64,000 nucleotides of DNA from Bryobacterales bacterium (lineage in GTDB: Bacteria > Acidobacteriota > Terriglobia > Bryobacterales > Bryobacteraceae). The translations under genes were made by a program, and so were the position numbers. This document shows positions 1 to 64,000 of the stretch, piece by piece (within the stretch, counting starts at the first letter, position 1; every line of letters starts with the position of its first letter). The stretch spans positions 4,875 through 68,874 of the forward strand of contig PLOR01000042.1 of the NCBI GenBank assembly GCA_003142185.1. The letters are read 5' to 3'. The notes beneath the pieces are model-generated. The model did no database searches and had not been told where the DNA came from. It worked only from the letters and a program-made list of their open reading frames with translations.

Positions 1-818
1 GCCATGAACTGCCACATGCCGGTGGCGCGGGCGCTGGACATGGCGCGCGGCATGAAGCCCGACTCGGCCTGCGCCAAGTGAATCAATTCCTGCGGCACGC
101 CTTCCTCGTCCAGGATGCGTTGGATCATGGGGCGATAGCGGCCGGAACGCTGCATGGCCACCACGATCGTCCCGTGGCCCCGGTTGGAGAAGTAGTTGAC
201 GTAGCCCAGCACGGCGTCAGTGACCGACAGCGGCAACTGCGAAACCGTGGCCGCCATCTGGTCGAGCACGCGATCCTTGATCTTGGGGTCCACCGGGAAG
301 GTCATCTGCAGAATGTCTTCGAGCGGCGCCTTGTCGAACCGGCCCTCTTCGCTCGAGTCCGAAGCGCCCAGGGCGGCCAGGTCGAAACTGTGAATGGCGT
401 CCACCATTTGGTCCATCCGTCGGTCATACGCCTGGCGGTCGGCCGGGTTCAGATCGGAAGCATCGAGCATGGCGTCAACCGCCAGGTCGAATTCCTGACG
501 CGCCGTGGCGAAGGCCCCGATGGCATAGGCCTGCTTGCCCGCTGCGAAGTGACGCTCCGCCTCTTCGACCATCTCGTCGCCGCGAGTGCGGCGAGGTATC
601 TGTGGACCCTCCAGCAGGAAGCCGGGCACATCCTTGGTATAGACGCCGGGTTCGACCAGCGGTGGGTGGTCGATGTCGAGGTTGACCGGCCCGGAGTGGG
701 CATGCGGCGGTAGAAAGGCGTTTTGGAAGCTGGAGTGCTGGTTAATTCCGCATCCGGCGATGACGGAGGCCCCGGCGACCACGATAATCGAAGCGAGCGT
801 CTGAGTTCGCGCGTTCAT
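1..818 (-). CDS. MltD-like membrane-bound lytic murein transglycosylase, N-terminal part (runs off left edge)
   Basis: The reading frame is open from the ATG at 818 to the left edge, giving about 272 residues. The first 23 residues form a lipoprotein signal ending in the lipobox VIAGC, so the protein is probably anchored to a membrane. A helical region follows, and near the edge lies the start of an SLT-type lytic transglycosylase domain. The segments AQAESGFMPRAMSS and ATGMWQFM match the family motifs around the catalytic Glu (the E of ESGF) and the GLWQF block. Members cleave the glycan strand of peptidoglycan and leave 1,6-anhydro ends. The rest of the catalytic domain and any LysM repeats lie outside the window. 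No strong ribosome binding site precedes the ATG. The family assignment is firm; the exact subtype (MltD against a soluble Slt) is inferred from the lipobox. Confidence 0.8.
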   Translation of the reverse strand, partial: MNARTQTLASIIVVAGASVIAGCGINQHSSFQNAFLPPHAHSGPVNLDIDHPPLVEPGVYTKDVPGFLLEGPQIPRRTRGDEMVEEAERHFAAGKQAYAIGAFATARQEFDLAVDAMLDASDLNPADRQAYDRRMDQMVDAIHSFDLAALGASDSSEEGRFDKAPLEDILQMTFPVDPKIKDRVLDQMAATVSQLPLSVTDAVLGYVNYFSNRGHGTIVVAMQRSGRYRPMIQRILDEEGVPQELIHLAQAESGFMPRAMSSARATGMWQFM

Positions 819-989
819 TCACACACTCAGCGAAAGATTCTAAAGCACTTACCGTAGCCTTGCCCAGAGGGGGACGATCAAACATTACAACACTATGAGT
901 GTGGAATGCAACTGGCGTAAGGTAAGTCCCAGACTATTGCGTATCGGCAACATTTGCCGTTGTATACCGGCAACACCTGCACTGTGTCG

Positions 990-3086
990 TTATTCCTCTT
1001 CTTCCTCTTCACCCGTCTTAGCGGCTTTGGCCGCCGCAATGATCTTATCGGCTTGCAACTGGGGCACGTAATCGTAGTGATCGAATTCCATCGAGAAGGT
1101 TGCGCGGCCCTGCGTCATGGCGGTCAGATCGCTCTGATAGCTCAGCATTTCGGCCATCGGCACCTGGGCGCGGATGATCTGCGTGGTGCCCTTGGTTTCG
1201 TTGCCCGAGATGCGGCCGCGGCGGCTGTTCAGATCCCCCATCAAATCACCGGCGTATTCCCCCGGCGCCTGGATTTCCACGTTCATGATCGGTTCCAGCA
1301 GTGAGGGCTTGGCTTCCTGCATGGCGGCCTTAAAGGCCTTGCGGGCCGCCAGTTTGAACGCCAGTTCCGAGGAATCGACGTCGTGGTAGGACCCGTCGTA
1401 GACGGTGACCTTGAAATCGACCATGGGATAGCCGGCCAGGAATCCCTTTTCGGCGGCATCCACAATCCCCTTTTCCACGGCGGGGATGAAGTTGCGCGGG
1501 ATGGAGCCGCCGAAGATTTCGTTGGCGAACTCGAACTTGGCGCCGCGCGGTAGGGGATCCATCTTGATCCAGCAATCGCCGAACTGGCCGTGCCCGCCGG
1601 TCTGCTTCTTGTGGCGGCCCTGCACGTCGGCGTGGCCGCGAATGGTCTCGCGATATGGAATCTTGGGCGCCTTGAGGGTGACATCCACGCTGTAACGCTT
1701 CTTGAGCCGGCTGACCACGATCTCGACGTGCTGCTGGCCGGCGCCGGCCAGCAGGAACTCGCGAGTTTGCGGGTCGCGGTAGAAGCGCAGCGACTGGTCC
1801 TCTTCGAGGATGCGGTGGACGGCGTTGCCCATACGGTCTTCGTCGTTGCGTGACTTGGCTTCGATGGCGAAGGCGATCGAAGGCTCGGGCAGCTTCACGG
1901 GCGGGTAGGTGACGGTAAAGCCCTTATCCGCCAGGGTGTCGCCGGTGAGCGTGTCTTTCAGCTTGGCCACCGCGCCCAGATCGCCGGCATGCAGCTCGGT
2001 CACGGGCTGCAGGGTCTTGCCCTGCGGGCTGCTGAGGTGGGCCAGCCGCTCAGCCGAACTGCGGGTGAGGTTCTGCAGCGCGCCGTCGTTTTTCACCACT
2101 CCGGTGATGACCTTGAAATAGGTGATACGCCCGGCGAAAGGGTCGGCCGTGGTCTTGAAGACGAACAGGGAGCAGGGGCCAGTCTCGACAATCTTCTGCG
2201 TGGATTCCTCGCCGTTGGCGATGCTCGCGAAGCCCTCGCGCTCGTTGGGGGCGGGCAGGTTTTCCACCATGAAGTTGAGGATCAGGTCGCTCGCGGTATT
2301 GTGCAGGGCCCCGGCGCACAGCACGGGGAAGATGCGCATCTCGCGGATGGCCTGCTTGAGGCCGGCGTCGATGTGCTCGGGCGGCAGCGTGCCCTTGTCG
2401 AAGAATTCTTCCATCAGGGCGTCATTGCCCTCGGCCACCATTTCGATCAGCGCTTCGTGAGCGGCCTTGGCGGCGTCGGCCAGGTGTGAGGGAATTTCGT
2501 CTTCTTTGCCTTTGCCATCGCCGTCGGCGGTGTACGTGTACGCTTTCATCCGGACCAGATCGACCACGCCCGAGAAATCGCGTTCGGCGCCGATGGGGAT
2601 CTGGATCGGCACCGCGGAGCGGCCGAAGGCGGCCTGCACGTTTTCGAGCGTGCGCGTGAAGTCGGCGCGCTCGCGGTCCAGCTTGTTGATGACGATGGCG
2701 CGCGGGAGCTTGAAATCGTTGGCGAAACCCCAGACCTTTTCGGTCTGCACTTCCACGCCGGCGACGCCATCCACCAGCACCAGGGCCGAATCCGCCGCCA
2801 CCAGGGAAGCGCGCGTGTCGTTGATAAAAATGTTATAGCCGGGAGTGTCCAGGATATTGATCTTGGTTTTCTTCCATTCCGCCACGGCGATGGCTGTAGA
2901 GATAGTGATTTTGCGGGAGATTTCCTCTTCGTCAAAATCGGTGACGGTGTTGCCTTCATCCACGCGCAGCAGCCGGTTGGCCGCGCCCGCGGTGAACAAC
3001 AAGCCGGCGGTGAGCGACGTCTTGCCGGAATCGCCGTGGCCCACCAATCCGACGTTCCGTATGTCCTTGCTCTCGTAAACCTTCAC
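990..3086 (-). CDS. Elongation factor G-like GTPase (EF-G2/FusA2-type paralogue)
   Basis: This is a 698-residue translational GTPase with the EF-G domain order. The GTPase domain shows G1 GHGDSGKT, G3 DTPGY and G4 NKLD, and the C-terminal domain IV/V blocks are intact (HKKQTGGHGQFGDC, GEYAGDLMGDLNSRRGR). The G3 box ends in Tyr, whereas classical EF-G and EF-Tu have DTPGH with the catalytic His. This marks the divergent EF-G paralogue class rather than the essential translocase. The gene stands alone, away from a str operon. I chose the GTG at 3086 because AGGGAG lies six bases upstream, although an ATG sits 12 codons earlier. The protein ends in a run of six Glu. Its role in translocation or ribosome recycling cannot be told from sequence. 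Confidence 0.88.
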   Translation of the reverse strand: MKVYESKDIRNVGLVGHGDSGKTSLTAGLLFTAGAANRLLRVDEGNTVTDFDEEEISRKITISTAIAVAEWKKTKINILDTPGYNIFINDTRASLVAADSALVLVDGVAGVEVQTEKVWGFANDFKLPRAIVINKLDRERADFTRTLENVQAAFGRSAVPIQIPIGAERDFSGVVDLVRMKAYTYTADGDGKGKEDEIPSHLADAAKAAHEALIEMVAEGNDALMEEFFDKGTLPPEHIDAGLKQAIREMRIFPVLCAGALHNTASDLILNFMVENLPAPNEREGFASIANGEESTQKIVETGPCSLFVFKTTADPFAGRITYFKVITGVVKNDGALQNLTRSSAERLAHLSSPQGKTLQPVTELHAGDLGAVAKLKDTLTGDTLADKGFTVTYPPVKLPEPSIAFAIEAKSRNDEDRMGNAVHRILEEDQSLRFYRDPQTREFLLAGAGQQHVEIVVSRLKKRYSVDVTLKAPKIPYRETIRGHADVQGRHKKQTGGHGQFGDCWIKMDPLPRGAKFEFANEIFGGSIPRNFIPAVEKGIVDAAEKGFLAGYPMVDFKVTVYDGSYHDVDSSELAFKLAARKAFKAAMQEAKPSLLEPIMNVEIQAPGEYAGDLMGDLNSRRGRISGNETKGTTQIIRAQVPMAEMLSYQSDLTAMTQGRATFSMEFDHYDYVPQLQADKIIAAAKAAKTGEEEEEE

Positions 3087-3136
3087 GCTTGGCTCCCTGT
3101 TGGCAAAACGGAATAGTAACACGGGTCTTTAGGGAG

Positions 3137-3159
3137 GTGGGGCATGGTTTACCTTGCCC
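3137..3159. repeat. Short hairpin repeat, GGGCA...TGCCC family (copy 1)
   Basis: A variant of GGGCATGCTTTAGCTTGCCC, with GGGCA and TGCCC arms around a 10-base loop. Three other copies lie at 28999-29023, 33575-33596 and 58661-58684. This copy overlaps the ATG at 3144, which makes that ATG a poor start for the antitoxin gene that follows. Confidence 0.6.
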
Positions 3160-3188
3160 AGAATCGGGGTTTCCTTCACAATGGAAAC

Positions 3189-3428
3189 GTGAAGGTAACC
3201 CTCACGCTGGACGACGATCTGGTCAAGAAGGTCCGCAAGATCGCGGCCGAACGGGACACCACCCTCACCGGCATGGTGCGCGACTATCTGGAGAAGACGG
3301 CTGCCGTCGAGGCGGCGTCCGGGCGCAAGCGCCGCGAGCGTGCGGCCCTGGAGCGCAGCTTCGAGACCATACAGGTCCACATCGGCAAGCCAACCTGGAA
3401 TCGTGCCGACCTCCATGTCCGCTCCTGA
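3189..3428 (+). CDS. Type II antitoxin, ribbon-helix-helix (VapB-like, DUF6364-type), orphan
   Basis: A 79-residue protein beginning with a beta strand (VKVTLTLDDDLVKKVRKIA) and two helices, the ribbon-helix-helix DNA-binding fold of antitoxins that normally repress their own promoter. The tail (ERSFETIQVHIGKPTWNRAD) resembles the toxin-wrapping tail of antitoxins paired with PIN-domain ribonucleases. I chose the GTG at 3189 because the fold starts there. An ATG at 3144 has an AGGGAGG upstream but lies inside an interspersed hairpin repeat and would add 15 unrelated residues. The gene overlaps the first codons of a PIN toxin that is cut off by a MITE-like element, so it is an orphan antitoxin. 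Confidence 0.75.
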   Translation: MKVTLTLDDDLVKKVRKIAAERDTTLTGMVRDYLEKTAAVEAASGRKRRERAALERSFETIQVHIGKPTWNRADLHVRS

Positions 3429-3443
3429 CTTCCTGGACGCCGT
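3415..3443 (+). pseudogene. VapC-like PIN toxin, truncated after about eight codons
   Basis: An ATG at 3415 overlaps the antitoxin stop by 14 bases and encodes MSAPDFLD. This matches the usual N-terminus of PIN-domain toxins, where the first catalytic Asp follows in a DTN motif. From 3441 the sequence is a palindromic MITE-like element, and the rest of the toxin is not found beyond it. The overlap with the antitoxin and the motif support a toxin remnant. The short length keeps confidence moderate. Confidence 0.5.
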
Positions 3444-3546
3444 GGCGCACGCAGTCCTGCGTGCTGTGTCGAGAGTCGTCTCGACATTTCTTGGCCGGAA
3501 AAGCCGAGATGACTCTCGGCTCAGCAGACTGACAGTCCGCGCCACG
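3441..3546. mobile_element. MITE-like palindromic element, three consecutive hairpins (complete copy)
   Basis: The 106-bp element is bounded by inverted ends CGTGGCGC (3441-3448) and GCGCCACG (3539-3546). Inside are three perfect 8-bp hairpins in a row. The first is at 3447-3464 (GCACGCAG/CTGCGTGC), the second at 3467-3486 (TGTCGAGA/TCTCGACA) and the third at 3502-3521 (AGCCGAGA/TCTCGGCT). A second, partial copy lies at 19317-19397. It has no coding capacity, so it would need a transposase supplied in trans. Confidence 0.65.
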
Positions 3547-3564
3547 AGCGGCGGTGGCTAACCT

Positions 3565-4344
3565 TTACGAACCGATGACTCCGGCTAGTGGGCTGCTGGC
3601 GGTGGCGTAAAGCTTCTTTGGCATGCGGCCGGCTTCAAACGCCAGTCGACCGGCTTCGACGCCCAGCTTCATGGCGCGCGCCATTTTTTCGGCGTCATCG
3701 GCGAGGGCGATGGCGGTATTCATGAGGACGCCATCGGCGCCCAGTTCCATGGCGATAGCGGCATCCGAGGCGGTGCCCACGCCGGCATCGACGATCAGCG
3801 GGACTTCCGTGATCATCTCGCGCAGAATCCGCAGGTTGGTCGCGTTTTGCACGCCCAGGCCGGAGCCGATCGGCGCGGCCAGCGGCATCACGGCGGCGGC
3901 GCCCGCATCGATCAGGCGGCGCGCATTCACCACATCGTCATTGGTATAGGGCAGCACCACGAAGCCCTCCTTGACCAGTGTGCGCGTGGCCTCCAGCAGG
4001 CCGGCGTTGTCGGGGAAGAGCGTCTTCTCGTCGCCGATTACTTCCAGCTTGATCCAGTGGGAAAGGCCCACTTCGCGCGCCAGCATGGCGGTGCGGATGG
4101 CGTCGTCTGCGGTGTAGCAGGCGGCGGTGTTGGGAAGGATGAAGATTTTCGTGCGATCGATGAAATCGAGCAGCGATTCCTTGCTCTTGTCGGTGAGGTT
4201 GACGCGGCGCACGGCGACGGTGACCATGTCCGCGCCGGTGGCCTCGTGGCATCGCTGCATTTCCTGGAAGCTGCGATACTTACCGGTGCCCACGATGAGG
4301 CGGGAGCGAAATTCGCGCCCCGCGATGATGAATGATTGCGGCAT
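3565..4344 (-). CDS. thiG: Thiazole synthase ThiG
   Basis: A 259-residue TIM-barrel enzyme that condenses 1-deoxy-D-xylulose 5-phosphate, dehydroglycine and the ThiS thiocarboxylate into the thiazole phosphate of thiamine. Family landmarks are [10 protein letters not shown] near the N-terminus, the WIKLEVIGD segment with the Lys that forms the substrate imine, the phosphate-binding loops around [10 protein letters not shown] and [11 protein letters not shown], and [10 protein letters not shown] chose the ATG at 4344; a TTG at 4368 would add eight residues. Length is normal for the family. No thiS, thiC or thiE lies next to it, so the rest of the pathway is elsewhere. Confidence 0.95.
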
Positions 4345-4489
4345 GTCCTCATTGTAACGGGGCGGCAAGCGTGTGGCATCGCGCCGGCATCCGGGAATCC
4401 GCTACCATGGTCACCGGGAATCTCAGCCAGTCCATGGCACATCTGATTTGATCGAGGAGGATTGCGGACAAGCACGTCCGGAGACACCT

Positions 4490-5506
4490 ATGAGCCAGAT
4501 TCACGCTTTAGCTGCCAGAGAGGCGAAAGGCCCTTTGCAGCCGTTTTCTTACGATCCGGGACCGCTCGGCGACGAGCAGGTCGAAATTGCAGTCGCCTAT
4601 TGCGGCATCTGCCACTCGGACCTTTCGATGCGCAATAACGAGTGGGGGATGACGCAGTACCCATTCGTTCCCGGCCACGAGGCAACCGGCAAGGTGGTGG
4701 CCGTTGGGCCGCACGCCAAGGCGGTGAGCGTGGGCCAGACGGTGGGCCTCGGCTGGAACTCGGGCAGTTGCATGTATTGCAAGAGCTGCATGACCGGCAA
4801 CCACAACATGTGCGAGCGGCTGGAGCAGACCATCGTCGGGCGTTTTGGCGCCTTTGCTACGCGGGTGCGCTGCCATTGGTGCTGGGCGACGCCGATTCCG
4901 GACGGCGTGGATGCCGCCAAAGCCGGACCGCTGCTGTGCGGCGGCATCACGGTGTTCAACCCGCTCGGCGAAATGAACGTGCGGCCCACCGACCGCGTGG
5001 GGGTGATCGGCATCGGCGGCCTGGGCCACATGGCGCTCCAATTCCTCAACAAGTGGGGATGCGACGTGACCGCCTTCACCTCCAACGCGAAAAAGGCCGA
5101 CGAGGCGCGGCGCATGGGCGCCCATCACGTGATCGACACGCACTCGGCGGAAGAGTTGAAGAAGGCCGCCGGCAGTTTCGACTTCGTGATCTCGACCGTG
5201 AACGCGGACCTGGATTGGAATGCGTATATCGGAGCGCTGGCGCCCAAGGGACGGTTGCACGTGGTGGGCGTGGCGCCCAATCCGTTGCCGGTTCCGGCCT
5301 TCTCGCTCCTGGTTGCGCAGCGCTCGGTGAGCGGCTCGCCTTCGGGATCGCCGGCGGCAGTGGCCAGGATGCTCGAGTTCGCCGCGCGCCATGGCGTCGC
5401 GCCGGTGGTGGAAGAATTTCCCATGAGCCAGGCCAACCAGGCGCTGGCACACCTGGAAGCGGGCAAAGCGCGCTACCGCATCGTTCTCAAGAACGATCTC
5501 GAGTGA
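4490..5506 (+). CDS. Zinc-dependent alcohol dehydrogenase (NADP-linked, cinnamyl-alcohol/AdhA type)
   Basis: A 338-residue medium-chain dehydrogenase. The catalytic zinc ligands are C41 (in GICHSD), H63-E64 (GHEA) and C150. Structural zinc ligands C94, C97, C100 and C108 lie in the usual four-cysteine loop. The Rossmann motif is GIGGLGHMALQF. The pattern fits the NADP-dependent YahK/AdhA/cinnamyl alcohol dehydrogenase subgroup, which reduces aldehydes. I chose the ATG at 4490 because CGGAG lies six bases upstream; the frame is open further upstream without a better start. The gene is monocistronic and converges on the LuxR-type gene across a strong inverted repeat. The physiological substrate cannot be told from sequence. 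Confidence 0.88.
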   Translation: MSQIHALAAREAKGPLQPFSYDPGPLGDEQVEIAVAYCGICHSDLSMRNNEWGMTQYPFVPGHEATGKVVAVGPHAKAVSVGQTVGLGWNSGSCMYCKSCMTGNHNMCERLEQTIVGRFGAFATRVRCHWCWATPIPDGVDAAKAGPLLCGGITVFNPLGEMNVRPTDRVGVIGIGGLGHMALQFLNKWGCDVTAFTSNAKKADEARRMGAHHVIDTHSAEELKKAAGSFDFVISTVNADLDWNAYIGALAPKGRLHVVGVAPNPLPVPAFSLLVAQRSVSGSPSGSPAAVARMLEFAARHGVAPVVEEFPMSQANQALAHLEAGKARYRIVLKNDLE

Positions 5507-5512
5507 GAAAGT

Positions 5513-5620
5513 GAGGCAGGTCCCCGACCTGCCAACAAGGTTGGCGGGTGTTCATCCACCGAAAAACTCCGGTGGAGCAGGTCGGAGACCTCGGCTGTTG
5601 GCAGGTCGGGGACCTGCCTC
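5513..5620. repeat. Perfect 24-bp inverted repeat between convergent genes; possible bidirectional terminator
   Basis: Arms at 5513-5536 and 5597-5620 are perfect reverse complements beginning GAGGCAGGTCCCCGACC. Each arm is itself palindromic (GCAGGTC/GACCTGC), and an inner stem TCCACCG/CGGTGGA lies between them. ATTTT follows the right arm. It fills the 121-base gap between two converging genes. Related GGCAGGT/ACCTGCC palindromes occur at about 49957 and 47483. Confidence 0.65.
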
Positions 5621-5627
5621 ATTTTGC

Positions 5628-6227
5628 TCAGATCAGCACCAGGCCGCGGCGGATGCCGATGGTGACGGCTTCGGTGCGGCTGCCGGCGTTGAGTTTTCCC
5701 AGGATCGAAGCCACGTGAAACTTGGCGGTGTGCTCGGAGATGCCGAGCTTCCAGGCGATTTCCTTATTGGCGTCGCCTTCGGCCACCAGGCGGAGCACGT
5801 CGAGCTCGCGGGCGGTCAGCGCGGCTGACCCGGCGGAAGCCGGTGCGGGCGACGAGGCGGCCAGCAGCGGCTCCAGTTCGCCCGGTTCGATCACGGCCAA
5901 CCCGCCGGCAGCGGCTTCCACGGCGGCGAGAATCGCGCCCGGAGATGCGTCGCGAGCCAGCACCGCCCGCACACCCAGCTTGAACGCTTCGTGGGTGAAC
6001 GAGGGCTGCGATTCCGCGCTCAGCAAAACGATGGCCGGCTGGCGGGCGGCTGGCGGCGGCAGATCTTCCAGCGCGCCCGCGGCCAGCAGAACATCGGGAT
6101 GGAGCTCCTCGGCGGCGGAGGCATCCGGGAAAGATCCGGCCAGTTGCAGGCCGGGCGCCGAAGCCACCAGGGTTTCCAGGCCCGCGCGCGTCATCGCGGA
6201 GTGCGCAGCGATGAGTACGCGGATCAC
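5628..6227 (-). CDS. LuxR/NarL-family regulator with degenerate (pseudo-)receiver domain
   Basis: This 199-residue protein has the length and layout of a NarL-type response regulator. The C-terminal LuxR helix-turn-helix is complete (LTARELDVLRLVAEGDANKE, then GISEHTAKFHV). In the N-terminal receiver the acidic pair normally read as ADDHPM is AAHSAM here. The phospho-acceptor region PDVVLMD is PDVLLAAG, and the conserved Lys is Arg. Phosphorylation control is therefore unlikely, and activity probably depends on abundance or a ligand. The start overlaps the stop of the upstream protease gene by four bases (ATGA), so the two are translationally coupled. It is the last gene of a three-gene operon with two HtrA-like proteases. 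Confidence 0.85.
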   Translation of the reverse strand: MIRVLIAAHSAMTRAGLETLVASAPGLQLAGSFPDASAAEELHPDVLLAAGALEDLPPPAARQPAIVLLSAESQPSFTHEAFKLGVRAVLARDASPGAILAAVEAAAGGLAVIEPGELEPLLAASSPAPASAGSAALTARELDVLRLVAEGDANKEIAWKLGISEHTAKFHVASILGKLNAGSRTEAVTIGIRRGLVLI

Positions 6228-7033
6228 GCCGCCTCCGCCGCGCGCTCCCCCAGGCGAACCACGGTCTCCCGCACCGGCAAGCGGCCGCTCGAAGGCGCGC
6301 CGCGCAGGAACCGCAGGCGCAGCGCCGGCTGGCCCGAATCGAGCGCGTCGTAGAGCTCGTCGAGAGCGAGCAGCAGCAGATCGCCGGCTTTGAGCGAAGC
6401 CATGGCCGCGGCGCCGTCCGGATCCACATCGAGAATCAGAACGCCGGCCGAGACGGGGCGCAGCGTCACTCCCAACGACGGGCGCGGGCCGCGGCGCACG
6501 AAATCGGCGGCATCGTTCGAGGGCACGGCTATGCCCAGCCCATTGATAATGGCGGTGTTGATACCGATCACGCGGCCTTCGGCGTTAGCCAGCGGGCCGC
6601 CGGAGTTGCCGGGAGCCAGGCGCACTTGCGCGCGGATCCAGGCCCGGTTGCCCATGCCGCGGATCGGCCCCACCGAGTGAATTACACCGGTGGAAACCGC
6701 GCCGGCAAAGCCCAGCGGGCTGCCGACCGCGATCACCAGTTCGCCCGGCCGGAGCGACGACGAGTTGCCGGCGGCGGCCGCATCGAGCGAAGCAGCGGCA
6801 ACCCGCAGCGAAGCCAGGTCGCGGCGCGCATCGCGCATGACGACCCGCGCCGGCAGCTGGCGCCCGTCCCAAAATTCCACTTCGAGATCCACGCCGCGCG
6901 CCACGTGGGCGTTGGTGAGCACCAGCCCATCGGCCGACCAGACGACGCCGGAACCGCTGCCGCGTCCGGCCCGCGAGTGAACCTGCACGGTCGAACGGCG
7001 CAGTCGCTCGGCCACTTCACCGAATCCCCGCAT
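6224..7033 (-). CDS. HtrA-like trypsin-fold serine protease, no signal peptide (second of pair)
   Basis: A 269-residue S1C-type serine protease. The catalytic triad reads H43 (NAHVA), D72 (RRDLASLRV) and S144 (GNSGG). Residues from about 185 to the end resemble a shortened PDZ domain (VLILDVDPDGAAAMASLKAGD). No signal peptide or membrane segment is visible, which is unusual for a family that mostly works in the periplasm. AGGAG lies five bases before the ATG, and the upstream protease gene ends one base before this start. The pair plus the LuxR-type gene form a tight operon, which suggests a shared stress or proteolytic control circuit. The substrate is unknown. Confidence 0.85.
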   Translation of the reverse strand: MRGFGEVAERLRRSTVQVHSRAGRGSGSGVVWSADGLVLTNAHVARGVDLEVEFWDGRQLPARVVMRDARRDLASLRVAAASLDAAAAGNSSSLRPGELVIAVGSPLGFAGAVSTGVIHSVGPIRGMGNRAWIRAQVRLAPGNSGGPLANAEGRVIGINTAIINGLGIAVPSNDAADFVRRGPRPSLGVTLRPVSAGVLILDVDPDGAAAMASLKAGDLLLLALDELYDALDSGQPALRLRFLRGAPSSGRLPVRETVVRLGERAAEAA

Positions 7034-7034
7034 G

Positions 7035-7913
7035 TCAGCTCCTCCGCGGCCGTTCGCCGATGGTGATCGCGACCGAGCGGGACGCTCCGCCGCGTATCAC
7101 TTGCACCTCGATCGCGCGCCCCACGCCGTGAGTTTCGAGCACGGTCTGTATGTCGTCGGTATCGGACACGGCAGTACCGCCGAGCGCGACCAGCACGTCG
7201 CCAATCAATACGCCCGCCAGCGCCGCCGGTCCCTCCGGTTCGAGCGAAAGAACGATCAGACCTTTTTGATGATCGGGCAGCTCGACGGGTTGCAGACCGA
7301 CGCCCAGGTAGCCGCGCGCCACGCGTCCGCGGGCGAGCACTTCGTCGACGACCCGGTTGATGGTGGACGCGGGAATGGCCAGCCCCGCGATGCGCGACAG
7401 CGCGGAAGTGGCGATCCCGAGAGCCTGGCCCGCGGCGTTCAGCACCAGCCCGCCGGAAGAACCCGGATAGAGCGTCAGATCGAGACGGATGTAGCGGTCC
7501 AGCCGGCCGCCCCGCCAGGTGCGCCACGGGCCGCTCACCGCGCTTACGATGCCCAAGGTGGCGTTGATGCCGGAGTCTTCGGAGCGGCCCAGTGCCAGCG
7601 CCAGATTGCCGGGCGCCGGATCGTCCGTGGCCGCAACCGCCGGCGCGCCCGGCGCCTCCACCTTCAACACCGCGATATCCGTACCCGGGTCGCTGCCGGC
7701 CAGCGTGGCGGCGGCGTTGCTGCCATCGGGCAGAGTGACGGTGATTTCGTCTTCCCGCCGCACCGTGTGCTCGGCGGTGACCAGAATGCCGGGGCGCCAG
7801 AAAGCGCCGCTCGAGGAGAAGCGCGGCCGTGCGTGCACTGAAACCACCGAGCCCGCCGCGCGTTCCACCACGGCGGCCAGTTCCTTGGAAAAAGCCGCCA
7901 GTTCGTTTGCCAT
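7035..7913 (-). CDS. HtrA-like serine protease with PDZ domain, no signal peptide (first of pair)
   Basis: A 292-residue trypsin-fold protease with triad residues H49 (TAEHTV), D79 (DPGTDIAVLKV) and S153 in the loop PGSSGG, where the usual GNSGG Asn is Ser. A PDZ domain follows at about 195-285 (RGYLGVGLQPVELP to the C-terminus) and would bind exposed C-termini. I chose the ATG at 7913 because GGGAGG lies six bases upstream; longer frames run into the divergent promoter region. Like its neighbour it has no signal peptide. It begins an operon read away from the GAF-ANTAR gene. Confidence 0.85.
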   Translation of the reverse strand: MANELAAFSKELAAVVERAAGSVVSVHARPRFSSSGAFWRPGILVTAEHTVRREDEITVTLPDGSNAAATLAGSDPGTDIAVLKVEAPGAPAVAATDDPAPGNLALALGRSEDSGINATLGIVSAVSGPWRTWRGGRLDRYIRLDLTLYPGSSGGLVLNAAGQALGIATSALSRIAGLAIPASTINRVVDEVLARGRVARGYLGVGLQPVELPDHQKGLIVLSLEPEGPAALAGVLIGDVLVALGGTAVSDTDDIQTVLETHGVGRAIEVQVIRGGASRSVAITIGERPRRS

Positions 7914-8155
7914 GAAAAACCTCCCTGTGATTCCAGCATGCCCGACAGCGGACGTTTCGCACATCGGGAAATCGGGCAGGTGGGAGCTAGCCGGAAGAGC
8001 GGGGCTGTTCCCATCGGAGGCGTACTGGTACCCGCCGCGCGTCGCGAGATTAAGCTGTTTCGTATCTTGCCGGAAGCGTTGTAAGCGATTGATAACGATA
8101 GCCCGCATAGAAATTTTCAATTGGACGCGCCCGCTCCCACGGTTTAGGTTGAGAT
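7914..8155. promoter_or_regulatory. Divergent promoter region between the HtrA operon and the GAF-ANTAR gene
   Basis: This 242-base gap separates two divergently read units and must hold promoters for both. The protease ribosome binding site is at its left end. I see no clear operator palindrome. The layout would allow cross-regulation between the two units, but nothing in the sequence proves it. Confidence 0.5.
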
Positions 8156-8926
8156 ATGGGAACTGCAATGAGGATGGCCATAGCGGATGCTGAGGTTGGC
8201 TTGTTGCACAGGGTCAGCAACATTGTCAGCTCGGAGTTGTCAGTCGACGAGATTTTGGGCGAGGTGCTCAGCCTCGCGGCGCAGGCCACCGCTTGCGACG
8301 CGTGCCTGATCTACCTCTTGGATCAACAATCGAACGAAATGGTGCTGCACGCTTCGCAAGTGCCGCACGCCGCGGATCTGGGGAAACTGCGGATCAAGGT
8401 TGGCGAGGGAGTGACCGGCTGGGTAGCGGAGCACAAGTCGGCGGTGGCGCTCGAGAAGGACGCCTTCGCCGATCCCCGGTTCAAGCGTTTCCAGACGCTG
8501 ATCGAAGACACGTATGAGGCGTTCCTTTCGGTGCCGCTGGTCAGCGCCGGCGACCTGATCGGCGTCATCAACGTGCATCATCGCCAGCCGCATAAGCACA
8601 GCCGCGAAGAAATCGGCGTGATGAAGTTCATTGGCGAGCAGCTCGGCGTCACCATTTCCAAATCGATGTTGGAGCAGGAAAACGCGCGCCTGATGGAGGA
8701 AACGGCGGAAATGAGGCGCGAGCTGGAAACGCGCAAGCTCGTGGAGCGCGCCAAAGGACTGCTGCAGCAGAAGTTCGGCATCAGCGAGGAGGATGCCTAC
8801 TTCCGGCTGCGCAATCAGAGCCGCCGTTTGCGCCGTCCCATGCGCGCGCTGGCCGAAGCCATCATTCTCTCCGAGGATTTGGATCGCGATTCCTCCGCTA
8901 GTTCGCGCGACGAACGCGTCGCATAG
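8156..8926 (+). CDS. GAF-ANTAR domain regulator (RNA-binding antiterminator)
   Basis: A 256-residue protein with an N-terminal GAF domain at about 15-165 (the VGEGVTGWVAEHKSAVAL and SVPLVSAGDLIGVINVHH segments are typical). A short coiled-coil linker follows, then an ANTAR domain at about 185-240 (KLVERAKGLLQQKFGISEED, then ALAEAIILSEDL). ANTAR domains bind paired RNA hairpins and prevent transcription termination; the GAF domain would sense a small ligand. A second ATG at 8168 with GGGA six bases before it may be the true start. No partner kinase lies nearby. The target leader RNA was not identified here. Confidence 0.88.
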   Translation: MGTAMRMAIADAEVGLLHRVSNIVSSELSVDEILGEVLSLAAQATACDACLIYLLDQQSNEMVLHASQVPHAADLGKLRIKVGEGVTGWVAEHKSAVALEKDAFADPRFKRFQTLIEDTYEAFLSVPLVSAGDLIGVINVHHRQPHKHSREEIGVMKFIGEQLGVTISKSMLEQENARLMEETAEMRRELETRKLVERAKGLLQQKFGISEEDAYFRLRNQSRRLRRPMRALAEAIILSEDLDRDSSASSRDERVA

Positions 8927-8969
8927 CCACCCGCCCTTTTTGACCGCCATTGTGGCGGAAAACTGCCTT

Positions 8970-9005
8970 CGAAGCGGCCGGCCCCGGATTCGGCCGGCCG
9001 CTTCG
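8970..9005 (+). terminator. Strong 14-bp hairpin after the GAF-ANTAR gene
   Basis: Arms 8970-8983 and 8992-9005 (CGAAGCGGCCGGCC and its exact complement) enclose an eight-base loop. It is followed by a pyrimidine-rich tract rather than a T run, so it is a likely but not classical terminator. The rest of the 8927-9150 gap holds nothing else I can name apart from the downstream ribosome binding site. Confidence 0.55.
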
Positions 9006-9150
9006 CTCTCTCCCGTGTAAGGGTTGCCAATGGGCCCAGCAGCGCGACCACGCGCGCGGACGAGCGTGTCCGCCCCACTGGCATTCGTTTCTTCTCCCCT
9101 CTTCTCCCCGCTCGAGATCGGGCCAAAACTAACGCTAACGGAGGAATACT

Positions 9151-10023
9151 GTGAAAAACAGCGTAATCCCTCTTGCGGCAGTGCTCGGCATGGTCATTAG
9201 TGCCGCGCCGTCCGCATGGCCGCAGACACCGCAAATTTCCGTCTGGAAGATCGATGTGCGAAGCGAGTCGGGAGAGTCTCTGAGCCACTACTCGGCCGAG
9301 ATTTACGGCCAGCTTCATCAGAGGATGGCGGCGGACCTTGGACTCGACAATACGTTTGAGTTCCGCCAGGTTCCTTGTGGCCAATACCTGGTGGTTGTGC
9401 ATGACGCGAGTGGCATTGCGGTGCACCAGGAATTCGTATCGGCCAGCGCCTCTGAACAGCCGGTGACGATCCAGTTGCCCAGGAAGGAGGCGTCGCGGCC
9501 TCCCTCGGGACCGGTTTCGGCGACAGAACTGCGCCACCCGCCGGCGCGAAAAGCCGTGCGTGCGGCCCAGTTGGCGCGGAGGTTCTTGCAGGCGGGAGAA
9601 TTCGCAAAGGCGGCGCAACAATTCCGGAAAGCGATCGACATCTCGCCGGAGTACGCCCTGGCTTACTCCGGCCTGGCGGCGAGCTACCTGCGCACCGGCA
9701 ACTACCGGGAGGCGGCCAGCGAAGCCAGCCGCGCAATGGAGCTGTCGCAGCCGAATCCGGCGGACTTGTGCAATCTGGCCCTGGCAGAGTTCCAGTTAGG
9801 GCGGATTGCCGAAACCACGGCGACGGTGCGGCGCTGGCTGGCCATGACTCCGGAGAATGCAAAAGCGCACTGGGTGCTGGGACTGCTGTTGGCGCGCGAC
9901 CGGCGCACGCTGGCCGAAGCTGCCCCGCATCTGGAGCGCGCGGCGGAAGAGGTGCCCGCGGCGCGTCCGCATTGGGAAGCCGTGCGGAATGCACTGGCGG
10001 CGGGACAACAGGCGAGCCGGTAG
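9151..10023 (+). CDS. Secreted TPR protein with N-terminal carboxypeptidase-regulatory-like domain
   Basis: A 290-residue protein that starts at a GTG with GGAGG six bases upstream. Residues 1-25 form a signal peptide ending near SAWPQ. Residues about 28-110 look like a small beta-sandwich of the carboxypeptidase regulatory type (EFRQVPCGQYLVVVHD). Residues about 135-275 hold at least three TPR units (ARRFLQAGEFAKAAQQFRKA, AYSGLAASYLRTGNYREAA, and a further pair). Such proteins scaffold complexes in the periplasm or at the surface. No partner is evident, since the next gene begins 186 bases further on behind a hairpin. The function is unassigned. Confidence 0.75.
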   Translation: MKNSVIPLAAVLGMVISAAPSAWPQTPQISVWKIDVRSESGESLSHYSAEIYGQLHQRMAADLGLDNTFEFRQVPCGQYLVVVHDASGIAVHQEFVSASASEQPVTIQLPRKEASRPPSGPVSATELRHPPARKAVRAAQLARRFLQAGEFAKAAQQFRKAIDISPEYALAYSGLAASYLRTGNYREAASEASRAMELSQPNPADLCNLALAEFQLGRIAETTATVRRWLAMTPENAKAHWVLGLLLARDRRTLAEAAPHLERAAEEVPAARPHWEAVRNALAAGQQASR

Positions 10024-10038
10024 GTGCAGAGACCCAAC

Positions 10039-10097
10039 ACCGCTCCCTGGTCGCGGCTCCAATGCGTTCTTTCAGAGCCGCGACCAAAGGGAGCGGT
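10039..10097. repeat. Inverted repeat of about 21 bp downstream of the TPR gene
   Basis: Left arm 10039-10059 (ACCGCTCCCTGGTCGCGGC...) pairs with 10075-10097 except for a two-base bulge, with a 15-base loop. It lies 15 bases after the TPR gene stop and could end transcription or be a dispersed repeat. Confidence 0.55.
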
Positions 10098-10209
10098 CAA
10101 AACAGCGACTACCGAACGGCCTCCCGCCCGGCCAGGCGCTGCCCACGACTCGGCAACTTTTGCCCATGCCGCGGGTTTGAAATAATACGCAGCCCGATAC
10201 TGCGAGACA

Positions 10210-11811
10210 ATGATGTTAAGGGGTCGCGTGCAGAATTTTCACCCGACGGCCGGCTTTCTCCTCTTTGCCGCCTGCTTCGCCCCTGCGTCGGCGTTCGGCG
10301 CCGATGCGCAGAAGGCGTTCACCGCTCCTTTCGAAGCCGCGGGCGAACTCACTCCGCGGAACAGGATCGACGAGCTGGTTTTCGCCCACTGGAAGGAATT
10401 GGGCATACAACCGGCGAACCTATGCTCCGATAGCGTTTTCCTGCGGCGGGCGTGGCTGGACGCGACCGGCACCTTGCCAACCGCGCAGCAGGCTAGCGAG
10501 TTTCTCGCGAGCCATGACCCCAACAAGCGCGCCGCCCTGATCGATCAGCTCTTGGAGCGTGACGAGTTCGCCGATTACTGGGCCATGAAGTGGAGCGATC
10601 TGCTGCGCGTCAAGGCCGAATTCCCGATTGAGCTGTGGCCCAACGCCGCCCAGGCGTATTACCACTGGATTCACGATTCGCTGCGCCAGAACAAGCCCTA
10701 TGACCAATTTGTCCGGGAGATGCTGACCGCGAGCGGCAGCAACTTCCGCGAGGCGCCGGTGAACTTCTATCGCGCCATGCAAAACCGCCAGCCGGCGGGA
10801 ATCGCGCAAACGGTGGCTTTGACCTTCATGGGCGTTCGCACCGAGAAGTGGCCGGCGGCGCGGCTGGCGCAGATGGCTGCGTTTTTCTCGGCAGTCGGTT
10901 ACAAACACACCGACGAATGGAAAGAGGAGATTGTTTTCTTCGATCGCGGCAAAGCGGTCCCGAGTTTGTTGACCTTCCCGGACGGGACGCCGGCGCGGCT
11001 CCAGCCGGATCAGGATCCGCGAGAAGCGTTTGCCGGCTGGCTGCTAGCCCCCGGCAATCCATGGTTCGCTCACAACATCGCCAACCGCGTCTGGTATTGG
11101 CTGCTGGGCCGCGGGATCGTCCAGGAGCCGGACGATATTCGCGCCGACAATCCGCCCGAAAACGCGAAGCTGTTGGCTTGGCTGGAGAACGAGCTGGTGG
11201 CTTCGCATTATGACGTGCGGCATGTTTTCCGGCTGATCCTCAACTCGACTACTTACCAACTTTCCCCGATACCGCGGGCGGAACGGACGGTCGCGGCGGC
11301 TCATTTCGCCTCTTATCCGCTGCGGCGGTTGGATGCAGAGGTGCTCATCGACGCCCTCGATCAAATCACGGGGACGAGCGAAGCTTACACCAGCGCGATT
11401 CCCGAACCGTACACTTTCATGCCGGATTTCCAGCGCGCCATTAGCTTGCCGGATGGCAGCATCGGCAGCTCTTTCCTGGACTTATTTGGGCATCCGGCGC
11501 GCGATACCGGATTGGAATCGGAACGCAATAACCGGGCGAGCGACGCGCAACGGCTGCACATGCTGAATTCGACCCACGTGCAGCGAAAGCTCCAGCAGGG
11601 GCCGAAGCTCGCGGCCATGATGCGCGACATCAAGAACCCGCGGGAGCTGGTTTCGCAACTCTACCTGACGATTCTCTCGCGTTACCCTACCGACGACGAA
11701 TGGAAGGTGATGGCGGCACATTCGCAATCCGGCGCGCCCAAGGGACGCGACGCAGTGGTCGATCTGGGCTGGGGATTGATCAACAGCTCCGAGTTTCTGT
11801 ACCGGCATTAG
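10210..11811 (+). CDS. DUF1549/DUF1553 domain secreted protein
   Basis: A 533-residue exported protein. After a signal peptide (hydrophobic FLLFAACFAPASAFGA) comes a DUF1549 region (RIDELVFAHWKELGI, FLRRAWLDATGTLPT, WAMKWSDLLRVK) and a DUF1553 region (NPWFAHNIANRVWYWLLGRG, FRLILNSTTYQLS, LYLTILSRYPTDDE). The cytochrome-c-like domain often fused in planctomycete relatives is absent. Family function is unknown, but these genes regularly precede a DUF1501 gene, as here. An ATG at 10210 and another at 10213 are possible starts. A GTG at 10228 with AAGGGG just upstream may be the true one. First gene of a three-gene unit running to 15612. Confidence 0.85.
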   Translation: MMLRGRVQNFHPTAGFLLFAACFAPASAFGADAQKAFTAPFEAAGELTPRNRIDELVFAHWKELGIQPANLCSDSVFLRRAWLDATGTLPTAQQASEFLASHDPNKRAALIDQLLERDEFADYWAMKWSDLLRVKAEFPIELWPNAAQAYYHWIHDSLRQNKPYDQFVREMLTASGSNFREAPVNFYRAMQNRQPAGIAQTVALTFMGVRTEKWPAARLAQMAAFFSAVGYKHTDEWKEEIVFFDRGKAVPSLLTFPDGTPARLQPDQDPREAFAGWLLAPGNPWFAHNIANRVWYWLLGRGIVQEPDDIRADNPPENAKLLAWLENELVASHYDVRHVFRLILNSTTYQLSPIPRAERTVAAAHFASYPLRRLDAEVLIDALDQITGTSEAYTSAIPEPYTFMPDFQRAISLPDGSIGSSFLDLFGHPARDTGLESERNNRASDAQRLHMLNSTHVQRKLQQGPKLAAMMRDIKNPRELVSQLYLTILSRYPTDDEWKVMAAHSQSGAPKGRDAVVDLGWGLINSSEFLYRH

Positions 11812-11840
11812 GAACTAGCTGGAAAATGCCAAAACACGAT

Positions 11841-11919
11841 GAGCCACAGATGAACACAGATCAACACGGATTGAAAAGAATTTGGCCTATCCGTGCCCAT
11901 CTGTGTTCATCTGTGGCTC
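11841..11919. repeat. CACAGATGAACACAGAT-type inverted repeat (copy 1, inside an operon)
   Basis: Arms 11841-11871 and 11889-11919 are near-perfect reverse complements starting GAGCCACAGATGAACACAG. The unit sits between the DUF1549 and DUF1501 genes. A second copy lies at 51898-51994 in the hut operon. Confidence 0.7.
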
Positions 11920-11974
11920 CAGAATTCTTTTTCGGGCTTTTTCAGCGGCCTGTTCGCTTAGGAGGCATCGAGAC

Positions 11975-13321
11975 ATGAAACCCAATTACCGTTTGCTGCC
12001 GATTAACCGGCGCGAAGCCCTGCGCGAGGGATTCTTCGCTGCGGCCGGCGTGTTGCTGGCGAGCCGGCTGGCGGGCGTCGCCAAGGCCCTGCCGGCCGCT
12101 CAGGCCCCGGCCAAGGCGAAGTCCGTCATCCAAATCTGGATGTGGGGAGGGCCGGCTCATCTCGATACCTTCGACCCGAAGCCGGAGGCCGGCGAGAACT
12201 ATTGCGGTCCGTTGAACAGTCCCATCGAAACCAACGTGAGCGGCATGCGCATCTGCGAACTGCTGCCGCTGCTGGCCAAACAGGCGGACAAGTACTCGCT
12301 GATCCGCAGCATGACGCACGGCCTCTACGCGCATGAGACGGCATCTTATACCGTGCAAACAGGCCGCATCGCGGGCGGGCACGACGTGTATCCCAGCGTG
12401 GGCGCGGTGGTGTCGTTATTCAAAGGCTACAACGCCGGATACAAGGGGCTGATTCCGCCCTACATCGTGCTGACCGAGCCGCAGGGCCGGTTCTCCGAAG
12501 AGGGCTTCCTGGGATCGCGCTACAAGCCGTTCTCGACCGGCGGCGATCCCGCGCAGGCGCGCTTCGTGGTGGAAGGCGTGGTGGCGCAGGGTCTCACCGA
12601 CGATCGGCAGAAGGAGCGCCGTGAGTATCTTCATCAATTGGATACGCTGGGCCACGCTATGCGGGGCGATCCGCAGTTGGCGGCCAGCGACGATGCCGAA
12701 AAACTGGCCTACGAGTTGATCCTGGGCGACGCCGGCAAAGTTTTCGATCTTTCGCAGGAGAAGGACGACCTGCGGGACCGCTACGGGCGCACCACGTTCG
12801 GCCAATCGTGCCTGGTGGCGCGCCGGCTGGTGGAGCGCGGCGTCCCCTACATCACGATCAACTACCAGGGCGGCTGGGACACGCACAAGCAGAATTTCCA
12901 GGTGATGCGGCGCCGGCTGCCCGAAATGGACAAGGGGCTGGCGACGCTGCTCCGGGATCTCTCCGAGCGCGGGCTGCTCGATACCACGCTGGTCTGGTGG
13001 AACGGCGAGTTCGGCCGGAAACCGAAGGTGGATTGGGAAGCTCCGTGGAACGGCGGACGCAACCATTGGGGCGGCGTGTTCTCGGCCCTGGTGGCGGGCG
13101 GCGGTTTCAAAGGCGGCCACGTGGTGGGGTCGTCGGATGCAAGGGGAGAAGAAGTGAAGGATCGGCCGGTGTATCCCGCCGACCTGATCGGCAGCATGTA
13201 CGAGTTGCTCGGCATCGATGCGGCAGGCAGGTTGCCGCATCCTACGGGCCTCGAGGCGCGCGTGACGCCGACGGCGGCGGATGGATTGCCGCTGGCCGGA
13301 CGGTTGAAGGAGATCATGTGA
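11975..13321 (+). CDS. DUF1501 family protein with Tat-like signal
   Basis: A 448-residue member of the DUF1501 family, which has the alkaline-phosphatase/sulfatase fold but no established reaction. The N-terminus holds a twin-Arg motif (NRREALREGFFAAAGVLLAS) that suggests export of a folded protein. Family blocks are IQIWMWGGPAHLDTFDPKP, SLIRSMTHG, HETASYTVQTGR, TLVWWNGEFGR and the C-terminal YPADLIGSMYELLGID. I chose the ATG at 11975, nine bases after AGGAGG. A longer frame from 11882 would be translated from the upstream inverted repeat. The stop overlaps the next gene start by four bases, so the two are coupled. Confidence 0.9.
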   Translation: MKPNYRLLPINRREALREGFFAAAGVLLASRLAGVAKALPAAQAPAKAKSVIQIWMWGGPAHLDTFDPKPEAGENYCGPLNSPIETNVSGMRICELLPLLAKQADKYSLIRSMTHGLYAHETASYTVQTGRIAGGHDVYPSVGAVVSLFKGYNAGYKGLIPPYIVLTEPQGRFSEEGFLGSRYKPFSTGGDPAQARFVVEGVVAQGLTDDRQKERREYLHQLDTLGHAMRGDPQLAASDDAEKLAYELILGDAGKVFDLSQEKDDLRDRYGRTTFGQSCLVARRLVERGVPYITINYQGGWDTHKQNFQVMRRRLPEMDKGLATLLRDLSERGLLDTTLVWWNGEFGRKPKVDWEAPWNGGRNHWGGVFSALVAGGGFKGGHVVGSSDARGEEVKDRPVYPADLIGSMYELLGIDAAGRLPHPTGLEARVTPTAADGLPLAGRLKEIM

Positions 13322-15612
13322 GGCGTGCGGCTCTGGCCGCGGCGGCTGTAGCCGCTTTCGCAGCCGCTCTGGCGGCCCAGCAGAGGCCGCAGATTCCGCA
13401 CGCTGGATACGTCTATCCGGCCGGAGGCCGGCAGGGCGCGGCCATCGAGGTTCGTGTCGGCGGCGAGTTCCTGGAGGGCGCCAGCGCGGCGTATGTTTCC
13501 GGCCTCGGAGTCCAGGCAAGAGTCACGCAATACATCAAGCCGCTCAGCGGACCGGAAGCCCAGAAGCTGCGCGACGAGATAAAGGAGTTGCGCGACAAGC
13601 GCGCGGCTTCGCAGAAACCGGCAGCGGCCGGTTCGCCCAACGTTGTCTTCACGGCAGCGGATCAGAAGAGAATCGATGAGATCCGCGACAAGCTGGAAGA
13701 CGTGCAGCGCAAGCCGTCGATTCCCGCGATTGCCGAAATTGCGATTCTTCAGATCGCCATCGCGCCGGACGCCGCGGTCGGCCCCCGTCAACTGCGGCTG
13801 GACACGAAGGACGGGTTGACCAATCCCATCGTATTCTCGGTGGGCGAGCTGCCGGAGTTTTCGCGCAAGCCCGTGCGCGTGGCGCCCGAATACAACGTAG
13901 TGAACGGCGCGACTCCCGCCAACCGCGCGGCGCCCCGCCCGCCGGAGCCGCCCATCGAGATCACGCTGCCGGTCGTAGTGAACGGCCAGATGACGCCCGG
14001 CACGGCGGACCAATATCGCTTCCAGGCAAAACGGGGACAACACCTGGTGGTCGCGGCCAGCGCCCGCGAGCTGATCCCTTACGTTTCCGACGCCGTGCCC
14101 GGATGGTTTCAAGCCGCGCTGACGTTGCGCGACGCGCAGGGCAAGGAACTGGCGTCGGCGGATCATTTCCTCTTCCATCCCGACCCCCTGCTCGAATACG
14201 AGATTCCGAGCGACGGCGAATACGTCGCCGAGATCCACGATTCGATTTTCCGCGGGCGCGAGGACTTCGTTTACCGCCTCGCCATCGGTGAACTGCCGGT
14301 CATTACCGGCATCTTCCCATTGGGCGGGAAAGCAGGGGCGCGCGCGGCAATCGAGACGCAGGGATGGAATTTGCCGGTGGCGCGGGTCACCGAGAACTTC
14401 AAGGGCAAAGCTAAAGCCGAGTATCCGATTTCCTTGCGGAAAAACGGATGGACTTCGAACAGCGTGCCGTTTGCGGTGGACACTCTGCCGGAGACGCTGG
14501 CCCGCCCGGGGATCGGCCATCGGGAAAAAGCGCAAAAGGTGAAGCTGCCGATCGTCGTGAACGGGCGCGTGGCGCAGCCTGGCGAAGTGGCGTACTTCCG
14601 CTTCGAGGGCCGCGCCGGGGACGAGATTGTGGCCGAGGTGTCGGCGCGCAGGCTCGGCTCGCCGCTCGATTCGGTGCTCAAGCTGACGGACGCAGCCGGA
14701 AAGCAAATTGCCTTCAACGACGACTTCGAAGATCCGGGCGCTGGGCTGATCACGCACCAGGCCGATTCGCTGATTTCCTGCCAACTGCCGGCCAAGGGAA
14801 GCTACTTTCTCCAGTTGACGGATGCGCAGGGCAAAGGCGGCCCGGATTACGGCTACCGGCTCCGCATCAGCCATCCGCGGCCGGACTTCGAACTGCGGGT
14901 GGTGCCTTCGAGCCTCAATCTGCGCGCGGGTGCGACCGTTCCGATTACCGTGCGGGCAATACGCCGCGACGGTTTCTCGGGCGAGATCGCGCTGAATCTC
15001 AAGGACGCGCCGGGCGATTTCGCGCTGAGCGGCGCGGCGGTGCCCTCCGGACAGGATAAGGTGCGCGTGACGCTGACCGCACCGCGGACTCCGGTTGGCG
15101 CGCCGCTCTCCATTCACTTGACCGGGCGGGCTACCATCGATGGCCATGAAGTAACTCGCACCGCGATTCCGGCCGAAGACATGGAGCAGGCCTTCGCGTA
15201 CCATCACCTGGTGGCGGAGGATGCGTGGATGGTCCGCGTGATCGGCGAGGGCGCGCGCGGGGTCGGTTGGCGGTCCATCGAGAAGCCGGTGAAACTGCGG
15301 TCCGGCGACGCGACACCCTTCCAACTCTTCGTTCCCCCTCGCTTTCAACTGGGAGTGCGATTGGCGTTGAACGAGCCACCGGAGGGGATTTCGATTCAGA
15401 GCATAACCCCGGACTGGGATGGCGTCTCCGTGGTTTTGCGCGTGCAGGCCGACAAAGCCAAGCCCGGCCTGAAAGGCAACCTGATTCTGGACGCGTTCCG
15501 CGAGGTGGCGCCGAAGCCGGACGCCGCGAATCAAACCCGCCGGCGTCAGCCGCTGGGGACGCTGCCGGCAATTCCCTTCGAAGTGGTGGAAGCCGCCGCG
15601 CCGCGCAAGTAA
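13318..15612 (+). CDS. Secreted protein with pre-peptidase C-terminal (PPC) beta domains
   Basis: A 764-residue protein starting at a GTG that overlaps the DUF1501 stop (GTGA), with AAGGAG five bases upstream. A hydrophobic signal (RRAALAAAAVAAFAAALAAQ) is followed by an N-terminal beta domain interrupted by a charged coiled-coil insert at about 85-130. At least two PPC-like beta-sandwich domains follow: PGTADQYRFQAKRGQHLVVA near 230, and PGEVAYFRFEGRAGDEIVAE near 425. Further Ig-like domains lie in the C-terminal third. PPC domains appear in exported hydrolases and planctomycete-type surface proteins. Linkage to DUF1549 and DUF1501 genes is a recurrent arrangement. The role is presumably structural or substrate binding; no catalytic site was seen. 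Confidence 0.8.
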   Translation: MRRAALAAAAVAAFAAALAAQQRPQIPHAGYVYPAGGRQGAAIEVRVGGEFLEGASAAYVSGLGVQARVTQYIKPLSGPEAQKLRDEIKELRDKRAASQKPAAAGSPNVVFTAADQKRIDEIRDKLEDVQRKPSIPAIAEIAILQIAIAPDAAVGPRQLRLDTKDGLTNPIVFSVGELPEFSRKPVRVAPEYNVVNGATPANRAAPRPPEPPIEITLPVVVNGQMTPGTADQYRFQAKRGQHLVVAASARELIPYVSDAVPGWFQAALTLRDAQGKELASADHFLFHPDPLLEYEIPSDGEYVAEIHDSIFRGREDFVYRLAIGELPVITGIFPLGGKAGARAAIETQGWNLPVARVTENFKGKAKAEYPISLRKNGWTSNSVPFAVDTLPETLARPGIGHREKAQKVKLPIVVNGRVAQPGEVAYFRFEGRAGDEIVAEVSARRLGSPLDSVLKLTDAAGKQIAFNDDFEDPGAGLITHQADSLISCQLPAKGSYFLQLTDAQGKGGPDYGYRLRISHPRPDFELRVVPSSLNLRAGATVPITVRAIRRDGFSGEIALNLKDAPGDFALSGAAVPSGQDKVRVTLTAPRTPVGAPLSIHLTGRATIDGHEVTRTAIPAEDMEQAFAYHHLVAEDAWMVRVIGEGARGVGWRSIEKPVKLRSGDATPFQLFVPPRFQLGVRLALNEPPEGISIQSITPDWDGVSVVLRVQADKAKPGLKGNLILDAFREVAPKPDAANQTRRRQPLGTLPAIPFEVVEAAAPRK

Positions 15613-15636
15613 ACGTGGCGCAACAATGCCGAAGCA

Positions 15637-15723
15637 GGTAGGACGGACCATCGCCTTTCGTGGTCTGTCGCGCCTCGCCGAATCACGAGCCCTTGACAGA
15701 CGACGAAAGCCAATCGCCTGTCC
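15637..15723. repeat. GGACGGACCATCGCC-type imperfect inverted repeat (copy 1)
   Basis: The unit starts GTAGGACGGACCATCGCC and ends with a matching GACAGACGACGAAAGCC...CTGTCC arm, forming an imperfect hairpin of about 29-base arms. A second copy is at 38289-38367. It lies after the PPC gene and may also end transcription. Confidence 0.6.
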
Positions 15724-15861
15724 CAATTCTGAGTCATACATCAGGTCAAAGGGGAAGTAACTCGCGGACCGCCGCAGGTTACGCAAGCGCGTCTGCGATA
15801 GTATACTAAATCCTTCACCAGTAATTCAGACCTGTAACTCTGGTTAATAGGAGGATTATAC

Positions 15862-17385
15862 GTGCAGCCCACAGCTCCCTTTGTTTGGCTGGCTCTGATA
15901 GCGGCGCCCTGGGTCCAATCGGGCCTGGCGCAGGCTTCCAACCAGGTGGTCTTCGAGAAAGTGGCGACCGTTGGCATGGAAGTGCCGGATACTCAAGTTA
16001 CGCTGGATGTGGTGCAATCGGCGCCGATCTCCCCGGATTACTTCCTGGAAGGTGGAACGGTGGTCTTCTGGGGAATCACCAAACGCCCCTACCATTCCGG
16101 ATTGTTTTCGGCCAAGGACGGACAGATCAAGACGGTCGCCCTGATGGGACGGAAAGATTCTCAACCGAATGCCGAAGGCATTCCCGAACCTTTCGAATTC
16201 ATCCCCGGAGTCTTGGGCAACACCGATATCAAGGCGGGCGGCGCGCTGCTTTACGTCACGCTCAGCTTCGGCAAGTACCGTAAGAAGACGCGCTCGGTTT
16301 GCGTTTGGGATGGCGAGAAACTGCGCCCCTTGTTGTGGCACGGCGAATCGCCCGCATGGCTTGGCGCCGGCGAAAAGATCCAGTCGGCGGGGGTGGCTGG
16401 CATCAATCCCGATGGCAGCGCCGTGATTATCTACTTGACGGAGAGCGGCCAGTACGGAATCGCGTCGTACAGCAAGGCGGCGGGCATGCATCCTCTCATC
16501 TCCACCGCCAGCGGGCTGCCGGGAATGCCCGGCGTGACCATTCTCAAAGAGACCTTCGAACCGCTTTTTGACGACCCGTACGAGAAGGGGGAAACGAAGG
16601 ACTGGGTCCTGCGTGGGCGCCTCGCTCCACCGGCTCTTTTGGGCGACTGGCTTTTCCTGGTGGTTGAGCCTTCCACTGGCCATCCCTTCCTGGCGCGAAT
16701 CGGCGGCGGCAAGACGGAACGGATCGTCGAAGCGCAGGCCGCCGATCCAACCGATCCGGGTTTCATGGTCGAGGAGATCCGATCGTTCAAGGCTCTTACG
16801 CCCGACGTGGTGGTGGTCGAGATCGACGGCGGGAAGGGGGACAGGCGCCTGCTGGTTGCCGACAAAGGCAAGCTGAGCCGGATCTACCAGTCTGCGGGAG
16901 CCTACCAGGAGGTCGCGGCCAGGCTGGGGTTCAAGGAAGCCGATGGAATCGAGGAGATGGGCGACCTGCAGGTGGTTTCGCCGGCAACGAAGTCCTTCTG
17001 CGCTCTTTTCGACGAGCGGTCCCGATTCACTTTCTACGTCACGCAGGTGCGCTGTTTTGACGGGACCAAGATGTCCAACGTCACCGGTCAGGCGCGGATT
17101 GGCAGAAATGTAAACAACGTCCTGCGGCCCATCCCGGGCTTGCCGGGCGTGCTGGTGATCGACGCGGATTTCACTGCCGCCGTGCGGCACGCCGACCGGC
17201 AGATCAGCCACTGGATCGTCAACGGGAACGCCGTTGGCCAGGACCTGCAGCCCGCGGCCGACATCTACTCCAGCGGCAGCGCCAAATACACCGTGGGAGA
17301 AGTCGTCGGCGTGGATGCAGCCCGGCAGATAGCCTGGCTGAGACTCTCCGACGGTTATTACAAGGTGCACGGCGCGGGTAATTGA
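15862..17385 (+). CDS. Secreted protein of unknown function, beta-propeller-like composition
   Basis: A 507-residue protein with GTG start, AGGAGG seven bases upstream, and a signal peptide of about 25 residues. I do not recognise a family. The sequence consists of repeated short strands with Gly/Asp turns (GTVVFWGITKRPYHSG, GALLYVTLSFGK, AVIIYLTESGQYGIASYS, DWLFLVVEPSTGHPFLAR), consistent with a beta-propeller of about seven blades. Two Cys (FCALF and VRCFD) may form a disulfide. It is preceded by a repeat and followed 40 bases later by the GH2 gene in the same direction. Shared transcription with that glycosidase is possible. No catalytic motif was seen. Confidence 0.65.
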   Translation: MQPTAPFVWLALIAAPWVQSGLAQASNQVVFEKVATVGMEVPDTQVTLDVVQSAPISPDYFLEGGTVVFWGITKRPYHSGLFSAKDGQIKTVALMGRKDSQPNAEGIPEPFEFIPGVLGNTDIKAGGALLYVTLSFGKYRKKTRSVCVWDGEKLRPLLWHGESPAWLGAGEKIQSAGVAGINPDGSAVIIYLTESGQYGIASYSKAAGMHPLISTASGLPGMPGVTILKETFEPLFDDPYEKGETKDWVLRGRLAPPALLGDWLFLVVEPSTGHPFLARIGGGKTERIVEAQAADPTDPGFMVEEIRSFKALTPDVVVVEIDGGKGDRRLLVADKGKLSRIYQSAGAYQEVAARLGFKEADGIEEMGDLQVVSPATKSFCALFDERSRFTFYVTQVRCFDGTKMSNVTGQARIGRNVNNVLRPIPGLPGVLVIDADFTAAVRHADRQISHWIVNGNAVGQDLQPAADIYSSGSAKYTVGEVVGVDAARQIAWLRLSDGYYKVHGAGN

Positions 17386-17425
17386 ACCTGGCATGCGCCA
17401 CGGGTTTGGCTATGATGATTAGCGT

Positions 17426-19285
17426 ATGCGAAAATCCGTGCTAACGACTTTGGCGGCCATGCTGCTCACCGGTGGTATCGCGTGTTACGCCCAGCAGATC
17501 GGGTTGGTCCAAAACCCGTCCGCCCGCCAGAACCTCAGCCTGAACGGGCCATGGAAGATCATCGTCGATCCCTACGAAGCCGGCTACTATGACTTCCATC
17601 TGCATCCCATTCCAGGCGGCGGGCTCGGCGCCGACCGCGTCCCCGCCGACAAGAGCGATCGCCTGGAACTCACCTTCATGCCGAACGCCCCTACACTCCA
17701 GGTGCCCGGTGACTGGAACACCCAGAAGCCGGAATTCCTCTGGTACGAAGGAACCATCTGGTATAAGCGCGAATTCGATTACGCGAAGAAGCCCGGCCGC
17801 CGCCTGTTCCTCTGGTTCGGCGCCGCCAATTATGAGGCCATCGTCTTCCTCAATGGCAAGAAACTCGGCCAGCATGAAGGCGGTTTTACCCCCTTTCAAT
17901 TCGAAGTCACCGACGCCGTCCATGATGGAACTAACTCCGTGATCGTAAAGGTGGACGACCAGCGCCACGCGGATGGTATCCCCACTGCCATGACCGACTG
18001 GTGGAACTACGGCGGCCTTACTCGTGATGTGAAGTTAATCGACGTGCCGGAAACGTTTATCCAGGATTACTTCGCGCAACTCGAGAAAGGCGAGCTCAAT
18101 CGTATCGGGGGATGGGTGCGCCTGGATGGCGCCCACAAACGGCAGAAGGTCACCATCCGCATCCCGGAGACCGGCAACTACACCACCGTCGATACCGATG
18201 AAAACGGCTACGCGCGCTTCGCATTCAATGCCACCCTCACTCCCTGGTCGCCGGAGAATCCGAAGCTCTACGCTGTCCGCGTGGAAGCCGAATCCGACGC
18301 CGTCGAGGACCGTATCGGCTTCCGCACGATTCAAACCGCCGGCCAGAAGATCGTCCTCAACGGCAAGCCCATCTTCCTGCGCGGCATCTCGATACACGGC
18401 GAAGCTCCCTTCCGGGCCGGCCGCGTTTTTTCGGAAGCCGATGCCCGCGTGTTGCTCACCTGGGCCAAGGAGTTGGGTTGCAACTTCGTTCGCCTGGCGC
18501 ATTACCCCCACGACGAAGCGATGACCCGCATGGCCGACCAGTTAGGCCTGCTGGTGTGGAGCGAGATTCCCGTCTACTGGGCCGTCCAGTGGGAGAACCC
18601 CGCCGCCTATGCCAACGCCGAGCGGCAACTCACGGATATGATTGCGCGCGACCACAACCGCGCTTCCATCGTTTTCTGGTCGATGGCCAATGAAACGCCC
18701 CTCGGCGATGCCCGCCTCAAGTTCATCGGCTCGCTGGCAACCAAGGCGCGCGAGCTCGATCCCACCCGCCTGATCACGGCCGCGACCCTGGTGCACTATT
18801 CCGACGCCACTACCATTACGGTTGACGATCCACTCGGGCATTACCTGGATGTGCTCGGCTGCAACGAATACATCGGCTGGTACGACGGCGTTCCCGCCAA
18901 GGCCGACAACGTCGCTTTCAAAACCGTCTACGACAAGCCCATGGTGATGAGCGAACTTGGCGGCGAAGCGCCCTACGGGAGGCACGGCGATGAAGATACC
19001 GCCTGGACCGAGGAGTACCAGGCCAACGTCTACCGCCATCAGATCCCCATGCTGAAGCGGATTCCATTCCTTGCAGGGATGACTCCCTGGATACTGGTGG
19101 ACTTCCGCTGTCCCCGCCGTTTCCTGACCGGCATCCAGGATTATTACAATCGCAAAGGACTGCTGAGCGACCGCGGCGAAAAGAAACAGGCATACTATGT
19201 CCTGCGCGATTACTATCGATCGCTGGCCGCGCAGAAGCAACCTCCCGGGCCCCCTCCGCCCAGCTTGCGCAGCGTGGCGCCGTAA
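17426..19285 (+). CDS. Glycoside hydrolase family 2 protein (beta-glucuronidase-like), exported
   Basis: A 619-residue exported enzyme with a signal peptide (MRKSVLTTLAAMLLTGGIAC). The order is GH2 sugar-binding jelly roll (about 30-205), Ig-like sandwich (about 210-300) and TIM barrel (about 300-590). The acid/base Glu lies in WSMANETPLG near residue 423 and the nucleophile Glu in PMVMSELGGEA near 509, both in the GH2 positions. Sequences such as YEGTIWYKREFDYAKKPGRR and HYPHDEAMTRMADQLGLLVW fit the beta-glucuronidase/beta-galactosidase branch. It probably cleaves beta-linked sugars from plant or microbial polysaccharide outside the cytoplasm. The exact sugar is not decided by sequence. Confidence 0.88.
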   Translation: MRKSVLTTLAAMLLTGGIACYAQQIGLVQNPSARQNLSLNGPWKIIVDPYEAGYYDFHLHPIPGGGLGADRVPADKSDRLELTFMPNAPTLQVPGDWNTQKPEFLWYEGTIWYKREFDYAKKPGRRLFLWFGAANYEAIVFLNGKKLGQHEGGFTPFQFEVTDAVHDGTNSVIVKVDDQRHADGIPTAMTDWWNYGGLTRDVKLIDVPETFIQDYFAQLEKGELNRIGGWVRLDGAHKRQKVTIRIPETGNYTTVDTDENGYARFAFNATLTPWSPENPKLYAVRVEAESDAVEDRIGFRTIQTAGQKIVLNGKPIFLRGISIHGEAPFRAGRVFSEADARVLLTWAKELGCNFVRLAHYPHDEAMTRMADQLGLLVWSEIPVYWAVQWENPAAYANAERQLTDMIARDHNRASIVFWSMANETPLGDARLKFIGSLATKARELDPTRLITAATLVHYSDATTITVDDPLGHYLDVLGCNEYIGWYDGVPAKADNVAFKTVYDKPMVMSELGGEAPYGRHGDEDTAWTEEYQANVYRHQIPMLKRIPFLAGMTPWILVDFRCPRRFLTGIQDYYNRKGLLSDRGEKKQAYYVLRDYYRSLAAQKQPPGPPPPSLRSVAP

Positions 19286-19316
19286 ATTCACCATTCGTCC
19301 GGACGCGGACCTTCTG

Positions 19317-19397
19317 GCGTGGCTGCGACGGCAAAGATAGTGGCCAGGAAAAGCCGAGATGACTCTCGGCTCGGCAGGCCTGACGGCCCGCGCCACG
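19317..19397. mobile_element. MITE-like palindromic element, partial copy 2
   Basis: From about 19342 this copy follows the element at 3441-3546, with the identical hairpin AGCCGAGATGACTCTCGGCT at 19352-19371 and a closely matching right end (GCCCGCGCCACGA). The left part is shortened, lacking the first two hairpins. It ends at the ATG of the ABC ATPase gene. Confidence 0.6.
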
Positions 19398-20621
19398 ATG
19401 CCGCCGCCGCACACGCTAGAATCAGATTTGGTTCTGGTTCAGAACGTTTCCAAGCTGTATCGTTTGTATCGGCGTCCGGCCGACCGGCTGCGCGAGCTGC
19501 TGCCGGGAGTGGCGCCGGCCCACCGCGATTTCTGGGCGCTGCGCGACATCAGCTTCGAAGTCGGGCGCGGTGAAACCCTGGGGCTGGTGGGGCCGAACGG
19601 GTGCGGTAAAAGCACGCTGTTGCAGATGGTGAGCGGCATCTTGCAGCCGACCATGGGGCGGGTGGTGACGCGTGGGCGGATCGCGGCACTGCTCGAATTG
19701 GGCGCCGGTTTCAACCCGGAATTCAGCGGCCGCGAGAACGTCTATCTGAACGGCGAAATCATGGGCCTGAGCCGCGGCGAGATCGACCGGGCGATGCCCT
19801 CGATCGAGGCGTTTGCCGAAATCGGCGAGTTCATGGAACGGCCGGTGAAGGAATACTCGAGCGGCATGTATGTGCGGCTGGCGTTTTCGACGGCCATCCA
19901 CGTGGACCCGGAAATCCTGATCGTCGACGAAGCGCTGGCGGTGGGCGACGCGGTCTTCGCCAACCGCTGCGTGCGCAAGTTCCAGGAGCTGCGCGAGCGC
20001 AAGATAACGGTGCTGTTCGTCTCCCACGACCTGGGGCTGGTGAAGCAGCTCTCCGATCGCGCCATCCTGCTGCTGGGCGGCCGGATCGAAGCCGCCGGAG
20101 CGCCCAACGATGTGATCAACCGCTACATCGGGCTGGTGCTCGAAAAGCAGGCTCCGGAGGCGCGCCAACAACGCCTGCGCTCCAGCTTCCGCCACGGCGA
20201 CGGAACCAGCGAGATCGTGAGCATTCAGATGTTGAACGCGCGCGGCGAAGAGACCGCGTCGATTGCGAGCGGCGAGCCGGTGACGGTGCGGGTGAGCGCG
20301 CGCTTCCACCGTGCTGTCTCGGACCCAATGGTCGGGATACTGGTGCGTACCCGAATCGGCATGGACGTTTACGGCACCAATACGCGCATCGAGCACACCG
20401 ATTTGGGCGACTTCGAGGCTGGCCAGTTGCTGGAAGTGGATTTCGGTATCGAATGCTGGCTCACCCCGCAGCAGTATACGCTGACGGCGGCGATGCAGAA
20501 TGCCGATGGATCGAGTCACGACTGGGTGGACGACGCTATCGCGTTCGACGTGGTGGACACTCGCGTGGCGGCCGGCGTCGCCAATTTGCGGGCGAAGATC
20601 GAATGGCGCGCATCACGATAA
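19398..20621 (+). CDS. ABC transporter ATPase, polysaccharide/O-antigen export type (Wzt/TagH-like)
   Basis: A 407-residue ATPase. Walker A is GPNGCGKS (65-72), the signature is YSSGM (about 153-157), and Walker B with catalytic Glu is ILIVDEA (about 173-179). The sequence ALRDISFEVGRGETLGLVG and the GRENVYLNGEIMGLS block are typical of O-antigen and teichoic acid exporters. Residues after about 245 resemble the Wzt C-terminal carbohydrate-binding beta domain. I chose the ATG at 19398 because the upstream 13 codons of the open frame come from the MITE-like repeat. No permease gene lies next to it, so its membrane partner is encoded elsewhere. Confidence 0.88.
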   Translation: MPPPHTLESDLVLVQNVSKLYRLYRRPADRLRELLPGVAPAHRDFWALRDISFEVGRGETLGLVGPNGCGKSTLLQMVSGILQPTMGRVVTRGRIAALLELGAGFNPEFSGRENVYLNGEIMGLSRGEIDRAMPSIEAFAEIGEFMERPVKEYSSGMYVRLAFSTAIHVDPEILIVDEALAVGDAVFANRCVRKFQELRERKITVLFVSHDLGLVKQLSDRAILLLGGRIEAAGAPNDVINRYIGLVLEKQAPEARQQRLRSSFRHGDGTSEIVSIQMLNARGEETASIASGEPVTVRVSARFHRAVSDPMVGILVRTRIGMDVYGTNTRIEHTDLGDFEAGQLLEVDFGIECWLTPQQYTLTAAMQNADGSSHDWVDDAIAFDVVDTRVAAGVANLRAKIEWRASR

Positions 20622-20872
20622 AGGCGCATCCGCGCGCCGCACGGTCGGAAGTTGCCGGAAAAGTGGGCGCCGCGTGGAAGCTGCGCCTGGCCGCGCCTCC
20701 GGCGGAAGGCAAGGCCAACCAGGAGTGCGTGCGATTCCTGGCGGAGTTGGCCGGCGTGCCGCGCTCGCGGGTGCGCGTGGTCAGCGGTGCGGCCGCTCGC
20801 ACCAAGATCGTGGAAGTGGAAGGCGTGGCGCAGGAGGAGTTGGAAGCTCGCTTGGCGCGCGGGTCGGGATAG
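20603..20872 (+). CDS. DUF167/UPF0235 (YggU-like) protein
   Basis: An 89-residue protein of the UPF0235 family, recognised by ITIKAHPRAARSEV, WKLRLAAPPAEGKANQECV and RVRVVSGAAARTKIVEV. The fold is a small alpha/beta unit and the biochemical role is unknown. The ATG at 20603 overlaps the end of the ABC ATPase gene by 19 bases, so the two are probably cotranscribed. The length is usual for the family. No functional tie to polysaccharide export is known. Confidence 0.88.
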   Translation: MARITIKAHPRAARSEVAGKVGAAWKLRLAAPPAEGKANQECVRFLAELAGVPRSRVRVVSGAAARTKIVEVEGVAQEELEARLARGSG

Positions 20873-20898
20873 CGGGGATGACCGGACCTAGCGGAAGA

Positions 20899-21612
20899 TC
20901 AGCTTTGCAATCGCTGGCCCGTGTTCTGCTGAAGTTTGCGCAGTCGCCGGGAAGCCACCAGGAGGCAAGCTAAACCGAGACCGAGCATTTTGAGTGCGCC
21001 GGGTTCCGAGACCCCTGGGACATCGCTTCCCAGGGTGAGAGCGTCGAGCGCGACCTGGCCCTCTGTTTCGGTGAATACCACGGATTCCGCCGTGCCGGCG
21101 AAATCGACTCCGATAGCGGTAAATGGACAGAACTGGTCGTTACTGCTGTTTTGGCAAGCCGGGTTACCCGAGGTAAATCCGTTCCCAGTGACGGGCAGTG
21201 CGAGTGTCGCCAGGAGCGTTCCAGTCCCGTCGATTCCGCTGTAGATGTAGATCGACTCCGGGGTGCTGAGCTCCGCATACTCGAAGGCTAAACCGGTAGT
21301 GAAACCGAGCGGGACATCCATCACGGCAGCCTGCGAATTGGCCACGAAGGTAAAGGCCATGTCTCCGTTCGGGTTCCCGGCGAAAGTTCCAATCCCGCCG
21401 TCGTCAGCGCTAAGAAAAGCCGTGAAGTTGGAGGTGAAAGTAACCCCATCGGCGGGTCCGGGTCCGCTGCCCAACGAGCCGGTACGACCGCTGAAATAGT
21501 TAAGAACCTCCTCCTGATTCTGAAAGCTCTCCGCAGTCATCACGATGTTGTCGGCGGCCGCAGTGAAGGTGAGCACGGCGCCCAAAGCCACAAGTTGAAA
21601 TACCCTACGCAT
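20899..21612 (-). CDS. PEP-CTERM sorting-signal protein
   Basis: A 237-residue exported protein. It has a signal peptide (MRRVFQLVALGAVLTFTAAA), a beta-rich body with acidic turns, and a C-terminal sorting signal: SEPGALKMLG, a hydrophobic stretch (LGLACLLVA) and a basic tail (SRRLRK). The SEPG form is a variant of the usual PEP motif. Such tails are recognised by an exosortase (EpsH), which was not found here. I chose the ATG at 21612, with GGAGG a few bases upstream; the open frame extends to 21669 without a better start. The conserved CQNSSNDQFC pair may form a disulfide loop. The likely destiny is the outer surface or exopolysaccharide matrix. Confidence 0.8.
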   Translation of the reverse strand: MRRVFQLVALGAVLTFTAAADNIVMTAESFQNQEEVLNYFSGRTGSLGSGPGPADGVTFTSNFTAFLSADDGGIGTFAGNPNGDMAFTFVANSQAAVMDVPLGFTTGLAFEYAELSTPESIYIYSGIDGTGTLLATLALPVTGNGFTSGNPACQNSSNDQFCPFTAIGVDFAGTAESVVFTETEGQVALDALTLGSDVPGVSEPGALKMLGLGLACLLVASRRLRKLQQNTGQRLQS

Positions 21613-21669
21613 CAACCCTCCGCGGTGTAATCCAGTTTCTATCTCGCCAAAATATAAGTGCGCCGACAT

Positions 21670-22007
21670 CCACTTACAATGGCCGATCGATCTAGTTACG
21701 CCGAATGTCCCCTCGGGTTTCCGAGTTGGACTTATTATACAGCAACCGCCAATCCTCCCGAGATAAAATCCTCGTGGATTTGGCGTTAACAGTTCTTACG
21801 GCCGGCTGTCTTGTGCTTTACAACACGTTTAGCAGGCTACCAAAAGGTATTTACAGCACTTACAATGCCACTCACTGACATCCGTAAGTTGCCGGTTCTA
21901 GAGTTGGGCGAGTGGGAAATCGGGCGATTTTGTGTGAAGAAATACCATTTTTTGGCAACCCGCGGCGCCGAGGTCTCCTGTCCGCGCTACGCCCCGGCGT
22001 GCGGGGC
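21670..22007. other. Gene-free interval upstream of the PEP-CTERM gene
   Basis: This 338-base stretch is more AT-rich than its surroundings and holds no convincing gene. It must contain the promoter of the PEP-CTERM gene on the minus strand. The sequence CACTTACAATG occurs twice (about 21673 and 21859). A GC-rich stem (CGCCCCGGCG...) close to 22000 follows the tsaB stop and may end its transcript. Confidence 0.4.
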
Positions 22008-22676
22008 TCAGCCCTTCCACAGCAGCTCGGCGTCCGAACGGCGGATGTAGTTGGCGTCCAGAGTGGCGGGGTCCAAGGCTTGGCCAGCTTGCCAGAGACG
22101 CCAGGCGATGCGGGCGATGGCGGCGGCCAAGGCGTGCGGAGCCGTGGTGCGGCGGGCATCTCGGACGCGTGACGTGGCGAGCGCATCGGCGAACGTGCCG
22201 AAATCCGGCGAGACCAGTTCGACGCCCTCCGGCAGCGCCTCCAGCCATCGCGCCGGCGCGGCGACGGTTTCCGGGCGCACCAGGCAGCCGGCGTCATCGT
22301 AGACGGCCGCGTAGATTTCGCTGCGGCGGGCATCGAGCAGGGCTGCGCGCAAAGGCGCCGTGCCAAAAGAGGCGATGGCCGCGAGATTCGAGACCGCGAC
22401 CGCCGGCTTGCCGGCCGCTTCCGCCAGCCCCTTGACGCAGGCCAGGCAAACCCGCACGCCGGTGAAAGCGCCTGGGCCGGATGCGGCGGCGAAGCAATCC
22501 ACATCGCCAACCGAAACGCGGTGCCGGCCGAGCAGCGCTTCCAGGTGACCGTAAATCACGTGGGCGAAGCCGGAGGGTGATTCGAGCGCGACCTGCTCGA
22601 TCAGGTCGCCGGCGCGGGCCAGCGCCAGACTGCCGTGCGCGTGGGTGGTATCGACGGCCAGAATGAGAGGCGTCAC
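22008..22676 (-). CDS. tsaB: TsaB, tRNA threonylcarbamoyladenosine biosynthesis protein
   Basis: A 222-residue member of the ASKHA fold. TsaB is the non-catalytic partner of TsaD and TsaE in forming the t6A37 modification of ANN-decoding tRNAs. Family landmarks are LILAVDTTHAHGSLAL at the N-terminus and FAAASGPGAFTGVRV at about 60-75. I chose the GTG at 22676, which overlaps the stop of the upstream glycosidase gene (GTGA). The longer open frame to 22865 is a shadow. Coupling of this core gene behind an exported glycosidase is odd. Neither rimI nor tsaD lies next to it. Confidence 0.92.
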   Translation of the reverse strand: MTPLILAVDTTHAHGSLALARAGDLIEQVALESPSGFAHVIYGHLEALLGRHRVSVGDVDCFAAASGPGAFTGVRVCLACVKGLAEAAGKPAVAVSNLAAIASFGTAPLRAALLDARRSEIYAAVYDDAGCLVRPETVAAPARWLEALPEGVELVSPDFGTFADALATSRVRDARRTTAPHALAAAIARIAWRLWQAGQALDPATLDANYIRRSDAELLWKG

Positions 22677-24532
22677 TGGTTGAGATCGTATCCTTTGGCC
22701 ACCATGTAAACCGTGCCGTAGCCGTTGATGGCGTAGAGACGCAGCAGCGCGGTGGCGGGATAGTTGACGGCCAAGCCGGCGGGCAGCGCGAAATCGCCTT
22801 GCGGCGCGGAGCCGAGCACGCGGTACCCTTCGTGGTCCGCGGTGACTTCGGCGGTCCACATCCAAAGCATGGCGCGAGTGGCGCGGCTGGTGCGCTTGAG
22901 CTTGGCCGAAAAATGGGCCGCGCGGCCGGCGGCCAGCGCACCGGAGGGTTGCTCGATTTCGTAAGGGACTTTTTCGGGATCGATGACGATCTCCTGTACC
23001 GGCACTTCACGCGATTCGAACTTGTAACTGCGGTTCATGCTTTCGAGCGTGGTTTCGCGGACCAGGCGCAACACCCAGTCGTGATAGCGGTCGGGAGGCT
23101 CGCCAGTGAAATGCTGGCCGCTCCACTTGCGGCGCGCGCTGAGGGTGCCATCGGCAGGATCCAGCCAATAGACGTCGTAGCCGTGGTGCTCCACCGTGAG
23201 TTCCACCGGGCCGGGCTTATCGATATACACGATGTAGTCGACGCCGGGAAGCGCCAGGGCGCGCCCGCCATCGACGTCGAAATAAGGTTCGAGGTCCCAA
23301 TGGCGCGTGCCGGCCATCAGGTTGAACCAAACCGTCATGGCCCTGGCGCCGGGTGAATCGGTGGAGCGCGCAGCCGGGGCGGTGTTGGCGTAGGTCGGGT
23401 ACTGGCCGTTCATGGTGGCCGTCCAGAGCCGGTGGCGCAGTTCGGCCGCATCCACGTCATTGGGCCCGAACTTTCCCGCTCCTGTGTCCTCGCGCGCGAA
23501 CTCGAGGGCCACGCCTGGCACCTCGTAGAGTTGATGCTCGATGGCGCCCACGGCGGCGCCCGCCGCTCCGTATGCGGCGAAATCCATCCAGCCGTCATCG
23601 AGCAGCGGCGCCGAGGTGACGCGCGCGCCGCTCGACCGCGGGTGCTGGTAAGGGTCCAACTGTTTGATCAGAGCGCCGGTTTCCGCCAGCAGCGCGCGCG
23701 CGCCGGCTTGGCTTTCGAATTCCTCGAGCCCCTGCCAGGTGACGTTCCTGGCGGCGTAACGGCCCACCAGAAAGCGGATGAAGCGGAGCCGCGCCGCAGG
23801 GTCCGGCAGCAGGCGGAGGAGGGCCGCGGGGCTGGGAGCCAACACCAGATCCGCAATCATGCCTTTCGAGTTGATATAGGCGATGCGCTGGTCGAGGCGC
23901 TGGAAATGCGCCAGGTCGGGACTGCCGGGGCGGCGAAAACCGAGGGCCGCGCCTTCCCCCAGCACCAGGCCGCGCAGATGGTTGAATTTCTGGGTGGCGC
24001 GCGCATCCACCACGGCGCGGAAGTCGGCATCCTCCAGCCAGGCGAAGTCCATCTCGCTCGCGCCCATCCACAGGTGCGGCTGGTTGGCAGCCTCGGTGGC
24101 CCAATGATGGATGTTGGCAACGCGAAGAAAGCCTGGCGCGTCGGAAGCGCTGGCGGTGAAGGCGCCAGTCAGACCGTCCCATTCGGGCACGTTGCTGGTG
24201 AGGCGGTACTCCCAGTGCCCGGCCTCGGTGGGCGCGAAGCGCAGCACCATGCGGCTGCCGCCATCCCAATAAGCAGGCAAGGCGTAGGTGCGCATCAGAG
24301 GCGAACGGAACTCGGCATGCAATTCGACGCTGGAGTAAGGGTCGGGATGCGCGGCGGCAGCCTTGGCGCTCAGTTCAAACACCAGTTCACAGGGCGACCA
24401 CGCCGGCGTGTTATCGCAACTCGAAGCAGGCTGCGGAGCGGCTTGCGCCAACAGCGCCCCAGCCAGTGCAAAGAGCAGCGGGACGGCCCGGAGTGCGCCA
24501 CCCAGGGGCGCGGCGCGTCGAGTGGAATTCAC
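22673..24532 (-). CDS. Exported glycoside-hydrolase-like protein (DUF5060/DUF4038-type)
   Basis: A 619-residue exported protein. Residues 1-32 are a signal peptide. About 40-130 is a DUF5060-type Ig-like domain (VFELSAKAAAAHPDPYSSVE, then FAPTEAGHWEYRLTSN). About 135-450 is a TIM-barrel region of the apiosidase-like DUF4038 type (ATQKFNHLRGLVLGEG, PYFDVDGGRALALPGVDY). About 450-500 is a small C-terminal collagen-binding-like sandwich (GPVELTVEHHGYDVYWLDP). A further beta domain of about 80 residues closes the protein. It probably acts on plant cell wall polysaccharide in the periplasm or outside. The catalytic residues cannot be fixed from sequence alone. Its stop overlaps the tsaB start by four bases. 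Confidence 0.7.
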   Translation of the reverse strand: MNSTRRAAPLGGALRAVPLLFALAGALLAQAAPQPASSCDNTPAWSPCELVFELSAKAAAAHPDPYSSVELHAEFRSPLMRTYALPAYWDGGSRMVLRFAPTEAGHWEYRLTSNVPEWDGLTGAFTASASDAPGFLRVANIHHWATEAANQPHLWMGASEMDFAWLEDADFRAVVDARATQKFNHLRGLVLGEGAALGFRRPGSPDLAHFQRLDQRIAYINSKGMIADLVLAPSPAALLRLLPDPAARLRFIRFLVGRYAARNVTWQGLEEFESQAGARALLAETGALIKQLDPYQHPRSSGARVTSAPLLDDGWMDFAAYGAAGAAVGAIEHQLYEVPGVALEFAREDTGAGKFGPNDVDAAELRHRLWTATMNGQYPTYANTAPAARSTDSPGARAMTVWFNLMAGTRHWDLEPYFDVDGGRALALPGVDYIVYIDKPGPVELTVEHHGYDVYWLDPADGTLSARRKWSGQHFTGEPPDRYHDWVLRLVRETTLESMNRSYKFESREVPVQEIVIDPEKVPYEIEQPSGALAAGRAAHFSAKLKRTSRATRAMLWMWTAEVTADHEGYRVLGSAPQGDFALPAGLAVNYPATALLRLYAINGYGTVYMVAKGYDLNQ

Positions 24533-24570
24533 ATTACCAGTGTAGTGCGACGGGGCGGATGATCGTCCGG

Positions 24571-24700
24571 TAGCGCCGGCGGTCTTGCCGCCGGTGATTT
24601 GCCGGGATTCCCGGAACTTCGAGGCGGTTTTTCGACCCTGTCAGGGTGTCGTGCTTTGCCGAGGCATGACAGACCGGGCCGGGCATGCCCTGCCCCTACT
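24571..24700. repeat. Repeat-rich spacer with CCGGCGGTCTTGCCGCCGG and GGGCATGCCC hairpins
   Basis: The spacer carries the hairpin CCGGCGG/CCGCCGG (about 24576-24594), which also forms part of the repeat at 49996-50081. It also holds a GGGCCGGGCATGCCC motif near 24677 that recurs in opposite orientation near 28167. ACCCTG/AGGGT forms a small additional stem. No gene is seen. Confidence 0.45.
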
Positions 24701-25445
24701 TCGTACCCAGCGATCGCAGCTTCAGGTCGAAAGTGCTGTAGGGCTGCGCGCCCACCACCAGATCGCCCTCGATGCCTTCGGCCGTGCTCTTGCCGACCAC
24801 AAAGGCGGGAGTGCCGTCGGCCCCAATGCGCATCGCTTCCATCATGTCGGCCTGGATTTCGTTCTTATACTTTTCGCTCACTACGCAAACGCGGAATGCC
24901 GTCACGTCCAGCTTGAGAAACTCCGCGTCGGCCAGCAGGCTCTCCAGATCCAGCTTGTCGGGGTGATGGCCCATCACGTCGCGCAGAGCCCAGAACTGCC
25001 CCTGAGCGGCGGCGCAGCGTCCGGCTTCGGCGGCGCGCATGGCATCCGGGTGCATCGAATCGAGCGGCAGGTCACGGCTGTAAAAGCGGACCTTTCCGGT
25101 GTCGATGAAATTTTTTTTCAGCTCGCCGAAGGTCTGCGTGTGAAACGACTGGCAGAAGGGGCACTGATAGTCCGTGAACTCAACCATCGTGACCGGCGCG
25201 TTCTTGGAGCCCAGCATCTCGGCGCCCTCCAGGTTCATCTTGATCTTGACCGGCGGGCCGGCGAGCTGTTGCTGCTGCCGTTCGAGCAACTGCCGGATCT
25301 GCCGCAGTTCCTGAAGAATCTCTTCGGCCTGCTGGCGTGTGATGCCCGGCTCCTGGTTGGCGCCGCCGGCAGCGACCTGTGCGCGCACGCCCGGCAACAG
25401 CAATGCCAGCGCCGCGCACGTCGCAATTCGTAAGAAGTTTCTCAT
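24696..25445 (-). CDS. DsbA/BdbD-like exported thiol-disulfide protein
   Basis: A 249-residue protein with a signal peptide (residues 1-22), a Gln/Glu-rich coiled coil at about 35-62 and a thioredoxin-fold domain of the DsbA family. The active site is CPFC (C95-C98) in VEFTDYQCPFCQSF, and the cis-Pro loop is DGTPAFVVG. The family introduces or rearranges disulfides in exported proteins. AGGAG lies four bases before the ATG. The gene lies 102 bases downstream of the exported methyltransferase gene on the same strand. No DsbB-like or VKOR-like partner is adjacent. Confidence 0.87.
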   Translation of the reverse strand: MRNFLRIATCAALALLLPGVRAQVAAGGANQEPGITRQQAEEILQELRQIRQLLERQQQQLAGPPVKIKMNLEGAEMLGSKNAPVTMVEFTDYQCPFCQSFHTQTFGELKKNFIDTGKVRFYSRDLPLDSMHPDAMRAAEAGRCAAAQGQFWALRDVMGHHPDKLDLESLLADAEFLKLDVTAFRVCVVSEKYKNEIQADMMEAMRIGADGTPAFVVGKSTAEGIEGDLVVGAQPYSTFDLKLRSLGTK

Positions 25446-25547
25446 TCCACTCCTGGAAATTCATTAAACAAGTGTTGTGGGGCGGTCCCCCTGGACCGCG
25501 GCCGACGCCCTCGTCGGCCCCGCCTCAGGCATCCCGACTATTAGACC

Positions 25548-26216
25548 CTAATTCTTCTCCAGCATCAGCATGTATTGCACGTCGCGGACATGCTCCTTCT
25601 CTTCCAGCAGGTGAAAGTGGTTGGCCTCCACCTCCTTGATGACGTCGGGCATGTCCAGGCGGATGTGCGTGAGCGCCCGCCCGTTGGGCATCGCCGACTC
25701 CCTCTTGTAATACTCTACGATGATTAGCTTGCCGCCGTCCTTGAGCGCCTTGTGAATCGCGGCCAGCATCTTCTCCGGATAATCGAAGTGATGGTAGACG
25801 TCGAGCGCCAGCGCCATGTCCAACTGGCCTTCGGCCAAGCCCGGATCGGTCTCGGTGCCCTTGACGAAGGTCACGTTTTCCAGGCCGGCTTGGTTGACTT
25901 TCAACTTGGCGGCGGAAAGAAAATCGTCGAAGATGTCTTCGGCGATCACGTGGCCGCCGGGCCCGACACCTTTACTGAGATACGGCAGCATGAATCCCAC
26001 GCCGGTGCCGATGTCGGCCACCGTCATGCCCGGTTGGAGGCCCATCTCGCGAATCAGCAGCCCCGGCTTCTGCGTCTGTTCGCGTTGCGGACTGCCCAGC
26101 CCGGCCGCCATTTGCTTGCGCTGTTCCTCGGTCTGATAACCGCTGTTGGCTTCGCGCGCGACCTGCGCCGCCAGACTGGCCGCCAGGACCAAAGCTAAGC
26201 ACGCAATCTTTTTCAT
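25548..26216 (-). CDS. Class I SAM-dependent methyltransferase with signal peptide
   Basis: A 222-residue protein whose first 18 residues (MKKIACLALVLAASLAAQ) form a clear signal peptide. The rest is a Rossmann-fold methyltransferase: motif I is VADIGTGVGF near 66-75, an acidic loop is VIAEDIFDDF, motif IV is LDMALALDVYHHF, and GGKLIIVEYYK is the post-motif strand. Export is odd, because S-adenosylmethionine is made in the cytoplasm. GGGAG lies eight bases before the ATG. The cargo and substrate are unknown. An alternative is that the hydrophobic start is an uncleaved anchor. Confidence 0.82.
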   Translation of the reverse strand: MKKIACLALVLAASLAAQVAREANSGYQTEEQRKQMAAGLGSPQREQTQKPGLLIREMGLQPGMTVADIGTGVGFMLPYLSKGVGPGGHVIAEDIFDDFLSAAKLKVNQAGLENVTFVKGTETDPGLAEGQLDMALALDVYHHFDYPEKMLAAIHKALKDGGKLIIVEYYKRESAMPNGRALTHIRLDMPDVIKEVEANHFHLLEEKEHVRDVQYMLMLEKN

Positions 26217-26244
26217 AACAGTGGCTCCCTATAGTGGTGGGTGT

Positions 26245-26494
26245 ATGGAAACTCGGCGGCTGGCTTCGTATCAGGGCACGGCTTCAGCCGTGCCGCAACG
26301 CATCGGCAGCCAAAGGCTTTAGCCACTGGGGCTTTCCTGAGTCCACGGGGGCTGAAGCCCAAACCTCTCTTCCGATCCGTCGGCACGGCTGAAGCCGTGC
26401 CCTGATACAAAGCCTCCTGACAGACCAAAGCCTTGCGTACTCCTACGTTCCGATTCATGCGAATTTCACTAGGAATGGAGAGCTTCGCCATCTC
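26245..26494 (-). repeat. Large interspersed repeat (about 260 bp), copy A, reverse orientation
   Basis: This copy reads on the minus strand and matches copies at 36022-36286, 55196-55457 and 63375-63638. Outer arms GTATCAGGGCACGGCTT and its complement enclose small hairpins of the types CACGGCT/AGCCGTG, GGGCTTCAGCCC and GGCTNNAGCC. The 5' end encodes MAKLSIPSEI and here continues into a 92-residue frame that is only repeat sequence. It fills most of the 352-base gap between two divergent genes. Confidence 0.75.
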
Positions 26495-26568
26495 TAGGTC
26501 GCGCTCCCTATAGTGGTTATAATAACAGGCACTCGCGCCGGACTATCATAATAGAGCAGGCTCTCGCC

Positions 26569-26889
26569 ATGAAACACCGATTCCACCGAATCACTCTGCT
26601 GGCGGCCTTCGCCGCTCTATGCTTGGCCCAGGTTCCGCAACCTGAACCGCAGCCGCCGCCGGCGCCGCCGGTCAAGCTGCCCAACGGCAAGCTGCAGCGC
26701 GATGAGATCCTCAAAGAGGAGCAGGCCGAAAACCGCAAGGACGCGGAGGAACTGGTGGAACTGGCGCAGCAATTGCGCGGCGACCTGGAGAAGAACAGCC
26801 GCTATGTTTTTTCCCTTGCCGACCACAAGAAGGCCGAAGACATTGAAAGACTGGCGCACAGAATCCGCACTCGCATGCAGCATAATTAG
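26569..26889 (+). CDS. Small exported protein with Pro-rich linker and helical C-terminus
   Basis: A 106-residue protein with a signal peptide (MKHRFHRITLLAAFAALCLA), a Pro-rich linker (residues about 22-36) and a charged helix, probably a coiled coil, at about 42-100 (RDEILKEEQAENRKDAEELV). I do not recognise a named family. The next gene starts inside its 3' end, so the two are likely cotranscribed. Nothing indicates enzymatic activity; a structural or periplasmic adaptor role is a guess. Confidence 0.6.
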   Translation: MKHRFHRITLLAAFAALCLAQVPQPEPQPPPAPPVKLPNGKLQRDEILKEEQAENRKDAEELVELAQQLRGDLEKNSRYVFSLADHKKAEDIERLAHRIRTRMQHN

Positions 26890-28030
26890 CCTGCTGGCCT
26901 GTGGCATTGCCGTTGCGCAAGCCCCCGCGAAAAAGGCGGCCCTGGCTGTGATCGATGCGAACGACGCCGCGCATTGGCAGGCGGTGGCGAAAGAGGCCGG
27001 CTGGCAGATCGTCGTCCCCGATGGCGCATCTTCCGATCCTATCGATACGCGTGTGCTGGCCGTCGCCACCGCGGTGCGTTCTGCCATTCAGAACGGCGGC
27101 GTTGACCCGGCGCGCGTCTATCTGGCCGGCCGCGGCGATTCGGCGGCCGCGGTGTTCTATACCATCTCGCGCCTGCCCGATATGTTCGCCGCCGGGATCG
27201 CGATTGGCGGCTCGCCCCAGGCCGCGATCTCCACCGGGCGCATCTACACCGTCAATTTCAGCAATTCTCCCGTGCTGTGGGTCAGCGGCAATGACGCGGA
27301 TGAGGCCACCGCGCAGAAGCTGAAGGCCGCCGGCATGTGGATGGAATGGCGCTCCGCCACCGGCATGAAGAACGCCGATGTGTTCTCCTGGCTGGCAGCG
27401 CGCACGCGCGATCCGTTTCCGCTGGACGTGGATTGCGAAACCGATTCCCCCACGTTTGCGGGTTGTTTCTGGCTAACGCCCGGCAAGTTCGATGTCAACG
27501 AGAGCAACGATGTGCTGCCGCGTACCTTGGTGGCCACGGCTACCCCGGCCGCGCTGGACCTGGGCGCCTTCGGTTACAAGCCCGACGATCCCGGGCCCGG
27601 CGTGCTGATCTCTCACCTGCCGGAGAAATACTCCGGCCCGCTTAAGCTTGGCGACCGCATCACCGCCCTCGATGGACACCCCATCGCGGACGCTCACGAG
27701 TTCCAGACGATGATGACCAGAGCCACCGAGGAGGCGCATGCCGTCGTCATGATCCAGCGCGGCAAGGTGCGCACGCGAGTCGAGACGCGCATCCTGGTCC
27801 CCCACCACGATTTCGTGCCTACCGCGCGTGTTCAGGGCAAATACGACCCGGTACAGAAACAGATCCTCATCATCAGCCGCACCGTCACCGAAATGCGCGT
27901 TACCGTTCCCGAAGCCTGGGCCGGCGCCAGCCTCTTATGGAACGGCCTGGCGCTCGAGAAAATCGACCAGGCAGGCTGCGTTCTGCTGACCATCGACAAA
28001 GAGCTGCTGCACGCCGGCCCGTGCCAGTGA
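26843..28030 (+). CDS. Exported alpha/beta-hydrolase-like protein with C-terminal PDZ domain
   Basis: The frame carries a signal sequence ending ACGIAVAQAP. An alpha/beta-hydrolase-like region follows (DPARVYLAGRGDSAAAVFYT, DMFAAGIAIGGSP), and a PDZ domain lies at about 265-330 (GVLISHLPEKYSGPLKLGD, HEFQTMMTRA). At the nucleophile elbow, where hydrolases show GxSxG, the sequence reads GRGDS, so the Ser is shifted or lost. The open frame reaches back to 26702, but that part is a shadow of the upstream gene. I infer a TTG start at 26843, giving MKDWRTESALACS and a good signal peptide of about 28 residues. This overlaps the upstream gene by 47 bases. The start remains uncertain. Confidence 0.6.
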   Translation: MKDWRTESALACSIISLLACGIAVAQAPAKKAALAVIDANDAAHWQAVAKEAGWQIVVPDGASSDPIDTRVLAVATAVRSAIQNGGVDPARVYLAGRGDSAAAVFYTISRLPDMFAAGIAIGGSPQAAISTGRIYTVNFSNSPVLWVSGNDADEATAQKLKAAGMWMEWRSATGMKNADVFSWLAARTRDPFPLDVDCETDSPTFAGCFWLTPGKFDVNESNDVLPRTLVATATPAALDLGAFGYKPDDPGPGVLISHLPEKYSGPLKLGDRITALDGHPIADAHEFQTMMTRATEEAHAVVMIQRGKVRTRVETRILVPHHDFVPTARVQGKYDPVQKQILIISRTVTEMRVTVPEAWAGASLLWNGLALEKIDQAGCVLLTIDKELLHAGPCQ

Positions 28031-28229
28031 GGGGCGGCACTGGCCGGCCTCACAGCCCACCCCAGTCACCAATCTAACGAATACTTCCAACCCACAGTCG
28101 CCGCGTAGCTTACCGTCATTTCCCCGCCTCCGCCGGCCGCCTACGCCCAGCCTCCGTGTCACACTGAAACCGCAGGGGCTGGGCATGCCCGGCCCGGCGC
28201 GAGGCACGCCCGGTTCGGCAACTGGGCTG

Positions 28230-28319
28230 AAATGGGTCCGATCGTTCCCACAAACGGCAAACCGTTTCGCCTGTTTTCAATAACTTGGGCCGTTTTCGTG
28301 GGAACGATCGTGCCCATTT
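28230..28319. repeat. Long imperfect inverted repeat upstream of the alkyltransferase-like gene
   Basis: Arms 28230-28251 (AAATGGGTCCGATCGTTCC...) and 28298-28319 pair with two mismatches, and the pairing extends inward through AAACGGC/GCCGTTTT. The loop is about 20-45 bases depending on pairing. It occupies the spacer 28031-28352, which also holds a GGGCATGCCC motif near 28176 and no gene. Confidence 0.6.
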
Positions 28320-28352
28320 TGGCGATCCGGAATCTGCTACGATTTGATCCAC

Positions 28353-28739
28353 ATGCTCCGCCGTTCGCATCGGCCCATAACCGCGCGCGAAGCATCGAGA
28401 AAACTGTTGCGCGCTCCCAGGGATGCGCGGCGCGACGCCGCTTTCCGCAAAGCCATCCGCCAGATCCCTCGCGGCAAGGTAGCCACTTACGGGCAGGTCG
28501 CCGCCGCCTCCGGCTACCCGCTCTATCACCGTCAGGTGGCGCAGTTGCTGCGCGCTTCTCCCGTGGGATCTCTCCCCTGGCAACGCGTCTTGGGATCCGG
28601 CGGCGCCATCAAGCTCCATGGCGAAGCCGCCCTGGAACAGCGCATGCGCCTAGAAATGGAAGGAGTCCGCTTTCGCGGCAAGTGCGTAGACATGGACGCC
28701 CATCAGCACCGCTTCCGGCCCTGGGAATTGGAGGAATAG
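28353..28739 (+). CDS. Alkyltransferase-like protein (ATL, MGMT-family DNA-binding domain)
   Basis: A 128-residue protein with the MGMT C-terminal DNA-binding fold: FRKAIRQIPRGKVATYGQVA, then the active-site region SLPWQRVLGSGGAI. Methyltransferases of this family have PCHRV with the alkyl-accepting Cys; here Cys is Trp (PWQRV), as in alkyltransferase-like proteins. ATLs bind O6-alkylguanine, bend the DNA and hand the lesion to nucleotide excision repair. I chose the ATG at 28353; a TTG lies nine bases upstream. About 30 basic residues precede the fold and may be poorly conserved. Confidence 0.85.
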   Translation: MLRRSHRPITAREASRKLLRAPRDARRDAAFRKAIRQIPRGKVATYGQVAAASGYPLYHRQVAQLLRASPVGSLPWQRVLGSGGAIKLHGEAALEQRMRLEMEGVRFRGKCVDMDAHQHRFRPWELEE

Positions 28740-28761
28740 ATCGCCGTGCGAGCGGCGCGCC

Positions 28762-28962
28762 TTATGCGGAGTCGCGATTCCGGCCGTTCGCCTCGGCTGT
28801 CGCCTGCATTGACGCGTGCGCCTCGCCGCTGGCATCTGCCTGCCCCGTTGGTGGCCGGCCGCGGCGCGGCCGGTCTTGCTGACACAGCTCCAGGCTTTCG
28901 ATGGCGGCATCCAAGTCCGCCAATTCCTGTCGCAACTGGGCGAGCACTTTCGTCAGGTCCAT
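28762..28962 (-). CDS. Small helical protein with RRGRPP tail
   Basis: A 66-residue protein: MDLTKVLAQLRQELADLDAA forms an amphipathic helix with heptad Leu, followed by a second short helix and a basic RRGRPP motif of AT-hook type. The ATG at 28962 has GAGGAG seven bases upstream, which favours it over an upstream ATG at 28977. I recall short acidobacterial proteins of this general plan, but no function is known. It converges on the alkyltransferase-like gene. The RGRPP motif may bind the DNA minor groove. Confidence 0.6.
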   Translation of the reverse strand: MDLTKVLAQLRQELADLDAAIESLELCQQDRPRRGRPPTGQADASGEAHASMQATAEANGRNRDSA

Positions 28963-28998
28963 GTGGGCTCTCCTCAAGATATCACTTCAATGCCCCCA

Positions 28999-29023
28999 GG
29001 TGGGGCATGCTTTAGCTTTGCCC
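28999..29023. repeat. Short hairpin repeat, GGGCA...TGCCC family (copy 2)
   Basis: The sequence GGGGCATGCTTTAGCTTTGC matches the family with one inserted T. It lies 58 bases before the start of the alkaline-phosphatase-superfamily cluster. Confidence 0.6.
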
Positions 29024-29080
29024 GTATCATCGGGATCCGCGGTATACTGATCGGCAACCGGGGCCAAACATCGCCAGCCA

Positions 29081-29941
29081 ATGCCCGCAGCTTCCATGAC
29101 AAATCAGCCGGGTAACTACGTCCTGATCGTCTTGGACAGTTGCCGCTACGATTCGTTCACCGCGGCGCGGCCTGCCACCATGCGCAAACTGGGGCGCCTG
29201 GAAAAGCGCTGGTCCTACGCCTCCTGGACCGCGCCCTCGCACTTCAACCTGCTGATGGGCCTGATGCCGCATTCCAGTCCTCGCAACATTTTGGCAACCG
29301 AATACTACCAGCGCGAATTCCTAAAATTCAACCAGCGCCTCGGGCTTCAGAACCTCGAGTTCAAATCCTTCCTGCCCCGTTTGTATCTACCCGTGCTCCT
29401 CCGCCAAATCGGTTACCGAACGCGCGCCATGGTTTCGCTCCCGGTCTTGAATCCAGCCACCATCCTCAACACCGGCTTCGACTCCTGGCAACTCATGGAC
29501 CACCACAATGACATGCGCGCCATGCTGCCGAAACTCACGTTCTCCGAGCAAGCCCCCACGTTCTGGCTGCTCAACACGGGCGAAACGCATTATCCTTATG
29601 CGCTGCCCGGCGAGCCGCCGGACGAATGGCCGGCCATCAGCGGCGTGCACGGCGTCTTTCGCCATCTCGACGAGCTGATTGTCGGCGGCAAACTGCCGCG
29701 AGCGCGGCGCGGTACTTTCAGCGCCGCGAAACTGGCGGCTCTGCGCAGCCGTCAAATCGATGCCGTGAAATATCTGGATCGTGTCGTCGAGGAGTTATTC
29801 GACCTGCTGCCGAAGAATACTTACGTCACCATCACCTCCGACCACGGGGAATTGTTCGGTGAAGACGGATACTTCGGTCACGGCCCGATTCAGCATGAGA
29901 AGGTTTTCGAAGTCCCCTTCGTCGAAGGACGTCTCCGATGA
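29081..29941 (+). CDS. Sulfatase-fold alkaline phosphatase superfamily protein (cluster gene 1)
   Basis: A 286-residue protein with the alkaline phosphatase/sulfatase fold. Metal ligand blocks are VLIVLDSCRYDSF (D19), GETHYPY and SDHGELFGEDGYFGHG. At the nucleophile position the loop is WTAPSH, with T50 where arylsulfatases carry Cys or Ser in C/S-x-P-S-R. The enzyme would therefore resemble Thr-dependent phosphatases or phosphotransferases rather than a formylglycine sulfatase. It has no signal peptide. It is about half the length of typical sulfatases, and the C-terminal subdomain is missing. Its stop overlaps the next gene start (ATGA). ATG at 29096 is an alternative start. Confidence 0.75.
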   Translation: MPAASMTNQPGNYVLIVLDSCRYDSFTAARPATMRKLGRLEKRWSYASWTAPSHFNLLMGLMPHSSPRNILATEYYQREFLKFNQRLGLQNLEFKSFLPRLYLPVLLRQIGYRTRAMVSLPVLNPATILNTGFDSWQLMDHHNDMRAMLPKLTFSEQAPTFWLLNTGETHYPYALPGEPPDEWPAISGVHGVFRHLDELIVGGKLPRARRGTFSAAKLAALRSRQIDAVKYLDRVVEELFDLLPKNTYVTITSDHGELFGEDGYFGHGPIQHEKVFEVPFVEGRLR

Positions 29942-31803
29942 CTCACTGGGGACTCTTCGCGTATATCGGTCCGGGCGCCGGGTTCGCGTTTCTCGGCTCT
30001 TTTCTTTCTCTCGTATTGGCCGTGCTGGCCGGCATCGCATCGATGGTCGTCTGGCCCTTCCGCATGGCCTGGGCGCTACTCTCGAGACGCCGGCGAACGC
30101 AGTTTCGGAAGGCCATCTTCCTGGGATTCGACGGTCTCGATCCGGTCATTACCGAAAAGCTGATGGCCGAGGGCAAGCTACCCAACTTCGCGCGATTGCG
30201 AGACCGCGGATCTTATCGCCGTCTCCGGACCACCTTCCCCGCCCTTTCGCCGGTTGCGTGGTCCACGTTTGCCACCGGTGTCAATCCGGCAAAACATAAT
30301 ATCTTCGACTTTCTGAGCCGCGATCTGCGGACTTACGCGCCGGAGCTGTCATCGGCGAAGGTGTGGCCTGCCACGCGATTTCTGCGGATCGGCAAATGGA
30401 GCTTTCCGCTGTCTCGCGCGGCAGTGGAAATGCGGCGCAAGAGCGAGCCGTTCTGGAAGATACTGGGGGCTCACGCGGTCCGCAGCACGATTCTGCGGGT
30501 GCCCGTGACATTTCCTCCGGAAGCATTCAATGGACGCGAGCTATCCGCCATGTGCACGCCCGACCTGCTAGGCACGCAGGGAACTTACTCGCGCTTCACC
30601 GCTGCCGAGGGCGCGCTCGCGGGGCCCGAGGGAACTCACGTGCCATTCCGCGTTCAAGATACCCGCATCGAGATTCAGGGCGAATCCTATCCAATCGCCA
30701 TCGGCGAATACACGCCTTGGATCCGGCTCAAATTCGGCCGCGCGCACGGCATCGTGCGCTTTTTGCTGACCCGCCGCGAGCCGGAAATCGACCTCTACGC
30801 AGCACCCGTGCAAATCGACCCCGAGAATCCCGCCTTGCCCATTAGCCATCCCCCGTTCTATGCCATCTATCTGGCGAAGTTACTCGGGACTTATGCCACG
30901 CTCGGCCTCGCGGAAGACACCTGGGCTCTCAACGAAGGCGCCATCGGCGAAGACGCGTTTCTCCGCCAGGCGGAACTCATCCAAAAGGAGCGCGAGGCGA
31001 TGTTCTTCAGCGCGCTCGAACGAACCCGCCGCGGCGTGGTGGCCTGCGTCTTCGATACCACAGATCGCGTGCAGCACATGTTCCACGGGCGGCCGGAAGT
31101 AATCGAGCCGCTCTACTGCGATATGGATCGAATCGTGGGGAAGACACTTGCGTATGCGGATCCGGACACGGCCCTATTCATCCTCTCCGATCACGGCTTT
31201 TGCGCGTTCCGGCGAGGCGTCAACCTCAACTCCTGGCTGCTCCGCGAGGGCTACCTGTCCCTCGATGCGGGGCTCACTGCATCGGGCGAGTATCTGGAAG
31301 GGATCGACTGGACGAAGACGCGGGCCTACACATTCGGGCTCGGCGGCCTCTATCTGAATCTGCGCGGGCGTGAAGCACATGGCATCTTGTCCAAGCAGGA
31401 AGCGGCGAAACTGCTGGACGAGTTAGTCCGCAAACTCACCGGGTTGGCCGATGAAGAAACCGGTGAAACCGCCATTCAATCCGTGTATCGGGCTTCGGAT
31501 ATCTATCGGGGTCCGTACCTGAATGCCGCGCCGGATCTGATCGTCGGCTACGCACCGGGCTATCGCGCTTCCTGGGATGCGGCCACCGGACGAGTCACTT
31601 CCGCGATATTTGAGGACAACCGCAAGGCCTGGCGCGGAGATCATTGCGTCGATCCGCCGCTCGTGCCGGGTGTCCTTTTCTCCAATCTCAAGATCACCGC
31701 CGCGGACCCCGGCATCGAGGACATGGCGCCCACCGCGCTGAGTCTCTTCGGCGTCGAAGCGCCCGCGTGGATGGAGGGCAGACCAGTCATTGCCACGGCG
31801 TGA
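29938..31803 (+). CDS. Membrane-anchored type I phosphodiesterase-like AlkP superfamily protein (cluster gene 2)
   Basis: A 621-residue protein with an N-terminal membrane hairpin (hydrophobic from about 7 to 48, with Gly-rich turns) and a large catalytic domain of the phosphodiesterase/nucleotide pyrophosphatase type. The metal Asp is in FLGFDGLDP (D65), the likely nucleophile is S104 in PALSPVAWSTF, and HNIFDF, DTTDRVQHMF, LSDHGFCAF and RGDHCVD supply further ligands. Family enzymes cut phosphodiesters or transfer phosphoryl groups. The start overlaps gene 1 (ATGA), and gene 3 starts 14 bases before its stop. It is a clear paralogue of gene 3. The native substrate is not known. Confidence 0.8.
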   Translation: MTHWGLFAYIGPGAGFAFLGSFLSLVLAVLAGIASMVVWPFRMAWALLSRRRRTQFRKAIFLGFDGLDPVITEKLMAEGKLPNFARLRDRGSYRRLRTTFPALSPVAWSTFATGVNPAKHNIFDFLSRDLRTYAPELSSAKVWPATRFLRIGKWSFPLSRAAVEMRRKSEPFWKILGAHAVRSTILRVPVTFPPEAFNGRELSAMCTPDLLGTQGTYSRFTAAEGALAGPEGTHVPFRVQDTRIEIQGESYPIAIGEYTPWIRLKFGRAHGIVRFLLTRREPEIDLYAAPVQIDPENPALPISHPPFYAIYLAKLLGTYATLGLAEDTWALNEGAIGEDAFLRQAELIQKEREAMFFSALERTRRGVVACVFDTTDRVQHMFHGRPEVIEPLYCDMDRIVGKTLAYADPDTALFILSDHGFCAFRRGVNLNSWLLREGYLSLDAGLTASGEYLEGIDWTKTRAYTFGLGGLYLNLRGREAHGILSKQEAAKLLDELVRKLTGLADEETGETAIQSVYRASDIYRGPYLNAAPDLIVGYAPGYRASWDAATGRVTSAIFEDNRKAWRGDHCVDPPLVPGVLFSNLKITAADPGIEDMAPTALSLFGVEAPAWMEGRPVIATA

Positions 31804-33559
31804 ATGGGGTCTCGCGATCGCACTGGCTTTGCTTGCCGGCTGCGGCGGAGGCCAGTACAAACGAGTCATCGTCATTGGAGTTGACGGCATGGACCCGGCG
31901 TTCGTCGAGCGGCACTGGGCGGACCTCCCGAACTTGGCGCGGCTGCGGCAGCGCGGCAGTTACTCCCATCTGGAAACAACCGACCCTCCACAGAGTCCGG
32001 TCGCCTGGTCGACATTCATTACCGGGCTCGATCCGGGCGAACATGGCATCTTCGATTTCGTGCATCGCGACCCGGTGACGCTGGAGCCGTATCTCTCGAC
32101 CGATAAGACGCTCGGCCCGCGTTTCACACTGCATCTCGGGCCTTGGGAATTGCCCCTCTCGCGCTCGCGCGTGGTTTCACTGCGCAAGGGGCGCGCTTTC
32201 TGGGAGTATCTGTCGGACCGGAGCGTTCCAGTGACCATCGTGCGTATTCCCGCGAACTATCCGCCATCCGAAGCGGGCCGAGAACTTGCCGGAATGGGAA
32301 CCCCTGACCTGCGAGGCACCGAGGGTACCTTCACTTACTACGCGGACGATCCCGCCGAGACTTCACATGAAGTGTCGGGAGGTCTTATCCGAAAGGTGGA
32401 AGTCAAAGGCGGTCACGTGGAACTACGCGTGGAAGGTCCGCCCAACACTTTGCGCCGGGATCACTCTTACTCGGCGGTCCAACTGCTCGCGGACGTCGAT
32501 CCGGACCGGCCTTATGTCCGGCTGCAGGTTGCCAATCGGATGGCGATCGTGCGGCAGGGAGAATGGTCCGGGTGGCTGCCCGCCAATTTTCCGCTGCTGC
32601 CCCACATCGCCTCGGCCAGAGGCATGTTTCGTGTGTTTGCGAAGCAATTGCATCCGCGGTTCGAACTGTACGTCTCTCCGGTCAACGTCGATCCGGAGGA
32701 GCCAGCGCTGCCAATTTCGACTCCCGGCTCTTACGCGCGCGAGGTGGCCGCCAGGATGGGAAGGTGGTCCACGCTGGGCATTCCGGAAGATACCTCGGCG
32801 CTGCGTCAGGGAGTCTTCGACTTACCCGAGTTCCTGTCGCAGAGCCGTCTCGTCCTCGACGAGGAGCGGCGTCTTCTGGACGATTCGCTGCGGCGATTTA
32901 CGGGTGGCCTGCTGTTTTTCTATTTCTCGTCGGTCGATCAGAATTCCCATGTGCTGTGGGGCAAGCACGATGCGGAGTTACTGGATATATATCGCGCGGT
33001 GGATCGATCCATCGGCGAAGTCATGCGCCGCGAACCCGCAGCCGAACTGATGGTGATGTCGGACCATGGCTTCGCCGCGTTCAACGGCGCGGTCAACCTG
33101 AACACCTGGCTGGTTTCGAGAGGCCTCCGAACCAAAGCGTACGCGCTCGGGCTGAATGGTCTCTACCTTCTGGATAAGCGCGTCGAGCAGGAGGTGCGGC
33201 AGCAACTCCTTGACCTTCGCGACCCCGCCAACGGACACAGGATGATCGCGAGCGTCACTGAAACCAACCCATCGCCGGAGAACCGGAGCATCGCGCCGGA
33301 TCTGATTGTCGGCTACAGCGCCGGCTACCGCGCGTCCTGGCAAACCGCGTTGGGGGAAGCGCCGGAGGGGCTGGTTGTAGACAATGACGATGCGTGGATC
33401 GCGGATCACTGCATCGATCCGTGGGAAGTGCCGGCCGTGCTGTTCACCACGCGGGCGATTCGCGCGAAAGCACCGAGGTTGAAGGATCTGCCCGTCTCGT
33501 TGCTGGAATTATACGGCGTCGCCCGCCCGCCACAGATGACTGGGCAGTCGGTTTTTTGA
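31790..33559 (+). CDS. Lipoprotein type I phosphodiesterase-like AlkP superfamily protein (cluster gene 3)
   Basis: A 589-residue paralogue of cluster gene 2. It starts with a short lipoprotein signal whose lipobox LLAGC gives C18 as the anchor, so it should sit on a membrane. Catalytic blocks match gene 2: VIGVDGMDP (D32), PQSPVAWSTF with S69 as likely nucleophile, HGIFDF, SSVDQNSHVLW, MSDHGFAAF and IADHCIDP. I take the TTG at 31790 as start, overlapping gene 2 by 14 bases, since it opens a good lipoprotein signal (MPRREWGLAIALALLAGC). Loss of the large membrane hairpin suggests the paralogues act at different surfaces. Confidence 0.8.
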   Translation: MPRREWGLAIALALLAGCGGGQYKRVIVIGVDGMDPAFVERHWADLPNLARLRQRGSYSHLETTDPPQSPVAWSTFITGLDPGEHGIFDFVHRDPVTLEPYLSTDKTLGPRFTLHLGPWELPLSRSRVVSLRKGRAFWEYLSDRSVPVTIVRIPANYPPSEAGRELAGMGTPDLRGTEGTFTYYADDPAETSHEVSGGLIRKVEVKGGHVELRVEGPPNTLRRDHSYSAVQLLADVDPDRPYVRLQVANRMAIVRQGEWSGWLPANFPLLPHIASARGMFRVFAKQLHPRFELYVSPVNVDPEEPALPISTPGSYAREVAARMGRWSTLGIPEDTSALRQGVFDLPEFLSQSRLVLDEERRLLDDSLRRFTGGLLFFYFSSVDQNSHVLWGKHDAELLDIYRAVDRSIGEVMRREPAAELMVMSDHGFAAFNGAVNLNTWLVSRGLRTKAYALGLNGLYLLDKRVEQEVRQQLLDLRDPANGHRMIASVTETNPSPENRSIAPDLIVGYSAGYRASWQTALGEAPEGLVVDNDDAWIADHCIDPWEVPAVLFTTRAIRAKAPRLKDLPVSLLELYGVARPPQMTGQSVF

Positions 33560-33574
33560 CACGATAGTGTTCGG

Positions 33575-33596
33575 TAGGGCATGCTTTAGCTTGCCC
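33575..33596. repeat. Short hairpin repeat, GGGCA...TGCCC family (copy 3)
   Basis: This copy reads GGGCATGCTTTAGCTTGCCC, the reference form of the family. It sits in the 50-base gap between cluster gene 3 and the ribbon-helix-helix gene. Confidence 0.65.
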
Positions 33597-33609
33597 AAGA
33601 GTTGTACTT

Positions 33610-33804
33610 ATGCTTTCCAAGACCACGGTCAAGTTGAACAAGACGATCTGCGAACGGGCGCGGCGCGCGGCTAAGGCTGCCGGCTACAGCTCGCTCGAAG
33701 AGTTTATCGAGCATGCGATCGAGAAGGAATTGCCCAATCACGAACAGTCCGCGTCGAAAGAAGAATTGGTCCGCAAGCTGAAAGGGCTCGGCTATCTCAA
33801 ATGA
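33610..33804 (+). CDS. Small ribbon-helix-helix-like protein inside the AlkP cluster
   Basis: A 64-residue protein (KTTVKLNKTICERARRAAK, SSLEEFIEHAIEKEL) with the strand-helix-helix pattern of CopG-type DNA-binding proteins. The C-terminus ends KGLGYLK. Its TGA overlaps the ATG of the following large AlkP gene (ATGA), so the two are translationally coupled. No toxin gene follows, so it is not a simple antitoxin pair. It may regulate the cluster. The LGYL ending is close to LGSLGYTAGG found in the next protein at about 612-621, which could be chance or a shared binding motif. Confidence 0.65.
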   Translation: MLSKTTVKLNKTICERARRAAKAAGYSSLEEFIEHAIEKELPNHEQSASKEELVRKLKGLGYLK

Positions 33805-35996
33805 GAGCACTGGCCACGCTGGCTCCTTTGAGCGCGCTGTGCGGAATCGTTACGGCGTTCGTGTTCCGGCGGTTCGGGTCCAGCCATACGCGGCGAACCG
33901 TGAACCGGATCCTCGCGCACGTGCTGGAGCTGCGCCTGTTTCTCGACGAGCCCCGGCTGATCTGGAATGCGCAACGCGATCTGTTGCGTGAGAACCTGCG
34001 GCTATTCGGACAGATTGCCCTGCCGAGTCTGATCGCCGCGCCGTTGCTTGGTCTCATCATGTGGCAGGCCGATGCGGTTTACGGACGCGCGCCGCTCCGC
34101 GCGGGCGAGGCTGTCGTGGTGACCGCGCACGTCAAAGCCGGCGATCTCGCCCAAGTGCGGATGGAAGCTCCGGCGGACATTGCGATCGAAACTCCGGGCG
34201 TGCGAGTTCCCCGGTTGCGTGAGGTGAGCTGGCGCATCCGCCCGTTACGGCCTTTCAGCGGACGTCTGCGCGTAAACATCGATGCCGAACGGATCGATAT
34301 CCCATGGCCGCGCGCCACGGTGCTGGGCGTCTCCTGGATGGTGTGGTTCTTCGGCATCTCCTCAATCTCCGCTGTACTTGCGCCGCGATATCTGAAGCGC
34401 CACACTGCAATCCTGGCCATCCTCGTGTTTGCGCACACCCTAAGCGCCGCGGAAAAACCGCCCGTGGTTTTGATTTCGATCGACACATTGCGGGCCGATC
34501 ATCTCAGCGCGTACGGTTATACCAAGATTCGAACGCCTAACATCGATTCCTTCGGCGACAAAGGAACCATTTACCTGCGGATCGATTCACAGATCCCGCT
34601 GACTCAGCCATCGCACGCGTCGTTGATGACTTCGACTTACCCGTTTGAAAACCGTGTCGAGGAGAATTCCGAGAGCGTGCCGTCCGGGGCCGTCACGCTG
34701 GCTTCGGTGCTGCACGCGAACGGTTACCGGACCGCGGCGTTCATCGGAAGCATCATGCTCGACCGGCGTTACGGTCTGGACAAGGGGTTTGATCTCTATG
34801 ACAGCCCGTTTGAGATGGCAGCCGGTGAGATGCCGAATCCCTACTCCGCGCGTGTGCGGCGCGATGCCGCGCTGGTGACGCGGGCGGCGCGGCAATGGAT
34901 TGGCGAGAACCGCGGAGAGCCAGTGTTCGTGTTCCTCCACTTATACGATCTGCACACGCCGTATGCGCTGCCGCAGGTGGCCGGACTGACGCCTTCCGTA
35001 GCCGGGTATGACGCGGAGTTGGACCATGTCGACCAGGTGCTCGGGCGGCTGCGCGACGCGCTCCAGCGCGATGGGTTCTGGGACAAGGCACTGGTGATTC
35101 TGCTCGCCGACCACGGCGAGAGTTTAGGCGATCATGGCGAGACCAGCCATGGATATTTCATCTACGAAAGCACCATGCATGTGCCGCTGATCATCCACTG
35201 GCCCGCCAGTGCTTCCCAGTACCCGGCGCGGGTCACCGGGGCGGGCGGACTGATCGACGTGGCTCCGACGATTCTCGACTTTCTGCATATCGCGGCGCCG
35301 CCTTCGTTTGAAGGAGTAAGTCTGCTGTCCGAACATGGCGAGCGGATGATATATGGCGAGAGCGTTTACCCGCAGGAGACTTTCGGCTGGGCCGCTTTGC
35401 GATCTCTGCAATCGGGGACTTATAAGTACATCGATGCGCCCAAAGCGGAGTTGTACGACCTTTCGAAAGATCCGGGCGAGCGAGCGAACATCCTGCCGGC
35501 GCGCTCAGTGGAGGCACGGTCAATGAAAGCGCGGCTCGACGATCTGATGGCCCGGCACGCGGCGCCGCAGCATCAATCGTCGTCCGAACCTTCGGCGCAC
35601 ACGCGAGAGGTGCTTGGTTCGCTGGGGTACACGGCGGGCGGAAAACAAGCGGCGCGCAATCCGGCGGCCGATCCAAAAGACAAGCTGGCGGAACAGGAAG
35701 CTTACGAGCGCGGTCTGACACTGCTCTATACGGGGCGTTACGACCAGGCGATTCTCACCCTGCGGCGGATCGTGAGCGGCGACGCCCGGAACCTGCCGGC
35801 GCTGGGCGCGCTGGGCGAGGCGTATCTGCGCTCGGGCAATGCCGCGCGGGCTCTCGAGTTATGGCAACAGGCGCTGGAACGCGATCCGGCGTACCGGCCG
35901 GCCGCGGAATCGATCGGCGAATACTGGCTGGCGCGCAAGGATTTCGACAAGGCTTGCCGGTTTGTGCCAGCCGCGCCGCAATGCAAGGGGCGGTAA
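33801..35996 (+). CDS. Membrane-anchored sulfatase-fold protein with TPR C-terminus (cluster gene 4)
   Basis: A 731-residue fusion. Residues 1-215 are a membrane module with hydrophobic segments at about 5-22, 72-90 and 172-215, separated by charged stretches (RTVNRILAHVLELRLFLDEP, LRENLRLFGQI). Residues about 220-575 are a sulfatase-fold domain: ISIDTLRADHLSAYGY with metal Asp D228, LTQPSHASLMTS with T268 at the nucleophile position, HLYDLHTPY and ADHGESLGDHGE. T268 replaces the Cys/Ser of sulfatases, as in cluster gene 1. Residues about 645-725 hold two to three TPR units. The catalytic domain should face out of the cytoplasm. Coupled to the ribbon-helix-helix gene by ATGA. Confidence 0.82.
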   Translation: MRALATLAPLSALCGIVTAFVFRRFGSSHTRRTVNRILAHVLELRLFLDEPRLIWNAQRDLLRENLRLFGQIALPSLIAAPLLGLIMWQADAVYGRAPLRAGEAVVVTAHVKAGDLAQVRMEAPADIAIETPGVRVPRLREVSWRIRPLRPFSGRLRVNIDAERIDIPWPRATVLGVSWMVWFFGISSISAVLAPRYLKRHTAILAILVFAHTLSAAEKPPVVLISIDTLRADHLSAYGYTKIRTPNIDSFGDKGTIYLRIDSQIPLTQPSHASLMTSTYPFENRVEENSESVPSGAVTLASVLHANGYRTAAFIGSIMLDRRYGLDKGFDLYDSPFEMAAGEMPNPYSARVRRDAALVTRAARQWIGENRGEPVFVFLHLYDLHTPYALPQVAGLTPSVAGYDAELDHVDQVLGRLRDALQRDGFWDKALVILLADHGESLGDHGETSHGYFIYESTMHVPLIIHWPASASQYPARVTGAGGLIDVAPTILDFLHIAAPPSFEGVSLLSEHGERMIYGESVYPQETFGWAALRSLQSGTYKYIDAPKAELYDLSKDPGERANILPARSVEARSMKARLDDLMARHAAPQHQSSSEPSAHTREVLGSLGYTAGGKQAARNPAADPKDKLAEQEAYERGLTLLYTGRYDQAILTLRRIVSGDARNLPALGALGEAYLRSGNAARALELWQQALERDPAYRPAAESIGEYWLARKDFDKACRFVPAAPQCKGR

Positions 35997-36021
35997 GCAG
36001 CCCGGGTTTGCGACACAAGGA

Positions 36022-36286
36022 ATGGCGAAACTCTCCATTGCTAATGAATTCCCGCGAATCTGAGCATAGGGGTACGCAAGGCTTCTTTCTTTCAGGAGGC
36101 TTTGTATCAGGGCACGGCTTGAGCCGTGCCGAGGGATCGGGAAAAAGGTTTGGGCTTTAGCCCCTGCGGACTCAGGAAAGGCCCAGTGGCTAAAGCCTTT
36201 GTCTGCCGACGTCTTGCGGCACGGCTAAAGCCAGTGCCCTGATACAAAGCCAGCCGCGGAGTTCCCATTTCCATGTCGCACGCCCC
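36022..36286 (+). repeat. Large interspersed repeat (about 260 bp), copy B
   Basis: It begins with the mini-frame MAKLSIANEFPRI and holds the outer arms GTATCAGGGCACGGCTT (about 36103) and its complement (about 36233-36246). The 3' end (CATTTCCATGTCGCACGCC) supplies an ATG at 36273 that is in frame with the following gene but belongs to the repeat. Fills the spacer 35997-36335. Confidence 0.75.
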
Positions 36287-36335
36287 AGTAGCCCTCGATC
36301 GCCTCGTCCCTTATCCTGAAAGTGGAGGCGCCCGA

Positions 36336-36893
36336 TTGAAAACGATTTCGTTGGCGTTGCTGCTGCTGTGCTGGATCGCCTGGTGGTATCCGTTTCTGTT
36401 TCGCGCGCCGCATTTCCAGAAGCGGCCTTCGATCACCGTACCGTGGCCCACGCGCGCCGGGCTGCTGCTCGAAATCAGCGCGTTTGCCGTGTCCTTCGTT
36501 TTCCATCTGCCCGTTTTGCAGCCGGCCGGCGTGGTGCGCACGGTGCTGGGGATAGCGATCGGCATTTCCGCGGTGGTGATGGCGTGGCAGGCGGTGGCGC
36601 ATCTGGGCAAACAATTCCGCTTGCACGCAGGTCTCTATGATGACCACGCACTGGTGCGAACGGGACCGTACGCCATCGTGCGCCATCCGATCTATTCCTC
36701 GCTGCTTGCGATGCTGACGGCGAATTGTCTGCTGCTGACGCGATGGCCATGGGCGCTGCTGGCGGTGGCGATCTTCATCGCCGGCACGGAGATCCGCGTG
36801 CGCTCCGAGGAAAAGCTACTTCGCTCGCGCTTCCCGGAGGAGTTCGCCCGCTACCGCCGCCAGGTGCCGGCCTATCTGCCGTTCGTGCGATAG
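36336..36893 (+). CDS. Isoprenylcysteine carboxyl methyltransferase-like (ICMT/NnrU-type) membrane protein
   Basis: A 185-residue integral membrane protein with about four transmembrane helices and the signature LVRTGPYAIVRHPIYSSLL, followed by FPEEFARYRR. This is the SAM-binding core of the ICMT/phospholipid methyltransferase superfamily. I chose a TTG at 36336, seven bases after GGAGG. An upstream in-frame ATG at 36273 lies inside the repeat and would add 21 unrelated residues. Bacterial members are diverse and the acceptor cannot be predicted. The gene ends seven bases before the M28 peptidase start, so the two are probably cotranscribed. Confidence 0.8.
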   Translation: MKTISLALLLLCWIAWWYPFLFRAPHFQKRPSITVPWPTRAGLLLEISAFAVSFVFHLPVLQPAGVVRTVLGIAIGISAVVMAWQAVAHLGKQFRLHAGLYDDHALVRTGPYAIVRHPIYSSLLAMLTANCLLLTRWPWALLAVAIFIAGTEIRVRSEEKLLRSRFPEEFARYRRQVPAYLPFVR

Positions 36894-36900
36894 TGTCTTT

Positions 36901-38292
36901 ATGAAACGGTGCACTCCCGGGATACTGATGCTTTTGTTGGCGGCGGGCGCGCGCGCGCAAGAGAAGCCGGCGCAGGATCTCACCAGCCAATACCGCGAGA
37001 CCGCCGACAAGCTGATCGACGCCGCACTGGCGGATCGGGAGGGCTATGAACGCCTGGCTTATCTTTGTTACCGGATCGGCAACCGGCTCAGCGGATCGCC
37101 GGCTCTCGATCGCGCCATCGCCTGGAGCGCGGAACAAATGAAGGCCGCCGGACTGAGCAACGTGCGCATCATCCCGGTGAAAGTGCCGCATTGGGTCCGC
37201 GGAGACGAGTCCGCGCGGATGGTGGCGCCGCTCGACAAGCCGCTGCACATGCTGGGTCTCGGAATGAGCGTGGGCACGCCGCCCGAAGGCATCACGGCCG
37301 AGGTGGTGGCGGTTTCCGATTTCAGCGAGCTCGACAAGCTGGGCGCGGACAAAGTGCGGGGCAGGATCGTGCTCTACAACGAGGTGTACCAGGGCTACTG
37401 GCCGACGGTGAACTATCGACGCACCGGAGCGTCGCGCGCCGCGGCGCTGGGCGCGGCGGCAGTGCTGGTGCGTTCCGTGACGCCGCTGGCGATGCAGATT
37501 CCGCATACCGGCGAGATGCGCTATGACGACGCGCAGCCTCGCATTCCCGCCGCCGCGGTTTCACCCGAAGACGCCATGATGATGGCCGCCCTCACCGCCA
37601 GCGGCGTCACCGTGAAAGTCCATTTGCGGATGAGCGCACACCTGGAACCGGACGCCGACAGCGGCGACGTCGTTGGCGAGCTCCCGGGCAAGGAGCATCC
37701 GGAGGAGGTGGTGGTGATCGGGGGCCACATCGATTCCTGGGACGTGGGCCAGGGCGCCCAGGACGATGGCGCTTCCATCATCGCCTGCCTGCAGGCGGTG
37801 GCGCTGATGAAAAAGCTCGGCCTCGAGCCGCGCCGCACCATTCGCGTGGCCTTCTGGGTGAACGAAGAGAACGGCGGGCGTGGCGGCGAAGCGTATCGCG
37901 CCTGGATCGGCGATCGGATCAGGAATCAGGTGGCGGCGATTGAGATGGATGGCGGCGCCGAATCGCCGGTGGGATTCGGGGCTGCCGTGGACAAGGCCTC
38001 GGCCGACTTGTTGCGCCAGATTGGCCGCCTGCTGGAGCGCGTGGGCGCCGGCGATATCAGCGGCGGCGGCGGTGGCGCCGATATCGAGCCGCTGATGCGG
38101 GATGGCGTCCCCGGCCTGGCCGAACGCACGGTCGGCACCCATTACTTCGACTGGCACCACACCGAAGCCGACACCTTCGACAAAGTCAATCCGGATGATT
38201 TCCGCAAGAACATGGCCGCCCTGGCGGTGATGAGCTACGTGCTGGCCGACATGCCGGGCCGCCTGACGGCGAGCGGCGCGACCGGGCAGTAG
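36901..38292 (+). CDS. Exported M28-family metallopeptidase (carboxypeptidase Q-like)
   Basis: A 463-residue exported peptidase with a short signal peptide (residues 1-19). A PA-like insert sits at about 130-255. The M28 catalytic core has two-zinc ligands in GGHIDSWD, AQDDGAS, WVNEENGG (with the catalytic Glu), IEMDGG and DWHHTEADT. Family members are aminopeptidases or dipeptidases, including the human plasma glutamate carboxypeptidase branch. The gene follows the methyltransferase-like gene by seven bases. It ends 96 bases before a convergent TPR gene across a dispersed inverted repeat. It likely trims peptides in the periplasm. Confidence 0.9.
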   Translation: MKRCTPGILMLLLAAGARAQEKPAQDLTSQYRETADKLIDAALADREGYERLAYLCYRIGNRLSGSPALDRAIAWSAEQMKAAGLSNVRIIPVKVPHWVRGDESARMVAPLDKPLHMLGLGMSVGTPPEGITAEVVAVSDFSELDKLGADKVRGRIVLYNEVYQGYWPTVNYRRTGASRAAALGAAAVLVRSVTPLAMQIPHTGEMRYDDAQPRIPAAAVSPEDAMMMAALTASGVTVKVHLRMSAHLEPDADSGDVVGELPGKEHPEEVVVIGGHIDSWDVGQGAQDDGASIIACLQAVALMKKLGLEPRRTIRVAFWVNEENGGRGGEAYRAWIGDRIRNQVAAIEMDGGAESPVGFGAAVDKASADLLRQIGRLLERVGAGDISGGGGGADIEPLMRDGVPGLAERTVGTHYFDWHHTEADTFDKVNPDDFRKNMAALAVMSYVLADMPGRLTASGATGQ

Positions 38293-38367
38293 GACGGACC
38301 ATCGCCTTTGGTGGTCTGTCATCCTCGCTAAAGCGACAGACGACAAAAAACGATCGGCTGTCCTACC
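38289..38367. repeat. GGACGGACCATCGCC-type imperfect inverted repeat (copy 2)
   Basis: The unit matches the copy at 15637-15723, starting GTAGGACGGACCATCGCC and ending CGATCGGCTGTCCTACC. It lies between two convergent genes and could work as a terminator. Confidence 0.6.
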
Positions 38368-38391
38368 TCCGCACGAGTGCGTGCGCCACGT

Positions 38392-40344
38392 TTACTTGGC
38401 GTGTGTTTCGGCGGCCAGCTTGGCCTGGGCTTCGTCCAGCTTGCGGTTGACGCTGGCCATTTCTTCCGGGTCGGCTTCCTGCTGAGCGGCCTTCTGGAAT
38501 TCTCGCAGCGAGTCCTGCCATTGCGCGATGGCCTCCTTGGTCTTGCCCAGTTTCAGGTACACATCGCCCAGGTGGTCGCGCACCGTCGGGTCCGGCATAC
38601 GCTCCAGGGCGCGCTCCAGCAACCCGCGAGCGTCGTCCAGTTTGCCCTGACGAAAATAAACCCAGCCAAGGCTGTCCAGGTAAGCGCCGTTGTCGGGTTC
38701 CAGATCCACCGCCCGCTTGATCAGATCGTAGGCTTCCTCCAGCCGCACGTTCCGGTCGGCGAGCATGTAACCGAGATAATTCAACGCGCCCGCATTCTTG
38801 GGGTTCAGCTCCAGCACCTTGCGGAAAGCGGCCTCGCTTTGATCGAATTGCTTCTGCCGTTCCAGGCCGGCCCCGCGCATGAAGTATGCCTGCTCTTTTT
38901 CTCTACCGGTAGAGGCAAACTGGTCGGCGCGGTCGAGCGCCTTCATCATTTCATTCCAGTGTTTGCTTTGCTCATAAACCTCGGCCAGAGCCAACTGCAG
39001 TTCGCAACTGGCGCCGCGGTTGTCGGCGAACTTCTTGGTGCCGGCCTGGGCTTCGCGCTCCGCCGCGGCCAAGTCGCCGGCAGCGAGGTCGGTATCCACA
39101 ATCTGCGCCGCGGCCTCCACCTGCCCATCGTCGTCGGTCTCGATGGTGGCGTATTGGCGGAAGGCATCGATAGCGGCCGGGTACTGCTTGGCGTCGCGAT
39201 ACAGGATGGCTAAATGTCTAACCAGGCGGGCGCGGACCCTGGCGTCGTCGGCGTTGTAATTGCGGTGCGGTAAAGCATCCAAGAGGGATTTCATGGCCGC
39301 GATAGCCTCGCCGGTCTTACCTTCCGCGTCCAGCAGGAAAACGTGTTCCTCGCGCACGCCGACGCTGTCGGCGTCCAGCAGTTGGGCCGCGGCGAGCGCC
39401 TTCTCGGCGGCCGGATAGTCGTGTTTCACGCGATACAGGAGCGCCACCCGCAGCCGGTAAAGAGGTTCGCGCGGGTTGTCGGTAGCGAGCTGCTTGTAAA
39501 TCTTCAGCGAATCGTCGAACTGGCCGCCCTCGAGCAGGTCCTCCGCCAACCCCTTCTGGAGGCCTTCATCGTCCGGGTCCAGCGCAACCGCCCGCTGGAG
39601 CGCCTCGGCGGCCGACTTGAAGTCCTTCATGCTCTCGTACTGCTGGGCGAGGACGCCGAGCGTGCGCTCGTTCGGGCTCTTGTCGGTAAGCGTTTTCAGC
39701 TTTTCCAGGGCCTTGGCGGAGTCGCCCGTGTCGGCATAGACCGCAGCCAGACCCATCAACGCATCCTCATTGTCCGGTTCTGCCTGGAGGGCGCTGTTGA
39801 ACGCCTTCTCCGCCGCCACCGAATCGCTGGAGGCGCGGTAGAGGCGCCCCAGGTACGACCAGCTTTCGGCGTCCTTGGGGGCCTGCTCGGTGACTTTCCG
39901 ATATTGATCGATCGCCTTGTGCAGATAGTTCTCGTCCATCTTGGCGTTGGGCGTGTCGCCGGTCGCCAGGTGAACGTAGATCTGCGCCAGCGTGCGCCGC
40001 GCGTCCAGGTTGGCGGGGTCCAGCTTGAGAAGGCCCTCGGCCTGATCCACCGCGTCGGCCAAGCGGTTGGTCTTGATGTAGAGATCGGTCAGTTCTTCCA
40101 GAATCAACCCGGCCGTGGGGTCGAGCTTGATGGCTTCCTGGTAGTAGTGGATTGCCTTGGTGACATCTTCCCGGCTGCCCTCCGCCGCCGCCAGTTCGGC
40201 ATATAGCCGGCCCATGGCAAAATTGTAGTAGGCCCCGGCTTTGTCATCGGAAGCCGGGGTGGGCGGCGCGGCCGGCGCGCTCTGAGCGAAACTGGCGCAA
40301 GCCAGCGAACCGGCCAGGAAGAGCACATTCACTGAGCGAATCAT
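38392..40344 (-). CDS. Exported TPR-repeat protein
   Basis: A 650-residue protein with a signal peptide (MIRSVNVLFLAGSLACASFA) and an almost continuous array of TPR units from about 38 to 625. Examples are AIHYYQEAIKLDPTAGLILE, SWSYLGRLYRASSDSVAAEK, ALNYLGYMLADRNVRLEEAY and YLDSLGWVYFRQGKLDDARG. The C-terminal 30 residues are a charged helix. Such large exported TPR proteins act as scaffolds in envelope assembly or secretion. It is monocistronic. No enzymatic domain was seen. Confidence 0.82.
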   Translation of the reverse strand: MIRSVNVLFLAGSLACASFAQSAPAAPPTPASDDKAGAYYNFAMGRLYAELAAAEGSREDVTKAIHYYQEAIKLDPTAGLILEELTDLYIKTNRLADAVDQAEGLLKLDPANLDARRTLAQIYVHLATGDTPNAKMDENYLHKAIDQYRKVTEQAPKDAESWSYLGRLYRASSDSVAAEKAFNSALQAEPDNEDALMGLAAVYADTGDSAKALEKLKTLTDKSPNERTLGVLAQQYESMKDFKSAAEALQRAVALDPDDEGLQKGLAEDLLEGGQFDDSLKIYKQLATDNPREPLYRLRVALLYRVKHDYPAAEKALAAAQLLDADSVGVREEHVFLLDAEGKTGEAIAAMKSLLDALPHRNYNADDARVRARLVRHLAILYRDAKQYPAAIDAFRQYATIETDDDGQVEAAAQIVDTDLAAGDLAAAEREAQAGTKKFADNRGASCELQLALAEVYEQSKHWNEMMKALDRADQFASTGREKEQAYFMRGAGLERQKQFDQSEAAFRKVLELNPKNAGALNYLGYMLADRNVRLEEAYDLIKRAVDLEPDNGAYLDSLGWVYFRQGKLDDARGLLERALERMPDPTVRDHLGDVYLKLGKTKEAIAQWQDSLREFQKAAQQEADPEEMASVNRKLDEAQAKLAAETHAK

Positions 40345-40485
40345 GAGGTCCTTACTTGATTCCGGCCATTGGCATCCCCAGGGCCGAAGATCACCTTTTT
40401 ATTGTATAACGGGGTTGCGACGCAATGCCCGCACTCGCCGGCGGGTAGCGCGGGCACTCGATTCCATGCGTGAGTCCGGTTCGAA

Positions 40486-41496
40486 GTGATGCTCTCGTCG
40501 TCCACTGTGATGCCGCGCACCGGCGACCGGCCAGAGCCAGCCCGCCCCCCCCTGCTACAAGAAGACGCTTCCGGCCGCCCGATGGTTGCAGTGGTGGGAC
40601 CCACCGGATCGGGGAAAAGCGATCTGGCGCTCCAGTTGGCGGAGGCGTTCCAGGGAGAAGTGGTGAACTGCGATTCGCTCCAGGTGTATCGCCATTTCGA
40701 TATCGGCACGGCCAAACTGGGCGTGGAGGAGCGGCGGGGGATTCCGCATCATCTGATCGACATTCTGGAACCGGACGCTCTATTCACGGCGGGCGAGTTC
40801 GCGCGCGTGGGGCGGGACGCAATGGCGCGGATTTCCGCTCGCGGCCGCTTGCCGATTGTGTGCGGCGGCACGGGCTTCTATCTGCGGGCGCTGCTGGACG
40901 GGCTGTTCGCCGGACCGGCGCGGGACCAGGCGCTGCGCGACCGGCTGGGCGCTCGCGAGCGGCGGCGGGCGGGCTCACTCCACCGTGTGCTGCGGCGCCT
41001 CGACCGCGCGGCCGCGGCGAAGATCCACCCCAACGACGTGCCGAAAGTGATGCGCGCGCTCGAAGTCTGCCTGTTGACGCGCCGGCCGGTCACGGAGCTG
41101 TTCGAACAAGGACGCGCGGCATTGACCGGCTACCGCATCCTCAAACTGGGCCTGTTGCCGGATCGCGATGCGCTGTACCAGCGCCTGGATGCGCGCTGCG
41201 CCCATATGTTCGAGGCCGGCCTGGTGGAAGAGGCGCGGCACATCCTCGAGCTGGGCTTCGCCGAGACCATCAAGCCATTCGAATCGCACGGCTACAAGCA
41301 GGCGCTGCAATTGATCCGCGGCGAATTGAGTCCACGCGAAGCGCTGTTCTACGCGCAGCGCAAGACGCGTAATTACGCCAAACGCCAGATCACTTGGTGG
41401 CGCAGGGAACCGGGCTTGGTGTGGCTGCGTGGCTTCGGCGAAGAGCCGGGAATTGCCGAAGAAGCGGTGGCGCAGGTGCGGGCGTGGCTGGGGTAG
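40486..41496 (+). CDS. miaA: tRNA dimethylallyltransferase MiaA
   Basis: MiaA transfers the dimethylallyl group to the N6 of A37 in tRNAs reading UNN codons. Landmarks are the P-loop GPTGSGKS (38-45), CDSLQVYRHFDIGTAK, GIPHHLIDIL, VCGGTGFYLRALLDG and, near the C-terminus, RKTRNYAKRQITWWRR. As listed the protein has 336 residues, about 30 more at the N-terminus than most MiaA. An ATG at 40582, just before the P-loop strand, and another at 40510 are alternative starts; none has a clear ribosome binding site. The mutL and hfq neighbours seen in proteobacteria are absent. Confidence 0.95.
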   Translation: MMLSSSTVMPRTGDRPEPARPPLLQEDASGRPMVAVVGPTGSGKSDLALQLAEAFQGEVVNCDSLQVYRHFDIGTAKLGVEERRGIPHHLIDILEPDALFTAGEFARVGRDAMARISARGRLPIVCGGTGFYLRALLDGLFAGPARDQALRDRLGARERRRAGSLHRVLRRLDRAAAAKIHPNDVPKVMRALEVCLLTRRPVTELFEQGRAALTGYRILKLGLLPDRDALYQRLDARCAHMFEAGLVEEARHILELGFAETIKPFESHGYKQALQLIRGELSPREALFYAQRKTRNYAKRQITWWRREPGLVWLRGFGEEPGIAEEAVAQVRAWLG

Positions 41497-41506
41497 CGGA
41501 GTAGCG

Positions 41507-41534
41507 GGGACAGCACTAAATTACCCCGTTCCCG
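41507..41534. repeat. REP-like sequence at the left edge of the accessory island
   Basis: GGGGACAGCACTAAATTACC followed by CCGTTCCC is of the type often found beside REP-associated transposases. Similar G-rich GGGGAAACAGGGGTCAGCCC stretches flank the transposase remnant at 43187-43415. Confidence 0.35.
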
Positions 41535-41657
41535 TGAGCGTCAGTTATTGGTTACCAATTGCATAGTTTTCGCGTAATGGTGTAATTGGTCCTCGGACCC
41601 ACGAGCCCCCTTAATTGGCTGCTAGGCCGGCTCGGTCTACTTACCAACTTGCCAAAT

Positions 41658-41674
41658 TTAACCAACTAGGTTAA
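41658..41674. promoter_or_regulatory. Probable MqsA operator palindrome upstream of mqsR
   Basis: TTAACC and GGTTAA face each other across five bases, ending 10 bases before the mqsR ATG. E. coli MqsA binds AACCT-N3-AGGTT palindromes in its own promoter, and this site keeps the AACC/GGTT half-sites. A second palindrome, TTGGTTACCAA, lies near 41549. Both fit autoregulation by the antitoxin. Confidence 0.6.
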
Positions 41675-41683
41675 CGTAGTTCC

Positions 41684-41980
41684 ATGGAGAAACGAACGCC
41701 ACACTGTACGCTGGCGGTCGTTAGGGCCATGGTCGCGGCGGGGAAGGTTCGTGCCACTTTATCGGCGCTCGCTGGCGGCGCGGCCCTGGGGTTCGATTTC
41801 GCGGGCGTTGTCAGCGTCGTCGCGGCGCTCACACCGAGGGACTTCTACAAGAGCATGACGACGCACGCCGATCACCGTGTCTGGCAGGACGTCTACCGGC
41901 CGAAGACGCTGGCCGGCGCGGTGTATGTGAAGCTCACGGTCATAAACGACGTGCTGATCGTGTCGTTCAAGGAGTTATGA
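41684..41980 (+). CDS. mqsR: MqsR-family mRNA interferase toxin
   Basis: A 98-residue toxin of the MqsR family, a RelE-fold endoribonuclease that in E. coli cuts mRNA at GCU. The three residues implicated in E. coli activity occur at the same positions: K56 (DFYKSMTTH), Q68 (VWQDVY) and Y81 (GAVYVKL). The length equals that of the E. coli protein. The antitoxin gene follows 31 bases downstream. The island is bordered by transposon remnants, which fits horizontal transfer of the pair. Confidence 0.92.
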   Translation: MEKRTPHCTLAVVRAMVAAGKVRATLSALAGGAALGFDFAGVVSVVAALTPRDFYKSMTTHADHRVWQDVYRPKTLAGAVYVKLTVINDVLIVSFKEL

Positions 41981-42011
41981 GCGACGGAGTCATGAGCGAA
42001 GGAGCCATGTC

Positions 42012-42416
42012 ATGAAATGTCCAGCCTGCGGGAAGGCGAAGCTCGTGCGCGGCACGCACGATGTCCCGCACACTTACAAGGGCGAAACGACCACAATTCC
42101 AGCCGTTCGCGGCGATTTCTGCCCCGCCTGCGGGGAAGGCGTCCTCGCCGCGGCGGAGTCGTCACGCGTCAGCGCGGCGATGCTGGAGTTCCATAAGAAG
42201 GTGAACTCCTTCATGGTCGATCCGGCCCTCATCGCGCGCGTCCGCAAGAAACTCGCGCTCGACCAGCGGCAAGCGGCCGCGATCTTTGGCGGCGGCCCCA
42301 ATGCGTTTTCGCGCTACGAGAACGGCAAGACCAAGCCGCCACTCGCGCTGGTGAAACTCCTCATAGTGCTCGACCGACACCCCAATCTCTTGGACGAGAT
42401 CCGGGCTGCGCGATAG
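42012..42416 (+). CDS. mqsA: MqsA-family antitoxin
   Basis: A 134-residue antitoxin. The N-terminal zinc domain carries CPAC (C3, C6) and CPAC (C37, C40), which hold one zinc and neutralise MqsR. The C-terminal domain from about 68 is a helix-turn-helix of the XRE type (ALDQRQAAAIFGGGPNAFSR), which would bind the upstream palindrome. As in E. coli, and unlike most type II systems, the toxin gene comes first. The length agrees with E. coli MqsA (131 residues). Confidence 0.92.
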   Translation: MKCPACGKAKLVRGTHDVPHTYKGETTTIPAVRGDFCPACGEGVLAAAESSRVSAAMLEFHKKVNSFMVDPALIARVRKKLALDQRQAAAIFGGGPNAFSRYENGKTKPPLALVKLLIVLDRHPNLLDEIRAAR

Positions 42417-42465
42417 GCATGCCAGGGCGTGCGGCGAAAAGCGACGCAGATCAGGCTGTCCCGGT

Positions 42466-42942
42466 ATGCCCCCACCATCTCCATCCCCCGGGTACAGCGC
42501 CACTCCAGACTTCTACTCGTTGAACGTGAACCTCGGAGGGCTTTTGGGCTGGTCCGGAACATCCTCTATAGATCGATACGGGCACCTCTATTGGAGCGTT
42601 AAAGGCGGTGGCGTGGGCAAGTCTCTCACGACTGTCTCGGCCAGTATTACGATCAATTATCTATTTTCGAGCTACGGGAACGATACGCCCGGGCACGAAA
42701 AGCCCCCCACCAACCCGTCGCCGCAGAAGCTTAGGGATTTTTTGACGGGTCACGGACTGAATCTCAGCGTGGGATACTGGGGCGGGGGAACAGTGTCCTA
42801 CTCGCCAGGAAACGGCGCGGCGTTCGGAGTCGGCGCTATGTCCCCGCAGGCCGGCGTGAGCTACAACTACTCATACCCCGTGGAGGCGTCCTCGGAAGTT
42901 AAGGTGTGGGCGTCGATGGTGAGGTGGCTGTGTTCGCACTGA
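42466..42942 (+). CDS. Orphan RHS-like C-terminal module (possible polymorphic toxin remnant)
   Basis: A 158-residue Gly/Ser/Tyr-rich protein (PDFYSLNVNLGGLLGW, IDRYGHLYWSVKGGGVGKSL, FLTGHGLNLSVGYWGGG, SPQAGVSYNYSYPV). The pattern resembles modules I recall at the C-terminus of RHS-repeat proteins, after the core end. Here no RHS core precedes it. The frame stays open upstream to beyond 42418, and no ribosome binding site precedes the ATG. It may therefore be a stranded 3' fragment or cassette left by recombination. The downstream membrane protein overlaps its 3' end. Whether it is toxic or a pore-forming tip is not known. Confidence 0.5.
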   Translation: MPPPSPSPGYSATPDFYSLNVNLGGLLGWSGTSSIDRYGHLYWSVKGGGVGKSLTTVSASITINYLFSSYGNDTPGHEKPPTNPSPQKLRDFLTGHGLNLSVGYWGGGTVSYSPGNGAAFGVGAMSPQAGVSYNYSYPVEASSEVKVWASMVRWLCSH

Positions 42943-43181
42943 CGTCACTCGTCGTTGGCCAGCTGGTATTCGTCGTTGTGCTATTCCTGATGGGGATAGT
43001 CTGTCTTTTTTTCCCGAAGAGCGTTCAGTCCTTCGCCACAAGGACCGCCTTCCTATCGACAGTGAAGGACTTCGTTCGTTCTGGTCAGTACGTGTGGATG
43101 GTGCGCAGCGTCGGCATCGTAGCGTTCGTGATGGGCCTCATGGTCTTGTGGGGCACGCTACTTGACGGCGGGGGGCACTGA
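42906..43181 (+). CDS. Small two-helix membrane protein (possible immunity protein)
   Basis: A 91-residue protein with two hydrophobic segments at about 8-38 (ALTSLVVGQLVFVVVLFLMG) and 66-84 (VGIVAFVMGLMVLWGTLL), separated by a basic loop. Its start overlaps the RHS-like module by 37 bases. A GTG at 42930 is a plausible alternative start. Immunity proteins of membrane-active toxins often have this size and position, but I recognise no family. Placement behind the orphan module is the only support for that role. Confidence 0.5.
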   Translation: MGVDGEVAVFALTSLVVGQLVFVVVLFLMGIVCLFFPKSVQSFATRTAFLSTVKDFVRSGQYVWMVRSVGIVAFVMGLMVLWGTLLDGGGH

Positions 43182-43186
43182 ACGAG

Positions 43187-43415
43187 GGGAAACAGGGGTC
43201 AGCCCGAACCGCGCGCCGCTGGTTGCGGAGAAACCGGGGACATCCATGGGGGGAAAACGGGGGAAAACGGGACAGAGTGCGCCGGGATAAACCGGCATGT
43301 TGTAGGGGATGAAAGAGCCCTACAGGGGAAGAAACGGGTCGGGAAGAAACGGGAAGAAACGGGTCAGCCTGAACTGAGCGATTTTTGTGAGAGCCTCGGA
43401 TCTGTCGGCTGCACT
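43187..43415. other. G-rich, repetitive spacer before the transposase remnant
   Basis: The spacer holds GGGGGAAAACGGGGGAAAAC and a near-tandem run of GGGAAGAAACGG units (about 43325-43362). It also carries the 13-base repeat TCAGCCTGAACTG at 43364-43376, whose second copy is at 43906-43918. No gene is seen. Confidence 0.5.
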
Positions 43416-43613
43416 ATGAGGTATATGTCCCGGCGTGACCGTTGTATCCTGCCTGGTGTCGCTTGCCACGTGACGCAGCGCGGAGTCGACCGGCGGGAGA
43501 CGTTTTCGGCCGCCGGCGACCGCGAGACTTACCTGAACTTGATACGCCAGAACCTCGAAGACGCCGGAGTCAGGCTGCTCGCCTGGTGTCTCTCCACAAA
43601 CCACTCAGGCTAG
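43416..43613 (+). pseudogene. REP-associated tyrosine transposase (RAYT) N-terminal fragment
   Basis: About 63 residues match the start of Y1-type (HUH-like) REP-associated transposases: LPGVACHVTQRGVDRRETFS and then LLAWCLSTNH. Full proteins continue with HVHLI, carrying the second metal His, and about 120 more residues. Here the frame changes at about 43605 into the IS110 remnant, so the gene is broken and lacks its catalytic Tyr. G-rich flanks suit REP sequences. Confidence 0.75.
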
Positions 43614-43930
43614 GTCAGGGATCTGAAGTGGAATTCCTAGTTGGGCTGCCTTTTTGCGCAGCAGCTTGATTTGTTGCTGACGGTAGCGCTCCTCGTAGGT
43701 TGTGCAGCCGCGGTCGACGTAATCGTGTCCGTACTTCAGCAGTCGATAGACCAGGCGTGCCAAGCGGTGGGCCATAGCTGTGATTGCCTTGGGTGCTCCT
43801 AGGCGACTACGGAGCCGCCGAAATTGGGCGCCGAGGTAACTCTGGCTTCGAAACAGAGCGTGTGCGGCGAGGCGAAATGCCGTAGCCGCCTTTAAATAAA
43901 GCCGCTCAGCCTGAACTGCGGGCTCCAGTT
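43605..43930 (-). pseudogene. IS110-family transposase C-terminal fragment
   Basis: On the minus strand about 105 residues match the C-terminal part of IS110/IS1111-type transposases: TAFRLAAHALFRSQSYLGAQ, RSRLGAPKAITAMAHRLARL, YVDRGCTTYEERYRQQQIK. The N-terminal DEDD catalytic domain is absent. The normal stop at 43605 adjoins the RAYT fragment. It abuts the ndk stop region on the other side. The two broken transposases indicate an old insertion and deletion event. Confidence 0.75.
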
Positions 43931-43950
43931 TAATACTGATCGCTCTTCCC

Positions 43951-44370
43951 CTACAGCAGTTCCGCCGCTCCAAAGAAGAAGCCCAACTCGACCGCGGCTG
44001 TCTCCGCGGCGTCCGACCCATGAATGCAGTTGCGCTCGATGCTGGTGGCGAAGCGTTTTCTAATGGTGCCTTCGGCGGCTATTTCGGGGTTGGTGGCGCC
44101 CATCACTTCGCGCAGGCCGGCGATGGCATTCTCGCGTTCGAGCGCCATCACGATGATGGGGCCTTCGGTCATGAACTTGACCAGACCCGCGTAGAACGGC
44201 TTGGCGGCGTGTACGGCATAGAAGCCGCGCGCCTGCGGCTCGCTCAGGCGCGTCATGCGAACGGCTAGGATCTTGAAGCCGGCGGCTTCGATCATGGCGA
44301 GGATTTCGCCCGCGTGTCCGGCGGCAACGGCGTCCGGTTTGATGATGGAAAAAGTGCGTTCAACGCTCAT
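43951..44370 (-). CDS. ndk: Nucleoside diphosphate kinase
   Basis: A 139-residue enzyme that balances NTP pools through a phosphohistidine intermediate. FSIIKPDAV gives K11, and NCIHGSD places the catalytic His at 117. The ATG at 44370 overlaps the sucD stop (ATGA), so translation is coupled. The open frame further upstream to 44415 is within sucD. Co-operonic succinyl-CoA synthetase and Ndk fit the reported physical link between the two enzymes in other bacteria. The gene end lies next to transposon remnants, but the protein is complete. Confidence 0.97.
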
Positions 44371-45233
44371 AATCGGCTTTTGATCTTCTCTCCAATTTCG
44401 GCCGGCGATTCGCAAACTGTGATTCCGGCTTCCTGCATGGCCTTGATTTTGTCCGACGCTTTCCCCGAGCCGCCGGCGACAATCGCTCCGGCATGCCCCA
44501 TGCGGCGTCCCGGCGGTGCGGTCCGGCCGGCCACGAAGCCGACCACCGGCTTCTTTACGTTGGCCTTGACGTACGCCGCCGCGGTCTCTTCCGCGTTGCC
44601 GCCGATTTCGCCGATCATCACGATGGCGTGCGTATCCGGATCAGCGTTGAAGAGATCGATCGCGTCGACGAAGTTGGTGCCGATGATCGGGTCGCCGCCA
44701 ATCCCGATGCAGGTGGATTGGCCGATGCCGAGATGGCTCAACTGCCCCACCGCTTCGTATGTCAGCGTGCCGGAGCGCGAGATCACTCCCACGTGGCCTG
44801 GCAGGTGAATGGAGCCCGGCATGATGCCGATCTTGCACTTGCCCGGCGAAATGATGCCGGGGCAGTTGGGCCCGATCAGCCGCGTCCGGCGCCCTTGCAA
44901 AAACCGCCAAGCCTTCACCATGTCCAGCGTAGGAATGCCTTCGGTGATGCATACCACCAGCGGCAGGCCTGCGTCGGCGGCTTCCATGATGGCATCGGCC
45001 GCGAACGGCGGCGGCACGAAAATCACCGACGCGTTGGCGCCGGTTTCCTTGGCCGCCCGCGCCACCGTGTCGAACACCGGCAGGTCCAGGTGCGTGGTCC
45101 CGCCCTTGCCCGGCACCACGCCGCCCACCACCTTGGTTCCGTAAGCGATGGCTTGTTGCGCGTGGAAGGTGCCTTCGCGGCCGGTGAATCCCTGTACGAT
45201 CAGGCGCGTCGATTCGTCTATCAGTACGCTCAT
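44367..45233 (-). CDS. sucD: Succinyl-CoA synthetase, alpha subunit
   Basis: A 288-residue subunit that carries CoA binding and the phosphohistidine of the TCA cycle enzyme. Landmarks are [42 protein letters not shown] and [10 protein letters not shown] with active-site H247. It lies three bases after sucC and overlaps ndk by four. Length is typical (289 in E. coli). The operon therefore has the order sucC-sucD-ndk. Confidence 0.97.
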
Positions 45234-45236
45234 GGG

Positions 45237-46403
45237 TTAAACCTGTTGCGCAGCCAGCTTGACCACTTTTTCGGCCGCGTCGCGCATGTCGGCTCCCACC
45301 GTGAAATTGAATCCGGAATCGAGCAGTATCCGCCGGCCCGCTTCCACGTTGGTGCCTTCCATGCGCACTACGATCGGCACTTCGATATGCAGGTCGCGCG
45401 CCGCCGCCACCACACCGGTGGCCAGCGTGTCGCAGCGCAGAATGCCGCCAAAAATGTTGATCAGCACCGCCTTCACGCTGGAGTCGGCGAGCAGAATGCG
45501 GAAAGCGTTCTTCACCTGGTCGGCGCTGGCGCCGCCGCCCACATCCAGGAAATTGGCGGGGCTGCCGCCGGCGAACTGGATGATGTCCATGGTCGCCATG
45601 GCCAGGCCGGCGCCGTTCACCATGCAGCCCACCGTGCCATCCAGCTTAATATAGTTCAGGCCGAACCGCGAGGCCTCCACTTCGAGCGGGTCCTCTTCAT
45701 CCAGGTCGCGCAGCTCGATCAGATCCTTGTGCCGGTACAACGCGTTGTCGTCCAAGGTAAACTTGGCGTCGAGCGCGTACACCTTGCCGTCGGCGGTGAG
45801 GATGAACGGATTGATTTCCGCCAGTGTGGCATCGGTGGCCACGTATGCCTTGGCGAGCGCGGTCATCGCCGCCGCGGCCGCGTTCACACTGGCTGGCGGG
45901 ATGCCGATCCCGAACGCCAGCTTGCGTGCCTGGAAAGGCGCCAGGCCCGATGCCGGGTCGAAGGCCTCCTTCAGAATCGCTTCCGGCGTCCTGGCCGCGA
46001 CTTCCTCGATCTCCATTCCGCCCGCGGCCGAGGCCATGAACACCGGCTTGCCCTGCACGCGGTCGAGCACGATGCCCAGGTACAGCTCGCGTTCGATAGG
46101 CAGAGTTTCCTCGATCAGCAGCCGCTTCACGATCCGCCCCGCCGGGCCGGTCTGGTGCGTAACCAGCCGCATGCCCAACATGTTGCGGGCAAGTTCGGCG
46201 GTTTCCGCGGCATCCTTTGCCACTTTGACTCCGCCGCCCTTGCCGCGGCCGCCGGCATGAATCTGCGCCTTCACTACCACGCTGCCGCCGATTTGCTTGG
46301 CCGCCCGGTCGGCTTCCTCGACCGTGGCGGCGACCTCGCCACGGGGCACAGGGACGTTGAACCGGCCTAAAATGGCCTTTGCCTGATACTCGTGGATTTT
46401 CAT
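45237..46403 (-). CDS. sucC: Succinyl-CoA synthetase, beta subunit
   Basis: A 388-residue ATP-grasp subunit with the nucleotide-binding domain. It begins [20 protein letters not shown]. Further landmarks are [51 protein letters not shown] and [10 protein letters not shown]. Length equals E. coli SucC (388). It heads the sucC-sucD-ndk operon and is divergent from trpD with only 48 bases between the starts, so their promoters must overlap or one must lie within a coding region. Confidence 0.97.
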
Positions 46404-46451
46404 GGGAATGCGGTGTTAGTATTGCGCTAAACGCCGATAAGTCAATATAGC

Positions 46452-47474
46452 ATGTCTCTTCTTCCGTATATTCAGCAGATCACCGACGGCCAGGAGCTCT
46501 CCGAGGCCGATTCATTGGCCGCCATGCACGTAGTACTCGGCGGCCAAGCCAGCGCTCCGCAACTCGCCGCATTTCTGACGGCGATGCAGATCAAAGGCCC
46601 GACGGTGGATGAGCTGATCGGCTTCGCCCGCGCCATGCGGGCAATGGCGGTGCCGGTCGAGGTGGGCCTGCCCGGCGTTCCGTTGCTCGATACCTGTGGC
46701 ACCGGCGGCGATGGCCAGGGCACCTTCAATATTTCCACGCTGGTGGCGTTCGTAGTGGCCGGCGCGGGCGTGCATGTGGCCAAGCACGGCAACCGTTCGG
46801 CGTCGAGCGATTGCGGCAGCGCGGACATCTTCGAAGCCTTGGGCGTCAAGATCGCGATCTCGCCCGCCGACGCCGCGCGAGCCATCCGCGAAGTCGGCAT
46901 CGGCTTTCTCTTCGCTCAATCCATTCATACCGCCATGAAGCACGCCCATCCGGTGAGGGCGGCTTTAAGGACGCGCACAGTCTTCAACCTGCTGGGCCCG
47001 CTCACCAACCCGGTGGCCAATGTGCAGGTGGTGGGCACGCCATCGCCGGAAATGGCGAAACTGCTGGCCGGAGCGCTGGCCAAGCTCGGCATGGTGCGCG
47101 GATATGTGGTTCACGGCTTCGACGGGCTGGACGAGGTGTCCACCACCGGCCCCACGCTGGTCTACGAGATTCAGGAAGGCCAGGTAAGGCAGCGGACGCT
47201 GGATCCCGACGACTTCGCGGTTCGCAAGGCAGCTCCCGCCGATCTCAAAGGCGGAAGCAAAGCGCGGAACCTGGAAATCGCCCACGCCGTCCTGGCGGGC
47301 GAGCGCGGCGCGCATCGCGACATCGTCATCGCCAACAGCGCCGTGGCCCTGGTTGCCGTCGCCCAGGTGGAGACTTTTCTGGAAGGCGCCGCGGTGGCCG
47401 CCGTTTCGATCGATTCCGGCGCCGCCCGCAACAAACTGGAAGCCCTGGCCCGCTTCACGCAAGCGTGCGCTTGA
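46452..47474 (+). CDS. trpD: Anthranilate phosphoribosyltransferase TrpD
   Basis: A 340-residue enzyme of tryptophan synthesis that joins anthranilate to PRPP. Landmarks are LLDTCGTGGDGQGTFNIS (PRPP and Mg binding), KHGNRSASSDCGSAD, HPVRAALRTRTVFNLLGP, LTNPVANVQ and GLDEVSTTGPT. It stands alone, divergent from sucC; the other trp genes are not here. Its 3' side has a CAGGTCCCGGACCTG palindrome near 47484, a likely terminator or dispersed repeat. Confidence 0.96.
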   Translation: MSLLPYIQQITDGQELSEADSLAAMHVVLGGQASAPQLAAFLTAMQIKGPTVDELIGFARAMRAMAVPVEVGLPGVPLLDTCGTGGDGQGTFNISTLVAFVVAGAGVHVAKHGNRSASSDCGSADIFEALGVKIAISPADAARAIREVGIGFLFAQSIHTAMKHAHPVRAALRTRTVFNLLGPLTNPVANVQVVGTPSPEMAKLLAGALAKLGMVRGYVVHGFDGLDEVSTTGPTLVYEIQEGQVRQRTLDPDDFAVRKAAPADLKGGSKARNLEIAHAVLAGERGAHRDIVIANSAVALVAVAQVETFLEGAAVAAVSIDSGAARNKLEALARFTQACA

Positions 47475-47616
47475 GCCGTAAGTCAGGTCCCGGACCTGGC
47501 GACGCCGGGCGCCAGCCTCGTCAGGGCCTGCGCAGCGGCGTGTCGCAGCGGCGACGGCATTTTCCCTGTTATGTGATATAGTTCACCTAGCGTTTCCAGG
47601 TCCTCGGAGGGATTTC

Positions 47617-49947
47617 ATGCTGGCGAACCGGTCATTCCACCCCTGTATCTTGTTCGGGCGGCCCGCTGACGCTCGATTCACTGGCCTGACTAGCGTGCGG
47701 AAGCACACGATTCTCCATTGCCGGCTGATGGCGCTGTGCCTGGCTTCGATCTGCTGTACTGCGCTTGCCGAGGCCCAACCTTGCCCGGCAACCTTCGCCG
47801 GGTGGGTGAATATTGGCACCGGCAGTTGCGCGATACCGGGCTTGGGCACAATCTCGAATGTCCGCTTCAGTGGCTTGGCAAGCGGCGGTCCGATCCCGAC
47901 GATTCCGGAGATGCTGATATATACCGATACGAAGAGCATTACCGAGGACTTTAGATTGCCGAATGGAACGTTGATTGGCCAGGGCAACACCAGTACGTTC
48001 ACTTTCGGTTACAAGCTCACGCTGGATGCCGGGCTGACGATGACCGGGGCAAGCATCTTCGTCGGCTGGGTGTACGTTGAACCCGGCGGGGCCGCCGTTC
48101 CAGGCAGCGTGGCCGGCTCGTTGGCGCTGTGTCTGAACGGCGACTTCACGGGCGTTCCGCCCACCAGTTGCAGTGGCACGACGGTGAACGTGAATGCGCC
48201 GACGCTCAACCTTCCCTCAACCAGTCAATCTTCGTTTGGTTCGGCTACGTTTTCCGCGACGACGAGCATGGACGTGATTGTAACCGCCACGGGGGCGGGA
48301 AGTATCGCCGAGCTCTACCCGCAAGAGACTTTCACGCTCAGCGGTCAGCCCACTCAGCCGCTCCCGGCCATCTCAAGCGTGGTGAATGCCGCCACCTGGA
48401 TACCGCCGGAACTGCCGAATGGGGGAATCGCGCAGGGCGGGATTTTCGTGGTGTCAGGATCCAACCTGGGCCCGGCGGCGATTTCCATCGCCTCCCCTCC
48501 GTTTCAGACCACCAGCCTGGCCGGCACCTCGGTTTACGTGACCGTCGGCGACACGATGGTGGAGGCGCCGCTGTACTACTCTTTGGCGGGCTATGTGGCG
48601 GCTTTGCTGCCGTCGAATACACCGGTGGGCCAGGGGACCGTAGTGGTGACTTACAACGGTCTGACCAGCAGTAATGCCTTTCCCGTAACCGTGGTCGAGA
48701 GCAATCTGGGCATCTTCACAGTGACTTCGAATGGACAAGGAACGGGAATCGTCACCTATCCCGATTACAGCCTGGTATCGCCAGCCAAGGCCTCCAACTG
48801 CGGTGGACCATACACCACGTGCGGCGCCACTAATCCGGGCGACACGCTGATTTTGTGGGCCACTGGATTGGGCCCGGTGAACGGAAGCGACACGGCTGGG
48901 GCCGGGTTAGGTGTCAACATGCCCAGCGTTCCCTTGACGCTATGGCTGGGCGGCGTGCAGGCGCCCATCAGCTACCAGGGGCGGTCCGGCTGCTGCATCG
49001 GAGAAGACCAGATCGTTTTCAAGGTGCCGCAGAACGTTGCCACCGGATGCGCGGTGCCATTGACCGTGCAGATCGGCAACGAGATCAGCAACAGCACCGT
49101 GATCGCGGTGGCGAACGGCAGCCGCACATGCACTCCGGCGAATCCGGCCATCACGCCATCCGTGATGCAGGCGCTGAGCGGCAGTGCGCCGCTGACGGTT
49201 GGCACGGTTGAGCTCGAGCGGCAGGTCAGCAGCAGCAGCAACACGGGTTACGTCGACGACGGCAAGGCGCAGTTTGAAAAAGTCACCGTTTCCGCCGCGC
49301 TCCAGCCGTTCATGGTTTCCTATGTGGATAGCGAACCCGTGGGCACGTGCGTGATCTACAACAATCTCAGCACATCGAGCACTCCGCCTTTCGCGTCGAT
49401 TGCCGGAATCGATGCCGGCCCGAGTCTGTCCGTAAGCGGCCCGAACGGCACCGAGTCCCTGACCGTCACGCCGGGCCTGGTCCCGACGGAATATGATGGC
49501 ACGCTCAACTCAGTAGGCAAGTATCTTGTCCCAGGCGAATACACCGTCAGCGGTCCCGGCGGCGCCAATGTGGGCAGCTTCAGCGCGGCGTTCAATATTC
49601 CCACGCCACCCACCTGGACCAATCAGAACAGCCTCAGCACGGTGACTCTCGCCGATGGGCTGACCGTCAACTGGGGTGGGGTATTGGGGAGTAACGTCAT
49701 TCTGATCGAGGGAATCAGCGCCACGGACAAAACTCTCACCAATGGAGCCGGTTTCAGTTGTGCTGCGCCCGCCAGTGCGGGCACCTTCACCGTCCCGCCG
49801 TCGGTGATGCTGGCGCTTCCCGCGGGCAGCTACGGCACGTTGTACTTCAAACCGGCCATCGGCCCAATCGGCTTCACCGCCAGCGGGCTGAATCTCGGGT
49901 ACGTGACCAGTAACCTCCTGACGGCGATTCCTATCGCATTCCAGTAG
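47617..49947 (+). CDS. Large exported protein with Solibacter-type TIGR03437 domain
   Basis: A 776-residue protein; the ATG at 47617 follows GGAGGG by five bases. After a signal region (LMALCLASICCTALAEAQ, preceded by about 30 residues) comes a Cys-containing beta domain with Gly/Thr-rich strands (about 55-240). About 255-500 matches the Solibacter-type domain (VVNAATWIPPELPNGGIAQG, FVVSGSNLGPAAI, NPGDTLILWATGLGPVNG, ISYQGRSGCCIGEDQIVFKV). A further beta-rich region ends the protein. Function is unknown. The domain is nearly restricted to this group of acidobacteria and gives a good taxonomic hint. It is probably located on the cell surface. Confidence 0.8.
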   Translation: MLANRSFHPCILFGRPADARFTGLTSVRKHTILHCRLMALCLASICCTALAEAQPCPATFAGWVNIGTGSCAIPGLGTISNVRFSGLASGGPIPTIPEMLIYTDTKSITEDFRLPNGTLIGQGNTSTFTFGYKLTLDAGLTMTGASIFVGWVYVEPGGAAVPGSVAGSLALCLNGDFTGVPPTSCSGTTVNVNAPTLNLPSTSQSSFGSATFSATTSMDVIVTATGAGSIAELYPQETFTLSGQPTQPLPAISSVVNAATWIPPELPNGGIAQGGIFVVSGSNLGPAAISIASPPFQTTSLAGTSVYVTVGDTMVEAPLYYSLAGYVAALLPSNTPVGQGTVVVTYNGLTSSNAFPVTVVESNLGIFTVTSNGQGTGIVTYPDYSLVSPAKASNCGGPYTTCGATNPGDTLILWATGLGPVNGSDTAGAGLGVNMPSVPLTLWLGGVQAPISYQGRSGCCIGEDQIVFKVPQNVATGCAVPLTVQIGNEISNSTVIAVANGSRTCTPANPAITPSVMQALSGSAPLTVGTVELERQVSSSSNTGYVDDGKAQFEKVTVSAALQPFMVSYVDSEPVGTCVIYNNLSTSSTPPFASIAGIDAGPSLSVSGPNGTESLTVTPGLVPTEYDGTLNSVGKYLVPGEYTVSGPGGANVGSFSAAFNIPTPPTWTNQNSLSTVTLADGLTVNWGGVLGSNVILIEGISATDKTLTNGAGFSCAAPASAGTFTVPPSVMLALPAGSYGTLYFKPAIGPIGFTASGLNLGYVTSNLLTAIPIAFQ

Positions 49948-49995
49948 CGCGAGGTGGGGCAGGTTTCAACCTGCCAACTGAGCTCCTGTTTTCTT

Positions 49996-50081
49996 GGTAA
50001 CGCCGGCGGTCTTGCCGCGGGTGTTTTTGTGCCGCCAGACCAGCTTCAGAAACACCGGCGGCAAAGACCGCCGGCGTTACC
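49996..50081. repeat. GGTAACGCCGGCGG-type inverted repeat
   Basis: Arms 49996-50026 (GGTAACGCCGGCGGTCTTGC...) and 50050-50081 are near-perfect reverse complements. One arm also occurs near 24571. A GGCAGGTTTCAACCTGCC palindrome precedes it at about 49961. The gap 49948-50138 holds nothing else. Confidence 0.65.
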
Positions 50082-50138
50082 GAGCATTTTTCCGCAACGC
50101 ATCGGGAATCGGCTGGTGCAGTGGCTGCTGAACGAGCC

Positions 50139-50465
50139 CTAAAAACAGGCGGCTCGCTTGATAGGAGCCGACTCCGCCGCGAACTGGTCCAGCACCTCGC
50201 GCAGGATCCCGGCCCGGCGCAGCAGAGCGGCGCGGTCGGTTTCGGCAATGCCGTTGAGCGCAGGCAGCAGGTGATGGGCTTCGCGCCAGGCATTCTCCGC
50301 GCGCTGCTCAAACTCCCTGACCGCCGCCCCTTGCGCTTGCGAATCACGTGCCGCCAGCACCCGCGCATACGCAAACCCGCGATCCAGCCTGGCGGAAATC
50401 AGTTCCACCAGTTGCCGATCGGTGCGGGCCCGAAGCTGCGCGAGTTTTTTCGTGTGGCGTTCCAT
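50139..50465 (-). CDS. Small all-helical hypothetical protein
   Basis: A 108-residue protein of mostly charged helix (MERHTKKLAQLRARTDRQLV, AVREFEQRAENAWREAHHLL) with no signal or membrane segment. I recognise no family. The composition is unlike the Arg/Ala-rich shadows of other genes, and the ATG at 50465 has a weak GGGAAG upstream. It stands alone between a dispersed repeat and the hut operon. Confidence 0.5.
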   Translation of the reverse strand: MERHTKKLAQLRARTDRQLVELISARLDRGFAYARVLAARDSQAQGAAVREFEQRAENAWREAHHLLPALNGIAETDRAALLRRAGILREVLDQFAAESAPIKRAACF

Positions 50466-50639
50466 CTACTGCAACTTCCCGGATCGAATCAGTGATTTTT
50501 CGGGCTCAATCTAATAGACGATTGAATCCGCGGTTTTGATCGCTCCTAGCCAAAGATTTCTGAGGAAAACCGGCAGCCCCGCCAATGTTAGGGGCGCGAC
50601 TCATTCCATCAAAAGGACTTGGGGCCCTCTAGCCCACCG

Positions 50640-51887
50640 TCACCAGATTTGCCGAACGCCGCCGATATAGACCGCTCGTGCGGTGTCGCGCCCGAAAAAG
50701 TACGGCAGCTCACGATAGTCGTCGCAATCGTGAATCGCGAAATCGGCGAGCTTGCCTTCTTCGAGCGACCCCACCCTTCCACCGCGCCGCAGGCTGCACG
50801 CGGCGTTGATGGTCGCCGCGGTGATCGCTTCGGCGCAGGTCATTTTCAATTGGGTTACAGCCAGCGACAGCACCAGCGGCATGGAAGTGGTGGGCGAAGA
50901 TCCGGGATTGAAATCGGTTCCGAGCGTCACCGCCAGGCCGCGCTCGATCATTTGCCGCGCCGCCGGATAACGGTGGGTGCCCAGGCAGTAGACCGAAGCC
51001 GGCAGCAGAACCGGCTGCACGTGCGCGGCGGCGAGCGCCGTCCAGCCCCGCTCGGTAGTCGCTTCCAGATGATCCGCGGTGTCGGCGCCCATCTCCGCGG
51101 CCAGCAACGAGCCTTCATCGGCGCTGAACTGATCGGCGTGCATGCGTATGCGGAAGCCGAGCGCGCGCGCCGCTTCCAGGATGCCGCGCGCCTCTTCGAC
51201 GGGAAAAACCGATGGCTCGCAGAAAACGTCGCAGGATTCGGCGAGGCCCTCGCGCCACACAGCCGGCAGCATTTCTTCGATCAGCAGGCGAATGTAATCG
51301 CGCCTGCGGCCGCGGTATTCGTCCGGCACTTCATGCGCGCCAAGGAACGTGGGTGCCGTGCGCAGGCTGCCTTCCGCGCCCAGTTCACGGATTACGCGCA
51401 GGATCTTGAGCTCGTCAGCGGTCGTCAGCCCGTAGCCCGACTTGGCTTCGATGGTAGTGGTCCCGCCGCGCAGAAACCATCCGCGATAACGGCGCGCCGC
51501 GGCCAGCAAATCCGCCTCGCCGGCTTCGCGCGTGTGCCGCACGGTGGAGCGGATGCCGCCGCCGCGCGCGGCGATTTCGGCGTAGGTGGCACCTGCGGCG
51601 CGCTGCTCGAATTCATCCGCACGATTGCCGGCGAAGACCGGGTGCGTGTGAGCGTCCACGAAGCCCGGCAGCACGACGCGGCCGCCGGCATCGACGATCT
51701 CCGCATCTGCCGAAGCCAGGCGCTCGATTTCCGCGCGCGTTCCCACTTTCAGGATGCGCCCGTCGCGAGCCACCAGTGCGCCATCCGCAATGATCGCCAG
51801 CTCGCGCATCTCCGCGCCGGTGCGCGCCCGCGCCGGCCCCGCCAGGGTGACCACTTGGCGGCAATTGACGACGACGAGATCACTCAT
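50640..51887 (-). CDS. hutI: Imidazolonepropionase HutI
   Basis: A 415-residue amidohydrolase that opens imidazolonepropionate to formiminoglutamate in histidine breakdown. The metal site is in [14 protein letters not shown]. Other landmarks are [60 protein letters not shown] and [13 protein letters not shown] chose the ATG at 51887; the longer frame to 51953 runs through the inverted repeat that separates this gene from ftcD. It is last in the hut operon. Length matches the family. Confidence 0.96.
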
Positions 51888-51897
51888 AACCAATTCT

Positions 51898-51994
51898 GAG
51901 CCACAGATGAACACAGATGAACACAGATAAGATCTAAAAACCGTCGCTCTCAAACTCTTTTTTCTTATCTGTGTTTATCTGTGTTCATCTGTGG
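51898..51994. repeat. CACAGATGAACACAGAT-type inverted repeat (copy 2, inside the hut operon)
   Basis: Arms start GAGCCACAGATGAACACAG (51898) and end with the complement GTTCATCTGTGG (51994), and the inner ATCTTATC pairing is also kept. It lies between ftcD and hutI, and shares its arm sequence with the copy at 11841-11919, which is also inside an operon. Confidence 0.7.
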
Positions 51995-52011
51995 CCAATC
52001 CTGTTTTGGTC

Positions 52012-53433
52012 TTATTTCGTGGCTTCCGTCAATCGGCTCAGCCGCGCTTCCACCGCTGCTTTGAACGCAGCATCCGCCATGCTTTCGAGGTTGATACGCA
52101 CGTTTTCCAGCGCGCCGGTTCTAGCCGCCGCGGTCAGCGCCTTGGCAACCGCGAGGTCGGAGGAAAACCGCGCCGGCACCTCCATCTTTTCCAGGCGTGC
52201 GTTCAACGCGGCGGCGCGCTCCAGCACTTCGAGCGGCACCAGCGCGGCGCCGTGCAGCGCTTCTTCCACAAATGGCGCGCGCTCGCCCTTGGGCCGCCTG
52301 TAGGCCGTCATCACGTGCTGAAAAGCTGCGGCGTCGCGCTCCACGGCCGCCGTGAAGAAGGCGCGGTCGTCTTCGTACGTTCCGGGGTCGAGCTTGGCCA
52401 GCCGCGAGACCATCGCGCCCAACGCCGCGCCCATGGCGGCCGCGGCTGCCGCCGCGCTGCCGCCGCCGGGCGTGGCCGTGCCCGCCGCCAGCGCATCCAG
52501 GAATTCCGGCAACCCGCCGCGCACCGCCACGGCATCCGCGATGCGGTTCTCCAGTACCAACTGCGGACTGAAGTTTTCCGCCCGCAGGAAATACTCAGCC
52601 GCCAGCTCGATCGCCTTGCGCGGAATCAGCCCCACGATTTCGCTGCCCACCACCGGCACGCCGTACCGCTCGGCCTCACGGCGCACGGTTTCGAAAACCT
52701 GATGCAACGGGGTCTGCTCAAAATCCGTCAGGTTGATCGAAACCTGCGCCAGGTTGCGCGAAGCCAGCATCACGCCCATCGATTTGACGAAGCGGAAACC
52801 GCCGCTCGAAAAGCGGATGGTTTTGGCGATCCGCTTGGCGATGTCCACATCCGCCGTGCCCAGGTTGACGTTGTAAGCGATGAGGAACTTGCGCGCGCCC
52901 AGCACGATGGCGCCGGCCGTGGGATGGCACACCGGTTCGCCGATATCCGGCGCGCGCCCGGCTTCCGTACCCATCTCTCTTAACAGCGCTTCGAATTGCC
53001 CGCGGCGAATGTTCTCCAGGTTGACGCGCTCCGGCCGCCGCGCCGCGGCTTCATACAGGTAAACCGGCACTTTGAGCCGGTTCCAGATTTCGCCGCCCAC
53101 GCGCTCGGCAAGGCGCACGCATTCTTCCAGCGTGACGCCTTCAATCGGAATGAACGGCACCACGTCGGCTGCGCCGATACGCGGGTGCGCACCGTGGTGC
53201 TGCGTCAGATCAATCAGCTCGACGGCCTTTTCGACGCCCCGCAAGGCCGCATCCGCCACCGCGGCCGGCGGCCCAACGAAGGTGAGCACGGAGCGGTTGT
53301 GATCCGCATCGGCTTCGCGATCGAGCAGCGTCACTTCGGGCACCGCCGTGATCGCCGCAACGATGGCCTCCATCTTGGCCGCGTCGCGGCCTTCGGAAAA
53401 ATTCGGAACGCACTCTACGAGTTGTCGGGGCAT
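52012..53433 (-). CDS. ftcD: Bifunctional glutamate formimidoyltransferase / formiminotetrahydrofolate cyclodeaminase
   Basis: A 473-residue fusion of the two activities. The formiminotransferase part (about 1-295) has LVECVPNFSEGRD, DADHNRSVLTFVG and ITHGAHPRIG-like IDLTQHHGAHPRIGAADVV. The cyclodeaminase part (about 305-470) has TATPGGGSAAAAAAAMGAAL and helical ends. The enzyme passes the formimino group of formiminoglutamate to tetrahydrofolate and releases ammonia. It is shorter than mammalian FTCD (541) but has the same domain order. It replaces the hutG-type hydrolysis route. The gene begins 33 bases after hutU. Confidence 0.93.
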   Translation of the reverse strand: MPRQLVECVPNFSEGRDAAKMEAIVAAITAVPEVTLLDREADADHNRSVLTFVGPPAAVADAALRGVEKAVELIDLTQHHGAHPRIGAADVVPFIPIEGVTLEECVRLAERVGGEIWNRLKVPVYLYEAAARRPERVNLENIRRGQFEALLREMGTEAGRAPDIGEPVCHPTAGAIVLGARKFLIAYNVNLGTADVDIAKRIAKTIRFSSGGFRFVKSMGVMLASRNLAQVSINLTDFEQTPLHQVFETVRREAERYGVPVVGSEIVGLIPRKAIELAAEYFLRAENFSPQLVLENRIADAVAVRGGLPEFLDALAAGTATPGGGSAAAAAAAMGAALGAMVSRLAKLDPGTYEDDRAFFTAAVERDAAAFQHVMTAYRRPKGERAPFVEEALHGAALVPLEVLERAAALNARLEKMEVPARFSSDLAVAKALTAAARTGALENVRINLESMADAAFKAAVEARLSRLTEATK

Positions 53434-53466
53434 ACGCTTTAGGCACCAACGAAAAACGCACCGGCG

Positions 53467-55122
53467 CTACGGCTGCATCGGAATCTTCACGCCGTGCTCT
53501 TTGGCGAACCGCACGGCTTCATCGTAACCTGCGTCGGCGTGGCGCATCACGCCGGTGCCGGGATCGGTGGTGAGAACGCGCTCCAGCCGGCGTTCCATTT
53601 CCTCGGTCCCATCCGCCACCACCACCATGCCGGCATGTTGCGAGTAGCCGATGCCCACGCCGCCGCCGTTGTGGATCGACACCCAGCTCGCCCCGGCGGC
53701 GATATTCACCATCGCATTGAGCAGCGGCCAATCGGCAATCGCGTCCGAACCGTCGCGCATGCCTTCCGTTTCGCGGAAGGGCGAGGCCACCGAGCCGGCG
53801 TCCAGATGATCGCGGCCGATCACAATCGGCGCCTTCAACTCGCCCGACCGCACCAGCCGGTTGATGGCGACGCCGAATTCGGCGCGCTCGCCGTAGCCCA
53901 GCCAGCAAATACGCGCCGGCAGCCCTTGAAATTGGATGCGTTTCTGCGCCAGCGGCAGCCAGCGCGCTAGCGTTTCGTCGCGCGGAAACAGTTCCAGCGC
54001 CAGCCGGTCCGTGCGTTCGATATCGGCCGGGTCGCCCGATAGCGCCACCCAGCGGAACGGGCCGCGGCCCTGGCAGAACAGCGGGCGTATATATTCGGGC
54101 ACGAAACCTGGGATGTCGAAAGCGTGCTCCACGCCGGCCTTCTTGGCGTGGGTGCGTATGTTGTTGCCGTAATCGAAGGTCACCGCGCCGCGCTTCTGGA
54201 GTTCCAGCATGGCCGCGACGTGCGCACCCATGGACGCGGTCGAGCGCTCGACATATACGGCCGGATCGGCGGCTCTGAGCGCGGCCGCTTCCGCCAGCGT
54301 CATGCCATGCGGCACATAGCCATTCAGCGGATCGTGCGCGCTGGTCTGGTCGGTGAGAACATCCGGCACTATTCCGCGCCGCGCCAGTTCCGGCACCACG
54401 TCGGCGCAGTTGCCCACCAGGCCAACCGAAATCGCTTCGCCGCGCGCCTGCGCCTCGCCGAGCGCCGCCAGCGCAGCGTCCAGGCTGCGCTCCATGCGAT
54501 CGCAGTAGCCAGTGTCCAAGCGGCGGCGGATGCGGTCCGGGTCGACGTCGATGCCCAGGAAGCAGGCGCCGTTCATCACCGCCGCCAGCGGCTGCGCGCC
54601 GCCCATCCCGCCCATGCCGCCCGACACCACCAGCTTGCCCGCCAGCGATCCGCCGAAGTGCCTGCGCGCCACCGCCGCGAGGGTCTCGAAGGTCCCCTGC
54701 ACGATGCCCTGGCTGCCGATATAAATCCACGAGCCCGCCGTCATCTGCCCGTACATGGTGAGCCCCAGCCGCTCCAGCCGGTTGAATTCGTCCCAGTTCG
54801 ACCAGTGGCCCACCAGGTTGGAGTTGGCGATCAACACGCGTGGCGCTTCCGGAGTAGTGCGAAAAATGCCCACCGGCCGCCCCGATTGCACCAGCAGCGT
54901 TTCGTCGTTTTCGAGCGTACTAAGCGCGCGCACAATCGCGTGGAATGCCTCCCAGCTTCGCGCCGCGCGGCCGGTGCCGCCGTACACGATCAACTGGTCC
55001 GGCTTTTCAGCCACTTCCGGGTCCAGATTGTTATGCAACATGCGCAAGGCGGCTTCCTGGTGCCAGCCCTTGCAGGTGAGTGCGCTGCCCCGCGGCGCGC
55101 GGATGGCCGTTCCGGCGTTCAT
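53467..55122 (-). CDS. hutU: Urocanate hydratase HutU
   Basis: A 551-residue enzyme that hydrates urocanate to imidazolonepropionate using tightly bound NAD. Landmarks are [34 protein letters not shown] (NAD binding), [33 protein letters not shown] with the active-site Cys, and [18 protein letters not shown] chose the ATG at 55122; the open frame reaches 55212, but that end lies in the large repeat. Urocanase is the first gene of the operon. No hutH is found in the window. Confidence 0.97.
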
Positions 55123-55195
55123 ATCAGCCCCAATCATACCGCCCCGCGCCGGCGGGGCAGCATTCATCCTGTCAACGCGGGTGCGCGACGCAGAA

Positions 55196-55457
55196 ATGGC
55201 GAAACTCTCCATTCCTAATGAATTCGCATGAATCTGAGTGTAGAGGTACGCATGCTTTGCTTTATCCGGAGGCTTTGTATCGCACGGCTTCAGCCGTGCC
55301 GAAGGATCGAGAGAGAGGTTTGGGCTTCAGCCCCTGCGCCCGCGGGAGAGTCCCAGCGGCTAAAGCCATTGGCTACCGATGTGCTGCGGCACGGCTGAAG
55401 CCGGTGCCCTGATACAAAACCAGCCGCCCGGTTCCCACTTACATGTCGCGCGCCCCT
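55196..55457 (+). repeat. Large interspersed repeat (about 260 bp), copy C
   Basis: It begins with the mini-frame [11 protein letters not shown], followed by the CACGGCTTCAGCCGTG hairpin, GGGCTTCAGCCC, and a right outer arm CACGGCTGAAGCCGG...GTGCCCTGATAC. The left outer arm has lost GGGC (TATCGCACGG), so this copy is degraded. It fills the gap between the hutU start and the FG-GAP gene stop. Confidence 0.75.
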
Positions 55458-55494
55458 GTCATCGCCGGCGGTTTCGGCGCGCGCCAGTTCGCCC

Positions 55495-57462
55495 TTACTG
55501 GTGCACGGCCGTGTATAGCTTCTGCGTGCCGGGCACACCACCCAGCGTGAACGTAAGCGGCACCAGATTGTTATCCGGCACTTGCGGCACTACGACGTTG
55601 AACTGATACAGCCCGACGGCGTCCGGCGCCAGGCCAGCGTAGGGTACTGACGGCGGCGCGGTCTGTCCGAACAGGAACTGCAACGGCTCGGAGAGCTGAT
55701 TGCTCGCGGATTCGATCTCGCCCGCCGGTAGATTCGGGACGACCGATCCGAAACCAATTCCGTAGATCACGATCGTCTCGCCGGGCTTGGCCGGCCGCGA
55801 AGTGACGCCAGCGATCGCGCCGGCCGGAGCCACATACGTTCCGTCCGCCAACTGCGCCACTACATATTGGTTCGCGCCGACCTGGAACGACGGCGGAGCC
55901 AACAGCCCCGGCTCGGTTGCGTTCACCGTGACGTTGGCTGTCCCGACGACGACGTTCCCGCTCGAGACCGTCAGCGGCAAGCTGCCCGGGCCGATGCCCG
56001 AAGGCAACTGCGCATTCACCTGGGTCGGCGAGACGTAGTCGATGAACGCCGCTTGCTCTCCGATCGTCACCTGCACGCCGCCGAGCGAAGTGGGCGCGTT
56101 GTTGCCGTTGAAATTCGCGGTGGTCCAGGTGAGTGTGGTGGACGCCAGGCCCGACCCGTAGATCTCGACCCAGCTCCCCGGCGCCGCGGCGGAAAACCCG
56201 CCGAATGCCCCCGCGCTGATCACGCCCGTGATCCCGGGCTGCGTCAAACCGAACACGTACGCGGCTCCCTGGGAGGCATACTCGCCGGCGGCACCATGCG
56301 AGAAACCCTTGTTGTCAGCTCCAATCACCGCCGTGCTTCCGCTCACCGACACGGAATTGCCAAATCCGTCGCCGGTCACTTCGTCGGAAGCGGTCAATTC
56401 CTGCTGCTCCGTCCATACTCCGCCGCTGCGCTCAAACACGTAGGCCTGTCCCCCGCCCGCGTTCCCGCCGAAGAGCACCGCGGTGTCGCCGCTCACTGAC
56501 ACGCTGATACCAGCACCCGAAGGGGTCAACTCCTGCTGCAGGTTCCACGATCCATTGCTCTGAACATACAGGTAGGCGGCTCCGTTCCCAGGCGCCCCAA
56601 CCACCGCCGTGGTCCCATCCACCGAGACGGACCGGCCGAAATAATCGTTCGTCGCACCATCGGCGGCAATCAGCGTCGCCTGCCGGTACCAAACTCCAGC
56701 GCTCTGCTCGAACACGTATGCGGCTCCCTGGCTGGAGTTCGCATTGACGGTCTGCGTATCTGCCCCCACCACCAGCGTGGTTCCGTTCAGAGCAACGGAG
56801 ATGCCGAAACCGTCGCCCGGGCCGCCGGTTAACTCCTGCTGCAAATTCCACCCTCCGCCGCTCAGCGTAAACACGTACACGGCTCCGCCCCCCGTGTGCG
56901 TGGGCGCCCCGATCGCCATCGTGGTCCCGTTCACGCAAACGGCGATACCGAAGGTGTCGTACGCCGCGCCATCGGGAGCCGTCAGCTCCGCCTGCAGGCT
57001 CCATACTCCGCCGCTGCGCGTAAAGATGTATGCGGCTCCCTGAAGGAAATTCTTGCCATAAGCCCCGACCACCGCCGTGTCCCCACTCACCGACACGGCC
57101 GCGCCGAAAGCCTCGGCACCGGGAGCCGAGACATCGGGATCACTCAACTCCTGCTGGAGGCCCCACACTCCGCCGCTCTCGACGAACACATACGCGGCTC
57201 CGTTGAAAGCGGGACTGGGATCAGTGTGGGAATTAGCCCCGATCACCGCCGTGGTCCCGCTCACCGACACGGAACTGCCGAACAGGTCGGTCGGCGCGCT
57301 ATCGGGAGCAGTCAGCTCCTGCTGTTGCGCCCAGACCGAGGCCGCGGTCAACGGGTACTGAACGGCCTTCTTCTCGCCGGCACCCGCCAGCGCGGCGAGC
57401 GGAAACACCAGCGCCAGGGCTCGGCAAAGCCCGCGGGCGCCCGCGGGTACGTAACTGCGCAT
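55495..57462 (-). CDS. Exported FG-GAP-type repeat protein with TIGR03437 C-terminal domain
   Basis: A 655-residue protein. After a signal region (ALALVFPLAALAGAG) come about seven units of roughly 50 residues built on FGxSVSVSGTTAVIGA...GAAYVFxxSGGVWxLQQEL, an FG-GAP-like beta-propeller (residues about 45-410). About 410-655 is the Solibacter-type domain (GVISAGAFGGFSAAAPGSWV, PGETIVIYGIGFGSVVP, GLYQFNVVVPQVPDNN). I chose the ATG at 57462, with AAGGAG nine bases upstream; an ATG at 57471 directly touches AAGGAG and is less likely. It likely binds ligands at the surface. Repeats at DNA level may drive size variation. Confidence 0.82.
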   Translation of the reverse strand: MRSYVPAGARGLCRALALVFPLAALAGAGEKKAVQYPLTAASVWAQQQELTAPDSAPTDLFGSSVSVSGTTAVIGANSHTDPSPAFNGAAYVFVESGGVWGLQQELSDPDVSAPGAEAFGAAVSVSGDTAVVGAYGKNFLQGAAYIFTRSGGVWSLQAELTAPDGAAYDTFGIAVCVNGTTMAIGAPTHTGGGAVYVFTLSGGGWNLQQELTGGPGDGFGISVALNGTTLVVGADTQTVNANSSQGAAYVFEQSAGVWYRQATLIAADGATNDYFGRSVSVDGTTAVVGAPGNGAAYLYVQSNGSWNLQQELTPSGAGISVSVSGDTAVLFGGNAGGGQAYVFERSGGVWTEQQELTASDEVTGDGFGNSVSVSGSTAVIGADNKGFSHGAAGEYASQGAAYVFGLTQPGITGVISAGAFGGFSAAAPGSWVEIYGSGLASTTLTWTTANFNGNNAPTSLGGVQVTIGEQAAFIDYVSPTQVNAQLPSGIGPGSLPLTVSSGNVVVGTANVTVNATEPGLLAPPSFQVGANQYVVAQLADGTYVAPAGAIAGVTSRPAKPGETIVIYGIGFGSVVPNLPAGEIESASNQLSEPLQFLFGQTAPPSVPYAGLAPDAVGLYQFNVVVPQVPDNNLVPLTFTLGGVPGTQKLYTAVHQ

Positions 57463-57641
57463 CGTCGTCATCTCCTTATGCCTTTCCGTGCGTTTCGCCG
57501 AGGTTCCTATCAGTCTGCGAGAAGGCAGCGAAAAGCGACTCACGGCAAAGCGGGACCATACCGGCGCTCCCGGCAGCCCCAATCATACCGCTTTCCGAAT
57601 GCGGGTCCGCCTTCCGTGGAAGGGTACATAATAGTTACACA

Positions 57642-58658
57642 ATGGCCGTAACGATGAAGGACATCGCCCGCGAACTCGGGGTGTCCGTGGTGACGGTCTC
57701 CAAGGTCGTTCGCAACCACAGTGACATTGGAGAAGAGACGCGGCAACGCGTGCTCAAACGCATCAAGGAGTTGAACTACGAGCCGAATATGGCCGCCCGT
57801 GCGCTGGTCACGGGCCGCACCTATGCGACCGGATTGATTGTTCCGGACCTGGTGCACCCGTTCTTCGCGGAAGTGGCGGGCGGTCTTTCCGACGTTCTGC
57901 GCCGCAAGAATTATAGCCTGCTGATCTCCTCTTCGCAGGGAGACCCGGACCTGGAACGGCAGGAGATCAAGCGGCTGCTCAGCCGGCGGCTGGATGCGCT
58001 GATGATTGCCTCCACCGAGTGGAGCGCGGAGAGCTTCCGCCGCATTGAAGCGCAGAAGGTCCCGTATGTTTTGATTGACCGCGGTTTTCCGGGGATGCCG
58101 GCGAATTTCGTCGGCGTGGACGACGTCGCGGTGGGCCGTCTGGCAACCGAACACCTGATATCGGCAGGGTGCCGGAGAATTGCGCACATTCGCGGTCCTG
58201 CCACGAGCACGGCGGTTGGGCGCCTGGAGGGCTATACCCAGGCCCTCACTGGATCCGATTTGGCCCAATTCCAGGACTACGTGGTGATGGGGCGCTCGCC
58301 CGACGTGGATAGCTGGATCAGCGGCCATGAGGCAATGAAGAAGCTGCTCCAGCTCGACCCGCGCCCCGACGGCGTGTTCTGTTACAACGACCCGATCGCG
58401 ATCGGAGTGATCGATGCCATCCTCGAGACCGGATTGCTGGTTCCCCAGGATATCGCTGTGATTGGCTGTGGCAACCTTCATTACGACAAGTCCCTGCGCG
58501 TGCCCCTGTCGAGTGTCGACCAGCAGAGCAGGGCCATCGGCGAGCGCGCCGGGAAACTGGTGCTGTCGCTGATCGAAGCCAAAATCCCGCCACAGCCAAG
58601 GAGCATCATGCTCCAGCCCGCCGTGGTGCCGCGAGAATCCACGCGAAGGAGCGCCTGA
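57642..58658 (+). CDS. LacI-family transcriptional regulator
   Basis: A 338-residue repressor. The N-terminal helix-turn-helix (MKDIARELGVSVVTVSKVVR) and hinge helix (NMAARALVTGRTYATGLIVP) are standard. The periplasmic-binding-like sensor domain follows (DLVHPFFAEVAGGLSDVL, GVDDVAVGRLATEHLI, DGVFCYNDPIAIGVIDAI, PLSSVDQQSRAIGERAG). It would sense a sugar or metabolite, unidentified here. It is followed 83 bases later by the fucose-type gene on the same strand, which suggests, but does not prove, a sugar-linked role. Upstream is the FG-GAP gene on the opposite strand. Confidence 0.93.
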   Translation: MAVTMKDIARELGVSVVTVSKVVRNHSDIGEETRQRVLKRIKELNYEPNMAARALVTGRTYATGLIVPDLVHPFFAEVAGGLSDVLRRKNYSLLISSSQGDPDLERQEIKRLLSRRLDALMIASTEWSAESFRRIEAQKVPYVLIDRGFPGMPANFVGVDDVAVGRLATEHLISAGCRRIAHIRGPATSTAVGRLEGYTQALTGSDLAQFQDYVVMGRSPDVDSWISGHEAMKKLLQLDPRPDGVFCYNDPIAIGVIDAILETGLLVPQDIAVIGCGNLHYDKSLRVPLSSVDQQSRAIGERAGKLVLSLIEAKIPPQPRSIMLQPAVVPRESTRRSA

Positions 58659-58660
58659 CG

Positions 58661-58684
58661 GTAGGGCATGCTTTTAGCTTGCCC
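58661..58684. repeat. Short hairpin repeat, GGGCA...TGCCC family (copy 4)
   Basis: This copy reads GGGCATGCTTTTAGCTTGCC with one extra T. It is followed at 58690-58717 by an exact tandem duplication of TTTGATTGTCTTTA. Confidence 0.65.
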
Positions 58685-58741
58685 TTATGTTTGATTGTCT
58701 TTATTTGATTGTCTTTAGCTGAAACGTCTCCCAAGCCTGCC

Positions 58742-60337
58742 ATGCCGAACCGAACCGATTGGGATTACCTCATCGTTACCGCCGCCAATGCCCCCCAGGC
58801 AGTGGCCTACCAGGCGCAGATTCAGCTCCGCCGCGAGATCGGCGAACTGCCGCAGGTGAGGCACGTCCTGGCGATCCCGGATCAGGATGGCCGCCGCGTC
58901 GGCAGCGGCGGCAGCACCCTCGAGTGCCTGGCTGAGGTGCTGCGCCGCGAATCGCAGCCGGGCGATGACGGGAGCACCCTGAATTCCGCGGAGGCAATCC
59001 TGCGCCGTCTGCGCATTTTGATCGTACACGCCGGCGGCGACTCCCGGCGCCTGCCCGCGTACTCGCCTTGCGGCAAGATCTTCATTCCGCTTCCCGGCGA
59101 TTCCCGCTCCGCCTTGGGATCCACGTTGTTTGACCGGCTGGCAGCGGCTTTCCTCGGGCTGCCCGCGGGCGCGCCCGGCGCCGGTCAGGTGGTGATCGCT
59201 TCCGGAGACGCGCTCATCCGTTTCGATCCGGCGGCGGTCCGCTTCCCAGCGCCGGGGATTACCGCGCTCGGGGCGCCGGCATCTCCGGCCGAGGCGGCGC
59301 GCCACGGCGTGTTCTGCCCCAACGCGGATGGCTCCGTGCGGCTGTATCTGCAAAAGCCGGACGTGTGCGCGCAAAACGAAGCGGGCGCCATCGGCCTCGA
59401 CGGCCGGACGGTGCTCGATGCCGGCGTGATGAGTTTCGATGGCAGCGCCGCGGCCAGGCTCCTGCGGGCGTTCCGGACTCCGCCGGCACGCGAAGCGATT
59501 TTGTCTCATGGCATCGATCTGTACCGCGAGGTCTGCTGCGCGCTGGGAACCGAGGCGACGCTCGCTCACTACGTGAAGACGGCGCGGGGAAGCGGATCGA
59601 CGTTGGATGAAGCTCTCCTGGCCAGCCTGTTCGCCGAGTTGCACCAAATTCCCTTGCACGTCCAGGTCCTCGATGGATGCGGCTTTCTGCATTTCGGATC
59701 CACCAGCCAATTGATTTCGAGCGGTCTGGAACTGGTCGCCCAGGACCAGGGTGCGCCGCCCGCCACCACCATACTCGCCATCGACAACGACGTTCAGGCC
59801 AACGGTGGAATCGACGGCCGCGAAGTCTGGGTTGAAGGTTGCCGCTTGCATGCGCCGCTGGGCCTGCGGGGCCGCAACGTGGTGGTTGGCGTCGACGTTT
59901 TCGATCCGCTCGAGCTGCCGGAAGTAGCCTGCCTGGACATTTCATCGGGCTTGGATCGAAAGGGCTGCGAGGTGTGTTTCATCCGGTGCTGCGGCGTGGA
60001 TGACACGTTCAAGCGCCCGGTGGCGGAAGGCGCTACGTTCTGCGGAAAGCCGCTGGCGGAATGGCTGCTGGCGGCCGGCGCACCGGTCTCCGGCATCTGG
60101 GACGACGAGACGCCCGAGGCGGAGCGCACGCTTTGGAATGCCAGGATGTTTCCGGCCGAGCGAGAGCACGGAGCTTTCCGGCAGTGGCTTTGGATGTTCG
60201 ACGTGGCCAGTGCCACGCCGGAGCAGAAGCTTGCGTTTCGTTCCGCGGATCGTTACAGCTCAGCCGAGATCGCCGTGCGGGCCGACCATGCTACCTTCTA
60301 TGCGCGGCGCACGGCCTTACGCGCGGCGGCGAAGTAG
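58742..60337 (+). CDS. L-fucose-1-phosphate guanylyltransferase / GDP-fucose pyrophosphorylase-like protein
   Basis: A 531-residue protein of the fucokinase/GDP-fucose pyrophosphorylase family (PF07959). Key blocks are GRRVGSGGSTLECLAEVL and RILIVHAGGDSRRLPAYSPC, followed by GKIFIPLP, the nucleotide-binding start of the guanylyltransferase fold. A left-handed-helix-like end is suggested by GREVWVEGCRLHAPLGLRGR. In Bacteroides FKP this region is fused to a GHMP kinase; here no kinase domain or gene is present. It could be a pyrophosphorylase working on another sugar phosphate. I chose the ATG at 58742 over a TTG at 58709. LacI regulator lies just upstream. Confidence 0.78.
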   Translation: MPNRTDWDYLIVTAANAPQAVAYQAQIQLRREIGELPQVRHVLAIPDQDGRRVGSGGSTLECLAEVLRRESQPGDDGSTLNSAEAILRRLRILIVHAGGDSRRLPAYSPCGKIFIPLPGDSRSALGSTLFDRLAAAFLGLPAGAPGAGQVVIASGDALIRFDPAAVRFPAPGITALGAPASPAEAARHGVFCPNADGSVRLYLQKPDVCAQNEAGAIGLDGRTVLDAGVMSFDGSAAARLLRAFRTPPAREAILSHGIDLYREVCCALGTEATLAHYVKTARGSGSTLDEALLASLFAELHQIPLHVQVLDGCGFLHFGSTSQLISSGLELVAQDQGAPPATTILAIDNDVQANGGIDGREVWVEGCRLHAPLGLRGRNVVVGVDVFDPLELPEVACLDISSGLDRKGCEVCFIRCCGVDDTFKRPVAEGATFCGKPLAEWLLAAGAPVSGIWDDETPEAERTLWNARMFPAEREHGAFRQWLWMFDVASATPEQKLAFRSADRYSSAEIAVRADHATFYARRTALRAAAK

Positions 60338-60378
60338 CCGCGATGAGCCGGACCAGGGCGTCCGCCCACAGAGTTGGA

Positions 60379-61341
60379 TTAACCCTGGCGGCGTCTGCGG
60401 ATGAGGGCCAGAGCGATTAGACCCGCTCCCACGCAGGCTAACGGCGCAGGCTCGGGCGCAAATGTGGTTCCCTGGAAAGTGAAGTTGTGAAACTCGGTGC
60501 CGCCGCTGGCGCCCGCGGTGAACGAGGCTGCAACCAGCGAACCGACGAACTGGCCGCCATCGCCCGTCACGGCGGCATCGGGAGCCAGAACGCTGCCCAT
60601 GGAGGAGCCCCCCAGCGTGATGGCGGTCGCCTGGTCGAAGTTGAACAGCACGTCTTGCGCCCCGCCTGGGCTATTGTCGCCATTATTGCCGGCGCCATTG
60701 ATTTCTATGTCTCCCGACAGCGTGCCGGTGGCGCCGGAGACGTTGATGATCACCCAGCTCGTACTGGAAACGCCGTTAATATTGAGCGCCTGGCCCGATG
60801 CAACGACGGAGTCTGCGACGTTGATGATGTTCAGGCCGCTAGCCGACACGGTGCATGTCGTGACGTTGCCGGAGGCCGTGCAACTATCGCCCTTGGTGGT
60901 GGAGTCGTTGGACAGTTGGGTAGACACGCTCGTGAACTGCTGGAAGGCGGTCGAGAAAGTGACCGGATTTGATGAGACCGCATTCCCTGTGCCGTTGTTG
61001 TAGAAGGTGGAGTCTGTTCCGGAGAAATACCAGTTCCCGTTGAAAATCGACGCCTCGCCGGTTGCTCCGCCGGCGGCAATAAATGCGGTGCCGGTCGTGC
61101 CGTTGGGACCGGGGAATGCGGTGAGAGACTCCCCATCCAGGGCGTCGGCGATGCTGAAACCGTTCATCGCGGCGACGCCGCCTACGGCCAGCCCGCCGCC
61201 GACATCGGTGTTTGCGTCGGTGAAATTGCCGCTGACGACAACGTTATAGGGGGTCAGGATGCTCGCGGCGGGAGCGGTAGAGGCAAGAAAAAGAGCGGCA
61301 GCGAACGCAACTGGACTGTATCGGGTGTTTCCGGGAATCAC
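60379..61341 (-). CDS. Choice-of-anchor A / PEP-CTERM exported protein
   Basis: A 320-residue exported protein. The signal peptide is followed by the choice-of-anchor A domain (ILTPYNVVVSGNFTDANTDV, GGLAVGGVAAMNGF, SWVIINVSGATGTLSGDIEI, SMGSVLAPDAAVTGDGGQFV). The C-terminus is a PEP-CTERM sorting tail: APEPAPLACV, hydrophobic GAGLIALALI and basic RRRRQG. Exosortase processing would anchor or release it at the surface. Such proteins are linked with extracellular matrix. It converges on the pyrophosphorylase gene. The exosortase gene is outside the window. Confidence 0.87.
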   Translation of the reverse strand: MIPGNTRYSPVAFAAALFLASTAPAASILTPYNVVVSGNFTDANTDVGGGLAVGGVAAMNGFSIADALDGESLTAFPGPNGTTGTAFIAAGGATGEASIFNGNWYFSGTDSTFYNNGTGNAVSSNPVTFSTAFQQFTSVSTQLSNDSTTKGDSCTASGNVTTCTVSASGLNIINVADSVVASGQALNINGVSSTSWVIINVSGATGTLSGDIEINGAGNNGDNSPGGAQDVLFNFDQATAITLGGSSMGSVLAPDAAVTGDGGQFVGSLVAASFTAGASGGTEFHNFTFQGTTFAPEPAPLACVGAGLIALALIRRRRQG

Positions 61342-61773
61342 TATCCCGAAGGTACCACTGCGGCCTGGAAAGCGGCCAGTACCGAAGGTTCCAGCCAGGT
61401 ACCTAAGAGTTGTAGCTTCAATGCTTCAGAGAGGCGTACTGGGGAAGTGCGGAGCGCACCACTCGGCCGTGCCGGTCCCCGTTATTGACCCACGTCTGTA
61501 AACGGGGCAGGGCCCCCCGAGCGCCTTCAGGCTTCTCCCTTGCGAGGCCCTGAGGGCGCCGCCGCCAGGAGCTTGCTCACCAGCGCGTTGTAATCGAGTC
61601 GGGCCCCTATTTTGATAGTGTTGGATCAAAATAGGCGGACCGACACCTGCTTCGCAGGAACGCTCCACCCGAATTATACCGCAAGCCCGGCGCCTTCTGA
61701 AGTGAATTCCCACACCTGCCCTTGTATTCGCCTTGCAATGGACATAGCATGGAATCGAGGATGCGATATTCAG
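61342..61773. other. Gene-poor interval with inverted repeats
   Basis: The 432-base interval contains the perfect inverted repeat CCTATTTTGAT/ATCAAAATAGG at 61606-61616 and 61625-61635, and a CCTGC/GCAGG hairpin at about 61651. Open frames over this stretch (such as one beginning MIVLDQNRRTDT) look like repeat-derived sequence. It should carry the promoter for the PEP-CTERM gene on the minus strand. I see no recognised RNA gene. Confidence 0.45.
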
Positions 61774-62121
61774 ATGAAACTATCTGTTTTGGTCTCGCTG
61801 CTGCTCGCGGTCGGCATGGCAGTCTGGGCTGAGCAGCCCATGCCGAAAATGGTCACGGTGGATCCGCTGAACGGAAAGGCGGGAGACGTGATCGTCGCGA
61901 CCGGAGAGAACCTCCAAAAAGATGCGGTTGCCAAGCTGTACCTTACCGATGAAAAGAACGACTTCGCCTGTGAAATGCTCGAACAGACGGACACCACCAT
62001 CAAGTTCAAGATTCCCGCCAAGGCGCCTCAGGGAGCGAGGCTGACGGTGATGGTGCTGACCACGGGCAAGGACGCCAAGTTAATCGAGCAACCGGTCAAG
62101 GTTGAGATCGACGAACCATAG
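61774..62121 (+). CDS. Small exported IPT/TIG-domain protein
   Basis: A 115-residue protein: signal peptide (MKLSVLVSLLLAVGMAVWAE), then an immunoglobulin-like TIG domain (VTVDPLNGKAGDVIVATGEN, AVAKLYLTDEKN, TIKFKIPAKAPQGARLTVMV). TIG domains often bind proteins or sugars at the surface. I chose the ATG at 61774 because the signal peptide starts there; an ATG at 61738 would add 12 residues of spacer. The stop lies 12 bases from the convergent TPR gene stop. Confidence 0.75.
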   Translation: MKLSVLVSLLLAVGMAVWAEQPMPKMVTVDPLNGKAGDVIVATGENLQKDAVAKLYLTDEKNDFACEMLEQTDTTIKFKIPAKAPQGARLTVMVLTTGKDAKLIEQPVKVEIDEP

Positions 62122-62133
62122 CGGGGCGCGCGC

Positions 62134-63303
62134 TTAGCCGGCGCGACGGCGGTAGGGCGTCTCCAGGTATTTCCTGGCCTCCTGCGCGCCGTCGGCTTCG
62201 GGCGCATAGGCAATCGCCTTGCGATATGCCTCCAGGGCCTGCGCGCGGTGCTGCTGCAAGTCGTAGATCTGGCCAATCCTCAGGTATGTATACACGCCCG
62301 TATTCAGGTCCACCTCAGGGGCGGCCGCAACCTGTTGCAGGTGGCCGAGTGCGTGGTCGAGCTCGCCGTACCAGAATTCGATGGTGCCTTGCTGATAGTA
62401 GATTTTTTCCCACGGAACGCGATCGTAGCCAGGGGCGTGTTTGGTCTTGAGCTCCACCACTTTCCCGACCGCCGCCAGCGCGTTGGTCTTGTCGCCGGCC
62501 ATGCTGTACATCTGGGAGAGTTCGAGCCGCAGCAGGTAATTGCGCGGGAAGCGGCGGATCAGGTCCTCGACGATTGGCACCGCGCGCCGCGTCTGGTTTT
62601 CCCGCCGGTAGAGCGCGCCCAGGAAGACTTCGGCTTCGATCCGGTTGTCGCTCCCGTGCGCCGCCACGTCCTGCACGATGCGGATGCCCGTCTCCTTATC
62701 GCCATGCATCCCGATCAGAAAGCCTAGCGTGCGCCAGGTCCAGGGAAGGCTGCCGATGATGTAATCGTGCAGCCCCTCCACCAGGCGCGCGTCCACGTTG
62801 TCGGGTTCGAGCGCCTCCACCCGGGCGTGCAGGCGCCGCGCCGTCGTGGCGTCCTTGAGCGAATCGTGCCACGCCTTCTTCACCACCCAGTAGTAGTTGG
62901 ACCGCAGGCCGTATGAGATGCCCAGCGCGTACAGCGCCGCGGCGTCCTTGGGATTCTTATCGATCCGCGCCTGGGCCAGCGCCATGGCCTTCGCCACCTC
63001 GTCCAAGAACCATTGCTCGGTCCGCGCCGAAGGGTTCAGTTTCGGCCACCGCAGGAAGGAGTTGTTGCCCGAGACCATCTCGCTTTCGAGCGCGCCATCG
63101 CGGCACATCTCCTGAAACACGATGGTCTGGGCCAGGTGATTGTGCAGTTCCGGATCGTTGGGATGAAGCGCGATGGCGCCCTGGAAATCGGCGATCGATT
63201 CGTCGAAGTCGAGATTGTAAAAGTGGACGTACCCGCGCTCGACCAGCGGATCCCCGGCCCAAGCCGTGAATATCAGAAGCGAAGCCAACACGAGCAGCCG
63301 CAC
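62134..63303 (-). CDS. Exported TPR-repeat protein
   Basis: A 389-residue protein. The GTG at 63303 opens a signal peptide (RLLVLASLLIFTAWAG). TPR-like helical pairs run from about 25 to 380 (AIALHPNDPELHNHLAQTIV, AALYALGISYGLRSNYYWVV, LRLELSQMYSMAGDKTNALA, YTYLRIGQIYDLQQHRAQAL). A longer frame to 63432 would be translated from the upstream repeat. The protein probably acts as a scaffold in the periplasm. Confidence 0.78.
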   Translation of the reverse strand: MRLLVLASLLIFTAWAGDPLVERGYVHFYNLDFDESIADFQGAIALHPNDPELHNHLAQTIVFQEMCRDGALESEMVSGNNSFLRWPKLNPSARTEQWFLDEVAKAMALAQARIDKNPKDAAALYALGISYGLRSNYYWVVKKAWHDSLKDATTARRLHARVEALEPDNVDARLVEGLHDYIIGSLPWTWRTLGFLIGMHGDKETGIRIVQDVAAHGSDNRIEAEVFLGALYRRENQTRRAVPIVEDLIRRFPRNYLLRLELSQMYSMAGDKTNALAAVGKVVELKTKHAPGYDRVPWEKIYYQQGTIEFWYGELDHALGHLQQVAAAPEVDLNTGVYTYLRIGQIYDLQQHRAQALEAYRKAIAYAPEADGAQEARKYLETPYRRRAG

Positions 63304-63374
63304 ACTTTCATCGTATCGCGGCGGGGGTTTCAGGTTGTTGAACTGCGGCGGGAGCGCGGGTGACCGACACAGTA

Positions 63375-63638
63375 ATGACGAAACCCTCAGTTCCTGGTGA
63401 ACTCGCATGAATCTGAGTGTAGGGGTACGCACGGCTTTGCTCTTTCAAGAGGATTTGTATCAGGGCACGGCTTGAAGCCGTGCCGAAGGATCGGAGAAAG
63501 GTCTGGGCTTCAGCCCCTGGGAAACGCAGGAAGGCCTCAGAGGCTAAAGCCTTTGGCTGCCGATGCGTTGCGGCACGGATGAATCCATGCCCTGATACAG
63601 AGCCAGCCGCCGGGCTCCACTTCCATGTCGCACACCCG
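63375..63638 (+). repeat. Large interspersed repeat (about 260 bp), copy D
   Basis: Mini-frame MTKPSVPGELA lies at the 5' end, followed by the outer arm GTATCAGGGCACGGCTT, GGGCTTCAGCCC, GGCTAAAGCC and a right arm with the altered core GGCACGGATGAATCCATGCC. This copy is diverged from A-C but keeps the right-arm terminus (CCCTGATAC) and the 3' CCATGTCGCACACCC. It fills most of the gap between the TPR gene and vapB. Confidence 0.72.
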
Positions 63639-63708
63639 CAGCGCACGGCGCGGGAGGGAAGCGCCCACAGGCCGGGCGCCGGAGAACGGAAAGTGACATA
63701 ATTATGGC

Positions 63709-63936
63709 ATGAGTGTCCGAACCACGATCGATATTCCGGACGATCTTCATGCCGCGCTCCGGCGGCGTGCGGCGGCGGAGCGCACCTCGATTCGTTCGCT
63801 GATTACCGGCGCCATCGAGAGCAGATTCCAGCCGCGGCCATCGCGTCGTGTGACGGCGCCGCTGGTGGGGAAGAAGGGTAAGCCCGCCGCTGGCAGTCCC
63901 GACCGGGAGAATCCGTACGACGTCCTATTTGCCTGA
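63709..63936 (+). CDS. VapB-type ribbon-helix-helix antitoxin
   Basis: A 75-residue protein with an N-terminal strand and two helices (RTTIDIPDDLHAALRRRAAA, RTSIRSLITGAIESRFQ) typical of ribbon-helix-helix antitoxins. The C-terminus ends DRENPYDVLFA, the toxin-binding end. Its stop lies eight bases inside the PIN-domain toxin gene that follows, giving coupled expression. Both are expected to autorepress as a complex. It is the third toxin-antitoxin locus in the window. Confidence 0.85.
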   Translation: MSVRTTIDIPDDLHAALRRRAAAERTSIRSLITGAIESRFQPRPSRRVTAPLVGKKGKPAAGSPDRENPYDVLFA

Positions 63937-64000
63937 TCTGAACGTCTGGCTCGCCTTGAGCTGGGCCAACCACATGCACTCCGATGCCGCATGGGCCTGG
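63929..64000 (+). CDS. VapC-type PIN-domain ribonuclease toxin (cut by right edge)
   Basis: A TTG at 63929 opens LPDLNVWLALSWANHMHSDA, matching the N-terminus of PIN toxins of the PDLNVWLAL class, where the first catalytic Asp is the D at position 3. Only 24 codons lie in the window. It overlaps vapB by eight bases, the usual layout. PIN toxins cleave tRNA or rRNA. The reading frame is open to the edge. Confidence 0.8.
   Translation, partial: MPDLNVWLALSWANHMHSDAAWAW

Follow-up and report, generated by a model that had tools for sequence, protein, structure and literature searches.

The components of the locus analysed here each have relatives in described systems. Enzymes such as NPP (PDB 2gsn, 6aek) and phosphonoacetate hydrolase (PhnA) share the PF01663 family with two of its members, g2 and g3, in which the D, S, D, H, D, H, H residue set is invariant, although g2 and g3 have Ser instead of Thr as the predicted nucleophile and fixed gene partners, and a membrane anchor with a probably cytosol-facing domain sets g2 apart. 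Phosphoethanolamine transferases (EptA) and sulfatase-fold enzymes resemble g1 and the sulfatase part of g5 in their fold and predicted Thr nucleophile, but g1 is a soluble protein of 286 aa that scores 15.6 against 561 for the EptA model. In formylglycine sulfatases, the Cys (or Ser) of a C/S-x-P-x-R motif becomes formylglycine. Loci for PAPS-dependent sulfation (CysD/CysN, APS kinase, sulfotransferase) offer another comparison; many loci have such genes close to the conserved core, though not as members of it, and in the window they do not adjoin the module.

The remaining relatives are Oxa1-type membrane proteins. The three-transmembrane (3-TM) type is described from archaea and the ER (PMC8675477, PMC7618853). 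The archaeal YidC-like DUF106 protein MJ0480 and eukaryotic EMC3/TMCO1 have a counterpart in the protein called c2 here, which matches them in TM1-hairpin-TM2 and, weakly, in TM3 by profile. In contrast to these proteins, c2 is bacterial, has TM2 and TM3 separated by a predicted Ig-like insert of about 120 residues, and is encoded in an enzyme operon, where it is sometimes fused to alkaline phosphatase (AP)-superfamily enzymes. What is new is the assembly of the four conserved parts, since the parts themselves come from known superfamilies. The initial annotation knew of no characterised system of such composition, and the open PMC literature, which leaves subscription journals mostly uncovered, likewise yielded no description of the module, its LGY motif, COG3379 or a bacterial DUF106/EMC3 protein.

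Gene order and the conserved core

The window, the whole 64-kb stretch of Bryobacterales DNA analysed, contains five consecutive plus-strand genes whose ORF calls reproduce the coordinates and overlaps first proposed. These are g1 (29081..29941, 286 aa), g2 (29938..31803, 621 aa), g3 (31790..33559, 589 aa, TTG start), a gene for a 64-aa ribbon-helix-helix (RHH) protein (33610..33804) and g5 (33801..35996, 731 aa), which joins a c2 membrane protein, what looks like a former signal peptide, a sulfatase and TPR repeats. ATGA overlaps connect g1 with g2 (at 29938) and the RHH gene with g5 (at 33801), while g2 and g3 overlap by 14 bases (31790-31803). The set had been described as a unit of four AP-superfamily enzymes. 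The conserved core is instead g2, g3, the RHH protein and c2, that is, two phosphodiesterase paralogues with an RHH protein and an Oxa1/EMC3-type protein, found in four of the five flagged genes. The window is best read as carrying a lineage-specific version of this four-gene module, whose anatomy (two enzymes, RHH protein and c2) is well supported and whose function we infer.

The genes form a real unit that is kept, in collinear loci across phyla, well beyond relatives of Solibacter. The enzyme-RHH-c2 order is collinear in all 40 c2-seeded Acidobacteriota loci examined, drawn from 77 c2-positive genomes, and in 29 of another 35 loci seeded with g2, among them loci from records that bear the labels Dadabacteria, Thermodesulfobacteriota, Poribacteria, Omnitrophota and Scalindua. 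Across 297 genomes, counted with no account of relatedness, c2 and g2 occur together in 72, c2 only in 5, g2 only in 2 and neither in 218. The linkage of the core is far above chance, and c2 is a near-obligate partner of g2. Solitary copies also exist: g2 stands without other core genes nearby, despite ample flanks, in Bryobacterales-type loci L161, L178, L180, L181, L185, L187 and L193, and g1 stands alone in 15 of 40 g1-seeded loci (one of the 15, L071, is cut by a contig end), which rules it out as an obligate module member. Independent occurrence in relatives, named in the initial annotation as evidence against a single unit, is therefore seen for g1 and some g2, but not for c2 and the RHH protein in the 40 c2-seeded loci.

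The first gene, g1, is a lineage-specific addition upstream of the core. Matches occur in 42 of 121 relatives, the full-length ones being 65-73% identical; none of the 35 loci L194-L228 has an orthologue above 300 bits, and weak matches of 25-36 bits appear there in L194, L195, L202 and L206 only. By its sequence (Pfam Sulfatase, E = 2e-13), g1 is a soluble sulfatase/EptA-type AP-superfamily enzyme with Thr50, in TAPSH, as predicted nucleophile; D19, T50, H170, D254, H255 and H267 are invariant in the alignment (n = 25). It contains no hydrophobic segment and appears to be located on the cytosol side. Its profile found no PDB match at E up to 0.01, and its 66.6 bits with the STM4013/SEN3800 family model fall below the curated cut-off of 250, outside that family.

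The paired enzymes g2 and g3 both match Pfam Phosphodiest (PF01663; E = 7.8e-32 and 3.3e-34) and form two exclusive clades of 44 and 43 tips (supports 0.92 and 1.0) in a midpoint-rooted tree. Invariant columns comprise D65, S104, D376, H380, D418, H419 and H569 in g2 (n = 27) and S69, D383, H387, D425, H426 and H540 in g3 (n = 26), with S104 and S69 both lying in SPVAW. These columns supply the NPP-type two-metal set D, T/S, D, H, D, H, H, in residues that are putative metal ligands by analogy with NPP structures. The two are ancient paralogues, each with a complete predicted set of NPP-type metal ligands. Weak PDB matches of the g2 profile point to NPP (2gsn, 6aek) and PhnA, and the NCBIfam PhnA model gives g2 and g3 scores of 20 and 22.7 against a cut-off of 407.55. 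Thr or Ser had been reported at T50, S104, S69 and T268 of g1, g2, g3 and g5 in place of the formylglycine Cys. This Cys is indeed absent from all four enzymes, and T50, S104 and S69 are invariant in 25, 27 and 26 sequences, respectively.

The g2 N-terminus consists of YIGPGAG and a TM anchor, a single hydrophobic segment (residues 13-42) where a membrane hairpin had been proposed. Because of the charges flanking this segment (net +8 after it versus -0.3 before it, in 27 of 27 sequences), the catalytic domain is placed in the cytosol, which it probably faces. In the window g3 is a lipoprotein (LAGC), and its homologues carry lipobox or Tat-like signals in N-termini read by eye, while most third paralogues appear cytosolic. 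The suggestion that the enzymes act at the membrane suits both g2 and g3, whereas g1 would face the cytosol, as the g2 catalytic domain probably does.

The c2 membrane protein and its fusions

In relatives c2 mostly stands alone; in the window it is masked as residues 1-200 of g5 (33801..34400), with a shortened periplasmic insert. This separate conserved membrane-protein family was missed when g5 was taken for a large membrane sulfatase-fold/TPR fusion. The c2 profile matches g5 at G000:C31:38678-39169 (E = 5e-59) and 39161-39274 (E = 6.3e-6). The junction that follows, RYLKRHTAILAILVFAHTLSAA (34386..34451, read from the sequence), looks like the former signal peptide of the sulfatase, now an extra TM. 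Next come the sulfatase-fold domain (34464..35288, residues 222-496; Pfam Sulfatase, E = 1.3e-37), with the predicted nucleophile T268 in TQPSH as read in the window protein, and a Pfam TPR region (35724..35954, residues about 642-718), and between the two lies an internal LGY motif (35622..35630, residues 608-610). The same c2-sulfatase fusion is found in L149, and a second, separate fusion places g3 after c2 in L152.

In sequence, c2 resembles members of the Oxa1/DUF106/EMC3 group and additionally carries a predicted Ig-like domain. The family profile matches MJ0480 (PDB 5c8j) at E = 1e-9 and 7.5e-11, the only PDB match under 0.006. Pfam EMC3_TMCO1 matches 13 of 52 c2 members at E up to 0.1 (best 1.5e-6), with one member at 16.9 bits, below the Pfam cut-off of 27.1; among 14 control genomes the same model matches three archaea and no bacterium. 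The wider family is otherwise known from archaea and eukaryotes. In an AlphaFold2 model of the L207 protein (pLDDT 96.2), helices are predicted at residues 3-25, 28-47, 52-95 and 231-245 and beta structure at 105-230, in the order helix, hairpin, helix, beta insert, helix, consistent with three core TM helices. The hairpin is K/R-rich and is for this reason placed on the cytosolic side. Fold searches (Foldseek, VIA) listed no Oxa1 protein because the Ig-like insert (residues 97-180) dominated the matches and filled the lists, which leaves these searches neutral on an Oxa1 core.

This protein does not appear to be a plain YidC. YidC proteins keep a positive groove residue (PMC8920935), whereas K/R frequency in c2 is 0% at TM positions 3-22, 76-89 and 229-246 (n = 52), with K/R only at the helix ends. 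Moreover, the window's genome encodes an ordinary YidC elsewhere.

The RHH protein, the LGY tail and sulfation genes

The proposal that the 64-aa protein is an RHH protein is supported by its AlphaFold2 model, in which two helices and a third in the tail follow an extended N-terminus; the monomer has no assigned strand. Most structural neighbours of the model are themselves RHH proteins, with Z under 8 throughout: PutA (2gpe_D; Z 6.1, rmsd 2.7, 48 aligned), NikR (2hza_A; Z 6.0, rmsd 4.7, 62 aligned), CopG (2cpg_B; Z 5.4, rmsd 2.0, 45 aligned), Arc (1myk_B; Z 5.4, rmsd 1.8, 45 aligned) and TacA. The model thus predicts an RHH fold, and sequence models match weakly (RHH_1 at E = 0.036 for the window protein; NikR at E = 0.37-0.42 by profile). 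Neither Pfam nor PADLOC found a toxin family among the five proteins that could pair with the RHH protein as antitoxin. Anti-phage defence was also rejected, as PADLOC gave one weak match, DpdC (E = 0.0019), on the 64-aa protein. Both g1 and the RHH gene are directly preceded by a 20-bp repeat, GGGCATGCTTTAGCTTGCCC, which looked like an RHH operator. However, the pattern GGGCATGCTTTAGCTTNNNC has 51 matches in the window's genome versus 0 for the reversed control, and the repeat is therefore treated as an interspersed, genome-wide one. No operator was found.

The RHH protein ends in a GLGY tail, of which G59, L60, G61 and Y62 are invariant (n = 50). Related tails occur more widely, in gene counts that come from a simple gene caller and include repeated genomes: 130 of 1917 predicted genes have LGY[ILVMF] within 3 residues of the C-terminus, and five permuted motifs give 0 each, which counters chance. 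Two of 461 control genes are also LGY-tailed, and both are sulfatase-like by eye; to some extent the tail is therefore a feature of sulfatases in general. Once 31 RHH genes that had been picked by a motif are left out, core loci show a modest enrichment (12 of 450 genes versus 2 of 461 controls, Fisher p = 0.006). The tail is present on only 4 of 13 APS kinases. All four CysD proteins have it, but this may simply be how CysD normally ends.

Of 32 core loci longer than 15 kb, 19 have genes for sulfate activation or a sulfotransferase nearby, whereas this holds for 1 of 26 controls. Among 98 hand-picked neighbours, Phosphodiest, Sulfotransfer_3 and Sulfatase are the Pfams that occur most often. 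In the window's lineage, such genes are near the module in only 2 of 40 g1-seeded loci and 5 of 45 loci of L149-L193; in the 64-kb window, six reference proteins found nothing beyond a weak CysN-like match, and sulfotransferases and APS kinase are encoded elsewhere in the genome. For this lineage, the sulfo part of any function is consequently proposed by analogy.

Readings of the module

Tentatively, g2, g3, the RHH protein and c2 may constitute a membrane-spanning envelope-modification module built around an Oxa1-type scaffold, a reading to which we give somewhat less than an even chance. The module would sit at the cytoplasmic membrane, and its targets would be phospho- or sulfo-ester groups carried by a glycan or lipid of the envelope. 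On the cytosolic side, g2 (together with g1 or a third paralogue) would act, and on the outer side g3, joined by LGY-tailed or c2-fused sulfatases. As a transmembrane scaffold, c2 would hold the exported enzymes, and the RHH protein would be a regulator, perhaps tethered by its own LGY tail. The window's lineage has fused c2 to a Thr-nucleophile sulfatase-TPR protein. Two separate fusions that put an exported AP enzyme after c2 count for this reading; the enzyme is a sulfatase in one (the window and L149) and g3 in the other (L152). So do the gene order and co-occurrence, the two enzyme clades, the similarity and model of c2, the g2 and g3 topology and the sulfation genes near core loci. Against it stand the scarcity of such genes near the module in the window's lineage and the solitary g2 loci. 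A bolder version is distinctly doubtful: a bacterial EMC3-type Oxa1 branch would have turned from insertase into a transmembrane coupler of phosphodiester- and sulfo-ester-processing enzymes on both faces, and the portable C-terminal LGY(I/L) helix that the RHH protein has in common with sulfatase-like enzymes and with some APS kinases would be a docking code, bringing the regulator together with PAPS synthesis and the ester-processing enzymes at a single site on the membrane.

Nutrient scavenging, in which the enzymes would hydrolyse phosphodiesters and sulfate esters for P or S under an RHH starvation repressor with c2 as an anchor only, is possible but rather unlikely. AP-superfamily members from these Pfam families often act by hydrolysis, g3 homologues bear export signals, and RHH proteins, to which most of the structural neighbours belong, are commonly repressors. 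However, the apparently cytosolic g1, third paralogues (for the most part) and g2 catalytic part would be oddly sited for such a task, c2 is a near-obligate partner, and sulfation families outnumber transport ones (MIP, two members) among the 25 commonest of 117 neighbour families. It is also unlikely that c2 is a working insertase or chaperone of the EMC3 type, inserting or folding either the membrane-bound and exported enzymes of the module or different envelope proteins, with the enzymes as clients or quality-control partners. Its Oxa1-superfamily match and topology, co-occurrence with g2 and fusion to exported enzymes would fit such a role, but the TM stretches lack K or R, unlike the YidC groove (PMC8920935), g3 bears ordinary lipobox or Tat-like signals, and the window's genome has an ordinary YidC. 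A chance tandem of AP-superfamily paralogues without a common pathway would accommodate the solitary g1 and g2 genes, yet it is contradicted by the finding that g2, RHH and c2 are collinear and occur together in several phyla, and is very improbable.

In lineages with poorly known surface chemistry, the module gives a large group of phosphodiesterase-like enzymes, themselves uncharacterised, a widely kept set of partners that the open PMC papers covered do not describe. The presence of c2 in a fixed operon across bacterial phyla, and in the window's genome in addition to an ordinary YidC, would extend a family central to insertase evolution, and the c2 module would offer a tractable bacterial system in which an Oxa1-type fold may have a non-insertase role.

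Gene set and active sites

The five forward-strand ORFs of the initial annotation, g1 (29081-29941), g2 (29938-31803), g3 (31790-33559), a ribbon-helix-helix (RHH) gene (33610-33804) and g5 (33801-35996), were borne out exactly by an ORF check, in positions and overlaps. Pfam assigns g1 (E 2e-13) and g5 (E 1.3e-37) to Sulfatase, and g2 (E 7.8e-32) and g3 (E 3.3e-34) to Phosphodiest; no NCBIfam model matched any of the five products above cut-off. The source genome comprises 5.79 Mb in 119 contigs. Its nearest named relatives among the matches listed are Bryobacterales/Acidobacteriia MAGs, the closest being locus L149 (78% in g2).

The Thr and Ser nucleophiles proposed earlier, T50 (g1), S104 (g2), S69 (g3) and T268 (g5), were found, ten residues before a G in g1, g2 and g3 and ten before an S in g5. 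Residues D19, T50, H170, D254, H255 and H267 are invariant in 25/25 g1 sequences, a set that, compared with known structures, is presumably EptA/sulfatase-like. The g2 set (D65, S104, D376, H380, D418, H419 and H569; 27/27 sequences) and its match in g3 (26/26) are presumably NPP-like on the same footing. PDB matches of the g2 profile, all weak, were NPPs, PhnA, phosphoglycerate mutase and sulfatases. The net charge of g2 averages +8.0 after the transmembrane (TM) segment versus -0.3 before it, and is far more positive after it in all 27 sequences, from which the catalytic domain is predicted to lie in the cytosol. Many g3 homologues, inspected by eye, start with lipobox or RRxFIK-type signals, on which basis g3 is taken to be outside.

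Two further elements occur in the window. A 20-bp near-palindromic repeat, GGGCATGCTTTAGCTTGCCC, is present at 29003-29022, 33577-33596 and 3140-3159 with 0-2 mismatches; a slightly looser form has 51 matches genome-wide (reversed control, 0), and it looks like an interspersed REP-type element. The protein encoded at 28344-28739 has an MGMT DNA-binding domain (Pfam PF01035) with PWQRV at the place of the catalytic Cys of methyltransferases, and is thus probably of the ATL type.

Conservation of the core and the slot upstream of g2

The core consists of g2, g3, the RHH protein and c2, a three-helix membrane protein. By raw counts uncorrected for relatedness (one label per gene, enzymes at >400 bits), the order enzyme-RHH-c2 occurs at 40/40 c2-seeded loci, fetched from 77 c2-positive among 297 Acidobacteriota genomes, and at 35 of them two enzymes lie directly 5' of the RHH gene. 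Among the best 80 matches of a g2 scan, which give a lower bound on taxonomic range, the order is kept at 26 of 45 loci of mostly Bryobacterales type (L149-L193) and at 29 of 35 loci from other Acidobacteriota and other phyla (L194-L228), by record labels that may be wrong for some MAGs. Of the six exceptions in the latter group, four (L196, L200, L202, L221) are truncated by the end of their contig; at L222 an incomplete g3 is followed by RHH-c2-g2, and L209 has g2 alone. Rearranged modules, with g2 after c2 and not before g3, were seen at L140, L204, L218, L222 and L225.

Across the same 297 genomes, with g2 counted at a self-chosen threshold of at least 900 bits, raw co-occurrence was 72 with both, 5 with c2 only, 2 with g2 only and 218 with neither; the window's genome, whose g2 is shorter, is among the five. 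The two enzymes form exclusive clades in a tree (44 g2 and 43 g3 tips), and the pair would thus be older than these lineages or have travelled together. That the core is one unit is nearly certain, and confidence in its anatomy is high.

Matches to g1 were found in 42/121 relatives, mostly at 65-73% identity. The g1-seeded loci show enzyme-RHH-c2 in 16/40, another 3 with c2 before RHH, and g1 without the core in 15/40, one of which (L071) is truncated by the end of its contig. Conservation of solitary g1 orthologues is strong despite the absent core: those at L055-L060, L067, L069 and L070 are 68-70% identical to the window's. Their settings differ, several being near a sulfatase, thioesterases or an oxidoreductase. 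Many other Acidobacteriota instead carry a third phosphodiesterase-like enzyme of ~430 aa upstream of g2 (18/40 loci). By eye, 12/13 of its inspected N-termini lack a signal and open with a short or K/R-rich stretch; a computed hydrophobicity flag, raised in 4/13, extends into the catalytic strand.

c2 and its fusions

The gene following the RHH gene in relatives usually encodes the 250-300-aa c2, not a sulfatase. Because the c2 profile matches g5 residues 2-165 and 163-200, g5 comprises c2 and, after a junction that resembles a signal peptide, a sulfatase and TPRs. Its initial description as a sulfatase/TPR fusion agrees with Pfam, which finds both, but missed the c2 domain. L149 carries the same type of fusion in one open frame. 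Independently, c2 is fused to a following g3 in one frame at L152, and what seems to be a former lipobox signal lies at the joint. An LGY-tailed sulfatase-like gene lies between the RHH gene and c2 at L195 (14526-16418) and L206 (14461-16350), a possible forerunner of the window's fusion.

c2 is Oxa1-like. A 52-protein profile matches the archaeal YidC-like MJ0480 (E 7.5e-11) over TM1-hairpin-TM2, with TM3 in a separate, weak alignment; the second-best PDB match (E 0.0064) is located in the insert. Pfam EMC3_TMCO1 matches 13/52 c2 proteins at E ≤0.1 (lowest E 1.5e-6), every other Pfam family matching at most two; an earlier set gave 6/21 at E ≤1 (lowest E 0.0017). Of 14 control genomes, three archaea and no bacteria match EMC3_TMCO1. 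Searched against the window's genome at E up to 0.01, this model is too remote and missed c2. The genome also encodes an ordinary YidC. The AlphaFold2 model of L207 c2 (pLDDT 96) shows, besides the helices expected, a beta insert, which resembles Ig-like domains of invasin (1cwv; Z 6.4, rmsd 2.3, 78 aligned), filamin (4m9p; Z 6.1, rmsd 2.4, 75 aligned) and S-layer SbsC (5ftx; Z 6.0, rmsd 2.6, 76 aligned). Sections of PMC8675477, PMC8887752 and PMC7618853 place the three-helix Oxa1 type in archaea and the ER.

Sulfation genes and the proposed role

Sulfate-activation, PAP-removal or sulfotransfer genes are found no more than about 10 kb away at 22/40 c2-seeded and 2/40 g1-seeded loci and, within the best 80 g2 matches, at 11/35 (L194-L228) and 5/45 (L149-L193). 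For stretches >15 kb, they occur at 19/32 core loci versus 1/26 control stretches from the same genomes, most of which start at contig starts (p 5e-6, relatedness uncorrected); the sole positive control is a weak CysN-like match. Among 98 near neighbours hand-picked from 148, Phosphodiest leads the family counts (22), followed by Sulfotransfer_3 (10), Sulfatase (9) and SGSH_C (8). One APS kinase and several matches to sulfotransferases are encoded elsewhere in the window's genome.

The 64-aa RHH protein, modelled at pLDDT 85, structurally matches PutA, NikR, TacA, CopG and Arc. All 50 sequences compared share K8, G25, Y26, S28, E31 and the tail G59-L60-G61-Y62. The LGY ending recurs in fetched loci on sulfatase-like proteins (26/65), APS kinases (4/13) and CysD (4/4). 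The signal has limits: two of 461 control genes, both sulfatase-like by eye, end in this way too, and in CysD it may be the usual end of the protein. Four APS kinases, at L119, L138, L208 and L220, have an EEE..RL..LGY(I/L) tail of the same kind as the RHH protein.

Three readings of the core may be weighed. That it serves scavenging is rather unlikely, and that c2 is a true insertase about equally so. No K/R was found in the c2 TM cores (positions 3-22, 76-89 and 229-246), whereas a positive groove residue is reported for YidC in the abstract of PMC8920935. The two c2-enzyme fusions suggest a scaffold role for c2, and the neighbouring genes and active sites point to ester chemistry. The favoured reading, though at less than even odds, is that the core is a module, built around an Oxa1-type scaffold, that modifies ester groups of the envelope.
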